Assembly: GCA_030682795.1 (NCBI GenBank)
Contig: JAUXNJ010000001.1
Span: 1 to 64,000 of the forward strand
Source of the DNA: Sphingobacteriaceae bacterium
Lineage (GTDB): Bacteria > Bacteroidota > Bacteroidia > UBA7662
Direction: 5' to 3'
DNA length: 64,000 bases
The notes under the pieces are model-generated. The model ran no database searches and was not told where the DNA came from. It was given only the letters and a program-made list of their open reading frames with translations. Made by a program: the position numbers and the translations under genes. Positions 1 through 64,000 of this stretch are shown here, one piece after another. Each line of letters starts with the position of its first letter. Position 1 is the first letter of the stretch.

Positions 1-1298
1 GTAAAGTTTCCGGTTAATTCCAAAATACGCAACGCAGTACCAGTGGTTGGTACACCAAAATTTAGACTGCCCGAAGCAGCTACACTCACATCACCTGCTA
101 CACTCAAAGTACGAGCAGCTGTAGCATTTACTCCTAAAACGCCATTCACAGTTAAGCTGAACACCGAACTGGTAGCCACGTCAAAAATAACCGAATCGCC
201 GGCTGACACAGTGACACTTGAACTGGAGGTAGGAACCGAGCCTGTAGACCAGGTAGCAGGATTACTCCATAATCCAGAGGCAACGCTGCTTACAGGTCCA
301 CCAGTGGTAATTAAAACTGGACCAGCCCAACCTGAATTGGTACCACCCGTACAAGCGCTCCTTACATACACGTAATAAGCAGTGGAAGAAATCAAACCAG
401 TAATAGAAACAAAAGTGTCTGATACTGTGGTTCCCGCACCCGTGGGCAAAGCTGAAGAAGTAGAGGCCACGTATTGATAAGAAGCACTTCCAGCATTTCT
501 CCAGTTAACAGTAAAACCTGTTTGCGTAATGGCAGTAGGGGCAATGGCCCAAGGCATAGGACAACTAGCCGCACTTGGGGTGAAGGTGTAAACCACGCCA
601 CTATCAGGAAGCGTTATGATACCAGCGTTTTCTACACTTGTACTCACAGTTGCATTAACACCAGGGCTCACGCTTAAAAACTGCCCTGCACCACCAGGTG
701 AACTGTTCATGCCAATTGAACCCGACAAGGTTGTAGTGGCAGATGACGTTCCATAGTGATAAACAATTTGGTTGGAAGTTTCTTTTAAAGTAACCTTAAA
801 ACGAGCCCGCGAACTAGCCGTGGCATCACCCGTTCCAGAAGTCACCAAGTCTCTGAACTCAATGTTAAACTCCCGGTTTGGAGCCGTACCTGTTGTGTTG
901 TACACAATCGCGCCGGTCCCTAGGTTATGGTCATCCCAATAAGGCGCCAATACTGGTAAGCTAGCGGTACTCGTGAGGGCGTTTGTCCAACTCGAACCAA
1001 AAATAGCTCCACCAGCCATGCGCACAAAGCCATTGGTGCTGATGGTGATGTCGGTAACCGCAGTTCCCGCATAGGTAAACGGAAATGGCAAAGCCAGCAC
1101 CTCTATTCCATCATCGCCAGTGGCGGTGGAAGTGGTGCCCCCCGTAATTACCGTGTAGGCCGCGCTGCTCTGTCCGAATTGGTAATTCCTAGCCTGACCA
1201 AAGACATTGGCCGTTAGAAAAACCAGCGAAAGAAGCAACAGCCAGCGCCTTCCAGGCAACAAGCCTTTCAGACTACTCAGTGAATAGTTGTTGTTCAT
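1..1298 (-). CDS. Secreted FN3-domain protein, probable T9SS cargo (C-terminus beyond window)
   Basis: The frame is open from an ATG at 1298 to the window edge, giving 432 codons without a stop, so the protein is truncated at its C-terminus. Residues 1 to about 35 form a signal peptide with a run of leucines after GRRW, ending near VFG-QA. Residues about 36-240 are a Ser/Thr/Gly-rich beta domain of the kind found in Bacteroidota surface proteins. A fibronectin type III-like domain follows at about 246-327, beginning at SCPMPW. After it comes a WSNPATWSTGSVP segment at about 340, which resembles the G8-like start of T9SS cargo beta-domains. Long Ser/Thr-rich secreted proteins of this build normally end in a T9SS sorting domain, but that end is not visible. 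An adhesin or surface-layer role is inference. Confidence 0.8.
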   Translation of the reverse strand, partial: MNNNYSLSSLKGLLPGRRWLLLLSLVFLTANVFGQARNYQFGQSSAAYTVITGGTTSTATGDDGIEVLALPFPFTYAGTAVTDITISTNGFVRMAGGAIFGSSWTNALTSTASLPVLAPYWDDHNLGTGAIVYNTTGTAPNREFNIEFRDLVTSGTGDATASSRARFKVTLKETSNQIVYHYGTSSATTTLSGSIGMNSSPGGAGQFLSVSPGVNATVSTSVENAGIITLPDSGVVYTFTPSAASCPMPWAIAPTAITQTGFTVNWRNAGSASYQYVASTSSALPTGAGTTVSDTFVSITGLISSTAYYVYVRSACTGGTNSGWAGPVLITTGGPVSSVASGLWSNPATWSTGSVPTSSSSVTVSAGDSVIFDVATSSVFSLTVNGVLGVNATAARTLSVAGDVSVAASGSLNFGVPTTGTALRILELTGNF

Positions 1299-1332
1299 AC
1301 TACAAGTTTTGTTTTAGATTGACGTCAAAAAT

Positions 1333-1362
1333 AAAAAAAAGGCTTAACAAAGCAACTCTTTG
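1333..1362 (-). terminator. Weak intrinsic terminator downstream of uvrA
   Basis: On the minus strand a 5-bp stem (CAAAG/CTTTG, five-base loop, 1348-1362) is followed by TTAAGCC and a run of eight T (1340-1333). The stem is short and separated from the T run, so the call is tentative. It lies in the 87-bp gap between the uvrA stop and the start of the next minus-strand gene. Confidence 0.3.
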
Positions 1363-1385
1363 GTCATTTATTTTTCGTTCCGCAC

Positions 1386-4211
1386 TCAAAGATATTGGGC
1401 AGTGGTGTTGCCTTTTGTTTGTTTCAGACCAGCCACATCACCTGCATACATTATCATGCCACCATATTTTCCGCCCTCTGGCCCGATATCAATAATGTAA
1501 TCGGCTGTGCGTATGACATCTATATTATGTTCAATAACCAATACCGTATTACCCCTATCTACCAGTGCATGCAGTACTTCCATCAAAACCCGAACATCTT
1601 CAAAATGCAAACCGGTGGTTGGCTCGTCAAGAATGTAGAAGGTACTACCGGTGTCTTTTTTGGATAGCTCCGAAGCAAGTTTTACCCTTTGTGCTTCACC
1701 CCCAGATAAAGTGGTGGATGGCTGCCCCAGCGTTAAATAACCCAGACCCACATCCTGCAGTGTTTTTATCTTCCGTAAGATGTTAGGCATATTGGCAAAA
1801 AACTCCACCGCCGCATCAATACTCATATCTAACACATCACTGATAGACTGGCTGCGGTAGCGCACTTCCAAGGTTTCACGGTTATAGCGCTTGCCGCCGC
1901 AACTCTCGCAAGGCACCTGCACATCGGGTAAAAAATTCATCTCAATCACCCGCACACCAGCTCCACCACAACCCTCGCATCGGCCGCCTTTAACATTGAA
2001 CGAAAACCTACCGGGTTTGTAACCCCGTATTTTCGATTCCGGCAATTCCGAAAACAACGACCGGATATCGGCGAACACACCTGTATAGGTACTCGGATTA
2101 GAACGCGGTGTGCGACCGATTGGCGCTTGGTCAATTTCAATAACTTTATCAATCAGCTTCAGTCCTTCAACACTTTTATAGGCCAATGGCTTTTTACGGC
2201 TGTTATATAAATACTGACTCAAAATCGGATAGAGCGTTTCATTAATCAAGGTAGACTTACCCGAACCCGATACCCCAGTTACACAAATGAACTGGCCTAA
2301 CGGAAAACGCACATCAAATCCCTTCAAGTTGTGTCCACTCACGCCCTGGAGCTCTAGGTACTGTTGTTTGGCTGGCTTACGGATTGGCCTTATGGGTATC
2401 TTCTTTTCGCCATTCAAATAAGCAGCAGTAAGCGTGGGCAGTTTTAAAAACTGTGCTGGTGTACCGGCACCCACAATTTGGCCACCGTGGGCGCCAGCGC
2501 CTGGACCAATATCCAACACATAATCGCTCTCGCGAATCATGTCTTCGTCGTGCTCCACCACCAAAACGGTGTTACCCGCATCCCTGAGCTTTTTAAGAGA
2601 GGCAATCAAACGATGGTTGTCGCGCTGATGCAAGCCAATGCTCGGTTCATCGAGGATGTACAGCACTCCCACCAATTGCGAACCTATTTGCGTAGCCAGT
2701 CGGATGCGCTGCGACTCCCCGCCACTCAGCGTATTGGCACCGCGGTCGAGCGACAAATAGCCCAAACCTATGTCCAACAGGAACTGGATTCTTGTAACAA
2801 TTTCTTTTAAAATTTCGGTGGCAATGAGCTGAGACTGTCCTTCAAAATAACCCTCCAACTGCTTAAACCAGTCTGACAGCTCTGTCAACTCCATTCGGCT
2901 CAGCTCCGAAATGTTCAGCCCGTTGATGCGATAGTGCAAGGCTTCTTGCTTGAGGCGCCCGCCATGGCAAACAGGACAATCTATATGCGTTACATACTCT
3001 TCGGCCCACGATTGCATGCTTGCTGAGCCAGCATCGTCTTGCTGCTTGCGCAACATATTCACCAGGCCTTCGAACTGAATCTGATGTCCAAACTGCTCAT
3101 TGTAGCGGCCAGGCACCTCAATGGGTTCATCTGCCCCGTGCAGCAGCAAAGCTTTGGCCTTTTCATCGAGCTGCCCCACCGGCGTGCTTAAACTAAACTT
3201 GTATTTTTTGGCCAAGGCAGCAATCATCCGAAAAGCCCAGATGTCGCGGTACTCCCCCAGCGGGGCCAAGCCACCAGAGCTAATGCTCAACAGCGGATCG
3301 GGCATAATAAGCTCTGGATCAATTTCAGGAATGGTACCCAAACCATCGCAATGCTCACAAGCTCCATAAGGAGAATTAAAGCTGAAAGTATTGGGTTGCG
3401 GTTCGTCATAGGCCAAGCCACTCTCCGCATCCATCAAATATTTACTGAAGTAAGAAAGCTCGTTGGTTTCATAATCGAGCACCAGCATAATGCCTTTACC
3501 CAGGCGCAGGGACTGTTGAATCGACTGTCGCAGACGCTTATACTCATCGGGCTCAGGAATCAAGCGGTCAACTACCAACTCAATGTCGTGCACCTTGTAG
3601 CGGTCGAGCTGCATTTTCGGCTCCAAATCCACCACTACCCCATCAATGCGCATTTTGAGATAGCCTTGCTTGCGCATCTGCTCAAACAACTCGCGATAAT
3701 GACCCTTGCGCGCTCGCACCAAAGGAGCCAGCACAGCAATCTTTTTGTCCTGGAAGCGCTGCTGTATGCTTTCCTCAATTTGCGCCTCTGTAAAGCGCTG
3801 CATGCGCTTACCTGTGATGTGCGAGTAGGCTTCGCCCACCCTCGCATACAACAAACGCATAAAATCATACACTTCGGTGATGGTGCCCACCGTAGAACGT
3901 GGGTTGCGGGAGGTGGTTTTTTGCTCGATCGAAATCACAGGACTCAAGCCCTCGATTTTGTCTACATCCGGCCGCTCCATATCACCAATAAACTGCCGCG
4001 CATAGGCCGAAAAACTCTCCATATAACGCCGCTGGCCTTCTGCATAAATGGTTTCAAAGGCCAAAGAAGACTTCCCGCTTCCGCTTAAGCCGGTGATTAC
4101 CACCAGTTCGTTGCGCGGTATGCTTACGTCAATATTTTTGAGATTATGCTCCCGGGCACCAAAGACCTCTATGAGCTCTTCGGATTGGGGAGGATGGATG
4201 TGGTTTTTCAT
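1386..4211 (-). CDS. uvrA: Excinuclease ABC subunit A
   Basis: UvrA is the damage-recognition ATPase of nucleotide excision repair; it loads UvrB at lesions in the cytoplasm. The 941 residues match the family length. Two ABC ATPase modules are visible: Walker A GLSGSGKSSL at 41-50 with signature LSGGESQ, and Walker A GVSGSGKSTL near 645 with signature LSGGEAQ. The C-terminal zinc module is complete, with CEGC near 746 and CESC near 769. In the N-terminal zinc module only the second Cys pair (CEHC, near 285) is present; where the first pair is expected the sequence reads SGLAYDEPQPN. The ATG at 4211 is followed directly by conserved UvrA sequence. The gene lies 22 bp after the lytic transglycosylase gene, so co-transcription is possible. 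No LexA-like operator is evident. Confidence 0.97.
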   Translation of the reverse strand: MKNHIHPPQSEELIEVFGAREHNLKNIDVSIPRNELVVITGLSGSGKSSLAFETIYAEGQRRYMESFSAYARQFIGDMERPDVDKIEGLSPVISIEQKTTSRNPRSTVGTITEVYDFMRLLYARVGEAYSHITGKRMQRFTEAQIEESIQQRFQDKKIAVLAPLVRARKGHYRELFEQMRKQGYLKMRIDGVVVDLEPKMQLDRYKVHDIELVVDRLIPEPDEYKRLRQSIQQSLRLGKGIMLVLDYETNELSYFSKYLMDAESGLAYDEPQPNTFSFNSPYGACEHCDGLGTIPEIDPELIMPDPLLSISSGGLAPLGEYRDIWAFRMIAALAKKYKFSLSTPVGQLDEKAKALLLHGADEPIEVPGRYNEQFGHQIQFEGLVNMLRKQQDDAGSASMQSWAEEYVTHIDCPVCHGGRLKQEALHYRINGLNISELSRMELTELSDWFKQLEGYFEGQSQLIATEILKEIVTRIQFLLDIGLGYLSLDRGANTLSGGESQRIRLATQIGSQLVGVLYILDEPSIGLHQRDNHRLIASLKKLRDAGNTVLVVEHDEDMIRESDYVLDIGPGAGAHGGQIVGAGTPAQFLKLPTLTAAYLNGEKKIPIRPIRKPAKQQYLELQGVSGHNLKGFDVRFPLGQFICVTGVSGSGKSTLINETLYPILSQYLYNSRKKPLAYKSVEGLKLIDKVIEIDQAPIGRTPRSNPSTYTGVFADIRSLFSELPESKIRGYKPGRFSFNVKGGRCEGCGGAGVRVIEMNFLPDVQVPCESCGGKRYNRETLEVRYRSQSISDVLDMSIDAAVEFFANMPNILRKIKTLQDVGLGYLTLGQPSTTLSGGEAQRVKLASELSKKDTGSTFYILDEPTTGLHFEDVRVLMEVLHALVDRGNTVLVIEHNIDVIRTADYIIDIGPEGGKYGGMIMYAGDVAGLKQTKGNTTAQYL

Positions 4212-4233
4212 GCAGATGCGAAGCTACGAATTG

Positions 4234-5439
4234 CTATTGAGCTTCAACAGCTTCGTTGGCAACTGGTTTTTTCACATGCACAATTATTGTTTGACCCTTC
4301 ACCACTTCAGTGCTCTCCAACTCGTTCCAAATCACCAAATCCACCACCCGCACATCAAACATTTTCGCGATATCACGAATAGTTTGTCCTTTTTCAACCA
4401 CATGTTTCACCTGAATGTAACTGGGCTCAGAAGCCTTTTTTTCGATCGCTTCCACTTCTGGCAAGACCATCGAATAGGGTGCCTTTAACTCCTGCTTTTC
4501 GTCAAAAACCGATGGGTCTGGAATTTGAATGGCATAAGGCTTTCCTGCTTTGGGCGCTGGCAAATAGGTTTTGCGCATCCATGGATTAAATACCTTAAGG
4601 TGTTTGTAAGTAATGCCTTGTTTTTTGGCAAAGGTCACCAAATCAGTAATGGCCGTATCAACAAGTACCGTATTGGTCTTTAAAGGCTTGTATAAATGCG
4701 ATTCGCGAAAGTGAAATCCGTACTTTTTGGGCTGCTCCATGATCAGCTTCACTGCCAATAAGCGCGGAATGTAGCGAGAGGTTTCATTGTTCAGATATAA
4801 ACCATGATAATTTTCTAACCCTTGAGCACTTACTTGTCTACGCAATCCCGCCATGCCCATATTGTAAGAAGCAGCTACCATGGTCCAGCTACCAAATTCC
4901 CGATAAGCCTTTTTGAAATATTTACAGGCTGCGTAAGTCGATTTGATGGGGTCGTACCGCTCATCCACTTCTTCATCTATTTGCATGCCCAGCTCTACCC
5001 CTGTATTTTTCATGATTTGCCAATATCCTACGGCCCCTTGTCCGCTAATGCTATTCGACAAACCACTTTCGATCACGGCTAAATATTTAAAGTCATCGGG
5101 GATGCCCTCCGCTTTCAAGATTTTCTCCATTTCAGGAAACCAACGAGCAGCCTTCTTAAAATGCAGAATAGAGGCCGACTGAAAATAAGTATTCACAACT
5201 ATTTCTCTGTCTACCCGCTCTCTAACCTCAAAATCATACATGGGCACCGACTCTCCTGCGAAATATAAATCTTCGGGAAACGGCACCGCATACACTTGAT
5301 AATTTTTCCAGAATTGCTCTAAATACTCGCTATCGTCGGTGTATTTACTAGAGGTAGTCACCTTAATAATCACCCCCGCCAACATGGCTAATAAAAAACT
5401 TTGGAAGTATTTGTTCCGCTTCAGTTCACTGAATTTCAT
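4234..5439 (-). CDS. Membrane-bound lytic murein transglycosylase with LysM domain (MltD-like)
   Basis: This enzyme cleaves peptidoglycan glycan strands non-hydrolytically at the periplasmic face. From the ATG at 5439 the protein has 401 residues. A hydrophobic N-terminal segment at about 11-28 acts as signal anchor. A soluble lytic transglycosylase (SLT) domain carries the catalytic glutamate in VIESGLSNS (about E124), then GAVGYWQIM and the conserved AASYNMG. A C-terminal LysM module at about 343-391 (HVVEKGQTIRDIAKMFDV) binds glycan. The order SLT then LysM is that of MltD. An upstream in-frame start at 5484 would lie inside the preceding gene, whose stop is 2 bp away, so 5439 is preferred; the two genes are probably translationally coupled. 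The specific MltD assignment is by architecture only. Confidence 0.9.
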   Translation of the reverse strand: MKFSELKRNKYFQSFLLAMLAGVIIKVTTSSKYTDDSEYLEQFWKNYQVYAVPFPEDLYFAGESVPMYDFEVRERVDREIVVNTYFQSASILHFKKAARWFPEMEKILKAEGIPDDFKYLAVIESGLSNSISGQGAVGYWQIMKNTGVELGMQIDEEVDERYDPIKSTYAACKYFKKAYREFGSWTMVAASYNMGMAGLRRQVSAQGLENYHGLYLNNETSRYIPRLLAVKLIMEQPKKYGFHFRESHLYKPLKTNTVLVDTAITDLVTFAKKQGITYKHLKVFNPWMRKTYLPAPKAGKPYAIQIPDPSVFDEKQELKAPYSMVLPEVEAIEKKASEPSYIQVKHVVEKGQTIRDIAKMFDVRVVDLVIWNELESTEVVKGQTIIVHVKKPVANEAVEAQ

Positions 5440-5440
5440 A

Positions 5441-5944
5441 TCATTTCTTTTTGTAGACTGGCACGGTAGAGCAAGGCTCCCCATACATCAGACTTTTTAC
5501 ATGAGGCAGCAAGGCGCTACTCAATGCGGTATAAAGACTAGCCGGCACATTTTCATCGCCACAGCCTTTTAAAATCACTTTGGCGTCGGCGTAAACACGG
5601 AAGTCAGCTTGTTGAATGGTCGCTAACGCCAATTGTTCTCGCATGCCTGCCACAGTGGCTGCCGCTACCTTTGCTCCCACCCCATGCAAATATTGCGTAA
5701 CCAGCATAAATGCCCAAGTAGGAAGAATGGCCTCGGTGGAACAATGCAGTGCAACAAACTTGCCAGCATAAGTTTGCCAGTCAAAAGACTTGAGCTGCTC
5801 GCGGAAATCTTTCTCTCGCAGCACCATGCCATGAAACAAAAAATCCTTTAAATCGAAGGCTTCAACCTGTATTTCAGCAAGATATTGGGCCGGGTCCAAT
5901 ACCAGTATCCCGCTTTCCGCAACTTTATTCTGTATCAATTCCAT
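5441..5944 (-). CDS. DUF2480 family protein
   Basis: This is a 167-residue cytoplasmic protein of the Bacteroidota-specific DUF2480 family; its biochemical function is unknown. Recognisable family features are FDLKDFLFHGMVLREKDFRE near the N-terminus, the motif CSTEAILPTWAFML in the middle, KGCGDENVP, and a C-terminal MYGEPCSTVPVYKKK. The conserved cysteines (CSTEA, KGCGD, EPCST) could be functional. A longer frame exists from 6001, but a hairpin-plus-T-tract terminator sits inside that extension (5969-5994), and family members begin like MELIQNKVAESG, so I start at ATG 5944. It is followed after 1 bp by the lytic transglycosylase gene. Confidence 0.9.
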   Translation of the reverse strand: MELIQNKVAESGILVLDPAQYLAEIQVEAFDLKDFLFHGMVLREKDFREQLKSFDWQTYAGKFVALHCSTEAILPTWAFMLVTQYLHGVGAKVAAATVAGMREQLALATIQQADFRVYADAKVILKGCGDENVPASLYTALSSALLPHVKSLMYGEPCSTVPVYKKK

Positions 5945-5968
5945 AGAGAAGGCTTGTCCCATTAACAA

Positions 5969-5994
5969 GAAAACCTTTCCGAAAAACGGAAAGG
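5969..5994 (-). terminator. Intrinsic terminator after the PpiD-like gene
   Basis: A perfect 8-bp stem, CCTTTCCG/CGGAAAGG (5974-5981 and 5987-5994) with a five-base loop, is followed on the minus strand by TTTTCTT. It lies 29 bp after the foldase stop codon and 25 bp before the chosen DUF2480 start. Confidence 0.75.
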
Positions 5995-6022
5995 CTTTCA
6001 AAAAAGTTTATTCTGACCCGAC

Positions 6023-8128
6023 TTAATAAAACAAATGCCGGTTGTCTTCTAGGGTAATTAACTCCTTTTTGGCGTTAAAGGACTCCGAAGCAGCCCTTGA
6101 AGCCAACTGATTGTTGATGGTTTGTTTGCTCGCAGTCAAATCCGCCTTTTCGTCATATCCAAAGAAGCCGTCAACAGCAACAATGTACACACCGCGTTCG
6201 CCTTTTACAGCATCGCTCATTTTACCAGCTTCCATTGAAAAAATCACCCCGCTGAGTGCAGGCTCGCGACCAATACCACTTAAGAAATTTGACTGAAACG
6301 TGGCATTTCCGAACTGCTGAACAATGCCTTCTGCGGCACGAGCAATGGCATCCATGTCAGAACCACCCTTTTTAATGGCGTCTTTAGCACGCACCAACAG
6401 TTGTTCTGCCTTCTTTTCGCGCTTCACCTTGGTTTCAATATCGGTTTGAACATCTTCAAACGCTTTTACTCCCTTCGGCACTACTTTCGCCAAGCTGGCC
6501 ACAACGTATTTATCACCAATTTCAAAAACGCTACTTACCGCACCTTGCTCTGAACGGAACGCCCAACGCACCATTTCACGCGAATTTTCCATTCCGGCCA
6601 CGCTGCGGTCATTCACCCGCAACACCTCTGCTGAGCGCTTCACCAATCCTTGCTCCTCAATGTTCTTTTCGAAAGCCTCTGCATCCTTGGTAGCACTTAC
6701 AAATTTGCCTGCTCTGGCATATACATCACGGTAAGTTTCAGTACTTGGCTCAATTTTATTAGCAATGGTTGCAAACTTAGCTACTTCCTTCCGGCCTTTT
6801 TGGTCGGTTATGTTGATGATGTGAAAGCCGAAATCAGACTGAACCAACACCATATCTCCTTTTTTGCCCCCAAAACAAGCATCATTAAAGGGCTTCACCA
6901 TCATTCCTTCTGCAAAGAAACCCAAGTCTCCTCCTTTTTCAGCTGAACCAGGATCGGCACTGTTGGCTTTTGCCAAAGCTCCAAAATCTCCTCCCTTTTT
7001 GGCCAATGCAAACAAACTGTCTGCACGAGCCTTGGCTACGTCAGCAGCTTCTCCCTCATTGATGCGCACTAAAATATGACGGGCCTTCACCGAATCAGGA
7101 CGGGCCATCCGCGCAATCATTTTGGTCATTTTATAAAAATCACCTTCCCGATATACATCGCTAACCACATTGAGACTGCCGTTGAAAAGCTGTTTCTGAA
7201 CATCGCTAACCAAAGCTACCTCGGCAACAAAATTATCGTCAAAGGGTAAGTCCGAATTCAACGAAACAAACAGTGAATCGTTTGTAGCATTCACAAACTG
7301 CTCCCGCAGCTCTGCCACTTGCTTCAAAGCTTTGGCATCGTCATCCTGACTAGCAAATACTTCAAAAACTAAATAATCAATCGAACGGATCTCGTCTTTG
7401 CTCTCGTAATCCTTCTTATGCTTATTGTAATAGGCTTTGAGCTCTTTTTCGGTTACTGCAACTGTGCTATCAGCAATCAAAGCATAGTCCATCAAAATAA
7501 ACCGGCCGTTGGCCTGACGGGTTGAGTTCTTATTGTACAAACTAGCAAAAAACTTGGGCACATAGAGCCCTTTGTTAACCAGGTTGTTGTATTTCTGATT
7601 TTCTCTTTCTGACTTGAGGTATTTCTCAAAATTAAACCAACGACGCTGTACATCCTCAGGCTGTTCGCTCAAATTTCGGAGGAATTGCACCACTTGAGCC
7701 CTGTCAAACTCGCCCGTTTGCGGATTTGAAAACGCCTGTCGCACCGAAGGATTGATGTTGGTACCTTGAACCATATCGAACAGCTCTTCGGCCGATACAG
7801 CCAAACCCAATTGACGGTAGCTCGTGCCCAGTACCTTTTCACGAATCAATTCGTTCCAAACATTTTCCCGCAACATACCAAGGGTTTGGTCGTCAATTTT
7901 ATCCTGCTGACTGTTGATCTTATAATTTTCGACAGCCTCGTTAATCCGGGTTTCAAAATATCTAACACCGATTTCATCACCATCAATTTCGCCAACGGTG
8001 TTCGAAGGTGGACCACCGAAAATTCCGTTGCCACTAAAAACGTCCATCAACAGAAACGAAAGAATCGCCAATCCAATGATGGCGACCATGAGGCCTGCTT
8101 TGTTTCTGATTTGTGTAATGATTGACAT
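6023..8128 (-). CDS. ppiD: PpiD/SurA-type membrane-anchored periplasmic peptidyl-prolyl isomerase
   Basis: This is a periplasmic foldase anchored in the inner membrane that is expected to assist folding of proteins leaving the Sec translocon. The 701 residues begin MSIITQIRNKAG followed by a single transmembrane helix at about 10-32, the PpiD arrangement. A SurA_N-like chaperone region covers about 40-330. A parvulin (PpiC) domain covers about 345-447, starting KARHILVRIN and containing SADPGSAEKGGDLGFF and FGFHIINI. A second, diverged PpiC-like region follows to the C-terminus. The ATG at 8128 fits a strong upstream promoter (8159-8188), and the gene has its own terminator, so it appears to be a single-gene transcript within a same-strand block. 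The symbol is by architecture; Bacteroidota homologues are often named only by the SurA N-terminal domain. Confidence 0.88.
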   Translation of the reverse strand: MSIITQIRNKAGLMVAIIGLAILSFLLMDVFSGNGIFGGPPSNTVGEIDGDEIGVRYFETRINEAVENYKINSQQDKIDDQTLGMLRENVWNELIREKVLGTSYRQLGLAVSAEELFDMVQGTNINPSVRQAFSNPQTGEFDRAQVVQFLRNLSEQPEDVQRRWFNFEKYLKSERENQKYNNLVNKGLYVPKFFASLYNKNSTRQANGRFILMDYALIADSTVAVTEKELKAYYNKHKKDYESKDEIRSIDYLVFEVFASQDDDAKALKQVAELREQFVNATNDSLFVSLNSDLPFDDNFVAEVALVSDVQKQLFNGSLNVVSDVYREGDFYKMTKMIARMARPDSVKARHILVRINEGEAADVAKARADSLFALAKKGGDFGALAKANSADPGSAEKGGDLGFFAEGMMVKPFNDACFGGKKGDMVLVQSDFGFHIINITDQKGRKEVAKFATIANKIEPSTETYRDVYARAGKFVSATKDAEAFEKNIEEQGLVKRSAEVLRVNDRSVAGMENSREMVRWAFRSEQGAVSSVFEIGDKYVVASLAKVVPKGVKAFEDVQTDIETKVKREKKAEQLLVRAKDAIKKGGSDMDAIARAAEGIVQQFGNATFQSNFLSGIGREPALSGVIFSMEAGKMSDAVKGERGVYIVAVDGFFGYDEKADLTASKQTINNQLASRAASESFNAKKELITLEDNRHLFY

Positions 8129-8158
8129 ATACTAAGTTCTAATTTAAGTTATCGCGCA

Positions 8159-8188
8159 AAAATAAAGTTTAGCAGGAGATAATCAAGC
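8159..8188 (-). promoter_or_regulatory. Promoter of the ppiD-like gene (TTG-N19-TAnnTTTG)
   Basis: On the minus strand a -33 TTG (8188-8186) is followed after exactly 19 bases by TATTTTTG (8166-8159), a full match to the Bacteroidota -7 consensus TAnnTTTG. The inferred start of transcription is about 25 bases before the ATG at 8128. Confidence 0.75.
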
Positions 8189-8207
8189 CCGTTTTCAACG
8201 AAAGCTG

Positions 8208-9479
8208 TTAATCCTCTGAAGATAATTTGATCAACCTTAGCGTTTCTATCCTGGTTTCACTCACGGTAAGGATAAAAATTTTAAAGCCTGGTATTTCAAT
8301 CAGCTCGTTTGCCTCTGGAATCGATTGGTGAAATTCAATGATTAACCCCCCCAGCGTCTCATAATCGCCATCCGGTAAGCCGAGCTTGAAGGTATCGTTC
8401 AAATAATCAACCTCATGCCGGGCCGAAAATATGAATTCATTTTCAGAAAGTTGCTTTTCTATCAAATCATCCACGTCATGCTCGTCCTCAATTTCCCCAA
8501 AAATCTCTTCAATTAAGTCTTCCACTGTAACAATACCACTGGTGCCACCGAACTCATCTACCACCAAGGCAATGCTGCGGCGATCGGTATTAAATTGCTT
8601 CAGCAACAACATGGCTGACATACTCTCTGGCACAATCATGATCGGCAGCGTTACCTCGGCAATCTGAGTAGGCTTGCTCAAAACGGCCTGAAAATGCACA
8701 TAACCGATGATGTTGTCGATGCTTTCTTCGTACACCAAAATTTTAGAATGCTCACTTTCGGCAAACAAAGCCACCAATTTTTCGATGGGCTCGGTTTTGC
8801 TAATGGCCACAATCCCGGTGCGGTGTACCATGCACTCACGCACTTTTACCTCGGTAAAGTACAAGGCGTTTTGAAAATAATTCAAATCCACCTCCTGATT
8901 GCCGTTCTGCTGCTCAGGCGTATTGTTTTCCTGGATGAGGTGGTCGAGGTCGTTTTTGCCAAAAACCGGACTGTTTTCCTCAAGCCGCAAGCCAAAAAAG
9001 AGCTTCAAAATGCCATTGGCCATACGCACCACTACCCATACCAAGGGGAAAAACAAGATGTAAAAAAACTGCATGGGCACGGCAAACAAGAACAACAACC
9101 TGTCGGAGTTTAGTCTAAAGATAGATTTCGGCAAAAACTCTCCAAAAAGTAAGACTACGATGGTCGACAGCAGGGTTTGTACGCCTAAAATCACCAATTC
9201 ATTATCGAATCCCGGCGCAAACCAGCTTAAAATCACGGGCTCTAGCAAAACTGCCATCATGGAGCCATAAATAACCAAAGCAATGTTGTTGCCCACCAGG
9301 ATGGCGCCAATAAAATCGGATGGCTTCTTCAAAAAACCCGCAATCAAACGAGCATTGAGGATGCCCTGCTTGCTTTTAAGCTCTACCCTAAATTTATTGG
9401 CAGAGAAAAAAGCTATCTCCATCCCCGAAAAAAAGGCGGAAAGCACAAGGCTTAGCAGGATAATTAAGATAACGTCCAC
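8208..9479 (-). CDS. CNNM/CorC-family (HlyC-type) transporter with DUF21, CBS pair and CorC_HlyC domains
   Basis: This is a 423-residue inner-membrane protein of the family often called hemolysin; characterised relatives are magnesium and cobalt efflux proteins. Residues 1 to about 190 form the DUF21 transmembrane domain, starting with a helix rich in I/L and SAFFSGMEIAFFSANK. A tandem CBS region lies at about 205-320 (MVHRTGIVAISKTEP, then IVDEFGGTSGIVTVEDLIEEIFGEI). The CorC_HlyC domain follows at about 340-420 (DYETLGGLIIEF). The start is GTG at 9479; there is an in-frame stop a few codons upstream and no ATG before the first helix, so GTG is the only sensible choice. It is the last gene of the birA-to-CNNM block, 38 bp after lptC. 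The transported substrate is inference. Confidence 0.92.
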   Translation of the reverse strand: MDVILIILLSLVLSAFFSGMEIAFFSANKFRVELKSKQGILNARLIAGFLKKPSDFIGAILVGNNIALVIYGSMMAVLLEPVILSWFAPGFDNELVILGVQTLLSTIVVLLFGEFLPKSIFRLNSDRLLFLFAVPMQFFYILFFPLVWVVVRMANGILKLFFGLRLEENSPVFGKNDLDHLIQENNTPEQQNGNQEVDLNYFQNALYFTEVKVRECMVHRTGIVAISKTEPIEKLVALFAESEHSKILVYEESIDNIIGYVHFQAVLSKPTQIAEVTLPIMIVPESMSAMLLLKQFNTDRRSIALVVDEFGGTSGIVTVEDLIEEIFGEIEDEHDVDDLIEKQLSENEFIFSARHEVDYLNDTFKLGLPDGDYETLGGLIIEFHQSIPEANELIEIPGFKIFILTVSETRIETLRLIKLSSED

Positions 9480-9517
9480 AGTGGTATTTGGGCGTCAAAG
9501 ATAACCAAAGATGTGGG

Positions 9518-10054
9518 CTATTCCACTTCTTCGTTCAAGGCAATGGTCCCACGAATGTTGAGAATCTTGTACTTAGTGAAGTTTTGGTTCGATTCCATGC
9601 CATCTCCATAAATAATTTCGTCGGGTCGAATGATGCGCACGTATTGATCTGTGTAGATACGTTCTGATTTTTCTTCCCAAATAAGCTTTTCGGTGTACAT
9701 GGTGTCGCCTACTTCATTCACTACTACCACATTGCCATGAGCCTCCATGATGCCTCTATTGGGGTACTGTATGGCGCGATTAGCCGTGAGAATGCTATTT
9801 TCGCGCCCATCACTATCAAAAAAAAGCGCCCTGATCCCCTCCGGCATGTCGGTCACCGGGTCTTCACCCGGGCTACGTACCATCAGCGGGGCTGTGATAC
9901 GTACTTTTATTACCGCAGAATCGGAGTAGATCAGGGTCACATCGCGCCCAGTTTCTTGCTGCATTTCTTTGCCGGCTACAAACTGCTGTAGCTTTTCGTC
10001 GGAATTGGAACAAGCCCAAGCCAACACTGGCAATAAAACCAACAAGCGACGCAT
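9518..10054 (-). CDS. lptC: LPS export ABC transporter periplasmic protein LptC
   Basis: LptC passes lipopolysaccharide from the LptB2FG extractor to the periplasmic LptA bridge. The 178-residue product has a lipoprotein-type N-terminus with Cys15 (LAWAC), so it is probably lipid-anchored. The LptC/OstA beta-jellyroll is recognisable from VTDMPEGIRALFFDSDG, EAHGNVVVVNEVGDTMYTEKLIWEEKSERIYTDQ (parts of one strand-rich region) and the YGDGMESNQNFTKYKI end. The length is normal for the family. It sits between a TPR protein and the CNNM transporter, an order I recognise as conserved in Bacteroidota. Confidence 0.92.
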   Translation of the reverse strand: MRRLLVLLPVLAWACSNSDEKLQQFVAGKEMQQETGRDVTLIYSDSAVIKVRITAPLMVRSPGEDPVTDMPEGIRALFFDSDGRENSILTANRAIQYPNRGIMEAHGNVVVVNEVGDTMYTEKLIWEEKSERIYTDQYVRIIRPDEIIYGDGMESNQNFTKYKILNIRGTIALNEEVE

Positions 10055-10061
10055 TTTTACT

Positions 10062-11444
10062 TTAGTCAGAGCTTCTTACCGTGGTGGTTTCACCAATCCA
10101 ACAGCTTACACTGTAGCTGCTGCCAGGACTAATACCAGCAAAAAAGAGGTTTTCTTTTAAAGGAAAATAGCCCGAATATTTGTTGATTTTGGTATTGGCT
10201 TCTTCAGCTACACTGCCATCAACACTCTTTGCACGCTGGTATTTGTCTACCGCCGCCCAATACACTGCTTGTGCTTCGATGCCGCTGCCGCACTGACTAT
10301 AACTTGCCGCATACAAATCACCAATAAAAATAAGTGGCTTACCCCAACGTGGCTGTAATCGAGCTGCTTCTTGTGCCAACTGACGTGCGCGCGCAAACTG
10401 CTTATTGCTGCTGTAAAGCGTAGCAAAATCATAGTTGTATTGGGCCTTGATTGAATCATTTTCAGCACCTTCAATGGCCTTCTGGTAAAAATCAGCAGCT
10501 TTAGCAACGTTGTCGGTCTGCTGCAATTTACGGGCTAAAATGTGTGCCAAGCGAGCATTGGGAGCATCATTGTATTTGGCAGTAGCTACTTCCATAAACA
10601 AATCCTTGTCGGAACAACCCTTGCTCAGCAAGAGGCTGTAAATCAAGTCGCGTAAGTCCTTATTGCCTTTGTCGGCCTTGTATTTTCCAGCGAACAATGT
10701 AATGATCTCATCGCAGTCTTTGATGATGTTGCCTGCCAAGTCACCATCCAAACTTTGCTTGCTTTCTGTGAATCTCTCTACATTTTGCTTGGCAGAGGCA
10801 TTCCCTTCATCTTCTTTTAAAAGCTGTAAACTGGTGGCAATGTTGTAATCGGCAATTTTAGAGAGTCTTTCGTAAATACTAATCACTTGCTCTTTGGTGA
10901 GACCACCGCCAGAAAACTCTTTCAAGGCTACTTTAAAATAATACGACAATACGAAAGATTCAGACTCGTTACCACCCAACTCAATGGCCTTTTCGAAGGT
11001 CTTCAACACCGCCGTGTTAGGCTCTGGTCTGAAATTCAACATATCAACCCCTTTTCTTCCCAAGGCACTTCCAGCGCTCTTGTCAAAGTTTGCAGCGCGT
11101 ACATCGTAAATAAGCATGAGCGTATCGATGAGCTGCTGCTTGCGCTTGGCATCTTTGGTAGCCGCAATAAAGCTTTTGTACATCGCTACACCATCTACAT
11201 GGGTTTGCTCGCGGGAGCATGGGGCTTTGGTAAAGACGTACAACCAAGATTCCAGTGCAGCATCAAAATTTTTCTGCTTAAAAAATTCGCGATAAACGGA
11301 AATGTTTTGGATGGTTTTTACGCTATCCGGCCCCCACTTCTGCTCGCAATTGGCAGTAATTTGGGCCTGAGCCTGGGTTGTGCCAGCTGCTCCTAAAAGC
11401 AACACCAACAAACTTGCTTTCATCCAATTTTTCATCTTCTTCAT
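10062..11444 (-). CDS. Secreted tetratricopeptide-repeat protein
   Basis: A 460-residue protein with a signal peptide ending at about TTQAQAQ (residues 1-27), so it is periplasmic or outer-membrane associated. The rest is helical with TPR-like repeats, for instance YREFFKQKNFDAALESWLYVF near the N-terminus and AADFYQKAIEGAENDSIKAQYNYDFATLY-type units near 310-350. The C-terminus contains a Cys-bearing segment (SVSCWIGETTTVRSS). There is no enzymatic motif. TPR proteins act as assembly scaffolds, and its fixed place between an outer-membrane barrel gene and lptC suggests a role in envelope biogenesis, which is inference. ATG 11444 and ATG 11435 are both possible starts. It precedes lptC by 7 bp. 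Confidence 0.85.
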   Translation of the reverse strand: MKKMKNWMKASLLVLLLGAAGTTQAQAQITANCEQKWGPDSVKTIQNISVYREFFKQKNFDAALESWLYVFTKAPCSREQTHVDGVAMYKSFIAATKDAKRKQQLIDTLMLIYDVRAANFDKSAGSALGRKGVDMLNFRPEPNTAVLKTFEKAIELGGNESESFVLSYYFKVALKEFSGGGLTKEQVISIYERLSKIADYNIATSLQLLKEDEGNASAKQNVERFTESKQSLDGDLAGNIIKDCDEIITLFAGKYKADKGNKDLRDLIYSLLLSKGCSDKDLFMEVATAKYNDAPNARLAHILARKLQQTDNVAKAADFYQKAIEGAENDSIKAQYNYDFATLYSSNKQFARARQLAQEAARLQPRWGKPLIFIGDLYAASYSQCGSGIEAQAVYWAAVDKYQRAKSVDGSVAEEANTKINKYSGYFPLKENLFFAGISPGSSYSVSCWIGETTTVRSSD

Positions 11445-11455
11445 GACTTTCGTTT

Positions 11456-12778
11456 TTAATCGTATTTCCTTTTAATAAACCAACGGTCGTTGAGGGTAAG
11501 TCCCAAGGTAATTCTGGTATATCTTTCTCTTACTAATCCGTTTGTAACACCGCCTCTTTGTCCAATTTCGCCTGTAATGTTCATATAAGGCATGGCATAA
11601 GGTCGCTTCAACGGTATACCAACACCAAAGGTCATGCCAAGTTCACTAATTTGCTGGCCTTTCAACACCAAGCCGCCTTGGTTATACCTCATCCCCGCGC
11701 GGTAGCGTATGGTTTTCCAAGCTGCCCCATCGCCAATAGCGTTGTACTTTGGAGTGTATTGCATACCCGCAGCAAACTGTAAGCTGTTTTGCATGGAGTC
11801 GGGGCGACCGAACTGACTAAAATCCGACCAATTGGTATATTTAGTTTCGATGGCCATGAGCAACTTATTATCGATGCTGTATTGAAAACCCGCCGAAAGT
11901 GCCCAAGGCAATTGTACTGTGCCCTCGATATCCGATTTATTGGAAACCGTATCCCGTACCCGGATGGTATTCCCTACCATTGTAAATCTTTCTGCCACGG
12001 TGCTATTGGTTGCATTGAGGGTACTTGGCAGCTCAGCCACAAGGCCAAAAGCAATCGACTTGCGCTGCGTTTGTCCTGGCTTTAACTTCAACGACTTACG
12101 GTATTGCAAACCAAAAGTGAGCTGCACATCATTGATGCGTAGCTTGTCTGAATTACGCACATTAAACAAAAACAAAGAATCGGGATTAGGGAAGAAAAAC
12201 AAGCGCTCTTGGTTAATAGTACCGAACAAATAGGTAGCTGTTACTCCCAAATGAAAGCCTTTCCCCAGATTTACGCCATTGCTCCAACTCAATTGGTTGA
12301 GTCCTCCTTTGCCGTTGTATTCTTCTTTCCAACTCGCAAAAGAAGAATCGACATTGGATACCAGTTTATAATTGGTGAAGGAATATGGCTGAAAGCCAAT
12401 GGCCGTGCCCCAGCGCTTGTTCACCGGAAAGCCAAACATCAAATAGCCAAAATTAAAGTTGGAGCGATATTGAGAGGCTGTACTGGTTGCGATATTGGCA
12501 ATGTTCCCTATCGCTCCAAACTCAATGGTGGTAAGCTTGAGATCTGATAAGGATGCCGCATTGCCTAAGTTAAGCGAGGCGCTATCGTAGGTAGTGGCCG
12601 TGATACCTCCCATAGCACGATGATGCGCTAAGGATAAGGGCTGTCGATCGCCTAAACCAAAGCGCGAGTATGGCGAACCATAATTTTCGGCCTGCGCCAA
12701 CGCTTGATGGGCAGAAAGGACGAAAAACAAGGCTAAAATCGTATAAAATCTCAAGTAAGTATTCTTAAAGTAAGGCAT
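11456..12778 (-). CDS. Outer-membrane beta-barrel protein (FadL/PorV-like fold)
   Basis: A 440-residue secreted protein. From the ATG at 12778 it starts MPYFKNTYLRF and has a signal peptide ending near HQALAQ. The mature part opens AENYGSPYSRFGLGDRQP and then shows alternating hydrophobic strands with aromatic girdles and Asn/Gly turns, ending in a strand RITLGLTLNDRWFIKRKYD, all typical of an outer-membrane barrel. The early MGGITATTYDSASLNLGNAASL motif is of the kind seen in FadL/PorV-type Bacteroidota barrels. It overlaps the end of coaX by 14 bp, and an upstream in-frame start would overlap much more. Substrate unknown. Confidence 0.82.
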   Translation of the reverse strand: MPYFKNTYLRFYTILALFFVLSAHQALAQAENYGSPYSRFGLGDRQPLSLAHHRAMGGITATTYDSASLNLGNAASLSDLKLTTIEFGAIGNIANIATSTASQYRSNFNFGYLMFGFPVNKRWGTAIGFQPYSFTNYKLVSNVDSSFASWKEEYNGKGGLNQLSWSNGVNLGKGFHLGVTATYLFGTINQERLFFFPNPDSLFLFNVRNSDKLRINDVQLTFGLQYRKSLKLKPGQTQRKSIAFGLVAELPSTLNATNSTVAERFTMVGNTIRVRDTVSNKSDIEGTVQLPWALSAGFQYSIDNKLLMAIETKYTNWSDFSQFGRPDSMQNSLQFAAGMQYTPKYNAIGDGAAWKTIRYRAGMRYNQGGLVLKGQQISELGMTFGVGIPLKRPYAMPYMNITGEIGQRGGVTNGLVRERYTRITLGLTLNDRWFIKRKYD

Positions 12779-13481
12779 GCAGGCCATATAACGCCAAATT
12801 CGGCTCGGCAAATATGGGGCTATTGATCTGCTTTTCAAAAAAATGCGCATCACCACCCGTTAAAATAATCGTTAAATCTGGTATTTGTTGCTCCAATTGC
12901 TGACATCGACCCTGGATTTCGGCCAAGATGCCCTGCACTACACCACTTCGCAATGCCGATAGCGTATCGGTGCCCAAAGGCTGTACAGGTTCGGACTCGG
13001 TTACCAGCGGTAAACGTGCGGTGAACTCATGCATGGCGCGCCAACGCATGTGCATGCCCGGACTGATGTCGCCGCCCAGATGCACATTTTGGGACGTTAA
13101 TAGGTCGTAAGTGATGCAGCTGCCCAAGCCAATGATGAGGCGGTTGCGCTTGGGATATTGGCTAATGGCGCCCAACACCAACATTTTGCGGTCGCTGCCG
13201 AGGGTTTCGGGACTGGTATATTTACTCTCAAAAGGCAATGGCGCCTGCGGGTCGAAACGTACAATGCGGTGCACCCCTCGTTTCTTCAACCAGCTTTCCA
13301 AGTCCCCCTCCGGCACACTCACCGAGGCCAAAGCTGCTGCCTCGGCGGGCAAAGTCAGGCGATGCTGCTGCCAATCGGTCAAGGCCAAGGCCTCAACCTG
13401 CACCAATTCACCTCCTTCAAACCGTCCGATTTTAAGGCGCGTATTGCCGGCATCGAGCACATATTGTCGTGCATCAGCCAT
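12765..13481 (-). CDS. coaX: Type III pantothenate kinase
   Basis: CoaX phosphorylates pantothenate in the first step of coenzyme A synthesis. The 238-residue product carries the ASKHA-fold phosphate loop DAGNTRLKIG at about 10-19, the GSDRK motif, GLGSCITYD and GGDISPGMHMR, all diagnostic of the type III enzyme, and a C-terminal ILTGGDA. Type III kinases are not feedback inhibited by CoA and need a monovalent cation, which is family knowledge. The ATG at 13481 is chosen over an adjacent TTG at 13484. It overlaps the 3' end of birA by 8 bp and the 5' end of the barrel gene by 14 bp, so the three are very probably one transcript. Confidence 0.95.
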   Translation of the reverse strand: MADARQYVLDAGNTRLKIGRFEGGELVQVEALALTDWQQHRLTLPAEAAALASVSVPEGDLESWLKKRGVHRIVRFDPQAPLPFESKYTSPETLGSDRKMLVLGAISQYPKRNRLIIGLGSCITYDLLTSQNVHLGGDISPGMHMRWRAMHEFTARLPLVTESEPVQPLGTDTLSALRSGVVQGILAEIQGRCQQLEQQIPDLTIILTGGDAHFFEKQINSPIFAEPNLALYGLHALL

Positions 13482-14241
13482 CAAAACGGAATTTAATTTC
13501 TTTATTATTCATCACCATGCGCCCCATCGTACTGTCGAGCACCAGCCTGCCTTCCGCATCTACATCTACAATGGTAGCATGGAGCAACTGGTTCTGATAT
13601 TCAAACATACGCTTTTCACCCAAACCGAGCAGCCTTTCGAGATATTCGCGCCGCTGTGAAAAATGCGCACCCGCCTTGAGGGCAGACAAACGGCGGTTCA
13701 GGAAGCCCAACAAGACTTCGAGCAAATCAGGTAATTTGTAATAATTACCCGTAATGGTGGCAAACGACGCCGCCTGAGGCAGCTCCTGTGAAAAATAGGT
13801 TTGGTTGATGTTTAAGCCGAGTCCCACCACCGAATCGCACAAAAAATTGCCTTGAATGGTGTTTTCGATGAGCACGCCACCCCATTTTTTGTCTTTGTAA
13901 TACAAATCATTTGGCCACTTAAGCTTTACCTGCTCGCCCAAATACAATTTCCCGAAGTCAGAAACGGCCAAAGCCACGGCCATATTGAGCTGAAACTGAT
14001 TGCTAGCTGCCAAAAAATGCGTCTTCAGATAAAAACTCAACAAAATATTTGCCCCCGATTCGCTCTGCCAGCCTGCACCTGCTTGTCCTTTACCTTGGTA
14101 CTGAAAAGCTGTTTGCACTGCTGCACCGTCGGGTAAACCCTGTTCCACCATCTTCCATAAAAGGTCGTTGGTGCTCGAGGTTTCCTCTACAAACAGCAGC
14201 TCGTGGCCGATGCGCAAAAAGGAGGGACTGTCGTTATGCAA
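13474..14241 (-). CDS. birA: Biotin--[acetyl-CoA-carboxylase] ligase
   Basis: This enzyme activates biotin to biotinyl-AMP and attaches it to the carboxyl-carrier protein of acetyl-CoA carboxylase. The 255-residue product has the catalytic core only, with no N-terminal DNA-binding domain, so it is a monofunctional ligase. Visible motifs are EETSSTND, the biotinyl-AMP loop GKGQAGAGW, KWPNDLYYKDKKWGGVLIEN and GLGLNINQ; a short SH3-like C-terminal domain follows. The start is TTG at 14241: an in-frame stop lies nine bases upstream and the next ATG is about 30 codons inside the conserved core. The candidate promoter at 14262-14269 would give a leader of roughly 15 bases. It heads the block running through to the CNNM transporter. 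Confidence 0.93.
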   Translation of the reverse strand: MHNDSPSFLRIGHELLFVEETSSTNDLLWKMVEQGLPDGAAVQTAFQYQGKGQAGAGWQSESGANILLSFYLKTHFLAASNQFQLNMAVALAVSDFGKLYLGEQVKLKWPNDLYYKDKKWGGVLIENTIQGNFLCDSVVGLGLNINQTYFSQELPQAASFATITGNYYKLPDLLEVLLGFLNRRLSALKAGAHFSQRREYLERLLGLGEKRMFEYQNQLLHATIVDVDAEGRLVLDSTMGRMVMNNKEIKFRFDG

Positions 14242-14251
14242 AAGAATTCAG

Positions 14252-14269
14252 TACTTTTGCACAAAAGTA
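14252..14269. promoter_or_regulatory. Symmetric divergent promoter for birA and rsfS
   Basis: TACTTTTG (14252-14259), two bases, then CAAAAGTA (14262-14269) form an 8-bp inverted repeat in which each arm is a perfect Bacteroidota -7 element (TAnnTTTG) on its own strand. The plus-strand arm ends 20 bases before the rsfS ATG and the minus-strand arm ends 20 bases before the birA TTG, so the two predicted transcripts start from overlapping sites with equal leaders. -33 elements are weak on both sides. Confidence 0.65.
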
Positions 14270-14279
14270 ATTAAAACGC

Positions 14280-14642
14280 ATGTCGAAAGAACGCCAACCT
14301 TTAGAGGAGTTGCAAGATGTAATCATTCACGGGTTTCAGGAGAAGAAAGGTAAGGACATTACACTGCTGGATTTGAGGGGAATACGCGATCGGGTAGCCG
14401 ATTTTTTTGTGATTTGTCAAGCAGAGTCAACCACACAAGTAAAAGCCCTCGCCGATTCGGTAGAGGAAGAGGTTAAAATAAAGTTGAAAGAACGCCCCTT
14501 CAGCGTAGAAGGCCGTGAAAACGCCTCCTGGATTTTGTTGGATTACGGCAACGTGGTCGCCCACGTTTTCCAGCCGCAAGCGCGCGAGTTTTACGCCTTG
14601 GAAGAGCTGTGGAACGACGCCATCCGCACCACCATCGACTAA
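14280..14642 (+). CDS. rsfS: Ribosomal silencing factor RsfS
   Basis: RsfS binds ribosomal protein uL14 and blocks subunit joining during starvation. The 120-residue product is of normal size and shows the family signature KGKDITLLDLRGI, ADFFVICQAESTTQVKALADSV, GRENASWILLDYGNVVAHVF and the FYALEELWNDA end. The ATG at 14280 follows the candidate -7 element by 20 bases. It is followed after 68 bp by ftsH, a pairing that is common in Bacteroidota. Confidence 0.95.
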   Translation: MSKERQPLEELQDVIIHGFQEKKGKDITLLDLRGIRDRVADFFVICQAESTTQVKALADSVEEEVKIKLKERPFSVEGRENASWILLDYGNVVAHVFQPQAREFYALEELWNDAIRTTID

Positions 14643-14710
14643 TTTTGTGCTGGCAAGAGAATTAAACTTTTCTGCAGGGCAGCACGTTTACACCTCACGA
14701 TAATCATATC

Positions 14711-16741
14711 ATGGCAAAACAAATAAAGAAGAAGTCTGAGCAGAAGCCAGACAACAAGCCTAAGTTTAATTTTTACTGGATTTACATCATTATTGCAGTG
14801 CTGTTTATTGGCATTCAGGTGATTAATTCCGGCAATAGTTCTAAAAAAATAGGCTGGCAGGAGTTTAAAACTGACCTCCTGGCGAGTGGGGACGTAGACA
14901 AATTGGTGGGCTTTAAGCAAGACGACATTTACATTATTGAAGTCTACATTAAAAAAGAAAAACTGCGTACCGAAAAGTACAAGGAGTTTCAAGAACGCAG
15001 TTTTGGAGGCGTTACGGCACATTATTACTTTACCGAGAGCTCTCCTGAAGTATTACAAACCAAACTCGAAGCCGCCCAAACGGAGCTCGAAATTGCACCC
15101 ATTTATGTGCAGTGGGAAAGCCGCCGGTCATGGTTTGGCGATATCCTAAGCTTTTTGCTGCCGATGCTGTTGCTGTTGGGCTTGTGGATGCTGCTCATGC
15201 GTCGTTTTGCTGGCGGCGCTGGCGGTGGAGCCGGCGGTCAAATCTTCAACATCGGCAAATCAAAAGCCACTTTGTTCGACAAAAACTCGAAAGAAAACAC
15301 CACTTTTAACGATGTTGCGGGCTTGGAAGAGGCCAAAACAGAGGTGATGGAGGTAGTAGATTTCTTAAAAAACCCTAAAAAATACACGGTTTTAGGCGGT
15401 AAAATTCCAAAAGGCGTGCTGTTGGTAGGTCCTCCCGGAACGGGTAAAACCCTACTCGCGAAAGCGGTGGCGGGTGAAGCACAGGTGCCATTTTTTACCC
15501 TCAGCGGATCTGATTTTGTGGAGATGTTTGTAGGGGTAGGTGCCAGCCGGGTACGTGACCTCTTTAAGCAAGCCCGCGAAAAAGCTCCTTGTATCATTTT
15601 CATCGATGAGATTGACGCGGTAGGCCGTTCACGTGGTAAAAACCAAATCATGGGTGGTAACGACGAGCGCGAAAGTACCCTCAACCAATTGTTGGTAGAG
15701 ATGGACGGCTTTAGCTCTGAAATCGGCATCATCATGATGGCGGCTACCAACCGCCCAGATGTACTCGACCCTGCTTTGTTGCGCCCGGGCCGTTTCGACC
15801 GCCAAATCACGGTCGATCGTCCTGACATTATTGGTCGCGAAGAAATTTTCAACGTGCACCTCAAGCCCATCAAAGTGGGACCCGATGTAGATGCCCGCAA
15901 ACTTGCTGAGCAAACACCTGGTTTTGCAGGTGCCGAAATTGCCAACGTATGTAACGAAGCGGCTTTGATTGCAGCGCGTTCTGCCAAAAAAGTGGTAGAA
16001 ATGATCGACTTCAACGCAGCCATCGACCGGGTAATTGGCGGTTTGGAGAAGAAAAACAAAATCATCTCTCCCGAAGAGAAAAAAATTGTGGCCTACCACG
16101 AAGCTGGTCACGCCATTGTGGGCTGGTTCCTGCACGGTACCGACCCCTTAGTAAAGGTATCGATTGTGCCTCGCGGCGTTGCGGCCTTGGGTTATGCCCA
16201 GTATTTGCCAAAAGAGCAGTATTTGTACACCACCGAGCAATTGCTCGACAGCATGTGCATGACTTTAGGCGGCAGGGCAGCAGAAGAGATTGTGTTTGGC
16301 CGCATCAGTACGGGTGCCCAAAACGACCTCGAGCGCATTACCCGCATGGCGTATGGCATGGTGACTTTGTACGGCATGAACCCCAAAGTGGGCCCTGTGA
16401 GCTTCAACGATCCGCAAGGCGAGTACCAGTTCCGCAAGCCTTACTCGGAAGATATGGCCAAAATTATTGACGACGAAGCCCGTAAACTCATTGAAAACGC
16501 CTACATCAAAACCAAGGAATTGTTGGTAGAGAAGCGCGCCGAGTTGGAGTTGGTAGCTCAGGAATTGTTAGCTAAAGAGGTTATTTATAAAACCGACCTG
16601 GAGCGGATGATTGGTCCTCGTCCTACCGGCGAAACCAACCTTACCGAACAAATTCCGCAAATTATCAGCAGCGAACCTGCACCTGAGGTGGTTTTGAGCG
16701 AAGAAGCCCCAGCTACCGACGAAGCACCAGAACAAGCTTAA
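14711..16741 (+). CDS. ftsH: ATP-dependent zinc metalloprotease FtsH
   Basis: FtsH is the membrane-bound AAA+ protease that degrades misfolded membrane proteins and regulators such as LpxC in model organisms. The 676 residues show two transmembrane helices (about 18-38 and 143-162) flanking a periplasmic domain, then a Gly-rich linker. The AAA module has Walker A GPPGTGKT near 240, Walker B IIFIDEID near 300 and the second region of homology [21 protein letters not shown] (conserved arginines) near 345. The zinc site is HEAGH near 462, and the third ligand is expected in [10 protein letters not shown]. The C-terminal tail after about 640 is acidic and Pro/Ala-rich. lpxH lies downstream in the same direction, and hairpins in the following gap may separate the transcripts. 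Confidence 0.98.
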
Positions 16742-16742
16742 T

Positions 16743-16821
16743 TTTTGGCTGAATGCCAAAAGTTTCAGACTTTTGACCAGCCTTATCCCATAGCCCCTGC
16801 TTACCCAAGGTAACAGGGGCT
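16743..16821 (+). promoter_or_regulatory. Three hairpins in the ftsH-LUD gap, two mutually exclusive; possible weak promoter
   Basis: Directly after the ftsH stop, TTTTGGC/GCCAAAA (16743-16749, 16755-16761) forms a 7-bp stem. CAAAAGT/ACTTTTG (16757-16763, 16769-16775) forms another 7-bp stem that uses the same bases, so the two cannot coexist. A third, strong stem, AGCCCCTG/CAGGGGCT (16792-16799, 16814-16821), has an inner TTACC/GGTAA arm and one bulged base. None is followed by a T run. The same stretch also reads TTG (16745-16747), 20 bases, GACTTTTG (16768-16775), one mismatch from the -7 consensus, so it could instead be a promoter for the downstream genes. Confidence 0.45.
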
Positions 16822-16841
16822 GTGAAATTTAAACAGCAGCC

Positions 16842-17483
16842 ATGCGCGACAGCACGCCCAAAGAAAAAGTCCTTAAAAAAATCCGCAAAGCGCTCATCCA
16901 CAAGAGCAGCCCGAAGAGCATGTCGGTTGACTTTGAAAAGCCGGTATTTCCGCCGATTGACAACGACCTGGCCATGGCTTTTGCGGAGCGTTTGCTCGAC
17001 ATCAGTGGGTCGTTTGCCTACTGCGAAAACATGCTCGATTTCGCCGAAAACCTGGTGTTGCTCGTGCAGCAGCAAAAAAGTCAGCATATTTTCTGCTTCG
17101 AACCGGGGATTCAAAAGCTGTTTAACGAGGTGGAGTTTCCCTATCTCAACAATCCGCAGCAGCTGGGGCAAGTAGAAATTGGGGTAACTGGTTGCGAGGC
17201 TTTGGTAGCAGCTACCGGCAGCGTTTTTGTGAGTTCGGCGCAGCAAATGGGTCGCAGCATGACCGTTTTTCCGCCCGTGCATGTGGTAGTGGCCTTCACT
17301 TCGCAGCTGGTGCCGGACCTGAAGAGCGCCTTTCAGCTCATCAAAACCAAATACAACGGCAAGTTGCCAAGCATGCTCAGCGCCATAACAGGGCCGAGCC
17401 GCACGGCCGACATCGAAAAAACCTTGGTGTTAGGGGCACACGGTCCTAAAGAGTTATACGTATTTTTGGTGCAAGACAACTAA
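16842..17483 (+). CDS. LUD domain-containing protein (LutC/YkgG-like)
   Basis: A 213-residue cytoplasmic protein of the LUD family. LutC is part of the LutABC lactate oxidase, but stand-alone LUD proteins next to ftsH in Bacteroidota have no defined role. Family features are FAENLVLLVQQQKSQ, the conserved GVTGCEALVAATGSVFVSSAQ, PPVHVVVAFTSQLVPDL and the terminal ITGPSRTADIEKTLVLGAHGPKELYVFL. No LutA or LutB gene is nearby, so lactate use is not implied. The stop overlaps the lpxH start (TAATG), which indicates translational coupling with lipid A synthesis. Confidence 0.92.
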   Translation: MRDSTPKEKVLKKIRKALIHKSSPKSMSVDFEKPVFPPIDNDLAMAFAERLLDISGSFAYCENMLDFAENLVLLVQQQKSQHIFCFEPGIQKLFNEVEFPYLNNPQQLGQVEIGVTGCEALVAATGSVFVSSAQQMGRSMTVFPPVHVVVAFTSQLVPDLKSAFQLIKTKYNGKLPSMLSAITGPSRTADIEKTLVLGAHGPKELYVFLVQDN

Positions 17484-18256
17484 TGGGCAGCGGCAAGCAT
17501 ACGTACTTCCTCAGTGACTTCCACCTCGGCATTCCTAACCGGATGGGCAGTTTGGAGCGCGAGCGCCGCATCATTGCTTTTTTAAACGAAATCGCCCCCC
17601 AGGCCGAGGCCATTTATTTGATGGGCGATGTGTTTGATTTTTGGTTTGAGTACAAGCATGTGGTGCCCAAGTACCATGTGCGTTTGTTGGGCAAACTGGC
17701 CGAGCTCACCGATGCTGGCATAGCTGTGCACTTTTTTATGGGCAACCACGATATGTGGACCTTCGGTTACCTCAGCGAAGAAATTGGTTTGCAGGTGCAT
17801 AGCGACACCTATGTGACCGAAATCAACGGCAAGCGCTTCTTTTTAGGGCATGGCGATGGCAAAGGTCCGGGCGACAAAGGCTTCAAACGCCTCAAAAAGG
17901 TGTTCAGGCACCCGCTCAATCAGTGGCTTTTTGGTCGTTTGCACCCCAATTTGGCCTTTGGCATGGCGCAACATTTTAGCTACAAAAGTAGGGCTGCAGG
18001 CGACGATGAATCGCAGTTTTTGAAAGAAAACGAGTGGTTGTACCAATATTGCAAGCGCAAATTAGCAAGCACGCACTACGACTACTTTGTATTTGGTCAC
18101 CGCCACCTGCCCATTTGCACCGCAGTGGGGACCAACAGTTTGTATATCAATTTAGGCGATTGGATCGTTTATAATACTTATGCCGTTTTTGATGGGGAAA
18201 ATCTCGATTTACGCACTTATCCTACTCACGAGCCTGCTGGTTTCGGTCGGGGCTAA
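17483..18256 (+). CDS. lpxH: UDP-2,3-diacylglucosamine diphosphatase (LpxH-type)
   Basis: This enzyme hydrolyses UDP-2,3-diacylglucosamine to lipid X and UMP, the fourth step of lipid A synthesis, at the inner face of the cytoplasmic membrane. The 257-residue calcineurin-like phosphoesterase has the full metal-binding set: SDFHLG (D12, H14), MGDVFDFWFEY (D49), MGNHDMW near 85, GHGDG near 118 and FGHRHLP near 202. The start codon shares its A with the LUD stop. The last 65-77 bases are shared in another frame with the signal-peptide region of the next gene; the lpxH tail there (RTYPTHEPAGFGRG) is not part of the conserved core. Confidence 0.93.
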   Translation: MGSGKHTYFLSDFHLGIPNRMGSLERERRIIAFLNEIAPQAEAIYLMGDVFDFWFEYKHVVPKYHVRLLGKLAELTDAGIAVHFFMGNHDMWTFGYLSEEIGLQVHSDTYVTEINGKRFFLGHGDGKGPGDKGFKRLKKVFRHPLNQWLFGRLHPNLAFGMAQHFSYKSRAAGDDESQFLKENEWLYQYCKRKLASTHYDYFVFGHRHLPICTAVGTNSLYINLGDWIVYNTYAVFDGENLDLRTYPTHEPAGFGRG

Positions 18257-19016
18257 GGCTGGCGGCGACAGTCTGCATTTTCAGCACAGCTATGCGCTCG
18301 AGCAGCCCATCCAATACTTTACCGTAGATAATTTAGGGGCCTACTACCTCATCACCCGCCGCAATGAACTGGTAAAATACGACGAAAAGGGCCAGTGGGT
18401 AGGCAACCACCGTGAGCAGGTGCTGGGCCAATTGCGGCATGTAGATGTATTTAACCCTTTGCAGCTGCTGCTTTTTTATCCTGAGGTATCGGTGCTGCTG
18501 CAGCTCGATAACATGCTCTACCAAACCAATCGCTTTGAGGTGGCCGGCTTGCAACTCAGCAACCAATCTCAGGTTTGTCGCTCGTTCGACAACAACTTTT
18601 GGATGTACGACGAGCGGAGTTTCAGGCTGCGGAAGCTGGCTTTTGACATGCGCACGGTGCTGGAGGGCGAGTGGTTGCAGAACGAAATCAGCGGGCAGCT
18701 GGCACCCACCTACATGCTGGAGCACAACGAGCGGGTGTATTTGGCCGACCCCAAGTTGGGGATGTTGGTGTTCGACCTATATGGCCGCTACCTCAAAACC
18801 ATCCCTCAAAAAGGCATTGAGCGCATGGATTTTTGGGGCGAGCACGCCTATTTTGCGCGGGATGGGCAGGTTTGGCGACTGCATTTGCGCGAAGGCACGG
18901 CCGAGGCTTTAAACATCGGCAAACACAAAGCCAAAATGGTGCGCGTAAACCAGCGAGGTTTGTATGTGTGGGCCGGCAACGAGCTGTTGCAATTCGCGCA
19001 CCCTGCGAAGCGCTAA
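18192..19016 (+). CDS. Secreted propeller-like protein of unknown function
   Basis: A 274-residue exported protein (ATG 18192; ATG 18180 adds four residues). A signal peptide runs to about AKA-GG. The mature part has repeated short strand units of propeller type: IQYFTVDNLGAYYLI, ELVKYDEKGQWVG, ERVYLADPKLGMLVFDLYGRYLKTIP and GLYVWAGNELLQF. I recognise it as an uncharacterised Bacteroidota family (the pattern of DNLG near the N-terminus, NPLQLLLFYPE, and D-P-K-x-G-M-L-V-F-D), but no function is known to me. The signal peptide is encoded almost wholly inside the overlap with lpxH. There is no catalytic motif. The gap to prfA is 17 bp. Confidence 0.82.
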   Translation: MGKISIYALILLTSLLVSVGAKAGGDSLHFQHSYALEQPIQYFTVDNLGAYYLITRRNELVKYDEKGQWVGNHREQVLGQLRHVDVFNPLQLLLFYPEVSVLLQLDNMLYQTNRFEVAGLQLSNQSQVCRSFDNNFWMYDERSFRLRKLAFDMRTVLEGEWLQNEISGQLAPTYMLEHNERVYLADPKLGMLVFDLYGRYLKTIPQKGIERMDFWGEHAYFARDGQVWRLHLREGTAEALNIGKHKAKMVRVNQRGLYVWAGNELLQFAHPAKR

Positions 19017-19021
19017 TTTGC

Positions 19022-19029
19022 TAATTTTG
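19022..19029 (+). promoter_or_regulatory. Candidate -7 element immediately before prfA
   Basis: TAATTTTG is a perfect TAnnTTTG match ending 4 bases before the prfA ATG, so a transcript made from it would be leaderless or nearly so. A near-copy, TAATTTG, lies eight bases upstream. There is no convincing -33 TTG at the right spacing, and read-through from lpxH is equally possible. Confidence 0.45.
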
Positions 19030-19033
19030 CAAC

Positions 19034-20101
19034 ATGCTTGATAAATACCCTGCCGCCCTCGGGCGCTTTCAGGAAGTGGAACGCCAATTGCAAGACCCCG
19101 CCATTTTTGGGGATATGAAAAAATATGCGGCGCTCAACAAAGAATACCGCGAACTCGAAAAGCTGGTAAACGCTTTTAAGGCCTTCAGCGATTTGCTGGG
19201 CAATATCGAAACCAATAAAAAAATCATCTCTACCGAAAAAGATCCTGAGTTTGTGGAGATGGCCAAGCTGGAGCTGGACGAGCTGGAACCGCAGGTGGCT
19301 CCTACTGAGCATGCTTTGCGGATGCTGTTGGTGCCGAAGGAGCCGGAAGACAGTCGTAACATTCTGCTCGAAATAAGAGCCGGCACGGGCGGCGACGAAG
19401 CCAGTTTATTTGCTGGTGACCTGGCCCGCATGTACACCCGTTATTGCGAGCGTCGGGGCTGGAACATTGAGATACAGGACGAGAGCGAAGGCACCATGGG
19501 TGGCTACAAAGAAGTGATTTTTAAGATTTCGGGGGAAGATGTGTATGCCACGATGAAGTATGAGTCGGGGGTGCACCGCGTACAGCGCGTACCCGATACC
19601 GAAACGCAAGGGCGCATACACACCTCAGCGGCCACGGTGGTGGTGATGCCCGAGGCGGAAGATTTTGATGTGGTGTTGAACCCGGCGGATATTGAGTTGC
19701 AGACGTCGCGATCGGGCGGAGCAGGCGGCCAAAACGTAAACAAAGTGGAAACCAAGGTAATGTTGACCCACAAACCTTCGGGCATTGTGGTGACTTGTCA
19801 GGTGGAGCGTTCGCAGCTCGGCAATAGGGCAAGGGCGATGGAGATGTTGCGGACCAAGTTGTACGAGCTCGAGCTCAACAAGCGGAATGAGGCGGTGGCG
19901 GGCACACGAAAGACTTTGGTGAGCACCGGCGACCGTTCGGCCAAGATTCGCACTTACAACTTTCCTCAAAGCCGGGTAACCGACCACCGCATTGGCATGA
20001 CGGTTTACAACCTCGATGCTTTTTTAAGCGGCGACATCCAGGAAATGATCGACGGCTTGGAGCTCGCCGAAAACACCGAAAAACTCAAGCTCACAGAATG
20101 A
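19034..20101 (+). CDS. prfA: Peptide chain release factor 1
   Basis: RF1 ends translation at UAA and UAG. The 355-residue product has the peptidyl-transferase-centre GGQ in [14 protein letters not shown] near 226-238. The stop-codon recognition tripeptide is PDT, in [20 protein letters not shown], where E. coli RF1 has PAT; a PxT tripeptide distinguishes RF1 from RF2 (SPF). There is no sign of the programmed frameshift known from prfB. The ATG at 19034 begins [16 protein letters not shown], matching RF1 starts. The stop overlaps the next start by four bases (ATGA). Confidence 0.97.
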
Positions 20102-20577
20102 GAAAGCTGCTTTTTGCTGGGATTTTACTAGCGCTTGTTGCTTGCAAACAAGCGGCCGAAGAGGTTCACAACCCTTTTCAAGTGCTCGAAGGCCACTGGG
20201 CTAAAGTAGGAGCAACGGCTACAGTAGCCGAACATTGGGAGCGCTTCGACGCCAATCGCTGGAAAGGTGCGGTGTACCGCATTGAAGCCGGCGACAGCCT
20301 GTTGCTTGAAGCACTAGAAATTAGACCGGTAAACGATACTACCTACGACTATGTGGCTTTGGTGAAGGGCCAAAACAACGACCAACCTGTGGCTTTTCGG
20401 CTAAATGAACATTTGGCCGATTCGTTGTTTGTATTTGAAAACCCCAACCACGACTTCCCCCAAAAAATAAGCTACCATTTGCCACGGCGCGATAGCTTGG
20501 TAATTGTATTAGGCTTGCTGACAGACCCGAGCAAAGACCGGGTATTCGGCTTTAGTCGGGTAGCCGCACAACCTTAA
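20098..20577 (+). CDS. DUF6265-like lipoprotein
   Basis: A 159-residue predicted lipoprotein with Cys16 after a short hydrophobic leader (LALVAC). The mature part resembles the DUF6265 family: an N-terminal LEGHWAKV...[19 protein letters not shown] region and the diagnostic [14 protein letters not shown] near residue 117. The family probably adopts a lipocalin-like small barrel, but no function is established. Its start overlaps the prfA stop by four bases, so it is translated from the prfA message; I see no functional link to translation termination. Confidence 0.78.
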
Positions 20578-20593
20578 ATCTTAAAAAAACAGC

Positions 20594-21457
20594 ATGCAGC
20601 CTTTTTCTTATCTGCCTATTGTTTTGCGCGCCGCCATGGCGAGCTTAATTTCGATGCTGGTATTGTTTCAGGTAGCGGCAGGACAGTCGGCGGATTCTAC
20701 TTTTATGTTAGAAGGCCAGGTAGTTGACATTCAAAACAGCGGTCCGTTGGCCTATGTAAACATCGGCATTGCCAACAAAAACATAGGTACGGTAAGTGCG
20801 GCTGACGGGCAGTTTAAATTGCAGCTCAACGAAAAGCAGTTGGGAGATACGGTAAGCTTCAGCTTCATAGGATACGAAAGCTTACGCATTCCGGTACAAA
20901 TGCTGCTTGAATTGCGCATTCCGGTAGTAATGACCCCAAAATCCTTCGAATTGCAAGAAATAGTGGTAAAAAGTCGCCGGTATAAAGAGCGCTTTTTCGG
21001 CTATTTTACTGAAGGCAAGACGGCGCAAGCTGGTTTCAACGAAAATGTGCTGGGCAAAGAGTGTGGGGTGCCGATGCGCACCAAAAAACCTACTTTATTG
21101 GAGGAAGTCCAGATTAATTTCGGCACTTGTACTTACGACAGTGTGTTTTTCCGCCTCAATTTCTACCAAATGAGCGCGAAAGGCGAGTATGAGCCGGTAC
21201 TCAACGAACCCCAGTATTACGCCTTCAGCAAAGGAGAGCTACTGCAAACCCTCGCCATCGACATCCGAAACTTAAACATTCAGGTGCAAGGGCAGTTTAT
21301 GGTGAGCGTGGAGTACTACCGCGACCTAGGGCCAGGCAGGCTTTTTTTCAAAAGCAAGCTCAATGGCTCCTCCCTCATTCGCGCCACGAGTCAGGCCAAA
21401 TGGGTACCAATACCACTAGGCATAAGTCTGGGTGTATTCGGCCAAGTAGAGCACTAA
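20594..21457 (+). CDS. CarboxypepD_reg-like domain protein
   Basis: A 287-residue secreted protein: signal peptide to about VAAGQ (residue 31), then a CarboxypepD_reg-like beta-sandwich at about 36-125. The domain is marked by LEGQVVDIQNSGPLAYVNIGI, NIGTVSAADGQFKL, FSFIGYES and ELQEIVVKSRRYK. That domain usually sits at the N-terminus of SusC/TonB-dependent receptors, but here it is followed by about 150 residues with no plug or barrel. The remainder is beta-rich with conserved-looking Cys residues (KECGVP, FGTCTYD). Function unknown. It lies 16 bp after the DUF6265 gene and its stop overlaps that of the convergent sugar dehydrogenase gene. Confidence 0.82.
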   Translation: MQPFSYLPIVLRAAMASLISMLVLFQVAAGQSADSTFMLEGQVVDIQNSGPLAYVNIGIANKNIGTVSAADGQFKLQLNEKQLGDTVSFSFIGYESLRIPVQMLLELRIPVVMTPKSFELQEIVVKSRRYKERFFGYFTEGKTAQAGFNENVLGKECGVPMRTKKPTLLEEVQINFGTCTYDSVFFRLNFYQMSAKGEYEPVLNEPQYYAFSKGELLQTLAIDIRNLNIQVQGQFMVSVEYYRDLGPGRLFFKSKLNGSSLIRATSQAKWVPIPLGISLGVFGQVEH

Positions 21458-22833
21458 TGCTGCAGCAATTTGATGCTTTTAGCTTGTTTCGAAAGCTGCA
21501 AATAGTACATGCCCGACTGGAGCAAGGGTAAGTCCAATTTCATATCTGTTGCTGTTACCTCAAATTCACGTAAGAGGCGGCCCTGCAGGTCGTATAAACG
21601 AGCAGTGCTTCCTATAAGCGCAGCATCCAGCTGGAGGCGACTTTCGGGACTCAATGGATTGGGATAAACACTGGCTTGGGCTGTTTCATGCAACTCCCGA
21701 ACCGATGTATTTACGCTCGGACTGAGCTTCACAATACGGTGGGTAAAAGGCTCCGAATTAAGCCAAGAATTGCCATTTGTAGCCAGGTACAGATTACCGG
21801 CGGGATCGGCAATCACATCCCGCAAGCGGCCAAACATTTGATTGAGGTATTGCGCTTCGGCGGTTACTGAATCACCGGCTTCGTTGAGGCTGAGCACGTA
21901 CAAACGGGCATTTTTAAGGGTAGTGAGGATGATTTTATTCTGAAAAACCGGCAAAGCGGGGTGGTTGTACCAAATCATGCCAGCTGGCGCGATGGTGGGC
22001 GTCCAAGTGCGGATAGGTTCATACACATTGTTGGCGAAACAATATTGCAGCTCGGCGGGAGTGTTGCACATGCCGTTTACCGTGGGCCAGCCATAATTAC
22101 GGCCTGGTTCAATGATGTTGAGCTCATCGTCGCTGCTTGGGCCGTGTTCTGAAATGTAGATGCGGCCATTGGGATGCCGAAACATGCCTTGGGCATTGCG
22201 GTGACCCAGGGTATACACATAACTGCCGGGGGTAGGGTTGTTGGCGGGGATGGTACCATTGGCGTTGAGGCGCAGCACTTTGCCAGGCAAAAGGGCTGGA
22301 TTTAAGGGCGCCTGCAGGTCTTGTGCATCGCCGGTGGTCATAAGCAGGGTATTGTCGGGTAAAAACAGCAACCGCGCCCCGTTGTGGGTGGTATTGCCAG
22401 GGATGTTGTTGATTAGCACTAACGGATTGATCAGTGATTGCGCGCTGCTGTCATAAGTGTAACGCACCAAACGCTCACGAATTTGTCCCGATTGCTGGTA
22501 GGTGTACGCAAAAAACACCCAGGCCGTATCCGCAAAATTGGGGTAGAGCGCCATACCGAGCAAGCCCGATTCGCCGGTGGCATAACAATCGCTCAGTGTA
22601 AGCAACACCGATTGCTGGCCTGTTTGCGGGTTCACGCGACTGATGCGGCCGTAACGCTCGGTCATCCAAAGGTGGTTGTCGGGACCCCAAATAATCTCCC
22701 AAGGAATGTCGATTCCGCTGATGACGGTGCTGGTATCGACTGCGGTATTGCCGATGGTAATTTGTGCCGCGGCTGGTGGAGCGAGTAAGCCGAGCAACAA
22801 GGCCGCAGCGTACAACCAATTCGTTTTTTGCAT
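21454..22833 (-). CDS. PQQ-dependent sugar dehydrogenase (GSDH family), T9SS cargo
   Basis: A 459-residue secreted protein. From the ATG at 22833 the signal peptide ends near APPAAAQ. A six-bladed propeller of the soluble glucose/sorbosone dehydrogenase family follows, with the typical IPWEIIWGPDNHLWMTERYGRISRV opening (in two parts), ESGLLGMALYPNF, GHRNAQGMFRHPNGRIYISEHGPSSDDELNII and GRNYGWPTVNG. The basic and acidic residues around HRNAQG and EHGP are where these enzymes bind PQQ and calcium. The last 75 residues are a T9SS type A sorting domain (SVYPNPLSPES, YDLQGRLLREFE, GMYYLQL), so it should be exported across the outer membrane and cleaved. No PQQ synthesis genes are in the window, so the cofactor would come from elsewhere. 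Confidence 0.9.
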   Translation of the reverse strand: MQKTNWLYAAALLLGLLAPPAAAQITIGNTAVDTSTVISGIDIPWEIIWGPDNHLWMTERYGRISRVNPQTGQQSVLLTLSDCYATGESGLLGMALYPNFADTAWVFFAYTYQQSGQIRERLVRYTYDSSAQSLINPLVLINNIPGNTTHNGARLLFLPDNTLLMTTGDAQDLQAPLNPALLPGKVLRLNANGTIPANNPTPGSYVYTLGHRNAQGMFRHPNGRIYISEHGPSSDDELNIIEPGRNYGWPTVNGMCNTPAELQYCFANNVYEPIRTWTPTIAPAGMIWYNHPALPVFQNKIILTTLKNARLYVLSLNEAGDSVTAEAQYLNQMFGRLRDVIADPAGNLYLATNGNSWLNSEPFTHRIVKLSPSVNTSVRELHETAQASVYPNPLSPESRLQLDAALIGSTARLYDLQGRLLREFEVTATDMKLDLPLLQSGMYYLQLSKQAKSIKLLQH

Positions 22834-22944
22834 CTCTAAAAATAAATAAATCCCTGAACAAAATACAACATCCCCCAAAGTAAGGCATTAGCCAGTGTGG
22901 ATTAGCCTGTGGAAAGCCTGCTTCGGTGCGCTTGAAAAAAACCG

Positions 22945-22952
22945 TACCTTTG
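22945..22952 (+). promoter_or_regulatory. -7 element of the transketolase promoter
   Basis: TACCTTTG matches TAnnTTTG fully and ends 18 bases before the ATG at 22971. It lies inside the longer frame that begins at 22926, which is why the later ATG is preferred. The -33 region is weak. Confidence 0.6.
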
Positions 22953-22970
22953 CGCTCAAATTTTAGCAGC

Positions 22971-24944
22971 ATGTCAGCACAACTCGACCAGCGCGTAATT
23001 GCCGAGCTCAAAGGCTTGGTAATGGACGCCACCCGCAAAGCCAATTCGGGGCACCCCGGCGGCGCCTTTTCATCGAGCGATTTCGCCGTGATTTTGTTCC
23101 GTGATTATTTGCGGTTTGCCCCGCAAATGCCGGAGTGGCACAACCGCGACCGTTTTATTTTATCCGCCGGTCACGAGTCGATGTTGCTGTACAGTCTGCT
23201 CCATTTTATGGACCTGCTGCCCATTGAGGAGCTCGAAAACTTCCGTCAGCTCGGCAGCTTAACCCCGGGCCATCCCGAAAACCACCTCACTCCCGGCGTA
23301 GAGGCTACTACTGGTCCTTTGGGACAAGGTGTAAGCATGGCCGTAGGCATGGCCATTGGCAGTTTGCACCAGCAAGCTGTATTGGGCAGCGACCTCATCA
23401 ACAACACCATTTATAGCTTAGTAGGCGACGGCGATTTGCAAGAAGACGTAGCCCTGGGCTCGATGCAAATTGCAGGTCATTTAGGCTTGAGCAATTTGGT
23501 GGTGTATTACGACAAAAACGACATCCAGATATCGGGCACCACCGACCGCGTGAGCTCGGTAGATTTCAAAGGCTTGTTCGAAGCCATGCAGTGGGAAGTG
23601 CACGAAATTGATGGGCACGACCATGCCGCCATCCGCGCGAGTCTCGACTACAGCCAAACCCAGCGCCAAAAGCCGCTCTTGATCATCGGTACCACCGTGA
23701 TGGCCAAAGGTGCTGCCACCATGGAAGGCAGTCACAAAACCCACGGGGAGCCGTTGAAGCCTGAGGAAATTGCCGCTACCAAGACCAAGCTGGGCCTCGA
23801 TCCCGAAGCCTTCTTCCAAGTAAGCGACGAAGCCAAGGAATACTTTACTGCCAAGCTCGACACTTACAACCTCGTAGCCGACCAATGGGCCCAAAAACTG
23901 AAGGCCCGTCGCGCTGCCGACACCAACATTGACTTGTATTGCGAGCAGGTATTCGACGGCAAAATCAACCTCAGCGAGCTTCCCCAATTTGAAGTAGGCG
24001 GATCGTTGGCCACCCGCGTGGCTTTTGGCAAGGTGCTCGAATACTTTGGCAAGGCCATTCCCGGGGTGATGGGCGGCAGTGCCGACCTCGAGCCTTCGAA
24101 CAATACTGGGGCCTTTGCTGCGGTGGTGGGCGAGTTCAACAAAGCCAATCGTGCGGGCCGCAACCTCGCCTTTGGCGTGCGCGAGTTCCCGATGGCGGCC
24201 ATTTGCAACGGCATGGCCTTGTACGGCGGCATTTTGCCGTATGGCGCCACCTTCCTCACCTTTAGCGACTACAGCCGCAATGCCATCCGCATGAGCGCCA
24301 TCCAGGAGCTGCAGGTGCTGCATGTGTTTACGCACGACAGCATTTTCCTGGGCGAAGACGGTCCCACGCACCAGTCTATTGAGCACGTGATGAGCTTGCG
24401 CACCATTCCGAACTTGCTCGTGTTCCGTCCAGCCGACGCCCGCGAAACCGTAGCCAGCATGATTCAGTGGCTGCAAGAAGGGCACCGCCCGAGTTTGTTG
24501 GCCTTGACCCGCCAAAACGTACCCACTTTGGCCGGACCGGTGGACGTAGCCCGTGGTGCTTACATCAAATTTGAAACGCAACCCGAGGCGCCAGTGCATA
24601 CCGTGATTTACGCCAGTGGTTCAGAAGTATGGGTAGCCATTGCCGCGGCCGAAGCTTTGGCGGGCGAAACCGACGGCAACATCCGCGTGGTAAGCTTGCC
24701 GTGCTGGGAGCTGTTCGACGAGCAGCCTACCGACTACCAGCAAATGATCATGAGCATGGAAGCGCAACGCCGCATTTCGATTGAAGCTGGGGTGACCCTC
24801 GGCTGGCAGCGCTTTACCGGCTTGGGTGGCTTAAACATTGGGGTAGATACCTTTGGTTTATCGGCCCCGGGTGATGCTTTGGCCGAATACTTTGGCCTCA
24901 CCCCTGCCAAAGTGGTGGAGCGCATTCAGGAGCATTTCTCTTAA
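22971..24944 (+). CDS. tkt: Transketolase
   Basis: Transketolase moves two-carbon units between sugar phosphates in the non-oxidative pentose phosphate pathway using thiamine diphosphate. The single-chain product from ATG 22971 has 657 residues, a normal length. The thiamine-binding motif is GDGDLQEDVALGSMQIAGHL followed by YYDKNDIQ. The N-terminal substrate histidine is in KANSGHPGG; the middle domain has the catalytic glutamate region (FGVREFPMAAICNGMALYGG) and HDSIFLGEDGPTHQSIEH; the C-terminal domain holds IYASGSEVWVA. It is monocistronic as far as can be seen, with a promoter upstream and a strong terminator 18 bp after the stop. Base composition is visibly G/C-rich at third positions compared with flanking hypothetical genes, consistent with high expression. 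Confidence 0.96.
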   Translation: MSAQLDQRVIAELKGLVMDATRKANSGHPGGAFSSSDFAVILFRDYLRFAPQMPEWHNRDRFILSAGHESMLLYSLLHFMDLLPIEELENFRQLGSLTPGHPENHLTPGVEATTGPLGQGVSMAVGMAIGSLHQQAVLGSDLINNTIYSLVGDGDLQEDVALGSMQIAGHLGLSNLVVYYDKNDIQISGTTDRVSSVDFKGLFEAMQWEVHEIDGHDHAAIRASLDYSQTQRQKPLLIIGTTVMAKGAATMEGSHKTHGEPLKPEEIAATKTKLGLDPEAFFQVSDEAKEYFTAKLDTYNLVADQWAQKLKARRAADTNIDLYCEQVFDGKINLSELPQFEVGGSLATRVAFGKVLEYFGKAIPGVMGGSADLEPSNNTGAFAAVVGEFNKANRAGRNLAFGVREFPMAAICNGMALYGGILPYGATFLTFSDYSRNAIRMSAIQELQVLHVFTHDSIFLGEDGPTHQSIEHVMSLRTIPNLLVFRPADARETVASMIQWLQEGHRPSLLALTRQNVPTLAGPVDVARGAYIKFETQPEAPVHTVIYASGSEVWVAIAAAEALAGETDGNIRVVSLPCWELFDEQPTDYQQMIMSMEAQRRISIEAGVTLGWQRFTGLGGLNIGVDTFGLSAPGDALAEYFGLTPAKVVERIQEHFS

Positions 24945-24961
24945 GCAGCATCCGCAAATTA

Positions 24962-24991
24962 AAAAAGCCAGCACCGAAATGCTGGCTTTTT
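24962..24991. terminator. Bidirectional intrinsic terminator between tkt and mscS
   Basis: AAAAAGCCAGCA / TGCTGGCTTTTT forms a perfect 12-bp stem (24962-24973, 24980-24991) with a six-base loop. It carries T runs on both strands, so it can end both the tkt transcript and the converging mscS transcript. Confidence 0.9.
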
Positions 24992-25016
24992 GTTTGTAAT
25001 GAAGGGTTGAAAGTGA

Positions 25017-25850
25017 TTAGGCTTTTTTCGGCTGAATCAAATGCACATCGCGCTGCGGGAAGGGGATGCTGAGCTCGTCTTCGGCATCGAAGGCAATTTT
25101 AATTTTCTCGAGCATCTCCCAATACACCGGCCAAAGGTCGTCGGTGGCGGTCCAAACCCGTAAAAATAGATCTACGGAGCTGTCGCCCAAGCCGGTAACC
25201 CGCACCACGGGTTCCGGATCGGTTAAGATGCGCGGGTCTTCAGCCGCCAGCCGCAACATCACCTCGCGGGCTTTGGCAATGTTCGAATCGTAGGCAATGC
25301 CCACAGGCACATCGGTACGGCGGGTTTCTTTGGCAGAAAGGTTGGTGACCACCGAATTGGCGAGCTGGCCGTTGGGACAAATCACCAGGCGGTTGTCGAA
25401 AGTACGCACATGGGTGGTGAGGATGCTGATGGCTTCTACCGAACCCAGGTGATTGCCCGTATCAATGGTGTCGCCCACTCGGAAGGGTTTGAAAAGGATG
25501 ATGAGCACCCCACCGGCAAAATTAGCCAGACTGCCTTGCAGGGCCAAGCCCACTGCCAAACCTGCGGCACCTAAAACGGCAATGAAGCTGGTGGTTTCGA
25601 TGCCAATCATGCTCGCCACACTCACAAACAGCAGTACGCGCAGAATTACGCCAAGTATGCTTCCCAAAAAGGTAATCAGCGTAGGGTCGATGCTGGCTTT
25701 GTCCATGCCCTTTTTCATCAGCCGAATGGCGTATTTCACAAGCCGGAGTCCCACCAGCAATACGATCAGCGCAAAGAGTAATTTCAGGCCACTTTCCATG
25801 GCCATTTCTGTCATCTTAGTGATAATTTGGTCGAGGTTGATGTTTTCCAT
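25017..25850 (-). CDS. mscS: Small-conductance mechanosensitive channel (MscS family)
   Basis: The channel opens under membrane tension and releases solutes during hypo-osmotic shock. The 277-residue product is close to E. coli MscS in size and build: three transmembrane helices at about 20-40, 58-82 and 88-115, the third being the Gly/Ala-rich pore helix (AAGLAVGLALQGSLANFAGG), then the FKPFRVGDTI turn into the beta domain. A C-terminal alpha/beta domain ends PFPQRDVHL. The ATG at 25850 precedes an amphipathic N-terminus. A perfect 6-bp inverted repeat (CTCTAT/ATAGAG, 25853-25865) lies directly upstream and could influence initiation. Confidence 0.95.
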   Translation of the reverse strand: MENINLDQIITKMTEMAMESGLKLLFALIVLLVGLRLVKYAIRLMKKGMDKASIDPTLITFLGSILGVILRVLLFVSVASMIGIETTSFIAVLGAAGLAVGLALQGSLANFAGGVLIILFKPFRVGDTIDTGNHLGSVEAISILTTHVRTFDNRLVICPNGQLANSVVTNLSAKETRRTDVPVGIAYDSNIAKAREVMLRLAAEDPRILTDPEPVVRVTGLGDSSVDLFLRVWTATDDLWPVYWEMLEKIKIAFDAEDELSIPFPQRDVHLIQPKKA

Positions 25851-25994
25851 AGCTCTATAATAGAGAAAAAAGCTGCTTTCAACAAGTAAAAAAGCAATTT
25901 GCAGCTATTTCCTCCAAACTATCCAACAAAATCAATCGGCTGCGCCGCGCGCCGCTCGTTGTTAAGCTTGCGAATTTTTTATTAGATTCGTCCC

Positions 25995-27305
25995 ATGCGT
26001 AAAATCACCCCTCTGCTCCTAGCCAGTTGTTTGTTGCTGGGCAACCTCGCCACTACTTTCGCCCAAACCAGCGTGCCATCGCCGGGGAAGCCGCAGGCCA
26101 AACCCATTTGGATTACGGGGGCTACTTTGCACTTGGGCAACGGACAAACCCTTCAGGGCATTATTGGCTTCGAAAACGGACTGATTACTTACGTAGGCAC
26201 AGGTGCCGAAATACGGCTCAATGCCGAAACCGCCACCATTATTGATGCGAGCGGCAAGCATGTATATCCGGGCTTCATTGCCTTCAACAGCATTTTAGGC
26301 TTAAACGAGATTGATGCCGTGCGGGCTACCCGCGACCAGAGCGAAACAGGCGGCCTCAACCCGAATGTACGCGCCTTGGTGGCCTACAATACCGATTCGC
26401 GCATTACCCCCACCGTGCGCAACAGTGGTACTTTATTGAGCCAGGTGAGTCCGCAAGCCGGCAACATCAGCGGCCGCTCGAGCGTGGTGCAGCACGATGC
26501 TTGGAACTGGGAGGACGCCGTGGTGCGCGCCGACGATGCCATGTACTTCAACTGGCCGTCGTTTCGGGTGTATGATGCTTGGTGGGCGCCACCGGCGGAG
26601 GAGCAGCGCAAGCAATCGGCCGACAACCTCGCCGAGCTCAAGCAGTTTATGGAAGATGCCAAAGCTTATCTGGCCCAAAAAAAACCTGCCAAAATCAACC
26701 TCAAGTTAGAGGCCATGCGGGGCGTTTTTGAAGGCAAAACCAAGGTTTTTGTGCGCGCCAACGAGGCCAAAGCCATGGTGTCGGCTGTGCAGTTTTTTGC
26801 AGCCTACCAGCTCAAGCCGGTTTTGGTAGGAGCCGAAGAAGCCGCCGATATCCTGCCCTTTTTGCAAGAAAATAAGATTGATTTGGTGCTGAGTCGCACC
26901 CAGCGCCTGCCCAACCGCAGCGGCGATGCGGTGGATGCGCCTTACCGCCTGCCTGCCCAATTGGCCGAAGCCGGCATTCGCTTTGGCTTTAGCATGGATG
27001 GGGCTTGGGAGCAGCGCAATTTGCCTTTTCAGGCGGGACAAGCCGTGGGTTACGGCTTAAGCGTGGAGCGCGCCGTGCAAGCCCTCAGCAGCGATGCCGC
27101 CGCCATTTTGGGCATCGAGCAGCGTTATGGGGAGCTTGGCGTGGGTAAATCGGCCTGTTTATTCATCAGCACCGGCGATGCTTTAGACGTACGCGGCAAC
27201 CAACTCGAAGCCGCCTTCATCGACGGTCGTGCGGTGGATTTAGGCGACAAACAAAAAGCCCTGTATAAGAAGTTTTCGGACAAGTACGGGGTGGAGCAGC
27301 CCTAA
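25995..27305 (+). CDS. Secreted amidohydrolase-fold protein lacking canonical metal ligands
   Basis: A 436-residue exported protein with a signal peptide ending near TTFAQ (residue 24). It has the composite amidohydrolase frame: a small beta-sandwich (WITGATLHLGNGQTLQGIIGFENGLITYVG), then the transition IIDASGKHVYPGFIAFNSILGLNEI and a C-terminal AVQALSSDAAAILGIEQRYGELGVGKSACLFI. In active family members the sequence after PGFI is D-x-H-x-H, whose histidines bind metal; here it is AFNSI, and I see no replacement HxH. It belongs to a Bacteroidota subfamily in which this change is usual, with conserved GGLNPNVRALVAYNTDSRITPTVRNSG (in parts) and DAWNWEDA. Such proteins often occur as tandem pairs; here there is one. 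Enzymatic activity is doubtful. Confidence 0.85.
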   Translation: MRKITPLLLASCLLLGNLATTFAQTSVPSPGKPQAKPIWITGATLHLGNGQTLQGIIGFENGLITYVGTGAEIRLNAETATIIDASGKHVYPGFIAFNSILGLNEIDAVRATRDQSETGGLNPNVRALVAYNTDSRITPTVRNSGTLLSQVSPQAGNISGRSSVVQHDAWNWEDAVVRADDAMYFNWPSFRVYDAWWAPPAEEQRKQSADNLAELKQFMEDAKAYLAQKKPAKINLKLEAMRGVFEGKTKVFVRANEAKAMVSAVQFFAAYQLKPVLVGAEEAADILPFLQENKIDLVLSRTQRLPNRSGDAVDAPYRLPAQLAEAGIRFGFSMDGAWEQRNLPFQAGQAVGYGLSVERAVQALSSDAAAILGIEQRYGELGVGKSACLFISTGDALDVRGNQLEAAFIDGRAVDLGDKQKALYKKFSDKYGVEQP

Positions 27306-27423
27306 CATCTGCGCTTGAACCTCCATTCATCTACAACCTTTCCTTAAAAGTTAGGCTAGGAGCATTTTGGACATTAGGGAACTAATCCCCCCAAAAAAAG
27401 CTTCCCTTTAAAAACAAAGAACC

Positions 27424-27747
27424 ATGGCTTTAACCTTAGCAACCGACCAAAATTTTAACCAATTATTACAAGACAACAGCTTGGTGCTGGTAAAATATTA
27501 TGCCGACTGGTGCGGCAATTGCAAACTCATTGCACCCAAAGTGCGTCGCATCTCTGAAGAAGAGCAGTATGCAGGCATCGCCTTTATAGACATCAACGCA
27601 GAAGAAAATCCCGAGGCCCGCAAAACCGCCGGGGTAGACAACCTCCCCTATTTTGCAGCCTTCAAAAATGGCGAATTGGTAGGAGGCAGCGCTGCTTCTA
27701 AAATTGAATTTGTACAAGAGCTCATCGCAAACAAATTGTTGTCATGA
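27424..27747 (+). CDS. Thioredoxin-like protein with a WCGNC active site
   Basis: A 107-residue cytoplasmic thioredoxin-fold protein. The active site YYADWCGNCKLIAP has Cys30 and Cys33, with Asn in place of the usual Pro of WCGPC. The cis-proline region is DNLPYFAAFKNG. The fold is otherwise complete and there is no signal peptide, so it is a reductase or redox partner inside the cell. Changes between the two cysteines alter redox potential in thioredoxins, so its role may differ from that of the general reductant. Its stop overlaps the next start by four bases (ATGA), a fixed pairing with DUF6952. Confidence 0.92.
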   Translation: MALTLATDQNFNQLLQDNSLVLVKYYADWCGNCKLIAPKVRRISEEEQYAGIAFIDINAEENPEARKTAGVDNLPYFAAFKNGELVGGSAASKIEFVQELIANKLLS

Positions 27748-27983
27748 AGCTGCCCGCCATCAAACTCATGGCCGAGCAGCAGGATTTAGCTGCGCTCAAA
27801 GCGGCAGAAGAAGCGCTCCTCAACGAAGAAACACCCGCCTTTGAAGTGGCTGGCGACGATGAAGGCGACCAGCTCACCAACATCCTCGGGGCCATTTGGA
27901 TCCGCGAGCAGGTGGAGGCCGGCATGGAGTTTAAAGAGGCTTTCCGGGCCTTTGCGCAGCGGGTGCGGGATAGCATCTCCTAA
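27744..27983 (+). CDS. DUF6952 family small protein
   Basis: A 79-residue acidic, helical, cytoplasmic protein. It begins MKLPAIKLMAEQQD and ends VEAGMEFKEAFRAFAQRVRDS; both ends match what I know of the DUF6952 family in Bacteroidota, which typically follows a thioredoxin gene. No cysteines are present, so it is not itself a thiol protein. The start overlaps the thioredoxin stop (ATGA). The association suggests it partners with the thioredoxin, which is inference. A terminator hairpin follows about 80 bp downstream. Confidence 0.82.
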   Translation: MKLPAIKLMAEQQDLAALKAAEEALLNEETPAFEVAGDDEGDQLTNILGAIWIREQVEAGMEFKEAFRAFAQRVRDSIS

Positions 27984-28064
27984 AATTACCGCCGCAAGAT
28001 ACTTTTGAGCAGCGGCGTGCAGCTTGTGCAACGCGCTGATGGCTGCAAAATCACTTTGCAACAC

Positions 28065-28091
28065 AAAACGAGCCCCAAAAAGGCTCGTTTT
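28065..28091. terminator. Intrinsic terminator after the thioredoxin/DUF6952 pair
   Basis: AAAACGAGCC/GGCTCGTTTT (28065-28074, 28082-28091) is a perfect 10-bp stem with a seven-base loop. The T-rich arm is followed by ACTTTTTAC on the plus strand. Confidence 0.82.
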
Positions 28092-28153
28092 ACTTTTTAC
28101 TGACAAAGGGCGGTTTTTTAGGCTGTATTTTTATCAAATACAAAATTGGCCTT

Positions 28154-30793
28154 ATGAAAAACCTTGACCTGTACCCGAAGATGCTCCTGCTGTTTGCACT
28201 CTTGCTGTTATCGCAAGAAGCTGTAACCGCCCAACGAATTGTTGAAATTCCAGGTGGCCGAAAAAGCGCCATGGCGGCGGTAAACCCCAACCTCATCTAC
28301 ATTGGCATGCAAGTTACCAATGAGGTGCTCGTATATGATGGACAGCAGCTGAGTCCCTTTCCCATCAGTATGGCAGGCAACGCCGTTTTGAGCTTGGCTT
28401 ACTATCAAAACACGTTATGGGTGGGTACCCGTGCGGGCTTGTTCCGGGCCGACAGCAATAACTTCACCATCTTTAATCGTGTAGGTGGGCAATTACCCAG
28501 CGATACCGTACATTCGATGACCATTTTTGGCAGCAATTTGATGATTGGCACAGCGGCTGGACTGGTAGTGTATACGGGCCAGCATTGGGTGCCTTACCGC
28601 CCTATCAGTAGTGCTCAGGCACAAAACAGGGTAACTTATATGAAGGTGCACGATAACAAATTATGCTTGGTAGTTGACTCACAGGCGGTTATTGTAGATG
28701 GCAACAGCTTTCAAACCATCCCCAATCCACCGGGCCACCGCATCTCGCACGCCATTCCTCACCCCGGAGGCGGCTTACTGGTAGGCAATCGCGACTCGGT
28801 TTTTTACCGCACCTTGGCAGGGCAATACCATACCCTCCCCATGGAAAGATCTTTTGAATTTGGGGTAGGCGACACGCCCGACCGCATGCTCATTGTAGGT
28901 GAAAATAGGCTCTATACTTTCCATGCTGGTAAGTTGAGTTATCGGAATATCCGAACTTTTCCCCTTGGTGCCACTGTCCTTCTAAAAGATGCACAAGGAG
29001 GCATCCACATCTTAGGCTTGCTCAATTTAGTAAGCTTAACGCAAGAAACTTTTTACGATCCTATTCCGAACTCCTGGAATTCAAAACAGCTCAACATCAA
29101 CCAAGTAAATGCCTTTTTAGACAGCAAAGGCGACTTCTTTAATACTTCTGGAGGAAGCCCGGGACAGGGTTACAACGTCCCCAAAAGCCCCTTGCCCGGC
29201 CCAAGATTGCACACCATCTTTAATAACAACTTTTGGGTTGGAGGCATTGCGCCGGGGGGGCAGCTGCATCAGTCGGGACTCACCCTCCAAAACATCCCCA
29301 ACCTGGGCAAGGTTTACCAAGCAGGCTTGCTCAACGCACAAGGCCAAACCGACAGCACCACACGCGCCCAATTTGACCGTGTTTGGGAAATCCATCGCTT
29401 CGACATTGAGGCCTATAAACAAGCCTGGCAACAAGGCAGGGTTCAAAACGGGCAATACCTGCCACCACTCGATATTCGGGAGTGGCCCGGCAATCGTCCC
29501 GGTAGCAACGAGCTGCTGGCGCCTTTCTTCGACGCCAACAACGACGGCATTTACAACTACCTGCAAGGCGATTATCCGCTTATTAAAGGCGATCAGGCCC
29601 TGTGGTGGGTATTTAACGACCAATCGGCCGAACGGCAATCTGGCCAAGCCCTTGGTGTAGAAATGCACTGCATGGCCTATTCGTATAGCTGCGAGCAAGC
29701 CACCGCAGGCGATACCATCATCAATTATACTACCTTTTATGATGTTAAAATCGTGAACCGCTCCGCAACCAGCTATGCGCAAACTTATTTGGGGTCTTAT
29801 ATGGACGGCTATTTTAGCGGGTTCCACAATCAAGCGATTTACCGTTCTGATGTAGATGGCAATGGCTTTTATTTCTTTCACAGCACGGATGTGGGTGATG
29901 GAGGCTATGGACAAAATCCGCCTGCACAGGGTTTCTATCTGCTCAAAGGTCCTTTGGCGGATCCCGGCGATGGCATAGACAACAACCGGAATGGGCAAGT
30001 AGATGAAGCTGGAGAGCGCTTTGGCATTTCCACTTTTATGGTGGCAAATCGTAACACGGAGCCTTTTGGCTGGCCTACACAAGATGCCCACTTTTATAAT
30101 TATAGCCGTGGCATTTGGAAAGATAGTTCGGCCTTGGTATTTGGAGGATTTGGTTACCCAGGCACCGTACAAAGCACCAACATACCCGCCAAATACGTAT
30201 TCCCTGGATTGAGTGACCCCAATGGTTGGGGCATTGGAGGGTCGATCAGTAATCCCGTTAGCGCGCCTTTTGACTGGTTTAATGGAAGCACCTTTATGCC
30301 CGGGAACCCCAACACACCTTCGTCAACGGGTGTTGGCATCATGGGCATCGGTCCGCTCACCTTCGCCCCCGGCCAGGCCTTGGAGCTTACGTATGCGCTC
30401 ATTTTTAGTCGGGGTAACGATTCAACGGCCCAAGGCAGCGTTGACCGCTTGCTCCAGCACGATGCCCCGCTCATTCGGCAGTGGTATGCACAAAACAACT
30501 TCCCGAGCTGTCTCGACCTCACCACTGTTGGCATCAACGAGCGCCGCATGCAAACCCTCAATGCACGCATTTATCCCAATCCCATCCAAAACCTCTGGCA
30601 GGTAGAATTGCCAGAAGCAGGCGAAGCCATGCTTGAATTGTACGATATGCAAGGCCGGCGCTTGCGGCAGCAGCAGCTCGAAGGGGCTACCACCCACCAG
30701 TTCAACAGTTCAGACCTGAGTGCAGGCACCTACCTGGTGCGCATCCTCCAAAATGGGAAGCTCAAGCAACATAAATTGGTGAAGACACAGTAA
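28154..30793 (+). CDS. Large T9SS cargo protein with N-terminal propeller and calcium-type motifs
   Basis: An 879-residue exported protein. The signal peptide ends near residue 27 (AVTAQ). Residues about 30-310 form short propeller-like blades (NPNLIYIGMQ, YQNTLWVGTRAGLFRAD, FGSNLMIGTAAGLVVY), similar to the sensor propellers of two-component regulators but with no kinase attached. A long middle region follows with two Asp/Asn-rich loops that look like calcium sites: DANNDGIYNYLQGDYP near 460 and GDGIDNNRNGQVDEAGERFG near 600. The C-terminal 80 residues are a T9SS type A sorting domain (RIYPNPIQNLWQVELP, YDMQGRRLRQQQ, GTYLVRILQ). Family members of this build occur across Bacteroidota as surface proteins without known function. 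It stands alone, between a terminator and convergent polA. Confidence 0.85.
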   Translation: MKNLDLYPKMLLLFALLLLSQEAVTAQRIVEIPGGRKSAMAAVNPNLIYIGMQVTNEVLVYDGQQLSPFPISMAGNAVLSLAYYQNTLWVGTRAGLFRADSNNFTIFNRVGGQLPSDTVHSMTIFGSNLMIGTAAGLVVYTGQHWVPYRPISSAQAQNRVTYMKVHDNKLCLVVDSQAVIVDGNSFQTIPNPPGHRISHAIPHPGGGLLVGNRDSVFYRTLAGQYHTLPMERSFEFGVGDTPDRMLIVGENRLYTFHAGKLSYRNIRTFPLGATVLLKDAQGGIHILGLLNLVSLTQETFYDPIPNSWNSKQLNINQVNAFLDSKGDFFNTSGGSPGQGYNVPKSPLPGPRLHTIFNNNFWVGGIAPGGQLHQSGLTLQNIPNLGKVYQAGLLNAQGQTDSTTRAQFDRVWEIHRFDIEAYKQAWQQGRVQNGQYLPPLDIREWPGNRPGSNELLAPFFDANNDGIYNYLQGDYPLIKGDQALWWVFNDQSAERQSGQALGVEMHCMAYSYSCEQATAGDTIINYTTFYDVKIVNRSATSYAQTYLGSYMDGYFSGFHNQAIYRSDVDGNGFYFFHSTDVGDGGYGQNPPAQGFYLLKGPLADPGDGIDNNRNGQVDEAGERFGISTFMVANRNTEPFGWPTQDAHFYNYSRGIWKDSSALVFGGFGYPGTVQSTNIPAKYVFPGLSDPNGWGIGGSISNPVSAPFDWFNGSTFMPGNPNTPSSTGVGIMGIGPLTFAPGQALELTYALIFSRGNDSTAQGSVDRLLQHDAPLIRQWYAQNNFPSCLDLTTVGINERRMQTLNARIYPNPIQNLWQVELPEAGEAMLELYDMQGRRLRQQQLEGATTHQFNSSDLSAGTYLVRILQNGKLKQHKLVKTQ

Positions 30794-30874
30794 GCCTATT
30801 TGCACTCCCTGCCTTCGCAACGAAGTTCGACCTCTTAAAGCACCATGGAAACCCCTTGTTCCTGCGGCGCTTTT

Positions 30875-33685
30875 TTAGTGCGCCTCCAGCCAATTATCCC
30901 CGGTACCCATCTCCACCAAAACCGGCACTTTCATGGGCAGCGCCTCTTTCATGCCTTTTTCAACAAGCGGCCGCAGCACATCTAGCTCGGGCAAGTAGGC
31001 GTCGAACACGAGTTCGTCGTGCACCTGCAGGGTCATTTTGGAGCGCAAGCCCGCGGCTTTCATGTTGCGGTGGATGTTGATCATGGCCAGCTTGATCATG
31101 TCGGCGGCCGTGCCTTGAATAGGGGCATTGATGGCGTTACGCTCGGCAAAACCGCGCACGGTGGCATTGGCCGAATTGATGTCGCGCATGTAGCGGCGGC
31201 GGCCCAACAGGGTTTCTACATAGCCTTTGCTGCGGGCCGTATCCACGATGTCGTGCATATACTCCCGAATTTTGGGATAGGTTTTGAAGTACTGCTCAAT
31301 GAGCTCGGCCGCTTCGCCGCGGGCAATGCCGAGGCGCTGACTCAGTCCAAAGGCCGAAATGCCGTAAATAATGCCAAAATTCACGGTTTTGGCGTTGCGG
31401 CGCAGCTCTGAAGTCACTTCCTCGAGCGGCACATTGTACACCTTGGCGGCGGTGGCGGCGTGGATGTCGTGCCCCTGCACAAAGGCCTCGAGCATGTTTT
31501 CGTCGCCGCTGATTTCGGTGATGATGCGCAGCTCAATTTGGCTGTAGTCGGCCGACAGCAAAATGTGGTTTTCGTCGCGGGGTACAAAGGCCTTGCGCAC
31601 CTCACGCCCCTGCTCGGTGCGGATGGGGATGTTTTGCAGGTTGGGATTGTTACTGCTGAGGCGACCCGTGGCGGCAACGGCCTGGTTAAACGAAGTATGC
31701 ACCCTGCCGGTGCGTGGATTGATCATGCTGGGCAGGGCATCCACATACGTAGACTTCAACTTCTGCGCCTGCCGGTAATCGAGCACCGTTTGTGCAATCG
31801 GATGTTTGAGCGCCAGCGCGCTGAGCACTTCTTCGTCGGTTTTATACTGACCAGTTTTGGTCTTTTTAGCCTTGTCGTCGAGCTTGAGGACATCAAACAG
31901 CACCTCGCCCATTTGTTTGGGCGAAGCAATGTTGAAGCTCATGCCGGCTAGGGCGTGGATTTCCTTTTCTTTGGCGGCAATTTGCTTTTCGAGTTCCTTG
32001 GAGAAGTCGGCCAGCACCTGCTCATCTATCTTCACCCCTTCGAGCTCCATATCGGCGAGCACGGGCACCAGTGGCATTTCTACCTCGTGAAACAGCTTTT
32101 CGAGCTGGTTTTGCTGGAGGATGGGCGCGAAAGTCTGCTTGAGCTGCCAAGTAATGTCGGCGTCTTCAGCAGCATAGTCGGATGCCTTTTGGATGTCGAC
32201 TTCCCGCATGGTGCCTTGGTCTTTACCCTTCTTGCCAATGAGCTCGGTAATGCTCTGGGGCTTGTAGCCAAGGTAGGTTTCGCTGAGCGCGTCCATGTTG
32301 TGGCGGGTATCGGGATCGATGAGGTAGTGCGCCAGCATGGTGTCCCACAGCTCGCCACCCAGCTGCACGCCGTACATGGCCATTACTTGGAGGTCGAATT
32401 TGAGGTTTTGGCCGATTTTGCGGATGCCTTTGGCCTCGAGGACGGGCTTGAAGAGTGCCACGATTTCGGCAGTGCGGGCTTGGTCGGCCGGCGTAGGCAC
32501 ATAATAGCCAGTGCCGGTGGCAAAGCTAAACGACATGCCTACGAGCTCGCCGGTGAGGGGATCGAGACTCGTAAACTCGGTATCGAAGCAAAATTCGCTT
32601 TGTTTTTCGAGCAGCGCAGCCAGTTCTTCCATGGCCGCTTGGGTATCTACCAGCACATAAGTAGCTTGGGTATCGGCCATGCTGCGATAAACGATGGGAG
32701 CTGCTTCGGGCTCGGCCGCGGCAGGGCTTGCTCCAGCGGCGGGCGGGGCGGCAAACATATCGAGCTGACCGCTGCTCGACTGCGGGGCAGGGGCGGCGGT
32801 GCTTCCCCCATCACCCAAAACCCTACGAAGCAAGGTACGGAACTCCAGCTCCAAAAACAGCTCGCGGATGGCGGCTTCGTTGGGGGAATCGAGGGTAAGA
32901 CCTTTGGGGTCGAAATCAATGGGCACGTCGGTAATGATGGTAGCCAGGCGCTTCGACAGCAAAGCCTGCTCGCGGAAATTGATCACGTTTTCTTTTTGCT
33001 TGCCCTTGAGTTGGTCGGCGCTATCCACCAGCTTCTCGATGCTGCCAAACTCGGCTATGAGCTTTTTGGCGGTTTTTTCGCCGATGCCGGGGATGCCGGG
33101 GATGTTGTCGACCGCATCTCCCCACAAACCAAGGATGTCGATTACCTGCTCTACCCGCTCCACTTCCCACTTGGCCAAAATTTCGGGGATGCCCAAAATT
33201 TCGATACCATTGCCCATGCGGGCGGGTTTGTAGATGAATACATTGTCTTTCACCAGCTGCCCGAAGTCTTTATCCGGCGTTACCATGTACACCTCATAAC
33301 CTTCCGCCGCAGCCTGCCAAGCCAAAGTGCCAATCACATCATCAGCCTCATAACCCGGCATTTTGATCACCGGAATGTGAAAGGCCTCAATCATTTTATC
33401 AATAAACGGAAGTGCCTTGGCCAAATCCTCAGGCATGGCCTCGCGCTGCGCTTTGTAGGCGGGATAGTCGATGTGCCGCTGCGTGGGCTCGCTCGTATCA
33501 AACACCACCCCAATGTGGGTGGGCTTTTCTTTTTCCAACAAATCGAGCAAGGCAAGGGCAAAACCAAAAACGGCCGAAGTGTTCAGGCCTTTAGAAGTAA
33601 TGCGTGGATTGCTCGCAAAAGCGAAATAGGCCCGAAAAACCAGCGCCATGCCGTCGAGCAAAAAGAGTTTGTGTGGTGCAGCCAT
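30875..33685 (-). CDS. polA: DNA polymerase I
   Basis: Pol I fills gaps and removes RNA primers in repair and lagging-strand synthesis. The 936 residues give all three domains. The 5'-3' exonuclease (FEN) occupies about 1-290, with MPGYEADDVIGTLA and GIPGIGEKTAKKLI. An Ala/Pro-rich linker of about 45 residues comes next. The 3'-5' exonuclease follows, with FDTEFTSLDP near 368 keeping the D-x-E pair, so proofreading is probably active, unlike in Taq polymerase. The polymerase has motif A SADYSQIELRI near 708, motif B RRNAKTVNFGIIYG near 763 and motif C QVHDELVFD near 888. The ATG at 33685 matches family starts (LFLLDGMALVFRAYFAF). Convergent with the T9SS gene; no strong promoter match is visible upstream. 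Confidence 0.98.
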   Translation of the reverse strand: MAAPHKLFLLDGMALVFRAYFAFASNPRITSKGLNTSAVFGFALALLDLLEKEKPTHIGVVFDTSEPTQRHIDYPAYKAQREAMPEDLAKALPFIDKMIEAFHIPVIKMPGYEADDVIGTLAWQAAAEGYEVYMVTPDKDFGQLVKDNVFIYKPARMGNGIEILGIPEILAKWEVERVEQVIDILGLWGDAVDNIPGIPGIGEKTAKKLIAEFGSIEKLVDSADQLKGKQKENVINFREQALLSKRLATIITDVPIDFDPKGLTLDSPNEAAIRELFLELEFRTLLRRVLGDGGSTAAPAPQSSSGQLDMFAAPPAAGASPAAAEPEAAPIVYRSMADTQATYVLVDTQAAMEELAALLEKQSEFCFDTEFTSLDPLTGELVGMSFSFATGTGYYVPTPADQARTAEIVALFKPVLEAKGIRKIGQNLKFDLQVMAMYGVQLGGELWDTMLAHYLIDPDTRHNMDALSETYLGYKPQSITELIGKKGKDQGTMREVDIQKASDYAAEDADITWQLKQTFAPILQQNQLEKLFHEVEMPLVPVLADMELEGVKIDEQVLADFSKELEKQIAAKEKEIHALAGMSFNIASPKQMGEVLFDVLKLDDKAKKTKTGQYKTDEEVLSALALKHPIAQTVLDYRQAQKLKSTYVDALPSMINPRTGRVHTSFNQAVAATGRLSSNNPNLQNIPIRTEQGREVRKAFVPRDENHILLSADYSQIELRIITEISGDENMLEAFVQGHDIHAATAAKVYNVPLEEVTSELRRNAKTVNFGIIYGISAFGLSQRLGIARGEAAELIEQYFKTYPKIREYMHDIVDTARSKGYVETLLGRRRYMRDINSANATVRGFAERNAINAPIQGTAADMIKLAMINIHRNMKAAGLRSKMTLQVHDELVFDAYLPELDVLRPLVEKGMKEALPMKVPVLVEMGTGDNWLEAH

Positions 33686-34033
33686 AAGAAGGCAGCAAGT
33701 TACAAATTAGGAGCTGAAAGCAGGTTGGCATTTTATGAAGTCTTTCCCAAAAAAATCAGGAAATGTTTATTGTCATTACAAAAAACTTTATACTTGTACA
33801 GAACACTGTTAAAAGCAAACCCAACAGGCTTGAAGCTTTGCTCCGCATGTATCACCCTTATGTCTGTCGAAATTCTTTTTTCTGTCAAAACAATAATATT
33901 TAAGCCGCTTTGCTTAGGGTTGCTGTATCGTGGTTCTGCAGGGTTCCAAAAAGCGCCCATATTTAACTGCATCCACGATGGCTCGGGTTTGGAATGGGGT
34001 GGTCGTGCGTACAATTGGCCATCCTTTCTATAC
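33686..34033 (+). other. 348-bp A/T-rich gap between polA and the HTH regulator
   Basis: No convincing gene is contained here. The stretch is visibly A/T-rich. It holds a candidate plus-strand promoter: TTG (33770-33772), 16 bases, then TATACTTG (33789-33796), one mismatch from TAnnTTTG. An in-frame ATG at 33860 would extend the downstream regulator by 58 residues with unremarkable sequence; I cannot rule that start out. The polA promoter must also lie at the left edge; the nearest match is TAATTTG, one base short of consensus. Confidence 0.5.
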
Positions 34034-34681
34034 ATGCAACTTGCTGACATTTATTTAGAAAGGGCGCTTTATTGGTTTGTAATCTTAAGTGCAGCTGCTT
34101 TGCTCTTGCTTCATTGGCGTAAACGGCTGCATCGATCCAACCGTCCAACTCACCAAGCCCTGCAAAAACTGCAGGAAATCCAAAACGACAACAAAGCAAG
34201 TGCATCTGACAAAGCTGAAGCTATGGACAATTTATCGGCCCAAATGCTAGCTATGGACAAACAAATATTACAATTGAAAACACAATTAGAAGCCAAAAAT
34301 AAGGCTTTTGATTATCTCATGAGTGATTTGCTTCCAAAGGCCCTGGCGGTTGAAAATTTGAAATCCGAAGCAGCACACTTATTTCAACTGGTTAAAAGCA
34401 CCCAACTCACTACCTATTTTAACAACCCCATCGCCCACGAATTACCTACTGATTTCGAGCAGAAACTGCTAGCCACACATCCCGATCTAACCGAGGAAGA
34501 GTTGCGGCTATGCGCCTTTATCTTTTTGCGACTCAATACACAACAAATTGCCAATTTAAAAGCCATCAGCACCGCGGGAGTGAACAAAGCCAGAACACGT
34601 TTAAGAAAAAAAATGCAACTCGAGGCAGAAACCGATTTATATGGTTACTTGATTCAGGCACAGGCGATGCATCCTTCCTAA
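34034..34681 (+). CDS. Membrane-anchored HTH transcriptional regulator (LuxR-like C-terminal helix-turn-helix)
   Basis: A 215-residue protein from ATG 34034 (ATG 33860 is an alternative). A single transmembrane helix lies at about 12-30 (LYWFVILSAAALLLLHW), followed by a basic stop-transfer KRLHRS. A coiled coil with heptads covers about 40-110 (ALQKLQEIQNDN to QLKTQLEAKNK). The C-terminal 70 residues form a GerE/LuxR-like HTH: FEQKLLATHPDLTEEELRLCAF, then LNTQQIANLKAISTAGVNKARTRLRKKM. Bacteroidota have many regulators with this HTH behind TPR or propeller sensor domains and a TM-coiled-coil hinge; here the sensor part is missing. It may dimerise through the coiled coil and act from the membrane. 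Target unknown. Confidence 0.75.
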   Translation: MQLADIYLERALYWFVILSAAALLLLHWRKRLHRSNRPTHQALQKLQEIQNDNKASASDKAEAMDNLSAQMLAMDKQILQLKTQLEAKNKAFDYLMSDLLPKALAVENLKSEAAHLFQLVKSTQLTTYFNNPIAHELPTDFEQKLLATHPDLTEEELRLCAFIFLRLNTQQIANLKAISTAGVNKARTRLRKKMQLEAETDLYGYLIQAQAMHPS

Positions 34682-34828
34682 AACCCTTGTAGTGGTGCCC
34701 CATCATTAAACAGCTCGCCAGACAAAAGAGGCCTCAAATGGCTAATGCTAGCTAAGTGTACCTAAAACTGACGGCCGCATCGGGATTACCATCGAGGCAA
34801 CTTGTTCTAAAGAAGCGAGGTTTTTGCA

Positions 34829-34858
34829 TTGTTTATACCCCAATTCAGCCTATATTAG
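34829..34858 (+). promoter_or_regulatory. Promoter of the esterase-subtilase pair
   Basis: TTG (34829-34831), a 19-base spacer, then TATATTAG (34851-34858), one mismatch from TAnnTTTG. The predicted start of transcription is about 12-15 bases before the ATG at 34878, which argues against the upstream in-frame TTG start at 34824. Confidence 0.5.
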
Positions 34859-34877
34859 CTGCTTACACCTTTCTATT

Positions 34878-36077
34878 ATGCCAAAATTACTACTCCTATC
34901 GCTTCTACTCCTTTGTAGCACGCTTACCCAAGCCCAACGCTATTTGCAAGAAGTATTCCCAGTTGTGGATGTTCAAACCAACCTGAATTATGGCAATGCT
35001 CCGCTTTGGAACAATAGTCCACAGGCACTCGATTTGGATGTATTTAGGCCAGCTGGTGACAATCAAAACAACCGACCGCTCATTATTTTCTTTCACGGCG
35101 GTTCCTTTATTGGAGGACAACGCAACGATGCGGTGATGCTTGGACTCTGTAATACCTTTGCCAAACGGGGCTATGTAACGGCTACCGCAAGTTACCGTTT
35201 GGGCGTAAACAATGCCAATTTAGCAGCGCTCGACCGCGAATTTGTAAAGGCTGCCTTACGCGCTACCCACGATGCCAAAGCCGCGGTGCGTTTTTTCAAG
35301 CGTTCGGTTGCCGAGCAAGGCAATCCTTATGGCATCGATACCAATAAAATATACGTAGGCGGCTACTCCGCTGGCGCCATCGCAGCCATTCATCTGGCTT
35401 ATTTTACTGATACTTTGCAGTCATCCACCCTGGTCAACCAAGAAATAATGGGCTTGGGTGTAGGCCTCGAAGGCAATTCTGGCAATCCTGGCTATACTTC
35501 CACTGCAGCTGGGGTACTCAATATCGCTGGTGCAGTACTCGATACTAACCTCATCAAGACTGGCGCAGTTACCGGCATCCATTTCCACGGTACTGCCGAC
35601 GAGGTAGTACCTTATGGTCGCGGTATGATTCGCGCAGTAGGTTTCCCCGTTATTCTGGTAGATGGCTCCAGTTTGTTGCACCAGCGCCTACAAAATAGAG
35701 GTACTTACAGCGAATTGCTAAGCTATACTGGTGCGATGCATGATTTTGTATCTACCCCAAGCATCTCGGCCGATATTGTGAATAACGCCGCCCGATTCTT
35801 CTTTAATTTGCAAAACAATAGCGTAAGCTTAGCCGAAAAACCAGCTTTGACGGTAAACATTTACCCTAATCCAAGCTCCGACTGGTTGCGTATTGAAAAC
35901 AACCAGGGACTTGAGATGGAGGTGGAGCTGAAAAATATGCACGGCCAAACCTTGCTTCAAAGCCTTTTGGCAGATGGCGAAGCACTGCCCCTGACGGAAT
36001 TAACGGCTGGCTTCTACCTCTTACAAATCACTCAAAACAACAATACACAACTCCATAAAATCGTTATTCGCAAATGA
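34878..36077 (+). CDS. Secreted alpha/beta-hydrolase (carboxylesterase-like), T9SS cargo
   Basis: A 399-residue exported protein. The signal peptide is MPKLLLLSLLLL to about TQAQ (residue 20). The hydrolase has an oxyanion-hole motif HGGSFIGG near 73, nucleophile elbow GGYSAGA (Ser near 165), an acid in GTADEVVPYG near 235 and a candidate catalytic histidine in GAMHDFVSTP near 288. This arrangement is that of carboxylesterases and acetyl-xylan-type esterases (Abhydrolase_3-like). The C-terminal 75 residues are a T9SS sorting domain (NIYPNPSSDWLRIEN, LKNMHGQTLLQ, GFYLLQI). The ester substrate cannot be told from sequence. Its stop overlaps the start of the subtilase gene by four bases (ATGA). 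Confidence 0.88.
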   Translation: MPKLLLLSLLLLCSTLTQAQRYLQEVFPVVDVQTNLNYGNAPLWNNSPQALDLDVFRPAGDNQNNRPLIIFFHGGSFIGGQRNDAVMLGLCNTFAKRGYVTATASYRLGVNNANLAALDREFVKAALRATHDAKAAVRFFKRSVAEQGNPYGIDTNKIYVGGYSAGAIAAIHLAYFTDTLQSSTLVNQEIMGLGVGLEGNSGNPGYTSTAAGVLNIAGAVLDTNLIKTGAVTGIHFHGTADEVVPYGRGMIRAVGFPVILVDGSSLLHQRLQNRGTYSELLSYTGAMHDFVSTPSISADIVNNAARFFFNLQNNSVSLAEKPALTVNIYPNPSSDWLRIENNQGLEMEVELKNMHGQTLLQSLLADGEALPLTELTAGFYLLQITQNNNTQLHKIVIRK

Positions 36078-37654
36078 ACCGCTTTTTCACCCTCTTTTTA
36101 TCGATTTGCTTAGTACTCACGCTAGGCCTCAGTCAAGCGCAAGAATTAACCCGACCGCAGCAGTGGTACCAACTCGACCCTCGTCAAGACCAGCTTGGTG
36201 GTATATCTACCAATAAGGCATATGAAAGTCTGCTCGCTGATCGGCTTTTGTTGCCCGTTATTGTGGCGGTAATTGATGCAGGTGTTGACATTGAACATGA
36301 AGACCTGAAAGAGGTGCTTTGGGTGAACCCACGCGAAATTCCCGACAATGGTATTGACGATGACGGCAATGGCTACATTGATGATGTGTATGGCTGGAGC
36401 TTTTTAAGCGGTCCCGGCGGCGAAGTGCACTACGATACCTACGAAATGACCCGCGAATTGGTAAAATACAGTGCCCTCGAAAAAGATGGCAAAATTGCCA
36501 AAGGCAGCAAAGAAGCGGCTTATTTGAAGGAGCTGCGCAAAAAGCACAAGGCCGAAGTGAAAGAAATGAGCAAGGCCTTTAAAGTGATGAGCGAACTCAA
36601 AGCAGCCAATGATGCATTTTTAACGGAAGTAGGTCGTGAAGGCCTTACCGAAGCCAAAATCGATGCCTTTAAACCCAAAGGCAAATGGCAAAAAGTGGTC
36701 AAAGGCTATTACGGCAGCGCGGTCAAAAACAAACTGCCTATCGTTGAAGCAGAGACCAAATTGCTTGAAGGATACGAGCAAGTAAATGGAATGCTCAACT
36801 ACGGCCTAAACCTCGAATTTAATCCACGTCATTTGGTGGGTGACAAATACGAAGAGTGGAATGATGCCATCTATGGCGACAATCGGGTAACTGGTCCCGA
36901 TGCCTCCCACGGTACCCATGTAGCCGGCATCATTGCTGCCCAGCGCAACAATGGCAAAGGCATGAACGGCATAGCAGCCAATGCGCGCATCATGACTTTG
37001 CGTGCGGTGCCGAGCGGCGACGAGCACGATAAAGACGTGGCCAACGCCATTCGCTATGCGGTGAACAATGGCGCCAAGGTCATCAATATGAGCTTTGGCA
37101 AAAGCTATTCCCCGCAATCTGAATTGGTAGCTGCCGCTGTTGAATATGCTGCAAGTAAAGACGTGCTCTTGGTGCATGCCGCAGGAAACGACGGAAAAAA
37201 TATAGATGAAGCCAATAACTTCCCGCAACCCTTTGCCCCAGGTGGAGAAAAATATCAGCATTGGCTTGAAGTGGGCGCTTCTTCATTCCAGCTCAACGAA
37301 AGAATGCTGGCTACTTTTTCAAATTACGGCAAAGAAAGTGTAGATGTGTTTGCACCAGGCGATCACATTTACGCCACCATGCCCGGTAGTAAATACGACC
37401 ACAATAGCGGTACGAGTATGGCGGCACCTGTGGTAGCCGGTATTGCAGCGGTCATTCGCGGCTTATATCCACAACTCACAGCTCCAGAAGTGCGTAATAT
37501 CATCATGGAAAGCACCTATGTGTACGAGCAAGCAGTAATTCTCCCTGGAAGCAAGAAGAAAAAAACCACCATCGGCGACATCAGTCGCACGGGCGGTGTG
37601 GTGAATTTAGAAGCAGCTATTTTGCTGGCCGACAAAAAAGTTGCAGCACGCTAA
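36074..37654 (+). CDS. Secreted S8 family (subtilisin-like) serine peptidase with a large insertion
   Basis: A 526-residue exported protease with a signal peptide to about SQAQ (residue 23). The triad is clear: Asp68 in VIVAVIDAGVDIEHEDL, His near 279 in GPDASHGTHVAGIIAAQ and Ser near 447 in SGTSMAAPVVAGIAA. The oxyanion Asn is probably in HAAGNDG. Between Asp and His there are about 211 residues, against 32 in subtilisin; the insertion starts with a calcium-type loop (DDDGNGYIDDVYGW) and continues as a Lys/Glu-rich helical stretch. There is no T9SS sorting domain and no obvious propeptide, so it probably acts in the periplasm or is anchored otherwise. It is translationally coupled to the upstream esterase. 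Confidence 0.92.
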   Translation: MNRFFTLFLSICLVLTLGLSQAQELTRPQQWYQLDPRQDQLGGISTNKAYESLLADRLLLPVIVAVIDAGVDIEHEDLKEVLWVNPREIPDNGIDDDGNGYIDDVYGWSFLSGPGGEVHYDTYEMTRELVKYSALEKDGKIAKGSKEAAYLKELRKKHKAEVKEMSKAFKVMSELKAANDAFLTEVGREGLTEAKIDAFKPKGKWQKVVKGYYGSAVKNKLPIVEAETKLLEGYEQVNGMLNYGLNLEFNPRHLVGDKYEEWNDAIYGDNRVTGPDASHGTHVAGIIAAQRNNGKGMNGIAANARIMTLRAVPSGDEHDKDVANAIRYAVNNGAKVINMSFGKSYSPQSELVAAAVEYAASKDVLLVHAAGNDGKNIDEANNFPQPFAPGGEKYQHWLEVGASSFQLNERMLATFSNYGKESVDVFAPGDHIYATMPGSKYDHNSGTSMAAPVVAGIAAVIRGLYPQLTAPEVRNIIMESTYVYEQAVILPGSKKKKTTIGDISRTGGVVNLEAAILLADKKVAAR

Positions 37655-37659
37655 AAGTC

Positions 37660-38223
37660 TTAGCGCTTACGAGCAGGGCGTGGGAAACGCATCTTATAGG
37701 TAACGTTAACGATGCCCTGCTTGATTTGCTCCAGCTTTTTTGACACCAATCGGCGGCGCAAAGCCGTCAATTTTTCGGTAAAGAGCTTGCCTTCGATGTG
37801 GTCGTATTCATGTTGAATCACCCGGGCTGGCATATCGTCGAAATCTTGTTCGTGCAGCACCCAGTTTTCATCGTAATAGCGAATGCGGATTTTCTCCGGA
37901 CGGAATACATCGCCCCGAACATCGGGAATGCTTAAGCAACCTTCGTTAAAAGCCCATTCCTCGCCACTATATTCCACAATCTCAGCATTGATAAACACCC
38001 GCTTCTCATCCTTGAAGGCTTCTTCGTCGAAGGGCGAAACGTCGATTACAAACAACCGAATCGACAAACCCACCTGCGGGGCCGCCAAACCCACCCCATT
38101 GGCCTCATACATGGTTTCAAACATGCTGGCCACAAGTTCTTTTAAATTCGGGTAGTCTTGGGGGATGGGAGCCGCTTTGGTGTTTAAAACCGCGTCTCCG
38201 TATGCAACTATGGGTAAAATCAT
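37660..38223 (-). CDS. def: Peptide deformylase
   Basis: Deformylase removes the formyl group from the initiator methionine of new proteins. The 187-residue product has the three motifs of the active site: GVGLAAPQVG at 43-52, EGCLSIP with metal ligand Cys96, and QHEYDH with ligands His138 and His142 and catalytic Glu139. The C-terminus is basic (RFPRPARKR). The start overlaps the ruvX stop by four bases, making it the last gene of the reductase-ferredoxin-ruvX-def operon. It converges with the subtilase gene with only five bases between stops. Confidence 0.97.
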   Translation of the reverse strand: MILPIVAYGDAVLNTKAAPIPQDYPNLKELVASMFETMYEANGVGLAAPQVGLSIRLFVIDVSPFDEEAFKDEKRVFINAEIVEYSGEEWAFNEGCLSIPDVRGDVFRPEKIRIRYYDENWVLHEQDFDDMPARVIQHEYDHIEGKLFTEKLTALRRRLVSKKLEQIKQGIVNVTYKMRFPRPARKR

Positions 38224-38633
38224 GGGTGTTGTTCGAGATAAGTTTGTAAAATGAGCACCGCGCTGATCTGGTCAACCAGGCCTTTGTCTTGACGCTGTTT
38301 TTTGTTTAAATCGCTTTTGGCGATGGCTTGGAGCGCGATTTTGGAGGTAAATCTTTCATCGACCCGCACCACCGGTATGCCAGGAAAAGTTCTCTGCAAA
38401 TGTACGGCAAACTCCTGAATCTGCGCAGCGGTATCGGAAGGAAGGTTTTTGACGGTCTTAGGCTCACCCAACACAAAGGTTTCGATGACCTCGCGGGCGT
38501 GGTAAGCTTTCAAATAGGCAATCAGGTCTTTGCTATGCACCGTGTCGAGGGCCGTGGCAAACATGCGCAGCGCATCGGTGGTGGCCAGTCCTACCCGCTT
38601 GCTGCCGTAATCTATGGCGACCACCCGACCCAT
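38220..38633 (-). CDS. ruvX: Holliday junction resolvase RuvX (YqgF)
   Basis: A 137-residue RNase H-fold nuclease of the YqgF family, proposed to act as a Holliday junction resolvase or in rRNA 5'-end processing. Seen: the first acidic strand AIDYGSKRVGLA with Asp8, the GEPKTVKNLPSD loop, VRVDERFTSKIA with conserved D-E, and the terminal DQISAVLILQTYL. Length is normal. It shares one base with the end of the ferredoxin gene and four with the start of def, so translation of the three is tightly linked. Confidence 0.95.
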   Translation of the reverse strand: MGRVVAIDYGSKRVGLATTDALRMFATALDTVHSKDLIAYLKAYHAREVIETFVLGEPKTVKNLPSDTAAQIQEFAVHLQRTFPGIPVVRVDERFTSKIALQAIAKSDLNKKQRQDKGLVDQISAVLILQTYLEQHP

Positions 38634-38953
38634 CAGTTGCCTTCTCCCAAAATTTGTAGGCGCGCGCCGTTGCTGAGGGCACTCAGGCGAATTTGGCAGC
38701 TCAAGCGACTGTTTTCGCCGCTGTTAAAGAGGGTGTCGAGCATGTCGAGCTCCTCGTCGGAGGGCGGATTGGCCGTGCCTTCGAGCAAAGCAATGTGGCA
38801 AGTGCCGCACAAGGCCATGCCGCCGCAAGTGGCTAAAATGGGATATTCGCTGCCTTTGAGGGCTTCCATCAAATTTAGCCCCATGTCGGTGGGAAAGCTG
38901 TGCTCGGTGGTGCTGCCATCGGCTTCTTCCACGAAAACCTGGATGTCGCTCAT
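38633..38953 (-). CDS. [2Fe-2S] ferredoxin (adrenodoxin-like)
   Basis: A 106-residue ferredoxin. The cluster ligands are in CGGMALCGTC (Cys43, Cys49, Cys52) and a fourth Cys86 in RLSCQIRLS, the spacing of vertebrate/ISC-type rather than plant-type ferredoxins. It has no signal peptide. The ATG at 38953 overlaps the stop of the reductase gene by one base, and an in-frame TTG just before it is not preferred. Its place directly after a ferredoxin reductase gene makes a two-component electron-transfer chain very likely; the final acceptor is not in the window. Confidence 0.93.
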   Translation of the reverse strand: MSDIQVFVEEADGSTTEHSFPTDMGLNLMEALKGSEYPILATCGGMALCGTCHIALLEGTANPPSDEELDMLDTLFNSGENSRLSCQIRLSALSNGARLQILGEGN

Positions 38954-39957
38954 CAAAATGCGTTCACACCGTTTACGGTGGTATATTTAAAACTGAGTTT
39001 TTGGTCGGGATACACCAGCTTAAAAGCCGTTTGGGCCATCAAAGCTGCCTCGTGGAAGCCACATAAAATGAGCTTGAGCTTGCCAGGATAGGTATTGATG
39101 TCTCCAATGGCGTAAATGCCGGGTACGTTGGTGCTGTAGTCGTGCACATTTACCTCGATGGCGCTTTTGTCGAGGTTGAGTCCCCAGCCTTCGATTGGAC
39201 CGAGCTTTGGGCTCAGACCAAATAAGGGAATGAGGTAGTCGGCTTCGAGCAGCTGACTTTCTTTTTGCTTGTTGATTACTTCTACCTGCTGCAGCTGGCC
39301 TTCGCCTGCTAAACGACCCAATTGTGAGCTCAATAGCAAGCGAATTTTACCTGTTTCGGCCAATTTCGCTACCTTTTCGGCCGAATCAACGGCTCCTCTA
39401 AAGGTTTCGTTGCGATGCACCAGCGTAAGTTCCTCCACTACATCTGCTAAAAATATGGCCCAGTCGAGGGCCGAATCACCGCCGCCGGCCAACACCACTT
39501 TTTTACCCCGATATTTTTCGGGATCCAAAATCATATAAGAAACACCCTTGTTTTCATACGCTTCGATGTTCGGAATTTCAGGCTTGCGGGGCTCAAAACA
39601 GCCCAATCCAGCTGCAATCACCACCACCTTACAAGCAATTTCGCTGCCCATATTGGTGCGTACCACAAAACTTTCGTCGGCTTGGCGCTCCAACTCCTCC
39701 ACCCTTTCGCCCAAGGTAAAAGTGGGATGGAAGGGTTCGATTTGCGCCATCAAATTATCCACCAATTCGCCCGCCAAAATGCTGGGGTAACCGGGAATAT
39801 CGTAAATCGGTTTTTTGGGATAGATTTCCGAGAGTTGTCCGCCCACCTGCGGCAGTGCATCCACCAAATGACAACGCATTTTAAGCAATCCCGCCTCAAA
39901 AACAGCAAACAATCCCACGGGTCCCGCACCAATGATGCATATATCGGTTTGAATCAT
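38953..39957 (-). CDS. Ferredoxin--NADP+ reductase, thioredoxin-reductase-like type
   Basis: A 334-residue flavoprotein. FAD-binding GAGPVGLFAVFEAG at the N-terminus, NAD(P)-binding VLAGGGDSALDWA near 160 and the FAD C-terminal GIYAIGDINTYPGKLKLILCGFHEA define the two-domain TrxR fold. The CxxC redox pair of thioredoxin reductase is absent, as in the TrxR-like FNRs of Bacillus and Chlorobium, and the C-terminal extension (FKLVYPDQKLSFKYTTVNG) is that of FNR. The ATG at 39957 is used because an upstream in-frame start at 39978 falls inside the -7 element. It heads the operon with ferredoxin, ruvX and def. Confidence 0.92.
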   Translation of the reverse strand: MIQTDICIIGAGPVGLFAVFEAGLLKMRCHLVDALPQVGGQLSEIYPKKPIYDIPGYPSILAGELVDNLMAQIEPFHPTFTLGERVEELERQADESFVVRTNMGSEIACKVVVIAAGLGCFEPRKPEIPNIEAYENKGVSYMILDPEKYRGKKVVLAGGGDSALDWAIFLADVVEELTLVHRNETFRGAVDSAEKVAKLAETGKIRLLLSSQLGRLAGEGQLQQVEVINKQKESQLLEADYLIPLFGLSPKLGPIEGWGLNLDKSAIEVNVHDYSTNVPGIYAIGDINTYPGKLKLILCGFHEAALMAQTAFKLVYPDQKLSFKYTTVNGVNAF

Positions 39958-39975
39958 GTATTCGTAATTACGCTG

Positions 39976-39983
39976 CAAAAATA
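39976..39983 (-). promoter_or_regulatory. -7 element of the reductase-ferredoxin-ruvX-def operon
   Basis: On the minus strand TATTTTTG is a perfect TAnnTTTG match ending 18 bases before the ATG at 39957. No clear -33 TTG is present. Confidence 0.55.
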
Positions 39984-40139
39984 TAGAAATCAGACGTTTT
40001 TATCTGTTATCAGTGTTACATTCTTTTAAACAACCGCCTAACCTCAAAAGAGTTCATGCTTTTTAACAATTGAAAGCAGCGGCCGTGAACACAACTAATC
40101 CCATTTTTTCAGTATTTTAGCCGTATTAAACCCCTACAC

Positions 40140-40718
40140 ATGAAAATTGCCCTTCGATTAAGTTTATTTGCCCTCATTCCGGTGTTGCTCAGCAGCTGCG
40201 GTTACAACTCCATGGTGAGTAAAGATGAAGCCGTGAGCTCGCAGTGGGCCAATGTAGAAACGGCTTACCAGCGCCGGGCCGACCTCATCCCCAACCTCGT
40301 GAGCACCGTAAAAGGCTATGCCGATTTTGAGCAAGAAACCCTCACCCAGGTAGTAGAAGCCCGTGCCAAAGCCACCAGCATGAATGTGGATGCCAGCAAA
40401 TTGGACGCTTCCACCATCGAAAAATTCCAAGCCAACCAGGCCCAATTGAGCGGTGCTTTGTCGCGCTTGATGGTGGTGGTTGAAAAATACCCCGACCTCA
40501 AAGCCAACCAAAACTTCCTCGAACTGCAATCACAGCTCGAAGGCACCGAAAACCGCATCAGCGTGGAGCGCCGCAGGTTTAACGAAATGGTGCAAGACTA
40601 CAATACTTACATCCGTAAATTCCCCAATAACCTCATCGCTGGCATGTTTAGCTTTGAGCAAAGGGGCTATTTTAAGTCTGACGAAGGCAGCGACAAGGCC
40701 CCAAAAGTTGAGTTTTGA
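40140..40718 (+). CDS. lemA: LemA family lipoprotein
   Basis: A 192-residue LemA-family protein with a lipoprotein signal (LLSSC, Cys20). The family helix bundle is clear: WANVETAYQRRADLIPNLVSTVKGYADFEQETL, AQLSGALSRLMVVVEKYPDLKANQNFLELQSQLEGTENRI (in parts), RRRFNEMVQDYN and FPNNLIAGMFSF. LemA proteins are membrane-linked and of uncertain function; they often occur beside TPM-domain genes, as here. A possible promoter (TATTTTAG, 40113-40120) has one mismatch. The stop overlaps the TTG start of the next gene. Confidence 0.95.
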   Translation: MKIALRLSLFALIPVLLSSCGYNSMVSKDEAVSSQWANVETAYQRRADLIPNLVSTVKGYADFEQETLTQVVEARAKATSMNVDASKLDASTIEKFQANQAQLSGALSRLMVVVEKYPDLKANQNFLELQSQLEGTENRISVERRRFNEMVQDYNTYIRKFPNNLIAGMFSFEQRGYFKSDEGSDKAPKVEF

Positions 40719-41158
40719 GCGAGTCGGCTAAAAAGTTACTCGACGCGGCAGGACAAAAAACCGTACTGCAAGCCATCCAACAAGCCGAAGCTGCAAGTTC
40801 TGGCGAAGTGCGGGTACACCTCGAAGATTATTCGCGTGGGGATGCCTTAGCCCGTGCGGCCTTTTTATTCGGCAAGCTCGGCATGCGCAATACCGTGGCC
40901 CGCAATGGCGTACTGCTGTACATTGCTGTAAAAGACCATCAGGTGGCCATTTATGGGGATGAAGGCATAGATGTCGCCGTGGGCAAGGATTTTTGGGAAG
41001 CCGAAATCGCCCTCATGACCCAGCACTTTAAACAAGGCGACTATGCCGGCGGCATCAGCAAGGCACTTGAGCAAGTAGGTGAAAAGCTCCGGGAATTTTT
41101 CCCGCACCAGGGCGATGACGACCAAAATGAATTGTCGGATGAGATCACTTTTGGTTAA
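40715..41158 (+). CDS. TPM domain protein, small cytoplasmic form
   Basis: A 147-residue TPM-domain (TLP18.3/Psb32/MOLO-1) protein with no signal peptide. Domain features are ASSGEVRVHLED, a middle RNGVLLYIAVKDHQVAIYGDEGI and the HFKQGDYAGGISKALEQVG end; the acidic C-terminus follows (PHQGDDDQNE). The start must be TTG at 40715, because no ATG occurs before the conserved domain; it overlaps the lemA stop as TTGA. This is a tight coupling with lemA. Function within LemA/TPM clusters is not established. Confidence 0.88.
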   Translation: MSESAKKLLDAAGQKTVLQAIQQAEAASSGEVRVHLEDYSRGDALARAAFLFGKLGMRNTVARNGVLLYIAVKDHQVAIYGDEGIDVAVGKDFWEAEIALMTQHFKQGDYAGGISKALEQVGEKLREFFPHQGDDDQNELSDEITFG

Positions 41159-41894
41159 AATCAGTCTGCTTTTGCTCTTGGTGCTGCCTCTTGGCGCCCA
41201 AGACCTGCCCCAACCCATGAAGCCGGTGCGCTTGGTAAACGATTTTGCCCAGGTGCTCAACCGCATGGAGCTCAACAAGCTCGAAACCATGCTGGTGAGC
41301 TACAACGACAGCACTTCTACCCAAATCACCATCGTTACCGTGCAAAGTTTGGGCGGATACGAAATTGCCGACTACGCCAACAAGCTGTACGAAGCTTGGG
41401 GCATAGGCCAAAAAAGCAAAAACAACGGCTTGCTCATCTTGCTTTCGATGGAAGAGCGGGCAGTGCGCATGGAAGTGGGTTATGGCCTCGAAGACCGCCT
41501 CACCGATGCCCTTTCGCGGCGCATCATTGAGCGGGACATGGTGCCAAATTTCCGCTCGGGCGACTACGCTGGCGGTTTATACGCGGCCAGCAAATCGGTG
41601 ATTCAGGTGCTCGAAGGCGCCTACACAGCTGATGCCAAAGGCAAAGGCGAAAAGCAGGTACCTGGTTCCTTGATCATCATACTCATCGTGGTCATCCTCA
41701 TCATCATTGTGAACTCCAAAAATGGCGGTGGTCAAAGCTTCAGCGGCAAAGGCCGCGCTGGTTACCAACCTCCTTTCTTCTTCCCAATGGGTGGTGGCGG
41801 AGGCTTCGGTGGCGGCTTTGGCGGAGGTGGCGGCGGTTTTGGTGGCTTCGGCGGCGGCATGTCGGGCGGTGGCGGCGCGAGCGGGCGCTGGTGA
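41139..41894 (+). CDS. TPM domain protein, exported, with C-terminal membrane segment and Gly-rich tail
   Basis: A 251-residue exported protein. From ATG 41139 the signal peptide runs to about PLGAQ. The TPM domain at about 30-160 shows VNDFAQVLNRMELNKLE, STSTQITIVTVQSLGGYEI, NNGLLILLSMEERAVRMEVGYG (in parts) and FRSGDYAGGLYAASKSV. A transmembrane helix at about 175-195 (LIIILIVVILIIIV) is followed by a tail of about 40 residues made almost only of Gly and Phe (GGGGGFGG repeats), ending GASGRW. This is the YgcG-like layout. It overlaps the preceding TPM gene by 20 bp. The Gly-rich tail is on the cytoplasmic side if the topology is N-out. Confidence 0.92.
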   Translation: MRSLLVKISLLLLLVLPLGAQDLPQPMKPVRLVNDFAQVLNRMELNKLETMLVSYNDSTSTQITIVTVQSLGGYEIADYANKLYEAWGIGQKSKNNGLLILLSMEERAVRMEVGYGLEDRLTDALSRRIIERDMVPNFRSGDYAGGLYAASKSVIQVLEGAYTADAKGKGEKQVPGSLIIILIVVILIIIVNSKNGGGQSFSGKGRAGYQPPFFFPMGGGGGFGGGFGGGGGGFGGFGGGMSGGGGASGRW

Positions 41895-41981
41895 TTTTGC
41901 ACCAATGGCTTGAAAGTTTCCTGAATTCCTTAATTTAGCCACAGAACAATTCGGTTTTTCGACTTCAAAACATACTTATCC

Positions 41982-43562
41982 ATGAAAAAGCTGCTCTTAG
42001 CTGCGATTTTAGTCTTCAGTTTCAACCTCTTGAGCGCCCAATCTTTAGGTACCCAAGTAGGCCTTCCAACCAAAGAAAAAATCACCGGCAAGCAAACCTA
42101 TATTTTTGCTGCCAATAAGTCGAATACCCTGGTGTTGCACATGAAAAAGGCCGATAGCTATGAAATTCATGCCTTCGACCCTTCCCTAAATCTCGAAGCC
42201 ACCTATGAACTGAAGCTTCCAGCCGAAAATAAGGTAAAGCATGAGTTGATGCAGGTGATGAGTATCGAAGATGAGCTTATCATGATTACCTCTTTTTACG
42301 CCGAAGCCGAAAAAGTACGAACCATTTATGCTTGGTCGCTCGATGCCAATGGCACCTACGATAGTGAATTTATGGTGCTCGACGAAATCAAAGGCGCCGA
42401 AGGCGTAGATCCGCGCGGGGTAACGCCGCTCATCGGCAAAAGTGATGATGGCAAATTGTTCTACTACTTCCGCAGCAAGGCGGTGGCTTTGGGCGAAGCC
42501 AGCAAGTTTATTTACAAGCTCCTCGATAAAAAGCGCGCCATTAAAGCCGATAAAATTATGGTGAGTCCGTTCACCGAAAAAGCCACCGAACCCGGCATGG
42601 TGATTGCCGACGGCAGCAGTAATTTGTTTTTGACGGCGAAAGTCTCTAATGTAAATATGAGCAAGCGTCCCGTTCGCGTGGAACTCCCTTATTACTGGAC
42701 CATCCTCAATTATGAAGTTGAAAAAGGCACTACACGCGAATACCCAGTGAATTTAGGAGAAGGCACCTTTGTACATGAAGTGGTGATTAATCTCGCTAAA
42801 AACGATGATAAACTGCACGCTGCTGGCTTTTACGGTGCCTCACAGCGCTCTGGCTTGAACGGTAGCTTCATTACTACTACCGACATCATCACCCACCAGG
42901 TGCTGCGCAAAACCGTGGAGCCGCTCGACAAAGTATTTGTTGAAATCCACAAGGCCACCATGCGCAAATTTGTAGATACTAACATTCCCCGCAAAATCAT
43001 CAAAGGGGTAATGGATGTGAAGCCAACCATCCTGGTGAGCTCTAATGGTAATGTGTACCTCATCGGCGAAATCCGCAGGGTAAACAAGGAGGTTCCATCT
43101 GGACAAAAACCAGAAACCTGGCCCGATGCCAAAAGTAAAATCACCCATTATGTGCAGGGTATGATGATTGTGAATTTCAATGCCCGCGGTTCGGTAGATT
43201 GGCAGTCGAGTCTAGCCCTCAACCAAAGTCCCGAAAACGACGAAGGAGCGAGCATTTCTTTCATTACCGGCATGGTGCGTGAAAAGGTGGCTTTCTTGTA
43301 CAACGATCACCCTGCCAACCGCGAAATCAGCGATCCGGTTAAAAAACAAAGCATGGTAAAGCCTGATACCAAAAACAGCAGTGCCTTTATTGCTTATGTA
43401 GATAAATACGGAAAGTTAGAAGCGGATGAGCTCTTCCTTGACAAAGAAGAAGCCAGCATTGTATTGCCCTATTCAGCTTATGCGATCAACCGTACCCAAA
43501 CGGTTGCGCTTGCACATTCCTCAAAAGGCACCTATCGCTTGGTGAAATTCACTTTTTACTAG
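41982..43562 (+). CDS. Secreted protein of unknown family
   Basis: A 526-residue exported protein with a clear signal peptide (MKKLLLAAILVFSFNLLSAQ). I do not recognise the family. The mature part is beta-rich with repeated units that suggest a propeller or stacked sheets: TLVLHMKKADSYEIHAFDP, ELIMITSFYAEAEKVRTIYAW, NVYLIGEIRRVNKE and SAFIAYVDKYGKLEADELF. There are no cysteines in the mature part that I noticed, no catalytic motif and no T9SS sorting domain, so it is probably periplasmic. A candidate promoter lies upstream (TTG 41910-41912, 18 bases, TAATTTAG 41931-41938, one mismatch). It converges with the PBP1A gene. Confidence 0.8.
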   Translation: MKKLLLAAILVFSFNLLSAQSLGTQVGLPTKEKITGKQTYIFAANKSNTLVLHMKKADSYEIHAFDPSLNLEATYELKLPAENKVKHELMQVMSIEDELIMITSFYAEAEKVRTIYAWSLDANGTYDSEFMVLDEIKGAEGVDPRGVTPLIGKSDDGKLFYYFRSKAVALGEASKFIYKLLDKKRAIKADKIMVSPFTEKATEPGMVIADGSSNLFLTAKVSNVNMSKRPVRVELPYYWTILNYEVEKGTTREYPVNLGEGTFVHEVVINLAKNDDKLHAAGFYGASQRSGLNGSFITTTDIITHQVLRKTVEPLDKVFVEIHKATMRKFVDTNIPRKIIKGVMDVKPTILVSSNGNVYLIGEIRRVNKEVPSGQKPETWPDAKSKITHYVQGMMIVNFNARGSVDWQSSLALNQSPENDEGASISFITGMVREKVAFLYNDHPANREISDPVKKQSMVKPDTKNSSAFIAYVDKYGKLEADELFLDKEEASIVLPYSAYAINRTQTVALAHSSKGTYRLVKFTFY

Positions 43563-43588
43563 GAAAATTAGCTGCTCTGCGGTTCAAC

Positions 43589-45973
43589 TTAAGGAATCGG
43601 ATCCAACAATACTGGTTCCTCTTCTTCTAGCACTTCTACGCTATCCACTTCTACCCGCTGAACTATGGTTCGGCAGTTGTAAGCTTTGCTAATTTTAATG
43701 GTTGGCTCGGGGAAAGGCCCAATTTTGAGCACATCTTTATATGCCAGCTCCAAGAACTTGCCAGCTACGGGCAAGGCCGTTTTGCTGCCTTCGCCTGTTT
43801 GAGACGTCCGGAATCGAACCTTACGCTGGTCGGCACCTACCCAGCTGCCTACTACCAAATCTTTGGTTACCCCTACAAACCAGCCATCTGAATAGGACTG
43901 CGACGTGCCGGTTTTGCCACCAATTTGATTATTGCCACGAAAAATATCGAACTCAAACAAGGCCTGAGAAGTGCCACCGGCTTCTTCCGTGCCGCCACGG
44001 AGCATATAAGTCATTAAAAAGGCGGTTTCAGGGGTAACCGCCTGTCTCTTCGCGGGCTCATACTCAAAAAGCAGCTTGCCTTTGCGGTCGAATACCCGGG
44101 TTACAAAATGTGGTTCTATCCACACTCCTTTGTTCATGAAAGCAGCATAGGCGCCAGCCATTTCGAGGAGTGAAACATCACTTGCCCCTAATCCGATGGC
44201 AGGCAGGGCCTCTAATGGACTCTCAATGCCCAGTCGTTTGGCAATGTTTACCACCGCCTCGGGCCCTACTATTTCGGTCAGCTGAGCGGCTATGGTGTTT
44301 ACCGATTTGGCCATGCCCCGGCGCAAGGTGTACTCACTGTATGTAAATTGCCAATCGGCATTGCGTGGCGACCAGCGCTTTTCTTCACCTTTTTCCTGAT
44401 ACACCACCGTAACTGGCTTGTCTACGAGCTTATCGCAGGGCCCCCGACCTTGTTCAATGGCAGCGGCATACACAAAAGGCTTAAAAGTGGACCCCGGCTG
44501 CCGGCGCATCTGTTTTACGTGATCGTATTTATAATGCCTGAAATTAATGCCCCCTACCCACATTTTGATATGGCCAGTGTAAGGATCCACTGCCACCATA
44601 CCGCACTGCAGCATGCGCAGGTCGTGCCGGAGCGAGTCGACCGGACTCATTACAACCCGCTTACTGCCCTGCCAATCGAACAGTTCCATGGCGACCGGTG
44701 TGGCCAATTGCTGCCAAATGTCGGCTGCCGCTACCCCAGCCTTTTGAGCCGCTTTGTAGCGATCAGTGCGCTCTACCAAAGTCCTAAACCAGGCCGAATC
44801 TTCCTTTCCATTGGGTAGCTCCCAAGGAATACGTCCTTGCCAATGCTCGTCAAACCGGCGTTGCAAGCGACGCATGCTCTGGCCCACTGCTGCCTCCCCA
44901 TGCACCTGCAGTCGGGTGTCGAGGGTGGTTTCGATGCGCAAACCGCTGGTGTAAATGTTGTATTTGTCGCCGTAATTTTCTTTGAGATAATCGCGCAGCC
45001 ACTTGGCCAATTCCGACCTAAAATAGGGCGCCAGTCCGTCGGTGACCTCTTCCTCCTTGTATTGTAGCTTGATAGGTTTCTGGCTGAGCTTATTGGCTTG
45101 TTTTTCGGTGAGGAGTCCTTGCGCCTGCATCAATTGTAGCACCACATTGCGCCTTCGCAACGAGTTTTTAGGATTGGCCACAGGATTATAATAGGTAGGC
45201 GCCTTGAGCATGCCTACCAAAACGGCGCATTCTTCGGCTTGCAGGGCAATGGGGGTTTTGTTGAAGTAGGTTTTGGCTGCACTTTTAATTCCAAAGCTGT
45301 TTCTGCCAAAATCCACGGTATTGAGGTAAAGGGCCAGGATTTCTGCTTTGCTGAAAAACAGCTCGAGCTTTACAGCGGTAATCCATTCTTTGGCTTTGGC
45401 CAGAAAGACTGATACACCGGGTACCTTGCCCAACAAGCCTATACCATCGGTTCGGGTTTGGAAAAGGTTTTTAGCCAACTGCTGGGTGATGGTACTGGCA
45501 CCACGTGCTTGTCCACGGGTAGCATCTCGCAAAGCCGCGCCAATGGCCTTAAAATCGATGCCCATATGCTGGTAAAAGCGCACATCTTCTACCGCTATAA
45601 GGGTTTTAATGAGGAGGGGTTGGATGGAGTCGTAGGGCACTGGACTCCGGTTTTCGGTGTAATACTTGCCCAGTAACTGGCCGTCGGCGGAGTAAATTTC
45701 AGAAGCCTGACTCATTTCGGCCCGGCGCACTTCGCTCATTCCTGGCATAGGACCAAACAACCACAGGAAATTTATTTCGAGGGCAATGCCTCCCATCAGC
45801 AAAAGCAAAAAACCAGAATAAAGCCAGCTGAGGACTTTTTGTCCGAAAGAAAGCTTTCGATAGCGTGCCCGGTTCCAAACCGCCGGCTTCGATGCTTTTC
45901 GCCATCCATACTTTAAGGCTTTTGCAAAACGAGTGAGGAAAGCCTTGCTGCGATGCAAAAGGGACTTAGACAT
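43589..45973 (-). CDS. Penicillin-binding protein 1A (glycosyltransferase/transpeptidase)
   Basis: A bifunctional peptidoglycan synthase of 794 residues. A cytoplasmic basic N-terminus is followed by a transmembrane helix at about 50-72. The GT51 domain carries VEDVRFYQHMGIDFKA (catalytic Glu), GASTITQQLAKNLF and ILALYLNTVDFGRNSFGI. The transpeptidase domain has PGSTFKPFVYA with Ser near 495, SVNTIAAQL as SxN and GGKTGTSQSYSDGW near 686 as KTG. All catalytic motifs are intact. It follows the CarboxypepD-like gene after six bases, so the two are probably one transcript. The acidic C-terminal tail (EVLEEEEPVLLDP) is short. Confidence 0.95.
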   Translation of the reverse strand: MSKSLLHRSKAFLTRFAKALKYGWRKASKPAVWNRARYRKLSFGQKVLSWLYSGFLLLLMGGIALEINFLWLFGPMPGMSEVRRAEMSQASEIYSADGQLLGKYYTENRSPVPYDSIQPLLIKTLIAVEDVRFYQHMGIDFKAIGAALRDATRGQARGASTITQQLAKNLFQTRTDGIGLLGKVPGVSVFLAKAKEWITAVKLELFFSKAEILALYLNTVDFGRNSFGIKSAAKTYFNKTPIALQAEECAVLVGMLKAPTYYNPVANPKNSLRRRNVVLQLMQAQGLLTEKQANKLSQKPIKLQYKEEEVTDGLAPYFRSELAKWLRDYLKENYGDKYNIYTSGLRIETTLDTRLQVHGEAAVGQSMRRLQRRFDEHWQGRIPWELPNGKEDSAWFRTLVERTDRYKAAQKAGVAAADIWQQLATPVAMELFDWQGSKRVVMSPVDSLRHDLRMLQCGMVAVDPYTGHIKMWVGGINFRHYKYDHVKQMRRQPGSTFKPFVYAAAIEQGRGPCDKLVDKPVTVVYQEKGEEKRWSPRNADWQFTYSEYTLRRGMAKSVNTIAAQLTEIVGPEAVVNIAKRLGIESPLEALPAIGLGASDVSLLEMAGAYAAFMNKGVWIEPHFVTRVFDRKGKLLFEYEPAKRQAVTPETAFLMTYMLRGGTEEAGGTSQALFEFDIFRGNNQIGGKTGTSQSYSDGWFVGVTKDLVVGSWVGADQRKVRFRTSQTGEGSKTALPVAGKFLELAYKDVLKIGPFPEPTIKISKAYNCRTIVQRVEVDSVEVLEEEEPVLLDPIP

Positions 45974-45979
45974 GAGGCT

Positions 45980-46660
45980 TTAGTTTTTCTTCTTGAAGTC
46001 GCCCCGCTTGATGGCCTTCACAAATTCAGCCCAGGCCAGGGGGTTCAGCAGGGTCGATGGAATGGGAATGGCATTGGGGCCACCCAACTGCTGAAAATTC
46101 TGTTGTCCACCAGCGTAGTAAGTCTGGGCGATGGTTTTTTGCATGTACAAGCGCTGGTTTTCGGAGGCGTCCATGGTCATGGCACTGGCCAATTGGGCGA
46201 GCAGCTCGTTTTCGAGGTTACGTGCCGCGCGGGTGTAGATATCATCTTTCAGCTCCAAAGCCAAAAATTCTTGTTTAAAGGCTTCGCGACTTGGCCAAGG
46301 GTAAATGATGGCCATGGGCAACTCTAAAGTATCGCGGGTCATGGGCATGAGCACCGAAAAAATATCGTCGGCCACCACGTCTTTATCCACCACCATCGAA
46401 GAGCTTTTATAACCGATGCCGCTAAACACCACGGTATCGCCTTCTAGAGCCACAAAAGAGAAAAAGCCGCGGCTGTCGCTGATGGTACCCTTGAAGCGGT
46501 TTTTCACCAAGATGGTAGTGAACGGAATGATGTCCATGCTGTCGGCACTCACAGTGAGGCCCGACAGCTGCACCGGCTTGCGGTCGCTTTTGGGAGATTG
46601 CGCCTGAGCTACTGACACCAGGCAGCAGCAACTTAAAAGGAAGGATAAAAATACTTTCAC
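45980..46660 (-). CDS. CarboxypepD_reg-like domain protein upstream of PBP1A
   Basis: A 226-residue exported protein with signal peptide to about SVAQAQ. A CarboxypepD_reg-like domain at about 30-105 shows LSGLTVSADSMDIIPFTTILVKN (in parts), GTISDSRGFFSFVALEGDTVVFSGIGYKS (in parts) and a family-like DTLELP. The rest is helical and polar, ending FVKAIKRGDFKKKN. As with the gene at 20.6 kb there is no TonB-dependent barrel. The start is GTG at 46660 (GTG AAA GTA), with a perfect -7 element five bases upstream, suggesting a leaderless transcript. Linked to PBP1A by six bases; a role in cell-wall assembly is inference. Confidence 0.8.
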   Translation of the reverse strand: MKVFLSFLLSCCCLVSVAQAQSPKSDRKPVQLSGLTVSADSMDIIPFTTILVKNRFKGTISDSRGFFSFVALEGDTVVFSGIGYKSSSMVVDKDVVADDIFSVLMPMTRDTLELPMAIIYPWPSREAFKQEFLALELKDDIYTRAARNLENELLAQLASAMTMDASENQRLYMQKTIAQTYYAGGQQNFQQLGGPNAIPIPSTLLNPLAWAEFVKAIKRGDFKKKN

Positions 46661-46665
46661 TACAT

Positions 46666-46673
46666 CAAAGATA
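46666..46673 (-). promoter_or_regulatory. -7 element directly before the GTG start at 46660
   Basis: On the minus strand TATCTTTG matches TAnnTTTG and ends five bases before the GTG, placing the predicted transcript start at or next to the start codon. No -33 TTG at normal spacing. Confidence 0.5.
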
Positions 46674-46876
46674 AAAGCTAGAGACGTTTGTTGTATGAGA
46701 AACGTAGAAAGTCTTAGATGGTTGCATGTGCAGCGTTGTAGCGCTCATTTATAATTTGACAAGAGATGGCAAAACAACATGCGTAATTTGTGCAAAAGAA
46801 TGCGGAAAACGGGTTACCAAGGGGCTGTTTATCTGCGTAATTTAGAAGCCTGAATTAGAAGTAAATTTTAAACGAT

Positions 46877-47908
46877 ATGAGCAGTACAGTGAACGAAAAA
46901 CAAAAGGCCCTGCAGCTTACGCTCGACAAGCTCGAGAAGTCGTATGGCAAAGGCGTGGTCATGAAAATGGGTGACCAGCGCGTAGTAAATGTGGATGTGA
47001 TTCCTTCGGGCTCGCTGGGATTAGACATTGCCCTGGGCATTGGCGGTTTTCCACGCGGCCGGGTGATTGAGATCTACGGACCAGAATCATCTGGTAAAAC
47101 CACCATCGCCATGCATGCCATTGCAGAGGCGCAGAAAAAGGGCGGCCTGGCAGCCTTTATCGATGCGGAACATGCATTTGACAAGACCTATGCCGAAAAC
47201 TTAGGCATTGATACCGCCAATTTGCTGATTTCTCAGCCAGACAACGGAGAGCAGGCGCTCGAAATTGCCGACAATTTGATTCGCTCAGGTGCCATCGACA
47301 TCATCGTAATCGACTCAGTAGCGGCCCTCGTGCCCAAGGCTGAAATTGAAGGCGAAATGGGCGATTCGGTGATGGGATTGCAAGCACGCTTGATGTCTCA
47401 GGCCTTGCGGAAGCTCACTGGCAGCATCAATAAAACCGGGTGTGTGTGCGTTTTCATCAACCAGTTGCGCGAAAAAATCGGGGTAATGTTTGGTAATCCG
47501 GAGACAACCACCGGTGGTAATGCCCTCAAGTTTTACGCATCCATTCGCTTAGACATCCGACGCATTGGTCAAATCAAAGATGGTTTGGATGTAACGGGTA
47601 ACCGCGTGCGTATTAAAGTGGTGAAAAACAAAGTAGCGCCACCTTTCCGTCAGTGTGAATTCGACATTGTGTATGGTGAAGGCGTATCGAAAGATGGTGA
47701 AATTGTGGACCTAGGCAGTGAATTGGGCATCGTTAAGAAGAGCGGTTCTTGGTACAGCTACGGTGAAACTAAATTAGGTCAGGGCCGTGATGCAGTAAAA
47801 CAATTGCTCAAAGACAATCCTGATTTGGCCGAGGAAATCGAAATGAAAATCAAAGATCACCTCAAAGTAAAACTCGCAGCTGCTCCGGTGGAGGAAGCTG
47901 AAGCTTAA
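46877..47908 (+). CDS. recA: Recombinase RecA
   Basis: RecA forms filaments on single-stranded DNA and carries out strand exchange; in many bacteria it also triggers LexA cleavage. The 343 residues show Walker [10 protein letters not shown] at 68-76, Walker [23 protein letters not shown] (in parts), DNA-binding loop L2 [22 protein letters not shown] (in parts) and the [12 protein letters not shown]-terminal region. The ATG at 46877 gives the normal N-terminus. The 216-bp upstream gap has a 10-bp direct repeat TGCGTAATTT (46780-46789, 46834-46843) and no SOS box I can recognise. The stop shares its last A with the start of the patatin gene (TAATG). Confidence 0.98.
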
Positions 47909-48684
47909 TGAGCAACACAAAACAGTTTAAAACCGGCCTCGTATTGTCGGGCGGTGCAGCCAAAGGCTACGGCCATTTGGGTGTGCTTACTGCACTCTAC
48001 GAGGCCGGCTACACTTTCGATGCCATCGCTGGAACGAGCGTGGGGGCAATCATAGGTGCTTTGTTGGCCGATGGCAAGCATCCCGCCGAAATCAAACAAA
48101 TTTTCGACAAAGAGAAGAATTTTAGTTTGGTGAAGTTTAAATGGAGTGCTGGCGGCTTATTGAGCTCTTCTGGACTCAAAAATGCGCTCAAAAGACACCT
48201 CGCTGCCAAGCGTTTTGAAGAGCTCACCCTGCCTTTGTGGGTAACAGCTACTGATTTAGGAACGGCACAGTCGGTGTATTTCAAAGAAGGCGAATTGCTA
48301 TTGCCTATTCTGGCTTCTTGTGCTATCCCTTTACTTTTTGAGCCCATTCGCCTCAACGACCACACTTATGTAGATGGTGGATTGACTGAAAACTTGCCAG
48401 CAGCGGCTTTGTCGGGGCTATGCGAACAGCTCATTGGCGTAAATGTAAATCCCGTTGGTCCTGTGACCCACGTAGATGGATGGATGCAGAGCATTGAACG
48501 CGTGCTTAACATTGCCATTCACAACAATGTGTCACAAAGTATCCCGATGCTCGATTTGTACATAGAGCCTTCGGAAATGGAAAAATTCCACCTGTTCTCC
48601 CTCGACAAAGGGGCCGAAATGTATGAAATAGGCTACGCTGCCGCAAAGGAGCGGCTCAAGGCCTTGGATGTAAGGTCTAACTAA
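47908..48684 (+). CDS. Patatin-like phospholipase family protein
   Basis: A 258-residue cytoplasmic or membrane-associated lipid acyl hydrolase. It has the complete patatin set: glycine-rich oxyanion loop SGGAAKGYGHLG at 14-25, nucleophile GTSVG with Ser44, and catalytic Asp in YVDGGLTENLP near 153, forming the Ser-Asp dyad. There is no signal peptide or barrel, so it is like RssA and bacterial cytoplasmic patatins rather than the outer-membrane PlpD type. Its start overlaps the recA stop (TAATG). Substrate unknown. A terminator-like hairpin follows directly. Confidence 0.93.
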   Translation: MSNTKQFKTGLVLSGGAAKGYGHLGVLTALYEAGYTFDAIAGTSVGAIIGALLADGKHPAEIKQIFDKEKNFSLVKFKWSAGGLLSSSGLKNALKRHLAAKRFEELTLPLWVTATDLGTAQSVYFKEGELLLPILASCAIPLLFEPIRLNDHTYVDGGLTENLPAAALSGLCEQLIGVNVNPVGPVTHVDGWMQSIERVLNIAIHNNVSQSIPMLDLYIEPSEMEKFHLFSLDKGAEMYEIGYAAAKERLKALDVRSN

Positions 48685-48689
48685 ATGAT

Positions 48690-48723
48690 AAAAGCCCTGC
48701 CAGATTACTCAGGCAGAGCTTTT
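48690..48723. terminator. Bidirectional terminator-like hairpin between the patatin and bacilliredoxin genes
   Basis: AAAGCCCTGCC (48691-48701) pairs with GGCAGAGCTTT (48712-48722) over 10 of 11 positions with a ten-base loop. A/T runs on both sides give short T tracts on both strands in this convergent gap. Confidence 0.6.
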
Positions 48724-48747
48724 CACAAATGGAATGATGCTTGTGAC

Positions 48748-49164
48748 CTAGCAGTGCTGGTCAAAGGCTTCCACCAAATTCGCAGCAATCATATCAGCAG
48801 AGCGGCCCTCGATGTGATGGCGCTCGAGCATGTGTACCAACTGCCCATCTTTAAACAAAGCGATTGCAGGTGAAGAAGGAGGATAAGGCAGCATGTACGC
48901 ACGTGCTTTGTTCACCGCATCGGTTTCCATGCCTGCGAATACAGTGCTCAAAACCGCAGGTTTCTTGGCGTTCTGAATGGCCTTTTTCACAGCCGGACGT
49001 GCGTTGGCCGCTGCACAACCGCAAACGGAATTCACCACGACTAAGGTGGTGCCTGACTTATTGCTGAGCAATTGCTCAACCTCTTCTGCTGTTTTTAATT
49101 CGTTGAACCCTACTTCTGTAAGGTCTTTGCGCATGGGCGCAACCATAAATTCGGGATATGCCAT
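48748..49164 (-). CDS. BrxA/BrxB family bacilliredoxin
   Basis: A 138-residue thioredoxin-fold protein of the YphP/YqiW family. In Bacillus these remove bacillithiol from oxidised protein thiols. The CxC active site is VVNSVCGCAAANARP (Cys48, Cys50), and the family motifs VLSTVFAGMETDAVNKAR, YPPSSPAIALFKDGQLVHMLERHHIEGR (in parts) and a terminal Cys (FDQHC) are present. No bacillithiol synthesis genes are in the window, but Bacteroidota commonly carry both. The promoter candidate is at 49216-49223. Confidence 0.95.
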   Translation of the reverse strand: MAYPEFMVAPMRKDLTEVGFNELKTAEEVEQLLSNKSGTTLVVVNSVCGCAAANARPAVKKAIQNAKKPAVLSTVFAGMETDAVNKARAYMLPYPPSSPAIALFKDGQLVHMLERHHIEGRSADMIAANLVEAFDQHC

Positions 49165-49215
49165 ATTTTATTAGACTAAGATGTTAAGATGCAGTCAACA
49201 CTGCCTTGGAAAACA

Positions 49216-49223
49216 CAAAAGTA
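49216..49223 (-). promoter_or_regulatory. -7 element of the bacilliredoxin gene
   Basis: On the minus strand TACTTTTG, a perfect TAnnTTTG match, lies 51 bases before the ATG at 49164. No -33 TTG at normal spacing is apparent. Confidence 0.5.
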
Positions 49224-49262
49224 AGGCTTAATTCACTTAAAAAGTTCCCGAGCTTTGCTTAT

Positions 49263-49670
49263 CTATTTCCGCACGAAACTAATAGTAATGCCATTATTAC
49301 CAGTGAGAACCATTTGGTTTTCATTAAACTGATAACGATTCACTTTGGCCAAAAGGCGCAGTAATTCTGTCGCAAAAGGACTGTCACAACAAGCCTCCGT
49401 GCAGAAAATGTCATTAAAAAAAATAATGTTATTTGGATTAAAGACCACCTTTCCTCCGCATGTATTCACATCTAATTGGATAGAAAAGCCGCGTTTCTCG
49501 GGAAAAGTAAGTTCATATGCCGCTCCAGGATTCCAGGTGCTGTCGTTATCACTCGCTTTGAGTGAAACGGCAATCCAAGTATTGTCCCTAATTTCTTTGC
49601 GGTCGGGAAAGCAAGCCGACAGCAGTGTGCACATGACCACCACCATCGTTATCCTCAAGGCATTTTTCAT
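49263..49670 (-). CDS. META-like lipoprotein
   Basis: A 135-residue predicted lipoprotein; from ATG 49670 the leader ends LLSAC with Cys20. The mature part has the small-barrel pattern of META/heat-shock-HslJ-like domains: a WIAVSL-type first strand, RGFSIQLDVNTCGGKVVF with a conserved Cys, FNDIFCTEACC and the terminal NQMVLTGNNGITISFVRK. The several mature cysteines (NTCGG, IFCTEACCD) could form disulfides in the periplasm. The family assignment is by pattern and is uncertain. An upstream in-frame start at 49706 would place extra charged residues before the leader and is rejected. Confidence 0.72.
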   Translation of the reverse strand: MKNALRITMVVVMCTLLSACFPDRKEIRDNTWIAVSLKASDNDSTWNPGAAYELTFPEKRGFSIQLDVNTCGGKVVFNPNNIIFFNDIFCTEACCDSPFATELLRLLAKVNRYQFNENQMVLTGNNGITISFVRK

Positions 49671-49755
49671 AAATGGTCTTTTTTTGGCAAGATACTTAAT
49701 AGTCAAATTAGAATCCCTCTGCGAAGCGCTGTTATTTCTTTCTGCCCATTAAAAC

Positions 49756-50547
49756 TTACTGAATTTTCGAGCTCATCGGGTTTCGAAGGCCCGAATAGTC
49801 GGTGAGGGTCATTTTTACAGCTCCGATGAGGATATTGGCTTTGATTTGAAGTGGAATTTTATTGTCATCGTCCGAAACGTATACAGTAAGATCTTCTTCG
49901 TTTTTGAAAACACGCCCCTTCATTACCACGGGCATAAAAATCATGACATTAAACTTACCCTTGTCGAGTTGTAAGGTCGAACGACCCATGAAGCGAAATT
50001 TAAAATTATGGGTTTCTTTATCCATAAACATGGGCACTTCAAAAGTGTCGCCCTTGCGGGCATTGCGAAAATCGACGGTGCGGGCATAGTAAAAGCTCGA
50101 CACTATGTCTTGTACGTAATTCGGAACCTCAAAAAATTCCCCATTGGCATTTACCTTATTGGCTTGCTGATCAAAAAAATAATTGTCTTTGAACACATAA
50201 CCACCCTCATACACATCCCTCACAAATTTCATGGGCACCATTGCTTGCTTATCGATGTAGGTCTCGTAACGATCTCGGACTTTATAAAACCAGTCAAAAG
50301 AACTGATCGTGCGCCCGGTAGCCACCACGTGCAGGCACTCCTTACCACGCACATTCACAGGCTTCTCCATCACCCGCAACTCGCCTATACCAGCGTTGAT
50401 AAAACCGTAATGGAGTTTAAAGGTGAGCACTTCGCCTTCTTTAAAAGCCTTATTCTGAATACTGCGCACCGCATATTGCTGTGCTTCTAAACTGGCCAAG
50501 CCAGTGGAAGTAAAAACAAAAACAAGTAGAAAAAACAGCTTCTTCAT
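49756..50547 (-). CDS. DUF3108 domain-containing exported protein
   Basis: A 263-residue exported protein with signal peptide MKKLFFLLVFVF to about LEAQ. The DUF3108 pattern is seen in EGEVLTFKLHYGFINAGIGEL, the DWFYKVRDRYETYID segment, DIVSSFYYARTVDF, FKFRFMGRSTLQ and EDLTVYVSDDDNKIPLQIKANI (in parts). The family is a beta-barrel-like periplasmic domain of unknown function. ATG 50547 is supported by a strong promoter just upstream; the longer frame from 50583 would begin inside that promoter. Confidence 0.9.
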   Translation of the reverse strand: MKKLFFLLVFVFTSTGLASLEAQQYAVRSIQNKAFKEGEVLTFKLHYGFINAGIGELRVMEKPVNVRGKECLHVVATGRTISSFDWFYKVRDRYETYIDKQAMVPMKFVRDVYEGGYVFKDNYFFDQQANKVNANGEFFEVPNYVQDIVSSFYYARTVDFRNARKGDTFEVPMFMDKETHNFKFRFMGRSTLQLDKGKFNVMIFMPVVMKGRVFKNEEDLTVYVSDDDNKIPLQIKANILIGAVKMTLTDYSGLRNPMSSKIQ

Positions 50548-50568
50548 AAAGGTTTTCTGAGCTAATGG

Positions 50569-50599
50569 CAAACATAGTGCCATGGTAAAAATAAGACAA
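50569..50599 (-). promoter_or_regulatory. Promoter of the DUF3108 gene (TTG-N20-TAnnTTTG)
   Basis: Minus-strand TTG (50599-50597), 20 bases, then TATGTTTG (50576-50569), a perfect -7 match. The inferred transcript start is about 15 bases before ATG 50547. Confidence 0.72.
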
Positions 50600-50699
50600 G
50601 CACAGCGGCATTCAAAGTCAAAACCTAAGATGGGCCGATTTTGCCGTTTTTACTGGGCTAAATGGTCAGAAGTGCCGACCTTTGCTAAAATGTAAAAGC

Positions 50700-51974
50700 A
50701 TGGAAATCAACATCCCTGACACCAATAAACCCCGTGTGGTAGTGATAGGCGCGGGTTTTGCTGGATTAATTTTGGCCAAAAAATTATCCTCCGCTGATTT
50801 CCAGATTGTGTTGATTGACCGACACAACTACCACACCTTCCAGCCCCTGCTTTATCAGGTAGCCACGGGTGGTTTGGAGCCCGGTTCCATTGCCCATCCC
50901 TTGCGGAAGTTCATTAAGAGACGTCCGCAAATCATTCTCCGCATGGCGGAGGTCACACAAATTGAAACTGCCGAAAAAGTTATTCAAACCAACATCGGCT
51001 CGTTGAAGTACGACCTGTTGATTTTAGCTACTGGCAGCAAGACCAATTTTTTTGGTCAGCAGCAATTACCGCAATTTGCCATGCGCATGAAAACGGTACC
51101 GCAGGCCCTTGACCTTCGCAGCATGATTCTGCAGCACTTCGAGGAGGCGCTGCTTACCACCGATATGAAGCTGCGAGATGCGCTCACCACCTTTGTGGTG
51201 GTAGGCGGCGGCCCTACAGGTGTAGAAACCGCAGGCGCCCTCGGGGAGCTCAAAAAACACGTGCTACCCAACGATTATCCCGAGCTGGACATCCGCAGGA
51301 TGCAAATTCACCTCATCGAAGCAGGCCCACGACTGCTGGCTGGCATGAGCGATAAAGCCTCCAGCAAAACCATCGATTTTTTGAAGGAGCTCGACGTCAA
51401 TATTTGGTTGAACAGTCCGGTTGCCGAATACGACGGACATACCGTACAATTCGCCGGTGGCAAACAGCTCTCGGCAGCCACCCTCATTTGGTCGGCAGGT
51501 GTAATTGGCGCCACCCCGGCTGGCATCGATGCCAGTCACATCGGGCGCGGTGGGCGCTTGCTGGTAAACGAATTTAATGAGGTGCAAGGGCTGCCCGGCT
51601 TTTATGCTGTTGGCGATGTGGCCCTGATGACCACCGAAGCCTACCCCAACGGCCATCCCATGGTAGCCCCTGTGGCCATTCAGCAAGCCAGTTTATTGGC
51701 CCAAAACCTCAAGCGACAACTGGCTGGCAAGCCCCTAAAGCCTTTCAAATACTTCAACAAAGGCAGCATGGCCACCATAGGCCGCAATCGTGCGGTAGTA
51801 GACATCGGCAAAGTACGTTTCCAAGGCTTTTTTGCTTGGTTTGTGTGGATGTTTGTGCATTTGATGTCGATTGTGGGCTTCCGAAACAAAATGGTGGTAT
51901 TTGTAGATTGGTTTTGGAATTACCTGAGCTACGACCGTGCCCTGCGGCTGATTATACGGCCGTTTAAACGCTAA
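50700..51974 (+). CDS. ndh: Type II NADH dehydrogenase (NDH-2-like)
   Basis: A 424-residue flavoprotein that passes electrons from NADH to quinone without pumping protons. FAD-binding VVVIGAGFAGLILAKKL at the N-terminus is followed by DRHNYHTFQPLLYQVATGGL, a strong NDH-2 signature. The NADH-binding motif is VVVGGGPTGVETAGALGEL near 165, and the FAD C-terminal motif is YAVGDVA. The C-terminal 60 residues (FFAWFVWMFVHLMSIVGF and DWFWNYLSYDRALRLI) are the amphipathic/hydrophobic membrane anchor. ATG 50700 is used; an in-frame TTG 18 bases upstream lies inside a possible -7 element (GACCTTTG, one mismatch). Confidence 0.93.
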   Translation: MEINIPDTNKPRVVVIGAGFAGLILAKKLSSADFQIVLIDRHNYHTFQPLLYQVATGGLEPGSIAHPLRKFIKRRPQIILRMAEVTQIETAEKVIQTNIGSLKYDLLILATGSKTNFFGQQQLPQFAMRMKTVPQALDLRSMILQHFEEALLTTDMKLRDALTTFVVVGGGPTGVETAGALGELKKHVLPNDYPELDIRRMQIHLIEAGPRLLAGMSDKASSKTIDFLKELDVNIWLNSPVAEYDGHTVQFAGGKQLSAATLIWSAGVIGATPAGIDASHIGRGGRLLVNEFNEVQGLPGFYAVGDVALMTTEAYPNGHPMVAPVAIQQASLLAQNLKRQLAGKPLKPFKYFNKGSMATIGRNRAVVDIGKVRFQGFFAWFVWMFVHLMSIVGFRNKMVVFVDWFWNYLSYDRALRLIIRPFKR

Positions 51975-51975
51975 A

Positions 51976-52665
51976 TCAACGCAAGGCGCAGGCCAAAGTA
52001 GCCATCCACAGCTGTGCACCCGCCGCTTGGAGCACCTGCCCACAGGCCTCTAATGTAGCGCCCGTGGTAAGTACATCATCTACCAATAGCACCTTTTTTT
52101 GCTGGAGCAGGTCGGGGCGCGGACAAACAAAAGCCTCGGAAACATTTTCCCAGCGCTCATAGCGACCCTTGCGGGTTTGGGTTTCGGTGAAATGCGGTCG
52201 CACCAAGAGCTGTCCGTTCGCAGGCACCTCCAAAGCTTCTCCCAAGCCACTGGCAATGAGCATGCTCTGATTATATCCGCGTAAATATTCCTTCTTAGGA
52301 TGCAGCGGCACTGGCAAAACGAGGTCGAGCCCTGCAAACCGCTCGCTGCGTTTCAGCTCTTGTCCCAAAATATTTCCCAACTTAATTCCCACTTGCTGCA
52401 TGCCCTTGTATTTGAGTTTATGCAGGAGCTGTTGGGTAACGCCCGACTTGGTGAAATACAAAAGTGAAGTCACAGCCTTTACCTCCATTCTCCCCCAAAA
52501 AAGCCGTTCCAGGGGATTATCGGCCATATCGTGCCAGCGGGTACGCGGCAGGCGGTAGAGACAAGTCCAACAGATATCCTGCTCATGCGCATACAAATTG
52601 CGGCTGCACCCGAGGCACAGTCGCGGGTAAAATAAATCCACAAAATGATGTACAGCCTGCCACAT
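51976..52665 (-). CDS. comF: ComF family phosphoribosyltransferase-like protein
   Basis: A 229-residue ComF-family protein; ComF is needed for DNA uptake in natural transformation. An N-terminal zinc module has Cys17, Cys20, Cys32 and Cys35 (LCLGC, DICWTC). The type I phosphoribosyltransferase core contains HKLKYKGM, LVLPVPLHPKKEYLRGYNQ and the PRPP loop VLLVDDVLTTGATL near 192. The ATG at 52665 lies four bases after a perfect -7 element (52670-52677), so the transcript may be leaderless. Convergent with ndh, with one base between stops. Confidence 0.93.
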   Translation of the reverse strand: MWQAVHHFVDLFYPRLCLGCSRNLYAHEQDICWTCLYRLPRTRWHDMADNPLERLFWGRMEVKAVTSLLYFTKSGVTQQLLHKLKYKGMQQVGIKLGNILGQELKRSERFAGLDLVLPVPLHPKKEYLRGYNQSMLIASGLGEALEVPANGQLLVRPHFTETQTRKGRYERWENVSEAFVCPRPDLLQQKKVLLVDDVLTTGATLEACGQVLQAAGAQLWMATLACALR

Positions 52666-52669
52666 TTTG

Positions 52670-52677
52670 CAAACCTA
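52670..52677 (-). promoter_or_regulatory. -7 element directly before comF
   Basis: On the minus strand TAGGTTTG is a perfect TAnnTTTG match ending four bases before the comF ATG, placing the transcript start at or beside the start codon. It is divergent from the foldase-operon promoter 23 bases away. Confidence 0.5.
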
Positions 52678-52700
52678 AGGCGCAGCTATGTATTAATCTT

Positions 52701-52708
52701 TATTTTTG
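52701..52708 (+). promoter_or_regulatory. -7 element of the PpiC-lipoprotein-SurA operon
   Basis: TATTTTTG is a perfect match, 92 bases before the ATG at 52801. The long leader contains a short hairpin ACGAT/ATCGT around 52740-52757. No -33 TTG at normal spacing. Confidence 0.5.
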
Positions 52709-52800
52709 CAATTCTTCGAAAACAATTGCGCAAAATGAGACGATTTAATTATCGTTGATAATTGCTAGAAGACATCCACCCATAAAAAACTAATTGCTAT

Positions 52801-54756
52801 ATGAAGAAATTACTTTTCCTGTCCCTGATGTTCCTTTGCAGTGCGCCTGCTTTGGTATTGGCCCAAAACGATGAGCGTGTACTTTTTTCAGTGAATGGCG
52901 ATGCCGTGAGCGTGCATGAATTTTTGACCGTTTTCAACAAAAACAATTACAGTAAAAAAGAAGCCACCGCTGCAGATTTAAAAGAGTACCTCGACCTCTA
53001 CGTGAAGTTTAAGCTGAAGGTACAAGAGGCATACGCCTTGGGCTTGGATACCTCAGCCAAATTCAAGCGCGAGCTCGACAATTACCGTACGCAGTTAGCG
53101 CAGCCTTATCTGCGTGACAAAGAAAGCAATCAGGCCCTTTTGATGGAAGCCTACGAGCGCACCCGTACGGAGCGCCGTGCGAGTCACATCATGATTCGGG
53201 TAGAAGAAAACGCCCCGGCAGCCGACAGTTTAGCTGCTTTTAAAAAAGCCACCCAAATCCGCGAGCGCATCCTCAAAGGTGAGAGCTTTAGTCAACTTGC
53301 CCGCGAACTATCCGAAGACCCATCGGCCAAGGACAATGCCGGTGACCTAGGTTTTTTCAGTGCGTTCCGCATGATTTATCCTTTTGAGGACATGGCCTAC
53401 AAGACCAAAATCGGTCAGGTTTCGCCCGTTTTCCGCACCCAGTACGGCTATCACATCCTCAAGGCCACCGACGAGCGTCCTGCTCGAGGAGAAATTCGGG
53501 TAGCGCACCTCATGTTGGTCATCAAAAATACCGACACCGACTCAATCAAGGCACAAACCCAGAAGCGCATTCAGGAGTTACATAAAAAGATTAAGGCAGG
53601 TGAAAATTTCGAGCAATTGGTTGCGCAATACAGCGAAGATCCTAGCTCCTCTACCAACAAAGGTCTATTGCCCTATTTCAGCTCTGGCCGGATGGTAGCA
53701 GAATTTGAAGAAGCTGCTTTTGCTTTGAAAAACGACGGGGATCTTTCGGAGCCTATCCTCACCCCTTATGGCTGGCACATCATCAAGCGTATTGAGATAC
53801 GTGAAGTGCCTTTATTTGAGCAAGCCAAGGCCGATTTAGAAGCGCGGATTGCTCGTGACTCACGCGCCAACATTAACAAAGCCAATTTGCTCGCCAAGTT
53901 GAAGGCCGAGTATAAATTCACCGAAAACCTCAAGGCCCGTCAAGCGGTGCTCAAACTTATTAAAGAAAGTGACTATCGTGAAAACGAGTGGAAACCGGCT
54001 GATTTTGTGAAGGATGAAGTAGTAATGAGCTTTGGCGACAAAAAATTCAAGCAAAGCGATTTGGTGAAATTGTACCAAGCCAAACAACCGTTATTGATGT
54101 CGGGTGACTTCAACATTTTCCTAGATAAAACTTACCAAACTTGGGTAGAAGAGCAATTGTTGGCCTATGAAGACAGTCGTTTGGAAGCCAAATTCGAAGA
54201 CTTCCGAGCGTTAATGAAAGAGTACCGCGAAGGCATTTTGTTGTTTGACCTCACCGACCAGATGGTTTGGTCGAAGGCCGTAACCGACACTGCTGGCTTG
54301 CAGGCATTTCACGCCCAAAATGGCAGCAAATACATGTACAAGGAGCGTGTAGATGCAGATGTTTTCACAGTGATTGACGCGAAAACAGCCAAGAGCGTTC
54401 GCAAGGCCGCCGGAAGCAAGAAAAACACCAATGAAAAACTGCTGGCTACCTATAATAAAAAGAACCCGCTCAGCCTCAAAATCAATAGTGGTAAGTATGA
54501 GGTTGGCAGCAATGCAGTAGTAGCGCTTTTCGAGAAAAAAATCGGCATCAGCGAAATCAAGGAGCACAATGGCCAGTTTATTTTTGTACGCATCAATGCC
54601 CTATTAGAGCCTTCTGTAAAGCCATTGGCTGAAATCAGAGGCTTGGCTACTTCTGACTACCAGCAGCATTTAGAGCGCGTATGGATTCAAGATTTGGAAC
54701 AGCGTTACAAAGTAGTTGTGAATAACGATACCTTTAACAGCATCTTACCAAAGTAA
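52801..54756 (+). CDS. Periplasmic PpiC-type peptidyl-prolyl isomerase with two parvulin domains
   Basis: A 651-residue exported foldase with signal peptide to about LVLAQ (residue 22). An N-terminal SurA-like chaperone region (SVNGDAVSVHEFLTVFNKNN in parts) is followed by two parvulin domains. The first is at about 122-228: ASHIMIRVEENAP, LSEDPSAKDNAGDLGFF, YGYHILKATD. The second is at about 233-335: VAHLMLVIKNTDTD, YSEDPSSSTNKGLLPYFSSGRM in parts, YGWHIIKRIE. A C-terminal region of 300 residues resembles chaperone halves of SurA relatives. It is the first gene of a three-gene cluster with SurA. Role in outer-membrane protein assembly is family-based inference. Confidence 0.92.
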   Translation: MKKLLFLSLMFLCSAPALVLAQNDERVLFSVNGDAVSVHEFLTVFNKNNYSKKEATAADLKEYLDLYVKFKLKVQEAYALGLDTSAKFKRELDNYRTQLAQPYLRDKESNQALLMEAYERTRTERRASHIMIRVEENAPAADSLAAFKKATQIRERILKGESFSQLARELSEDPSAKDNAGDLGFFSAFRMIYPFEDMAYKTKIGQVSPVFRTQYGYHILKATDERPARGEIRVAHLMLVIKNTDTDSIKAQTQKRIQELHKKIKAGENFEQLVAQYSEDPSSSTNKGLLPYFSSGRMVAEFEEAAFALKNDGDLSEPILTPYGWHIIKRIEIREVPLFEQAKADLEARIARDSRANINKANLLAKLKAEYKFTENLKARQAVLKLIKESDYRENEWKPADFVKDEVVMSFGDKKFKQSDLVKLYQAKQPLLMSGDFNIFLDKTYQTWVEEQLLAYEDSRLEAKFEDFRALMKEYREGILLFDLTDQMVWSKAVTDTAGLQAFHAQNGSKYMYKERVDADVFTVIDAKTAKSVRKAAGSKKNTNEKLLATYNKKNPLSLKINSGKYEVGSNAVVALFEKKIGISEIKEHNGQFIFVRINALLEPSVKPLAEIRGLATSDYQQHLERVWIQDLEQRYKVVVNNDTFNSILPK

Positions 54757-54757
54757 A

Positions 54758-55615
54758 GTGAAAGTATTTTGTTACTTGAGCACAGTATTACTGCTTGCGG
54801 GCTGTCAGTATTTCGACAAGGGCGGTCCGCAAGCAGATGCTGTTGCACGGGTTGGCAAAATGTACCTTTACCATGCCAATTTACAAGGCTTGGTGCCTGA
54901 AGGCAGTTCGGCAGAAGATAGCCTAGAGCGTACCAATGCCTACATTGATACTTGGATACGGCAGCATTTAATTATCCTCGAAGCAGAGGAGCAATTGCGG
55001 CCGGAGCAAAAAGACTTTAGAGAAAAACTGGAAGACTACCGTTTATCCCTGCTTCGCTACCGTTTTGAAACGGAAGTTTTGGCTCCAAAAATGGATACTA
55101 CCATTGACAAAGAAGTAATTAAAACCTATTACAACGCCAATAAGGAACAATTCGAGCTAAGACGAGCCTTGATGAAAGGGCGTTTTGTAAAAGTAGAACT
55201 TAAAGCCCCCAAGCAAGAGCAATTAAAGCGCTTGATGCTCGCTAAAAGAAATAAAGACATAGAAGCATTGGCTGATTATTGCTTTCAATATGCCTTCAGT
55301 TTTCAGCTCCCGGATACCAATTGGGTATATGTAGATGAAGTGATGCGCGGCGTAGAATCGGACTTGATACAAGGTTTCAATTTCAAAAATTATGATCAAG
55401 TGCAAAGCGTTGAAGATTCGCTTTATCGTTATTATTTAGTTTGTAAGGAGTATCGTGGCATAGGCGACCAATCGCCCTTGAGTTTCGAATTATATAATAT
55501 TCGGAGTTTGATTTTGTTACAAAGACGACAAGAGTTTATTGAGCGTTATTACGAAGAGCGTTATCGCAAGGCTCAGGAAGAAAAAAAGATTGAAATTTAT
55601 GCGTTGACCCGATAG
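54758..55615 (+). CDS. SurA-like lipoprotein lacking the parvulin domain
   Basis: A 285-residue predicted lipoprotein with leader ending LLLAGC (Cys16). The start is GTG at 54758, one base after the preceding stop. The N-terminal part resembles the SurA chaperone helices: DAVARVGKMYLYHANL, AYIDTWIRQHLIILEAEEQL and FREKLEDYRLSLLRYRFETEVLAPKMDTTI (in parts), then a helix like the start of the EVIKTYYNANKEQFELRR linker. No parvulin core (no GDLG or YGYHI motif) is present. Its position between two isomerases suggests a chaperone subunit that works with them, which is inference. Visibly A/T-rich. Confidence 0.85.
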   Translation: MKVFCYLSTVLLLAGCQYFDKGGPQADAVARVGKMYLYHANLQGLVPEGSSAEDSLERTNAYIDTWIRQHLIILEAEEQLRPEQKDFREKLEDYRLSLLRYRFETEVLAPKMDTTIDKEVIKTYYNANKEQFELRRALMKGRFVKVELKAPKQEQLKRLMLAKRNKDIEALADYCFQYAFSFQLPDTNWVYVDEVMRGVESDLIQGFNFKNYDQVQSVEDSLYRYYLVCKEYRGIGDQSPLSFELYNIRSLILLQRRQEFIERYYEERYRKAQEEKKIEIYALTR

Positions 55616-55631
55616 GGGTTGGCACCAACTT

Positions 55632-56978
55632 ATGCGTTTACAGAAAATTATACTCTTTAGCCTGCTCTGCCTAACAGGTTTTTTTGCAAAGGCCCAACCT
55701 ACGAAATCGAACATGGTGGATGGCTTGGTTGCCGTGGTGGGCGACAAAATCATTCTCAAATCAGACGTTGAATCGGAATATGCTAATTGGCTGGCACAAG
55801 GTAATGATGCGGATCCCGATATGAAGTGCATTATCATTGATCAGTTGCTAACCAATAAGTTGATGTTGCGGCAAGCCGAGCTCGACTCATTGACGGTGGG
55901 CGATGAGGAAATTGATGGACAAATAGAGCGCCGCATGCGTTATTTTATTTCGATGATTGGCAGTCGGGAAAAGCTAGAAGAGTTTTACGGCAAATCCATT
56001 TTAGAAATCAAAGACGAATTCAGGCCGCAGATCAAAGAGATGCTCTTGGCGCAAAAAATGCAGGAAAAAATCACAGCAAATGTGACCATTTCACCGCGTG
56101 AGGTACAAGCCTATTTTGCCAAAATCCCAGCCGATAGCATCCCCTATTTTGATGCAGAAATTGAAATCGGGCAAATTGTGCTCTTTCCTGAGGTAGGTCC
56201 AGTACAAAAAGAATTCACCATTGAAAAACTCAACGATATCCGCAACCGGATTTTAAAAGGAGAGAATTTTACAACCCTTGCCTTGCTGTATTCAGAAGAC
56301 CCTGGTTCAGCGAAGGAGGGTGGTTCGTTAGGCTTTTTTGGGCGTGGTGAAATGGTGCCAGAATTTGAAGCGGTGGCATTCAAACTCAAACCAGGGGAAG
56401 TATCGCAAGTAATTCGCACCAAATTTGGCTATCACATTTTGCAATTGGTAGAGCGGCGTGGCGACCGGGTGCATTGCCGTCACATCCTCATCAAGCCCCC
56501 TGTGGGCAACCGTGAGCTGGAGCGAGCAAGGGTGCGGCTTGATTCGATTCGCAAAGAAATCGCTTCTGGAACAATCGATTTTACTGCCGCTGTGCGCAAA
56601 CATTCTGAAGACGATGAGAGCAAGCAAAATGGCGGTATGTTGATGAACGACAATACAGGTAGCAACAGCTTTACCATCGATCAATTAACGCCGGATGTAT
56701 ATTTTGCAATTGATAAATTGAAGCCTGGAGAACTGAGCGATCCCCAACCCTATGCCGCTGCCGATGGAAGCAGGGGGTTTCGGGTGTTTTATCTGAAAAG
56801 CCGCACGAGTCCGCACCAAGCAAATCTCGAAAACGATTATGCCCGCATTCAAAATGCAGCTCTGAGCATGAAGCGCATAGAAACGGTGCAAACCTGGTTC
56901 ATGAAAACAAAGGTAAAGACCTACATCAACATTGATGAGGAATACCAAAGCTGCGAAAATTTAGCCCGCTGGCAGTAG
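55632..56978 (+). CDS. surA: Periplasmic chaperone and peptidyl-prolyl isomerase SurA
   Basis: SurA escorts unfolded outer-membrane proteins across the periplasm to the BAM complex. The 448-residue product has a signal peptide (to about FAKAQ), the SurA N-domain with VDGLVAVVGDKIILKSDVESE and a helical bundle to about 170. Two parvulin-like domains follow: about 175-285 (IEIGQIVLFPEV, YSEDPGSAKEGGSLGFFGRGEM in parts, FGYHILQLVERRGD) and about 285-395 (VHCRHILIKPP, HSEDDESKQNGGML). The arrangement equals that of E. coli SurA (428 residues). It is third in the foldase operon, 16 bp after the lipoprotein gene. Confidence 0.94.
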   Translation: MRLQKIILFSLLCLTGFFAKAQPTKSNMVDGLVAVVGDKIILKSDVESEYANWLAQGNDADPDMKCIIIDQLLTNKLMLRQAELDSLTVGDEEIDGQIERRMRYFISMIGSREKLEEFYGKSILEIKDEFRPQIKEMLLAQKMQEKITANVTISPREVQAYFAKIPADSIPYFDAEIEIGQIVLFPEVGPVQKEFTIEKLNDIRNRILKGENFTTLALLYSEDPGSAKEGGSLGFFGRGEMVPEFEAVAFKLKPGEVSQVIRTKFGYHILQLVERRGDRVHCRHILIKPPVGNRELERARVRLDSIRKEIASGTIDFTAAVRKHSEDDESKQNGGMLMNDNTGSNSFTIDQLTPDVYFAIDKLKPGELSDPQPYAAADGSRGFRVFYLKSRTSPHQANLENDYARIQNAALSMKRIETVQTWFMKTKVKTYINIDEEYQSCENLARWQ

Positions 56979-57031
56979 GCAGCCGTTTGGGAAAAGGCCA
57001 TTTATTGGTTATCTTGCAACAAAGAATTCAG

Positions 57032-57727
57032 ATGAAAATGTCTTTCTTCCCCTTGTTTTTAGCTGTTTTACTAGGTCTTTCCGGCTGTGAAAACGCTCCC
57101 CAAGAACCTGAGCTGGTGCAAGATGCGTCTGGCAAAATTCTGGAAGGCGTATCTAAAAACTTTTACGACAATGGCAAGCTTCGTAATGAAGTGCCGGTTA
57201 AAGAAGGAAAGCGGCATGGTGTGGCCCGGGAATATTATGAAAATGGCCAATTAGCGGCTGAAATAGCTTATAAAGAAGATGTAAAAAACGGCTGGAGCAA
57301 GTGGTATTACCAAGACGGCATCCTTTATCAGGAGGCACAGTTTGTTGGTAACCAAAAGGAAGGCATCGAAAAAAAATATTACAATACGGGTGAATTGATG
57401 GCCGTGCTGAACTGGAAAGCTGGGCTGAGTTTGCCAGGCCTGGTAGAGTACCAACTCAACGGCAAAGAGGTGAAGCAGCCCAGCATTGTGGTGCAGCAAA
57501 AAGCTGGAAAATTTGAAATCCGACTGAGCAACGGCGCCACCAATGTGAAATATTATTACGGGCCATTGGAGACCGGAGAGCCTTTTGATGAAAGCAAATT
57601 TGAACTGATTCCTTCGAAGGAGGGATTTGCTTTGGTGAACGCGACGGATGCCCCGTTACACCTCATTGCCGTGCGGCGTTCGAATATGAAAAACCCGCAA
57701 ATACTGCTTTACGACAGGCAACCATAA
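57032..57727 (+). CDS. YwqK-like lipoprotein with MORN-type repeats
   Basis: A 231-residue predicted lipoprotein; from ATG 57032 the leader ends LGLSGC. The core has four YwqK/MORN-variant repeats of the form Y-x-N-G-x-L with a following K-x-G: FYDNGKLRNEVPVKEGKRHG, YYENGQLAAEIAYKEDVKNG, YYQDGILYQEAQFVGNQKEG and YYNTGELMAVLNWKAG. The C-terminal 90 residues form an additional beta domain. Annotation pipelines call this family a toxin-antitoxin antitoxin, but no toxin gene is adjacent and the protein is exported, so I do not accept that role. Function unknown. Confidence 0.85.
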   Translation: MKMSFFPLFLAVLLGLSGCENAPQEPELVQDASGKILEGVSKNFYDNGKLRNEVPVKEGKRHGVAREYYENGQLAAEIAYKEDVKNGWSKWYYQDGILYQEAQFVGNQKEGIEKKYYNTGELMAVLNWKAGLSLPGLVEYQLNGKEVKQPSIVVQQKAGKFEIRLSNGATNVKYYYGPLETGEPFDESKFELIPSKEGFALVNATDAPLHLIAVRRSNMKNPQILLYDRQP

Positions 57728-57768
57728 GCTCCTTTAAACTTTTATCCCGCTTCACAGGTTCTTACATC

Positions 57769-58572
57769 ATGCTGCATTATAAAACCCACGCACATAGCCA
57801 ATTGGCCCCTTGGGTCGTGTTTATTCACGGCGCTGGCGGTAATTCCTCGATTTGGTACAAGCAGGTACGTGCTTTTAGTGCTCATTTTAACTTGCTGCTG
57901 GTTGATTTGCGCGGACATGGGCGGTCGCCAGGCGTTAGTGAAAATGCCCAACAGTACTCTTTTGAAGCCATAGCCAGCGATGTGCTGGAAGTGCTCGACC
58001 ACCTTCAAATTGCCAAAGCGCATTTTGTGGGCGTTTCGCTGGGTACGATTGTCATTCGCCAGCTCGCCGAAATGCAGCCACAGCGGGTGAGCAGCATGGT
58101 GATGGCTGGTGCCATTGCCAAACTCGATTTCAGAGGCAAGTTTTTTGTAGGACTGGGCCGGATGTTTAAGAATGTTTTGCCCTTTATGTGGCTCTACAAA
58201 CTGTTTGCTTTTGTGATCATGCCGCGTGCCAATCATGCCGAGTCGCGGAACTTTTTTATCAGGGAAGCCCAAAAACTGGCGCGTAAAGAGTTTTTGCGCT
58301 GGTACAAGCTCACCGGCCAGCTTACTCCCCTTTTGCGCCGATTTGAAGCCGTATTACCCGACATTCCTACTTTGTATGTGATGGGCCGGCAAGACCATAT
58401 GTTTTTGCCCACTGTAGCTGATATGGTGGCGCGTACCAAGGCCGCTACTTTGGAAGTGGTTGAACAGTGTGGTCATGTAGTAACCATTGAGCAAGCCCAG
58501 CGGTTTAACGAGGCGGCTATTCGGTTTTTAACAGGACAAAGCGAGCTGCAATTGCAGGCTGAGCAAGCTTAA
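57769..58572 (+). CDS. Alpha/beta-fold hydrolase
   Basis: A 267-residue cytoplasmic hydrolase. Oxyanion motif FIHGAGGNSSIWY at about 18-30, nucleophile elbow VGVSLG with Ser90, acid in MGRQDHMF near 205 and catalytic His in EQCGHVVTIEQ near 238 complete the triad. The strand-turn LLLVDLRGHGRSPG is typical of Abhydrolase_1 proteins. A helical cap lies between about 115 and 190. The substrate cannot be told from sequence; esterases, thioesterases and lactonases share this layout. Its stop overlaps that of the convergent Ala/Glu-rich gene by four bases. Confidence 0.9.
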   Translation: MLHYKTHAHSQLAPWVVFIHGAGGNSSIWYKQVRAFSAHFNLLLVDLRGHGRSPGVSENAQQYSFEAIASDVLEVLDHLQIAKAHFVGVSLGTIVIRQLAEMQPQRVSSMVMAGAIAKLDFRGKFFVGLGRMFKNVLPFMWLYKLFAFVIMPRANHAESRNFFIREAQKLARKEFLRWYKLTGQLTPLLRRFEAVLPDIPTLYVMGRQDHMFLPTVADMVARTKAATLEVVEQCGHVVTIEQAQRFNEAAIRFLTGQSELQLQAEQA

Positions 58573-59471
58573 GATTGCGCGAACCTTCTGAAAATCAAAT
58601 GTAAAAACGACAGGGCGGCTTCGGTTTCGAGGTCCCATTGCTGCTGCGGCAATACCTCTGATGCCAATATTTGTTCGGCGGCGTTGAGACTTGGGGCGGC
58701 ATTCAGTTTTTCGATGGCGTCGGCATAAGCCAGGTGGTCGTTGCCAAAGAGCTCGCGGATAAACAAGAACTTTTCGTTGAGACCGATGCCCGACTTGAGG
58801 TCGTCGATGGGCTTGAGCTTGAGGTGTGCCATAACGAGGTGGCTGTCGCCAGAGCGCTCGATGATGCCCGTAAGCGAAAAGGCCACACTTTTGGCAGCTG
58901 GCTTGGCGGCTGGGGCTGGTTCGGCGGGAACGGCTGGTTCGGATTGCGTTTTTTCAACAGCTACTTCTTGCGTTGGCGCAGCGGCACTTTCAGCGGCTAC
59001 TTCTGCTGGTGCTGCTGTTTCCACCACCTCCTCTGCTTCAATCGCTGCTTCATCCTTCGCTGCTGCGGTTTGTGAAAAGACTTCCGCTTCCTCAACAGCT
59101 GGTAATTCCTCCACAACTGGTGCGGCAGCTTCAAAAGTCAAATCTACCTCTACTTCTTCGTTCTGAGTGATGGCTTGCTCTACCGCGGCTTCTATACTTT
59201 GTTCGATGGCCTCAGAAATGGCGCTGCTCAGACTTGGAGTAGCAACTGCAACTTCTTCCACATTTTCCTGCATCGCTGGTGCTGGCGCAGTTGGGGCAAC
59301 AGCTTCTGCCGTAGGCATGCACAAAACCGCTTCGTAAAAGAGGCGACTGCGGTACAAAAGCAGGTCTTGATCGGCCTGGTGAATGCTCGATTCGGCCGAC
59401 ATTTCGTGAACGGCTTTGGTTAAATCGTCGATACAAGCTAATAGGGTGCGGATTTTATGGCTGTCGTGCAT
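58569..59471 (-). CDS. Ala/Glu-rich protein with conserved ends, unknown function
   Basis: A 300-residue cytoplasmic protein from ATG 59471 (an in-frame TTG 18 bases upstream is not preferred). Residues 1-55 form a helical N-terminal domain (KIRTLLACIDDLTKAVHEM, DLLLYRSRLFYEAVL). Residues about 60-205 are low complexity, rich in Ala, Glu, Val and Pro. The last 90 residues are a conserved helical domain: DDLKSGIGLNEKFLFIRELFGND, YADAIEKLNAAPSLNAAEQIL and ALSFLHLIFRRF. I recognise this C-terminal pattern from uncharacterised Bacteroidota proteins but know no function. The disordered linker joining two helical ends suggests a scaffold. Convergent with the hydrolase and divergent from tdk. Confidence 0.82.
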   Translation of the reverse strand: MHDSHKIRTLLACIDDLTKAVHEMSAESSIHQADQDLLLYRSRLFYEAVLCMPTAEAVAPTAPAPAMQENVEEVAVATPSLSSAISEAIEQSIEAAVEQAITQNEEVEVDLTFEAAAPVVEELPAVEEAEVFSQTAAAKDEAAIEAEEVVETAAPAEVAAESAAAPTQEVAVEKTQSEPAVPAEPAPAAKPAAKSVAFSLTGIIERSGDSHLVMAHLKLKPIDDLKSGIGLNEKFLFIRELFGNDHLAYADAIEKLNAAPSLNAAEQILASEVLPQQQWDLETEAALSFLHLIFRRFAQS

Positions 59472-59499
59472 GAGGCGCTGTTTTGGCAATTGAAAATAC

Positions 59500-59507
59500 T
59501 ATTTTTG
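59500..59507 (+). promoter_or_regulatory. -7 element of the tdk promoter
   Basis: TATTTTTG is a perfect TAnnTTTG match, 43 bases before the tdk ATG at 59551. A CTG sits 19 bases upstream as a weak -33. Confidence 0.55.
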
Positions 59508-59550
59508 TTTCCCGCTACTAAGGTACGGTCTTCTCTACGAATCAAAAAAC

Positions 59551-60135
59551 ATGTTCACCGAACCACGCATCCACGGGCATCAAAAAGGCTGGATAGAAGT
59601 CATTTGCGGCTCCATGTTCTCCGGTAAAACGGAGGAACTCATCCGCAGATTGCGGCGCGCCCAGTTTGCCAATCAAAAAACGGAGATTTTTAAGCCGCTG
59701 CTCGACACCCGCTACGACGAAACGGCCATTGTGTCGCACAACGCCAACAGCATTCCTTCTACCCCGGTGGAACATGCCTCCAACATTTTGCTGTATGCTT
59801 CTCAAGTGGAGGTAATTGGCATCGACGAAGCCCAGTTTTTTGATGAAGAATTGGTGAGTGTGGTCCAGCAACTAGCTGCCCGCGGCAGTCGGGTGATTGT
59901 TGCGGGATTAGACATGGACTACCTCGGCAAACCTTTTGGTCCCATTCCCCAGCTCCTGGCAGTAGCCGAATATGTAACCAAGGTACACGCCATTTGCATG
60001 CAATGCGGCGATTTGGCCAGTCACAGCTACCGCACTTCCGCCAGCGACAGCAAGGTGTTGCTGGGCGAAAAAGACAGCTATGAGCCCCGTTGCCGGCATT
60101 GTTTCTCAGCAGGCATGAAAACCAGACATTCATGA
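59551..60135 (+). CDS. tdk: Thymidine kinase (type II)
   Basis: Phosphorylates thymidine to dTMP in nucleoside salvage. The 194-residue product has the P-loop GSMFSGKT at 20-27, the LLDTRYD lasso precursor, Walker-B-like IGIDEAQFF near 92 containing the catalytic Glu, and a C-terminal zinc site with CMQCGD and CRHC. It is the human TK1/bacterial type II form rather than herpes type. Its stop overlaps the start of the DUF4403 gene by four bases (ATGA). Confidence 0.97.
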
Positions 60136-61574
60136 AAGCGCTCCATTGGCTTTTACTGCTTGCCCTCCTGAGCATCGCTTGCAGTCGCAAGGTAGAAGAT
60201 GCCCCTGCACCAGAGCTTTCCAACAAAACTGCGGAAGTGGCTTTGCCCATGAGCACCGTCAACATCCCCATCAGCTTGCCTTACAGCGATTTGGCCAGCA
60301 TCCTCAACCGTGAAATTGGGGAGTTGTTGTATGAAGACCGCGATTACGACGATAATGGAGGCGACAACCTGATGTTGGTGGTAAAACGCACCGCTCCCAT
60401 GCGGGTGGGCGCCAAAGGTGACTATCTGCAAGTGAAAGTACCGCTCAACATCTACGTGAAAGGCCGGGTAAAATCGACTTTAGGCGGGATTTTCAGCAAT
60501 GCCAGCGCCCCGCAGCTGCAGCAAGACGCGCAATTCAACATTGAAGTAACCCTCAGCAGCAAGGTGCAAGTGCTGGAAGATTGGGGGGTGCAAACCCAGT
60601 CGCAGGTTTCGTTTAAATGGACCGAGCGGCCTTATTTGGAAGTGGGCATCCTCAAAATCCCCATTGGCAGCTTGGTAGAAAAGGTGGTGGAGCAGCAGCT
60701 CAGCCGCATTTCAGCCACTTTAGATGCCGAAGCCAAAAAGCAGCTGCAGTTTAAAAAACAAGTAGCTGGGTATTGGAAGCAGCTTTTTGAGCCCATCGCC
60801 ATTCCTGGTCCAGTGCCCGCCATGCTGTACCTATCGCCCGACTCGATTTACCTAGCGCCCTTGGTACCCGATGCCACGGCACTGCGTACTACGGCCGGCA
60901 TTCGCACTACGGTATTGCTCAGTACCACTGGTGATGTGGCAGGTGCCAAACGCCCTGCCAAGCCCATGCCCAATTTGCGCATCAACCAACCCTTAAAAGA
61001 AAATGTACAATTAAGTTTGGTGGCGGGTATCGATTATGGCACGGCTACGCGCCTGGCGAATGAAAATTTGTCGAACCAGGATTTTAGCTTCGAAAACGGC
61101 AAACATAACATCCGCATCGAAGACATTTTATTGTATGGCCAAGGCAATACCTTGGTGGCCAAAGTAAAACTCAAGGGCAAGGCCAAAGCCGGGTTGATTG
61201 GCAAGAAAAAAATAGACGGCACCTACTATTTCAAAGGCACGCCCTATTACGACGCCAAGAGCATGGAAATACGCATCAAAGACTTTGATTTCGACATCAA
61301 ATCGCGCGACATTTTGCTGCAATCGGCCGAATGGCTGTTCAAAAGCAATTTCCGCAAGCAAGTGGAGGCGCAACTGCGGTATCCCGTAAAAAATGAATTG
61401 GCGGAAGTGCGTAAAATGGCCGAAAGCAGTCTGAAAGCGCAACAGCTCGGCGATTTTTTGCAGCTTTCGGGTCGCATCGACCGTTTAGAGCCCGGCGAAG
61501 TGCAATTGAGCGAGCGTTACATCCTGCTTTTCATCAACAGCAGCGGCAGTGTTACCGCCTCCATCAAACCTTAA
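60132..61574 (+). CDS. DUF4403 family lipoprotein
   Basis: A 480-residue predicted lipoprotein; from ATG 60132 the leader ends LLSIAC. The DUF4403 pattern is seen in [57 protein letters not shown] (in parts), [23 protein letters not shown] (in parts) and the C-terminal [28 protein letters not shown] (in parts). The family is built of two long beta domains that I believe are related to lipid-binding tubular (TULIP-like) folds, but this is not certain. Function unknown. Translation is coupled to tdk by an ATGA overlap. Confidence 0.88.
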
Positions 61575-61599
61575 CCCCCTAATTGGCTGCTGATTCCGT

Positions 61600-61626
61600 A
61601 AAAACACAGCAAAAATGTGGATTTTT
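61600..61626 (+). terminator. Weak terminator after DUF4403
   Basis: AAAAACACA and TGTGGATTTTT pair around a seven-base loop, with a two-base bulge next to a 4-bp CACA/TGTG core, followed by a T run. The stem is weak, so confidence is low. Confidence 0.35.
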
Positions 61627-61673
61627 CTATCCATATAATTTATTACTTTTACTGCATCCTTTTCTAATCCAAT

Positions 61674-64000
61674 ATGCAAACCAAAAATAACGATCCGGTT
61701 TGGAAGCGCGTTTTAGTACGTTCTGAAGTACCTAAGCAACTCGAACCCCTTCGCACCCTCGCTCAAAACCTCTGGTGGTCATGGAATTACCGTGCCATTG
61801 AGTTATTCGACTCTATCGATCCGGTGCTTTGGGAGCGTTCACAACATAATCCCGTATCACTGCTCGAAAGCCTGAGTTTTGAGCAATACCAGCAGCTTAT
61901 CGCTAATAAAACCTTCATGGCCGAAATGAAGGCGGTGCTCGACGAATTTAACGCTTATATGACTGCCCCCAAGACGGCGAAATCACCCAAAGTGGCCTAT
62001 TTCTGCATGGAATATGGCTTGCATTCGGTGATTAAGTTGTATTCGGGTGGATTGGGCGTATTGGCTGGCGACTATCTTAAAGAAGCCTCAGACTGCAATT
62101 CAGACCTCGTAGCTGTGGGTTTGTTGTACCGCTACGGCTACTTCAAGCAAACCCTTTCGCCCTATGGCGAGCAAGTGGCCAATTACAAGCCGCAGAAGTT
62201 TAGCTATTTGCCCGTTTTGCCGGTGAAAGATGCCGATGGCAACTGGATCAAAATCAACATTCCACTCCCCGGTCGCACCTTGTATGCCAAGGTTTGGAAG
62301 ATTGATGTGGGCAGGGTGCCTTTGTACTTGCTCGATACCGATTTGGAAGAAAACCAAGAAGGCGACCGCAGCATTTCGCACCAATTGTATGGTGGTGATT
62401 GGGAAAACCGCCTCAAGCAGGAACTTTTGCTTGGCATTGGCGGCGTAAAAGCCCTCGACGCCCTGGGTGTGAAGCCCGAAATTTGCCATATGAACGAGGG
62501 CCATGCTGCCTTCACGGGCTTGGAGCGCGTGAAAAAGCTCGTGCAAGAGAGTGGTTTATCGTTCCACCAAGCTGTGGAAGTGGTTAAATCTTCTTCCCTC
62601 TTTACCACCCATACGCCGGTGCCGGCTGGCCACGATGCCTTCAACGAAGAGCTGCTCAAGACCTATCTCTACAATTATTCGGAGATTTTTCAGATCAGTT
62701 GGGACAAATTTATGGCCCTGGGGCGCATCAACGAATATGCACACGAAGAGCTGTTTAGCATGAGTCATTTGGCGGCCCGCCTGAGTCAGGAGATCAATGG
62801 CGTAAGTCGCATTCACGGACGGGTGTCGCGCGAGATGCTGCAGCCGCTTTGGCCGGGTTTTGAGGAGGACGAGCTGCATGTGGATTATGTGACCAATGGG
62901 GTGCATTATTACACTTGGACCAGCATTGCCTTCCAAAAATTGTATGAAAAGCATTTTGGGAAGACTTTCCACCACGACCAAAGCAATCCGAAGCATTGGG
63001 AAAAAATACACAAAGTGCCTGCCGCAGATTTGTGGGAGACCCGTTTGCAGCTCAAGCGCCGTTTGATTGACTCGGTGAGCAAAAAAATGCAGCGCGATTT
63101 GCAGTTGCGTCAGGAGAGTCCGGGCAAAATCATCAACGTAGTTAACAGCCTCAACGAAAACGCCCTCATCATTGGCTTTGCACGGCGTTTTGCCACCTAT
63201 AAGCGGGCGCATTTGTTGTTTTCGAACCTCAACCGTTTGAGCAAAATCGTAAACAACGAGGCGCGGCCGGTGCAGTTTTTATTTGCGGGCAAGGCGCACC
63301 CGGCCGACCAGGGCGGACAAGCGCTCATCAAGCGCATCATCGAGGTATCGCAAATGCCAGAGTTTGCTGGCAAGATTTTCTTCCTTGAAAACTACGACAT
63401 GGCGCTGGCGCGCAGGTTGGTGCATGGCGTGGATGTATGGCTGAACACGCCTACGCGTCCGCTCGAAGCCTCCGGCACCTCCGGCATGAAAGCCACCATG
63501 AACGGGGTGCTTAACCTCAGTGTATTAGACGGCTGGTGGGCAGAGGGCTACATTCCCGAAGGCGGCTGGGCCTTGCCAGAAGAAGAAACTTACAGCAATA
63601 AGGACTTCCAGGACGAGCTCGATGCCGAAACCTTGTATAACATCATTGAGGGACAAGTAATTCCCGATTATTTTGTGCGCGACGAAGCGGGCATGCCGCA
63701 GGCTTGGATCAGTCGCATGAAGCACACCATTGCCGGCATTGCGCCGCACTTTACCATGAAGCGTATGCTGGATGAGTACTACAGCAAGTTTTACAACAAG
63801 CTCCAAACGCGCAGCAACCTCATCAGCGGCAAGGGCCATGAAAACGCCAAGAAGCTTGCCGATTGGAAAGCCAAGGTGTACTTCAACTGGGACAACATAC
63901 AAGTGCTGGCCATCGATACCTTCGATACCTTTAACAATGCCTTGCAGTTGGGACAAAATTTCCACGGCAAAATCACCTTAGAACTTAACAGTCTCAGCAA
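61674..64000 (+). CDS. glgP: Alpha-glucan phosphorylase (truncated by window end)
   Basis: Releases glucose 1-phosphate from glycogen or maltodextrin. The frame is open from ATG 61674 through 775 codons to the window edge, so the C-terminal part (family members are about 850 residues) is missing. Early motifs are NLWWSWNYRAIELFDSIDP (in parts) and AYFCMEYGLHSVIKLYSGGLGVLAGDYLKEASD (in parts). The HMNEGHAAF segment near 270, FTTHTPVPAGHD near 307, IGFARRFATYKRA near 500 and the pyridoxal-phosphate site EASGTSGMKATMNG near 605 follow. This is the short, Thermotoga-like class of GT35 phosphorylases that lacks the N-terminal regulatory part of the E. coli and animal enzymes. A weak promoter (TACTTTTA, 61644-61651) precedes it. 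Confidence 0.95.
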   Translation, partial: MQTKNNDPVWKRVLVRSEVPKQLEPLRTLAQNLWWSWNYRAIELFDSIDPVLWERSQHNPVSLLESLSFEQYQQLIANKTFMAEMKAVLDEFNAYMTAPKTAKSPKVAYFCMEYGLHSVIKLYSGGLGVLAGDYLKEASDCNSDLVAVGLLYRYGYFKQTLSPYGEQVANYKPQKFSYLPVLPVKDADGNWIKINIPLPGRTLYAKVWKIDVGRVPLYLLDTDLEENQEGDRSISHQLYGGDWENRLKQELLLGIGGVKALDALGVKPEICHMNEGHAAFTGLERVKKLVQESGLSFHQAVEVVKSSSLFTTHTPVPAGHDAFNEELLKTYLYNYSEIFQISWDKFMALGRINEYAHEELFSMSHLAARLSQEINGVSRIHGRVSREMLQPLWPGFEEDELHVDYVTNGVHYYTWTSIAFQKLYEKHFGKTFHHDQSNPKHWEKIHKVPAADLWETRLQLKRRLIDSVSKKMQRDLQLRQESPGKIINVVNSLNENALIIGFARRFATYKRAHLLFSNLNRLSKIVNNEARPVQFLFAGKAHPADQGGQALIKRIIEVSQMPEFAGKIFFLENYDMALARRLVHGVDVWLNTPTRPLEASGTSGMKATMNGVLNLSVLDGWWAEGYIPEGGWALPEEETYSNKDFQDELDAETLYNIIEGQVIPDYFVRDEAGMPQAWISRMKHTIAGIAPHFTMKRMLDEYYSKFYNKLQTRSNLISGKGHENAKKLADWKAKVYFNWDNIQVLAIDTFDTFNNALQLGQNFHGKITLELNSLS

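Follow-up and report, generated by a model that had tools for sequence, protein, structure and literature searches.

Long same-strand overlaps between genes in phase 1 are a known class (PMC3887535), the phases being named by the overlap lengths -8, -11 and -14 (PMC10666635). Cock and Whitworth (2007), cited in PMC3887535, argued that in this phase gene 1 retains its redundancy and the extension of gene 2 is free to mutate. A survey published in 2008 covered 968 overlaps of >60 bp; none of the 715 same-strand pairs was judged real, and a rule flagging overlaps of >60 bp as errors was proposed (PMC2478687). Another survey described long overlaps, conserved ones included, as not rare (PMC2174442).

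We analysed an overlap between an lpxH gene and the gene for a predicted secreted beta-propeller protein in a Sphingobacteriaceae bacterium. The window, i.e. the whole stretch of DNA that was analysed, has 64,000 nucleotides. We put the probability that the pair represents a real dual-coding overlap on the same strand at about 0.8, a figure that applies to the whole explanation, including the history, translation and export that we infer. The features are as follows.

17483-18256, forward strand: lpxH, 257 residues, UDP-2,3-diacylglucosamine diphosphatase-like metallophosphoesterase
18180-19016, forward strand: propeller gene, ORF of 278 residues, predicted secreted beta-propeller
18180-18256, forward strand: lpxH/propeller overlap, 77 nt, or 65 nt counted from the second ATG; also present in G001, G002 and G005
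18180-18182, forward strand: first candidate propeller start, an ATG formed by the lpxH codons TAT GCC (Tyr 233-Ala 234)
18192-18194, forward strand: second candidate propeller start, an ATG formed by the lpxH codons GAT GGG (Asp-Gly)
18180-18260, forward strand: predicted signal peptide, MPFLMGKISIYALILLTSLLVSVGAKA, proposed from its sequence, the model helix at residues 8-23 and a hydrophobicity test
18224-18253, forward strand: lineage-specific lpxH tail THEPAGFGRG, codons 248-257, recognized by comparison with the lpxH ends of relatives

The two genes share a strand and their frames are +1 to each other, both open over 77 nt. The overlap length of 2 mod 3 corresponds to phase 1 in the nomenclature of PMC10666635. 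The ATG at 18180 is made of bases 2-3 of TAT (Tyr 233) and base 1 of GCC (Ala 234) of lpxH. A TTG at 18189, between the two ATGs, is a third possible start that would give an overlap of 68 nt, and the next in-frame start after these is a GTG at codon 81. All four propeller-bearing genomes of the family have an ATG at the Tyr-Ala site, as against three of the four at the Asp-Gly site. Position 18180 is therefore favoured as the ancestral start, and either ATG could serve today. The sequence-only reading had placed the propeller signal peptide in the 3' end of lpxH, in another frame, with an overlap of 65-77 bases that is unusually long for the window. This description was borne out: the arrangement is conserved in relatives, the overlap measures 77 nt (ATG 18180) or 65 nt (ATG 18192), and in a crude gene call with 34 same-strand neighbour pairs in the window, no pair but lpxH/propeller overlaps by >20 nt with the most favourable start. 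Elsewhere in the window, at 40715-41894, the longest ORFs of another same-strand pair overlap by 80 nt, which nearer starts cut to 8 nt.

The lpxH product matches Pfam Metallophos as well as solved LpxH chains (best E 8.3e-17). Nine distinct solved LpxH sequences match at E <= 1e-3, three of them aligning from residue 7 to residue 247 or 249. The NCBIfam LpxH equivalog cut-offs were not reached (99.4 vs 134 bits; 88.7 vs 190.35), and thus lpxH is used here in the sense of LpxH-like, for a putative lipid A enzyme, a UDP-2,3-diacylglucosamine diphosphatase. In an alignment of 40 LpxH sequences, D49, N88, H123, H206 and H208 are invariant and D12 and H14 nearly so; we take these residues to be the metal-binding Asp, His and Asn residues of LpxH. 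The overlap starts at lpxH codon 233, within TYAVFDG. In the same alignment T232 and Y233 are nearly invariant, and the local consensus is TYAVFDGxxLELKxY. The overlapped part of lpxH had been thought to lie beyond the conserved core, which is wrong for about its first 13 codons. Judging from the alignment, roughly the first half of the overlap is the conserved end of the enzyme, and the lineage-specific part is limited to about the last ten codons. The tail reaches about 8-10 codons beyond the usual LpxH end. The AlphaFold2 model gives residues 251-257 a pLDDT of 89 on average, a value suggestive of a tail packed against the enzyme.

Neither Pfam nor NCBIfam gave a match to the propeller protein at E <= 1, and its sequence places it in no NHL or other propeller family. 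Its AlphaFold2 model has a mean pLDDT of 93, with 24 strands listed. The best Foldseek matches of this model are NHL-type propellers (best E 9.6e-12, TM 0.65), and the mature product is predicted to be an NHL-like beta-propeller. The 27 residues encoded from 18180, MPFLMGKISIYALILLTSLLVSVGAKA, have the appearance of a signal peptide, with a basic residue, a hydrophobic core and an A-x-A end, the last being presumably the cleavage site by the familiar rule; a helix is modelled at residues 8-23. As this predicted signal peptide stops four bases past the lpxH stop, the overlap covers it almost exactly. Propeller matches were found in 72 of the 100 genomes searched, the window's own included. The propeller proteins form a family without a name, often encoded next to lpxH; D50 and W141 do not vary among the 76 sequences aligned. 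An Rfam search of 17900-18600 gave no match at the gathering threshold, and thus no RNA element was found in the overlap.

In the order to which the window belongs, 8 of the 21 genomes examined have a propeller match. Within the family (f1), the overlap is present in all four propeller-bearing genomes and ranges from 53 to 77 nt. It measures 77/65 nt in the congener G001, whose propeller protein is 88% identical to that of the window, 74/62 nt in the congener G002 (60% identical) and 53 nt in G005, from another genus of the family, g4 (52% identical). In these three relatives, the same two frames are open, the start position is the same and the peptides are conserved in both frames. Between the window and G001, 3 of the 77 overlap positions differ, compared with 68/697 in the rest of lpxH (P 0.06) and 142/759 in the rest of the propeller gene (P 0.0002). 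Among lpxH codons for the same residue, synonymous changes affect 1 of 23 in the overlap and 47 of 219 before it (Fisher P 0.035), and none of 209 equal-sized segments is as low as the overlap. The comparison with G002 gave 5/18 in the overlap and 78/180 before it, which is not significant (P 0.15), with 7 of 209 equal-sized segments as low as the overlap.

In this phase, the third base of each lpxH codon is the second base of a signal-peptide codon, and NNT codons of lpxH therefore yield hydrophobic residues (NTN) in the leader. For each genome the lpxH tail was synonymously recoded 5000 times from local codon usage. In the window, 14 third-base T were found against 7.0 expected (P 0.0004), and the hydrophobic core of the shifted frame gave P 0.0008. 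For T excess and hydrophobic core, respectively, P values were 0.0008 and 0.0020 in G001, 0.035 and 0.024 in G002, and 0.0056 and 0.0032 in G005; as three of the four propeller-bearing family genomes are congeners, their P values are not independent. Both measures are also <0.05 in G053, G100 and G101, three genomes of family f36. All 11 family members tested that lack the propeller gene are >0.05 on both measures (P 0.06-0.99 for T excess, 0.086-0.91 for the core). With a joint measure, requiring an open frame and a core at least as hydrophobic, the propeller-less control G008, whose frame is open, gave P 0.043. We also tested eight further lpxH genes of the ten with the shifted frame open past the stop, omitting G018 and G077. 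Both measures are <0.05 in G034, which has a propeller gene in the shifted frame, and in G033, not known to adjoin a propeller gene; G049 is <0.05 on the hydrophobic core only and the remaining five on neither. In sum, T was found 89 times against 49.4 expected in the seven deep-overlap genomes (window, G001, G002, G005, G053, G100 and G101) and 95 times against 86.5 in the 11 propeller-less family members.

Thus, the shared DNA looks dual-coding, with both frames under coding constraint. T-ending synonymous codons of lpxH would write hydrophobic NTN residues into the leader at little or no cost to LpxH. At the Tyr-Ala site, TAT is found in 4/4 family members with the propeller gene and 0/11 without; this contrast is weak, since 24 of the 38 lpxH genes outside the family also have an ATG (TAT) there.

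Deep overlaps recur in two other families of the class. We collected 68 lpxH-propeller rows, a convenience sample in which one genome appears twice (L063/L120) and the starts of rows L002 and L003 were not taken from the automatic start picker. With L098 and L180 dropped from the count, overlaps of >=41 nt are present in 10 of the 68 rows, all of them 2 mod 3 (phase 1) and from three families. The remaining rows range from an overlap of 35 nt to a gap of about 400 nt. Row L180, with ATGs at 50 and 38 nt, could be an eleventh deep overlap. In family f36, which belongs to another order (L096, L166 and L167), 3/3 genomes have the same architecture and extended lpxH tails, with overlaps of 89 nt in G053, 65 nt in G100 and 83/71 nt in G101. 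ATGs at 14 and 8 nt could replace the deep starts in G101. The T excess gave P 0.038, 0.012 and 0.0024 in G053, G100 and G101, respectively. In family f62 (L196, L197 and L199), the start picker indicated overlaps of at least 41 nt in G112 and G131 and at least 50 nt in G147. The candidate ATGs of this group lie 41-62 nt ahead of the lpxH stop, and G112 and G131 have a further ATG at 11 nt. The hydrophobic core is significant in all three (P 0.044, 0.046 and 0.0004 in G112, G131 and G147), and the T excess only in G147 (P 0.015, versus 0.12 and 0.13 in the other two). No lpxH was found beside the propeller gene in G162, the fourth f62 genome. In f2, from the same order as the window, lpxH and the propeller gene overlap by 13 nt in the other phase, which favours separate origins of the overlaps of f1, f36 and f62 rather than shared descent.

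In 13 rows of family f13 (L212-L232), propeller genes adjoin lpxH with no ATG before the hydrophobic core. They may start at a TTG within lpxH that precedes the end of the lpxH stop codon by 11-17 nt.

The LpxH tail has its own distribution. Of the LpxH sequences read elsewhere in the class, most, though not all, terminate no more than about five residues from an LxLKxF/Y-like motif, and the LpxH of G005 (g4) has the usual length, ending in LRAYPAD followed by the stop. A tail motif, [YF]P-x5-GxGR, is present in 15/15 of the tails read, namely those of all three g1 genomes and of 12 of the 13 genomes of g2 and g3. In the 13th, G007, there was only a weak match, to another phosphoesterase-like gene. 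No propeller match was found in any of the 13 g2 and g3 genomes searched, with completeness between 77 and 99%, and prfA directly follows lpxH where this region was read. A tree was built from rpoB, rpoC, ftsH, prfA and the lpxH core, some genes being missing in some genomes. It places g4 with the outgroups f2 and f3, apart from g1+g2+g3 (support 99), and joins g2 with g3 (support 98). Before rpoB and rpoC were added, g4 was poorly placed in a smaller tree (59).

The simplest order of events that we infer has the start shifting first, the stop later and the propeller gene being lost last. The propeller start would have moved upstream into the TYAVFDG codons of lpxH on the family stem, common to g4 and g1. 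The lpxH stop would then have been lost on the g1-g3 stem, before g1 split from g2+g3, and a new tail therefore read from signal-peptide DNA. Finally, the propeller gene would have disappeared on the g2+g3 stem, with the lpxH tail retained. The sequence-only reading had proposed that either the lpxH stop was lost or the downstream gene gained its leader from lpxH. The relatives favour both, one after the other, rather than an either/or. It is also possible that the tail is older than the family split and was lost in g4 by one nonsense change, which needs two events. With the start-first order, the LpxH tail of g1-g3 would have been born from signal-peptide DNA in the other frame, would have joined the folded enzyme and would have outlived the gene of the leader. 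We propose this tentatively, at slightly less than even odds. If true, the tail is a datable case in which overprinting created the end of an enzyme and use fixed it.

The sequence-only reading had itself envisaged two ways in which the overlap might prove spurious. One was a sequencing error. On our reading, a sequencing or assembly error of this kind would be an indel near 18180-18260 that extends lpxH or shifts the propeller frame when the real genes abut. Long same-strand overlaps have indeed been attributed mostly to mispredicted starts and frameshifts (PMC2478687), but here G001, G002 and G005 keep the same open frames, start position and conserved peptides, and therefore such an error is refuted; we give it next to no chance. 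The other was a later start of the propeller protein, which would then lack a signal peptide; the overlap would not be translated in the propeller frame. In this phylum, ribosome-binding sites offer little guidance. Nevertheless, the next start codon, codon 81, is inside the conserved fold, and conservation among homologues begins before it, as D50 indicates. The hydrophobic core of the upstream frame exceeds the recoding expectation in 4/4 family genomes with the propeller gene and 0/11 tested without it. On the position of codon 81 and this core we reject a later start, which we regard as very improbable. Programmed frameshifting in the overlap, yielding a fused LpxH-propeller protein and no separate secreted one, would fit the +1 relation of the two frames and their joint opening over 77 nt. 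Nevertheless, an ATG heads the second frame in 4/4 genomes, and elsewhere many homologues stand as genes of their own, each with a leader. We deem frameshifting as improbable as a sequencing error.

Another question is why the overlap exists. Start and stop may have drifted by chance, in a neutral ratchet, and the overlap may persist only as undoing it is hard. The T excess would then be no more than the mark of purifying selection acting on the signal peptide, and overlapping itself would bring no benefit. In simulations, long phase 1 overlaps are explained without selection for them (PMC3887535), and the conserved Tyr-Ala and Asp-Gly codons readily make ATGs, as do the 24 of 38 lpxH genes outside the family at Tyr-Ala. 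The recurrence of deep overlaps in three families speaks against mere drift, but it comes from a non-random sample and is not decisive. We consider the neutral ratchet rather probable, and it is compatible with a real dual-coding overlap.

Regarding the expression of the overlapping pair, ribosomes most likely initiate at 18180 or 18192 on an mRNA on which lpxH translation is already under way, which would produce the leader, and the propeller protein would then be exported by the Sec route. Re-initiation by the ribosome that terminates lpxH seems unlikely, because lpxH ends 65-77 nt downstream of the propeller start.

The lpxH/propeller pair resembles the unidirectional long phase 1 overlaps (PMC3887535) in its common strand and its length of 2 mod 3, and we regard it as a well-supported member of that known class. 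It stands apart within the class as an overlap of >60 bp that is almost exactly a signal peptide, and in that a 5' extension followed by a 3' extension can both be placed on one family tree. It provides an example of phase 1 tolerance, as a leader needs mainly hydrophobicity, which the wobble base of the upstream gene can supply. Like the misannotations reported in PMC2478687, the genes are co-directional and overlap by >60 bp. Unlike in those cases, the overlap is retained in orthologues, and choosing another start does not bring back a normal length. With its conservation and codon evidence, and with similar pairs in two more families, it counters the >60 bp rule proposed there. Gene callers that shorten the propeller gene at its start so as to remove the overlap would lose the secretion signal. 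The overlapping orphan gene described in PMC4683798, a case of bacterial overprinting, likewise represents new coding sequence from the other frame of an existing gene; in contrast, the lpxH/propeller overlap would have added a leader and a tail to two old genes, with no new gene. We found no account of this overlap in open-licence papers on lpxH and gene overlaps. Three aspects seem new to us: the stepwise history, the overlap of a whole leader with visible wobble tuning, and a tail that seemingly outlived its source.
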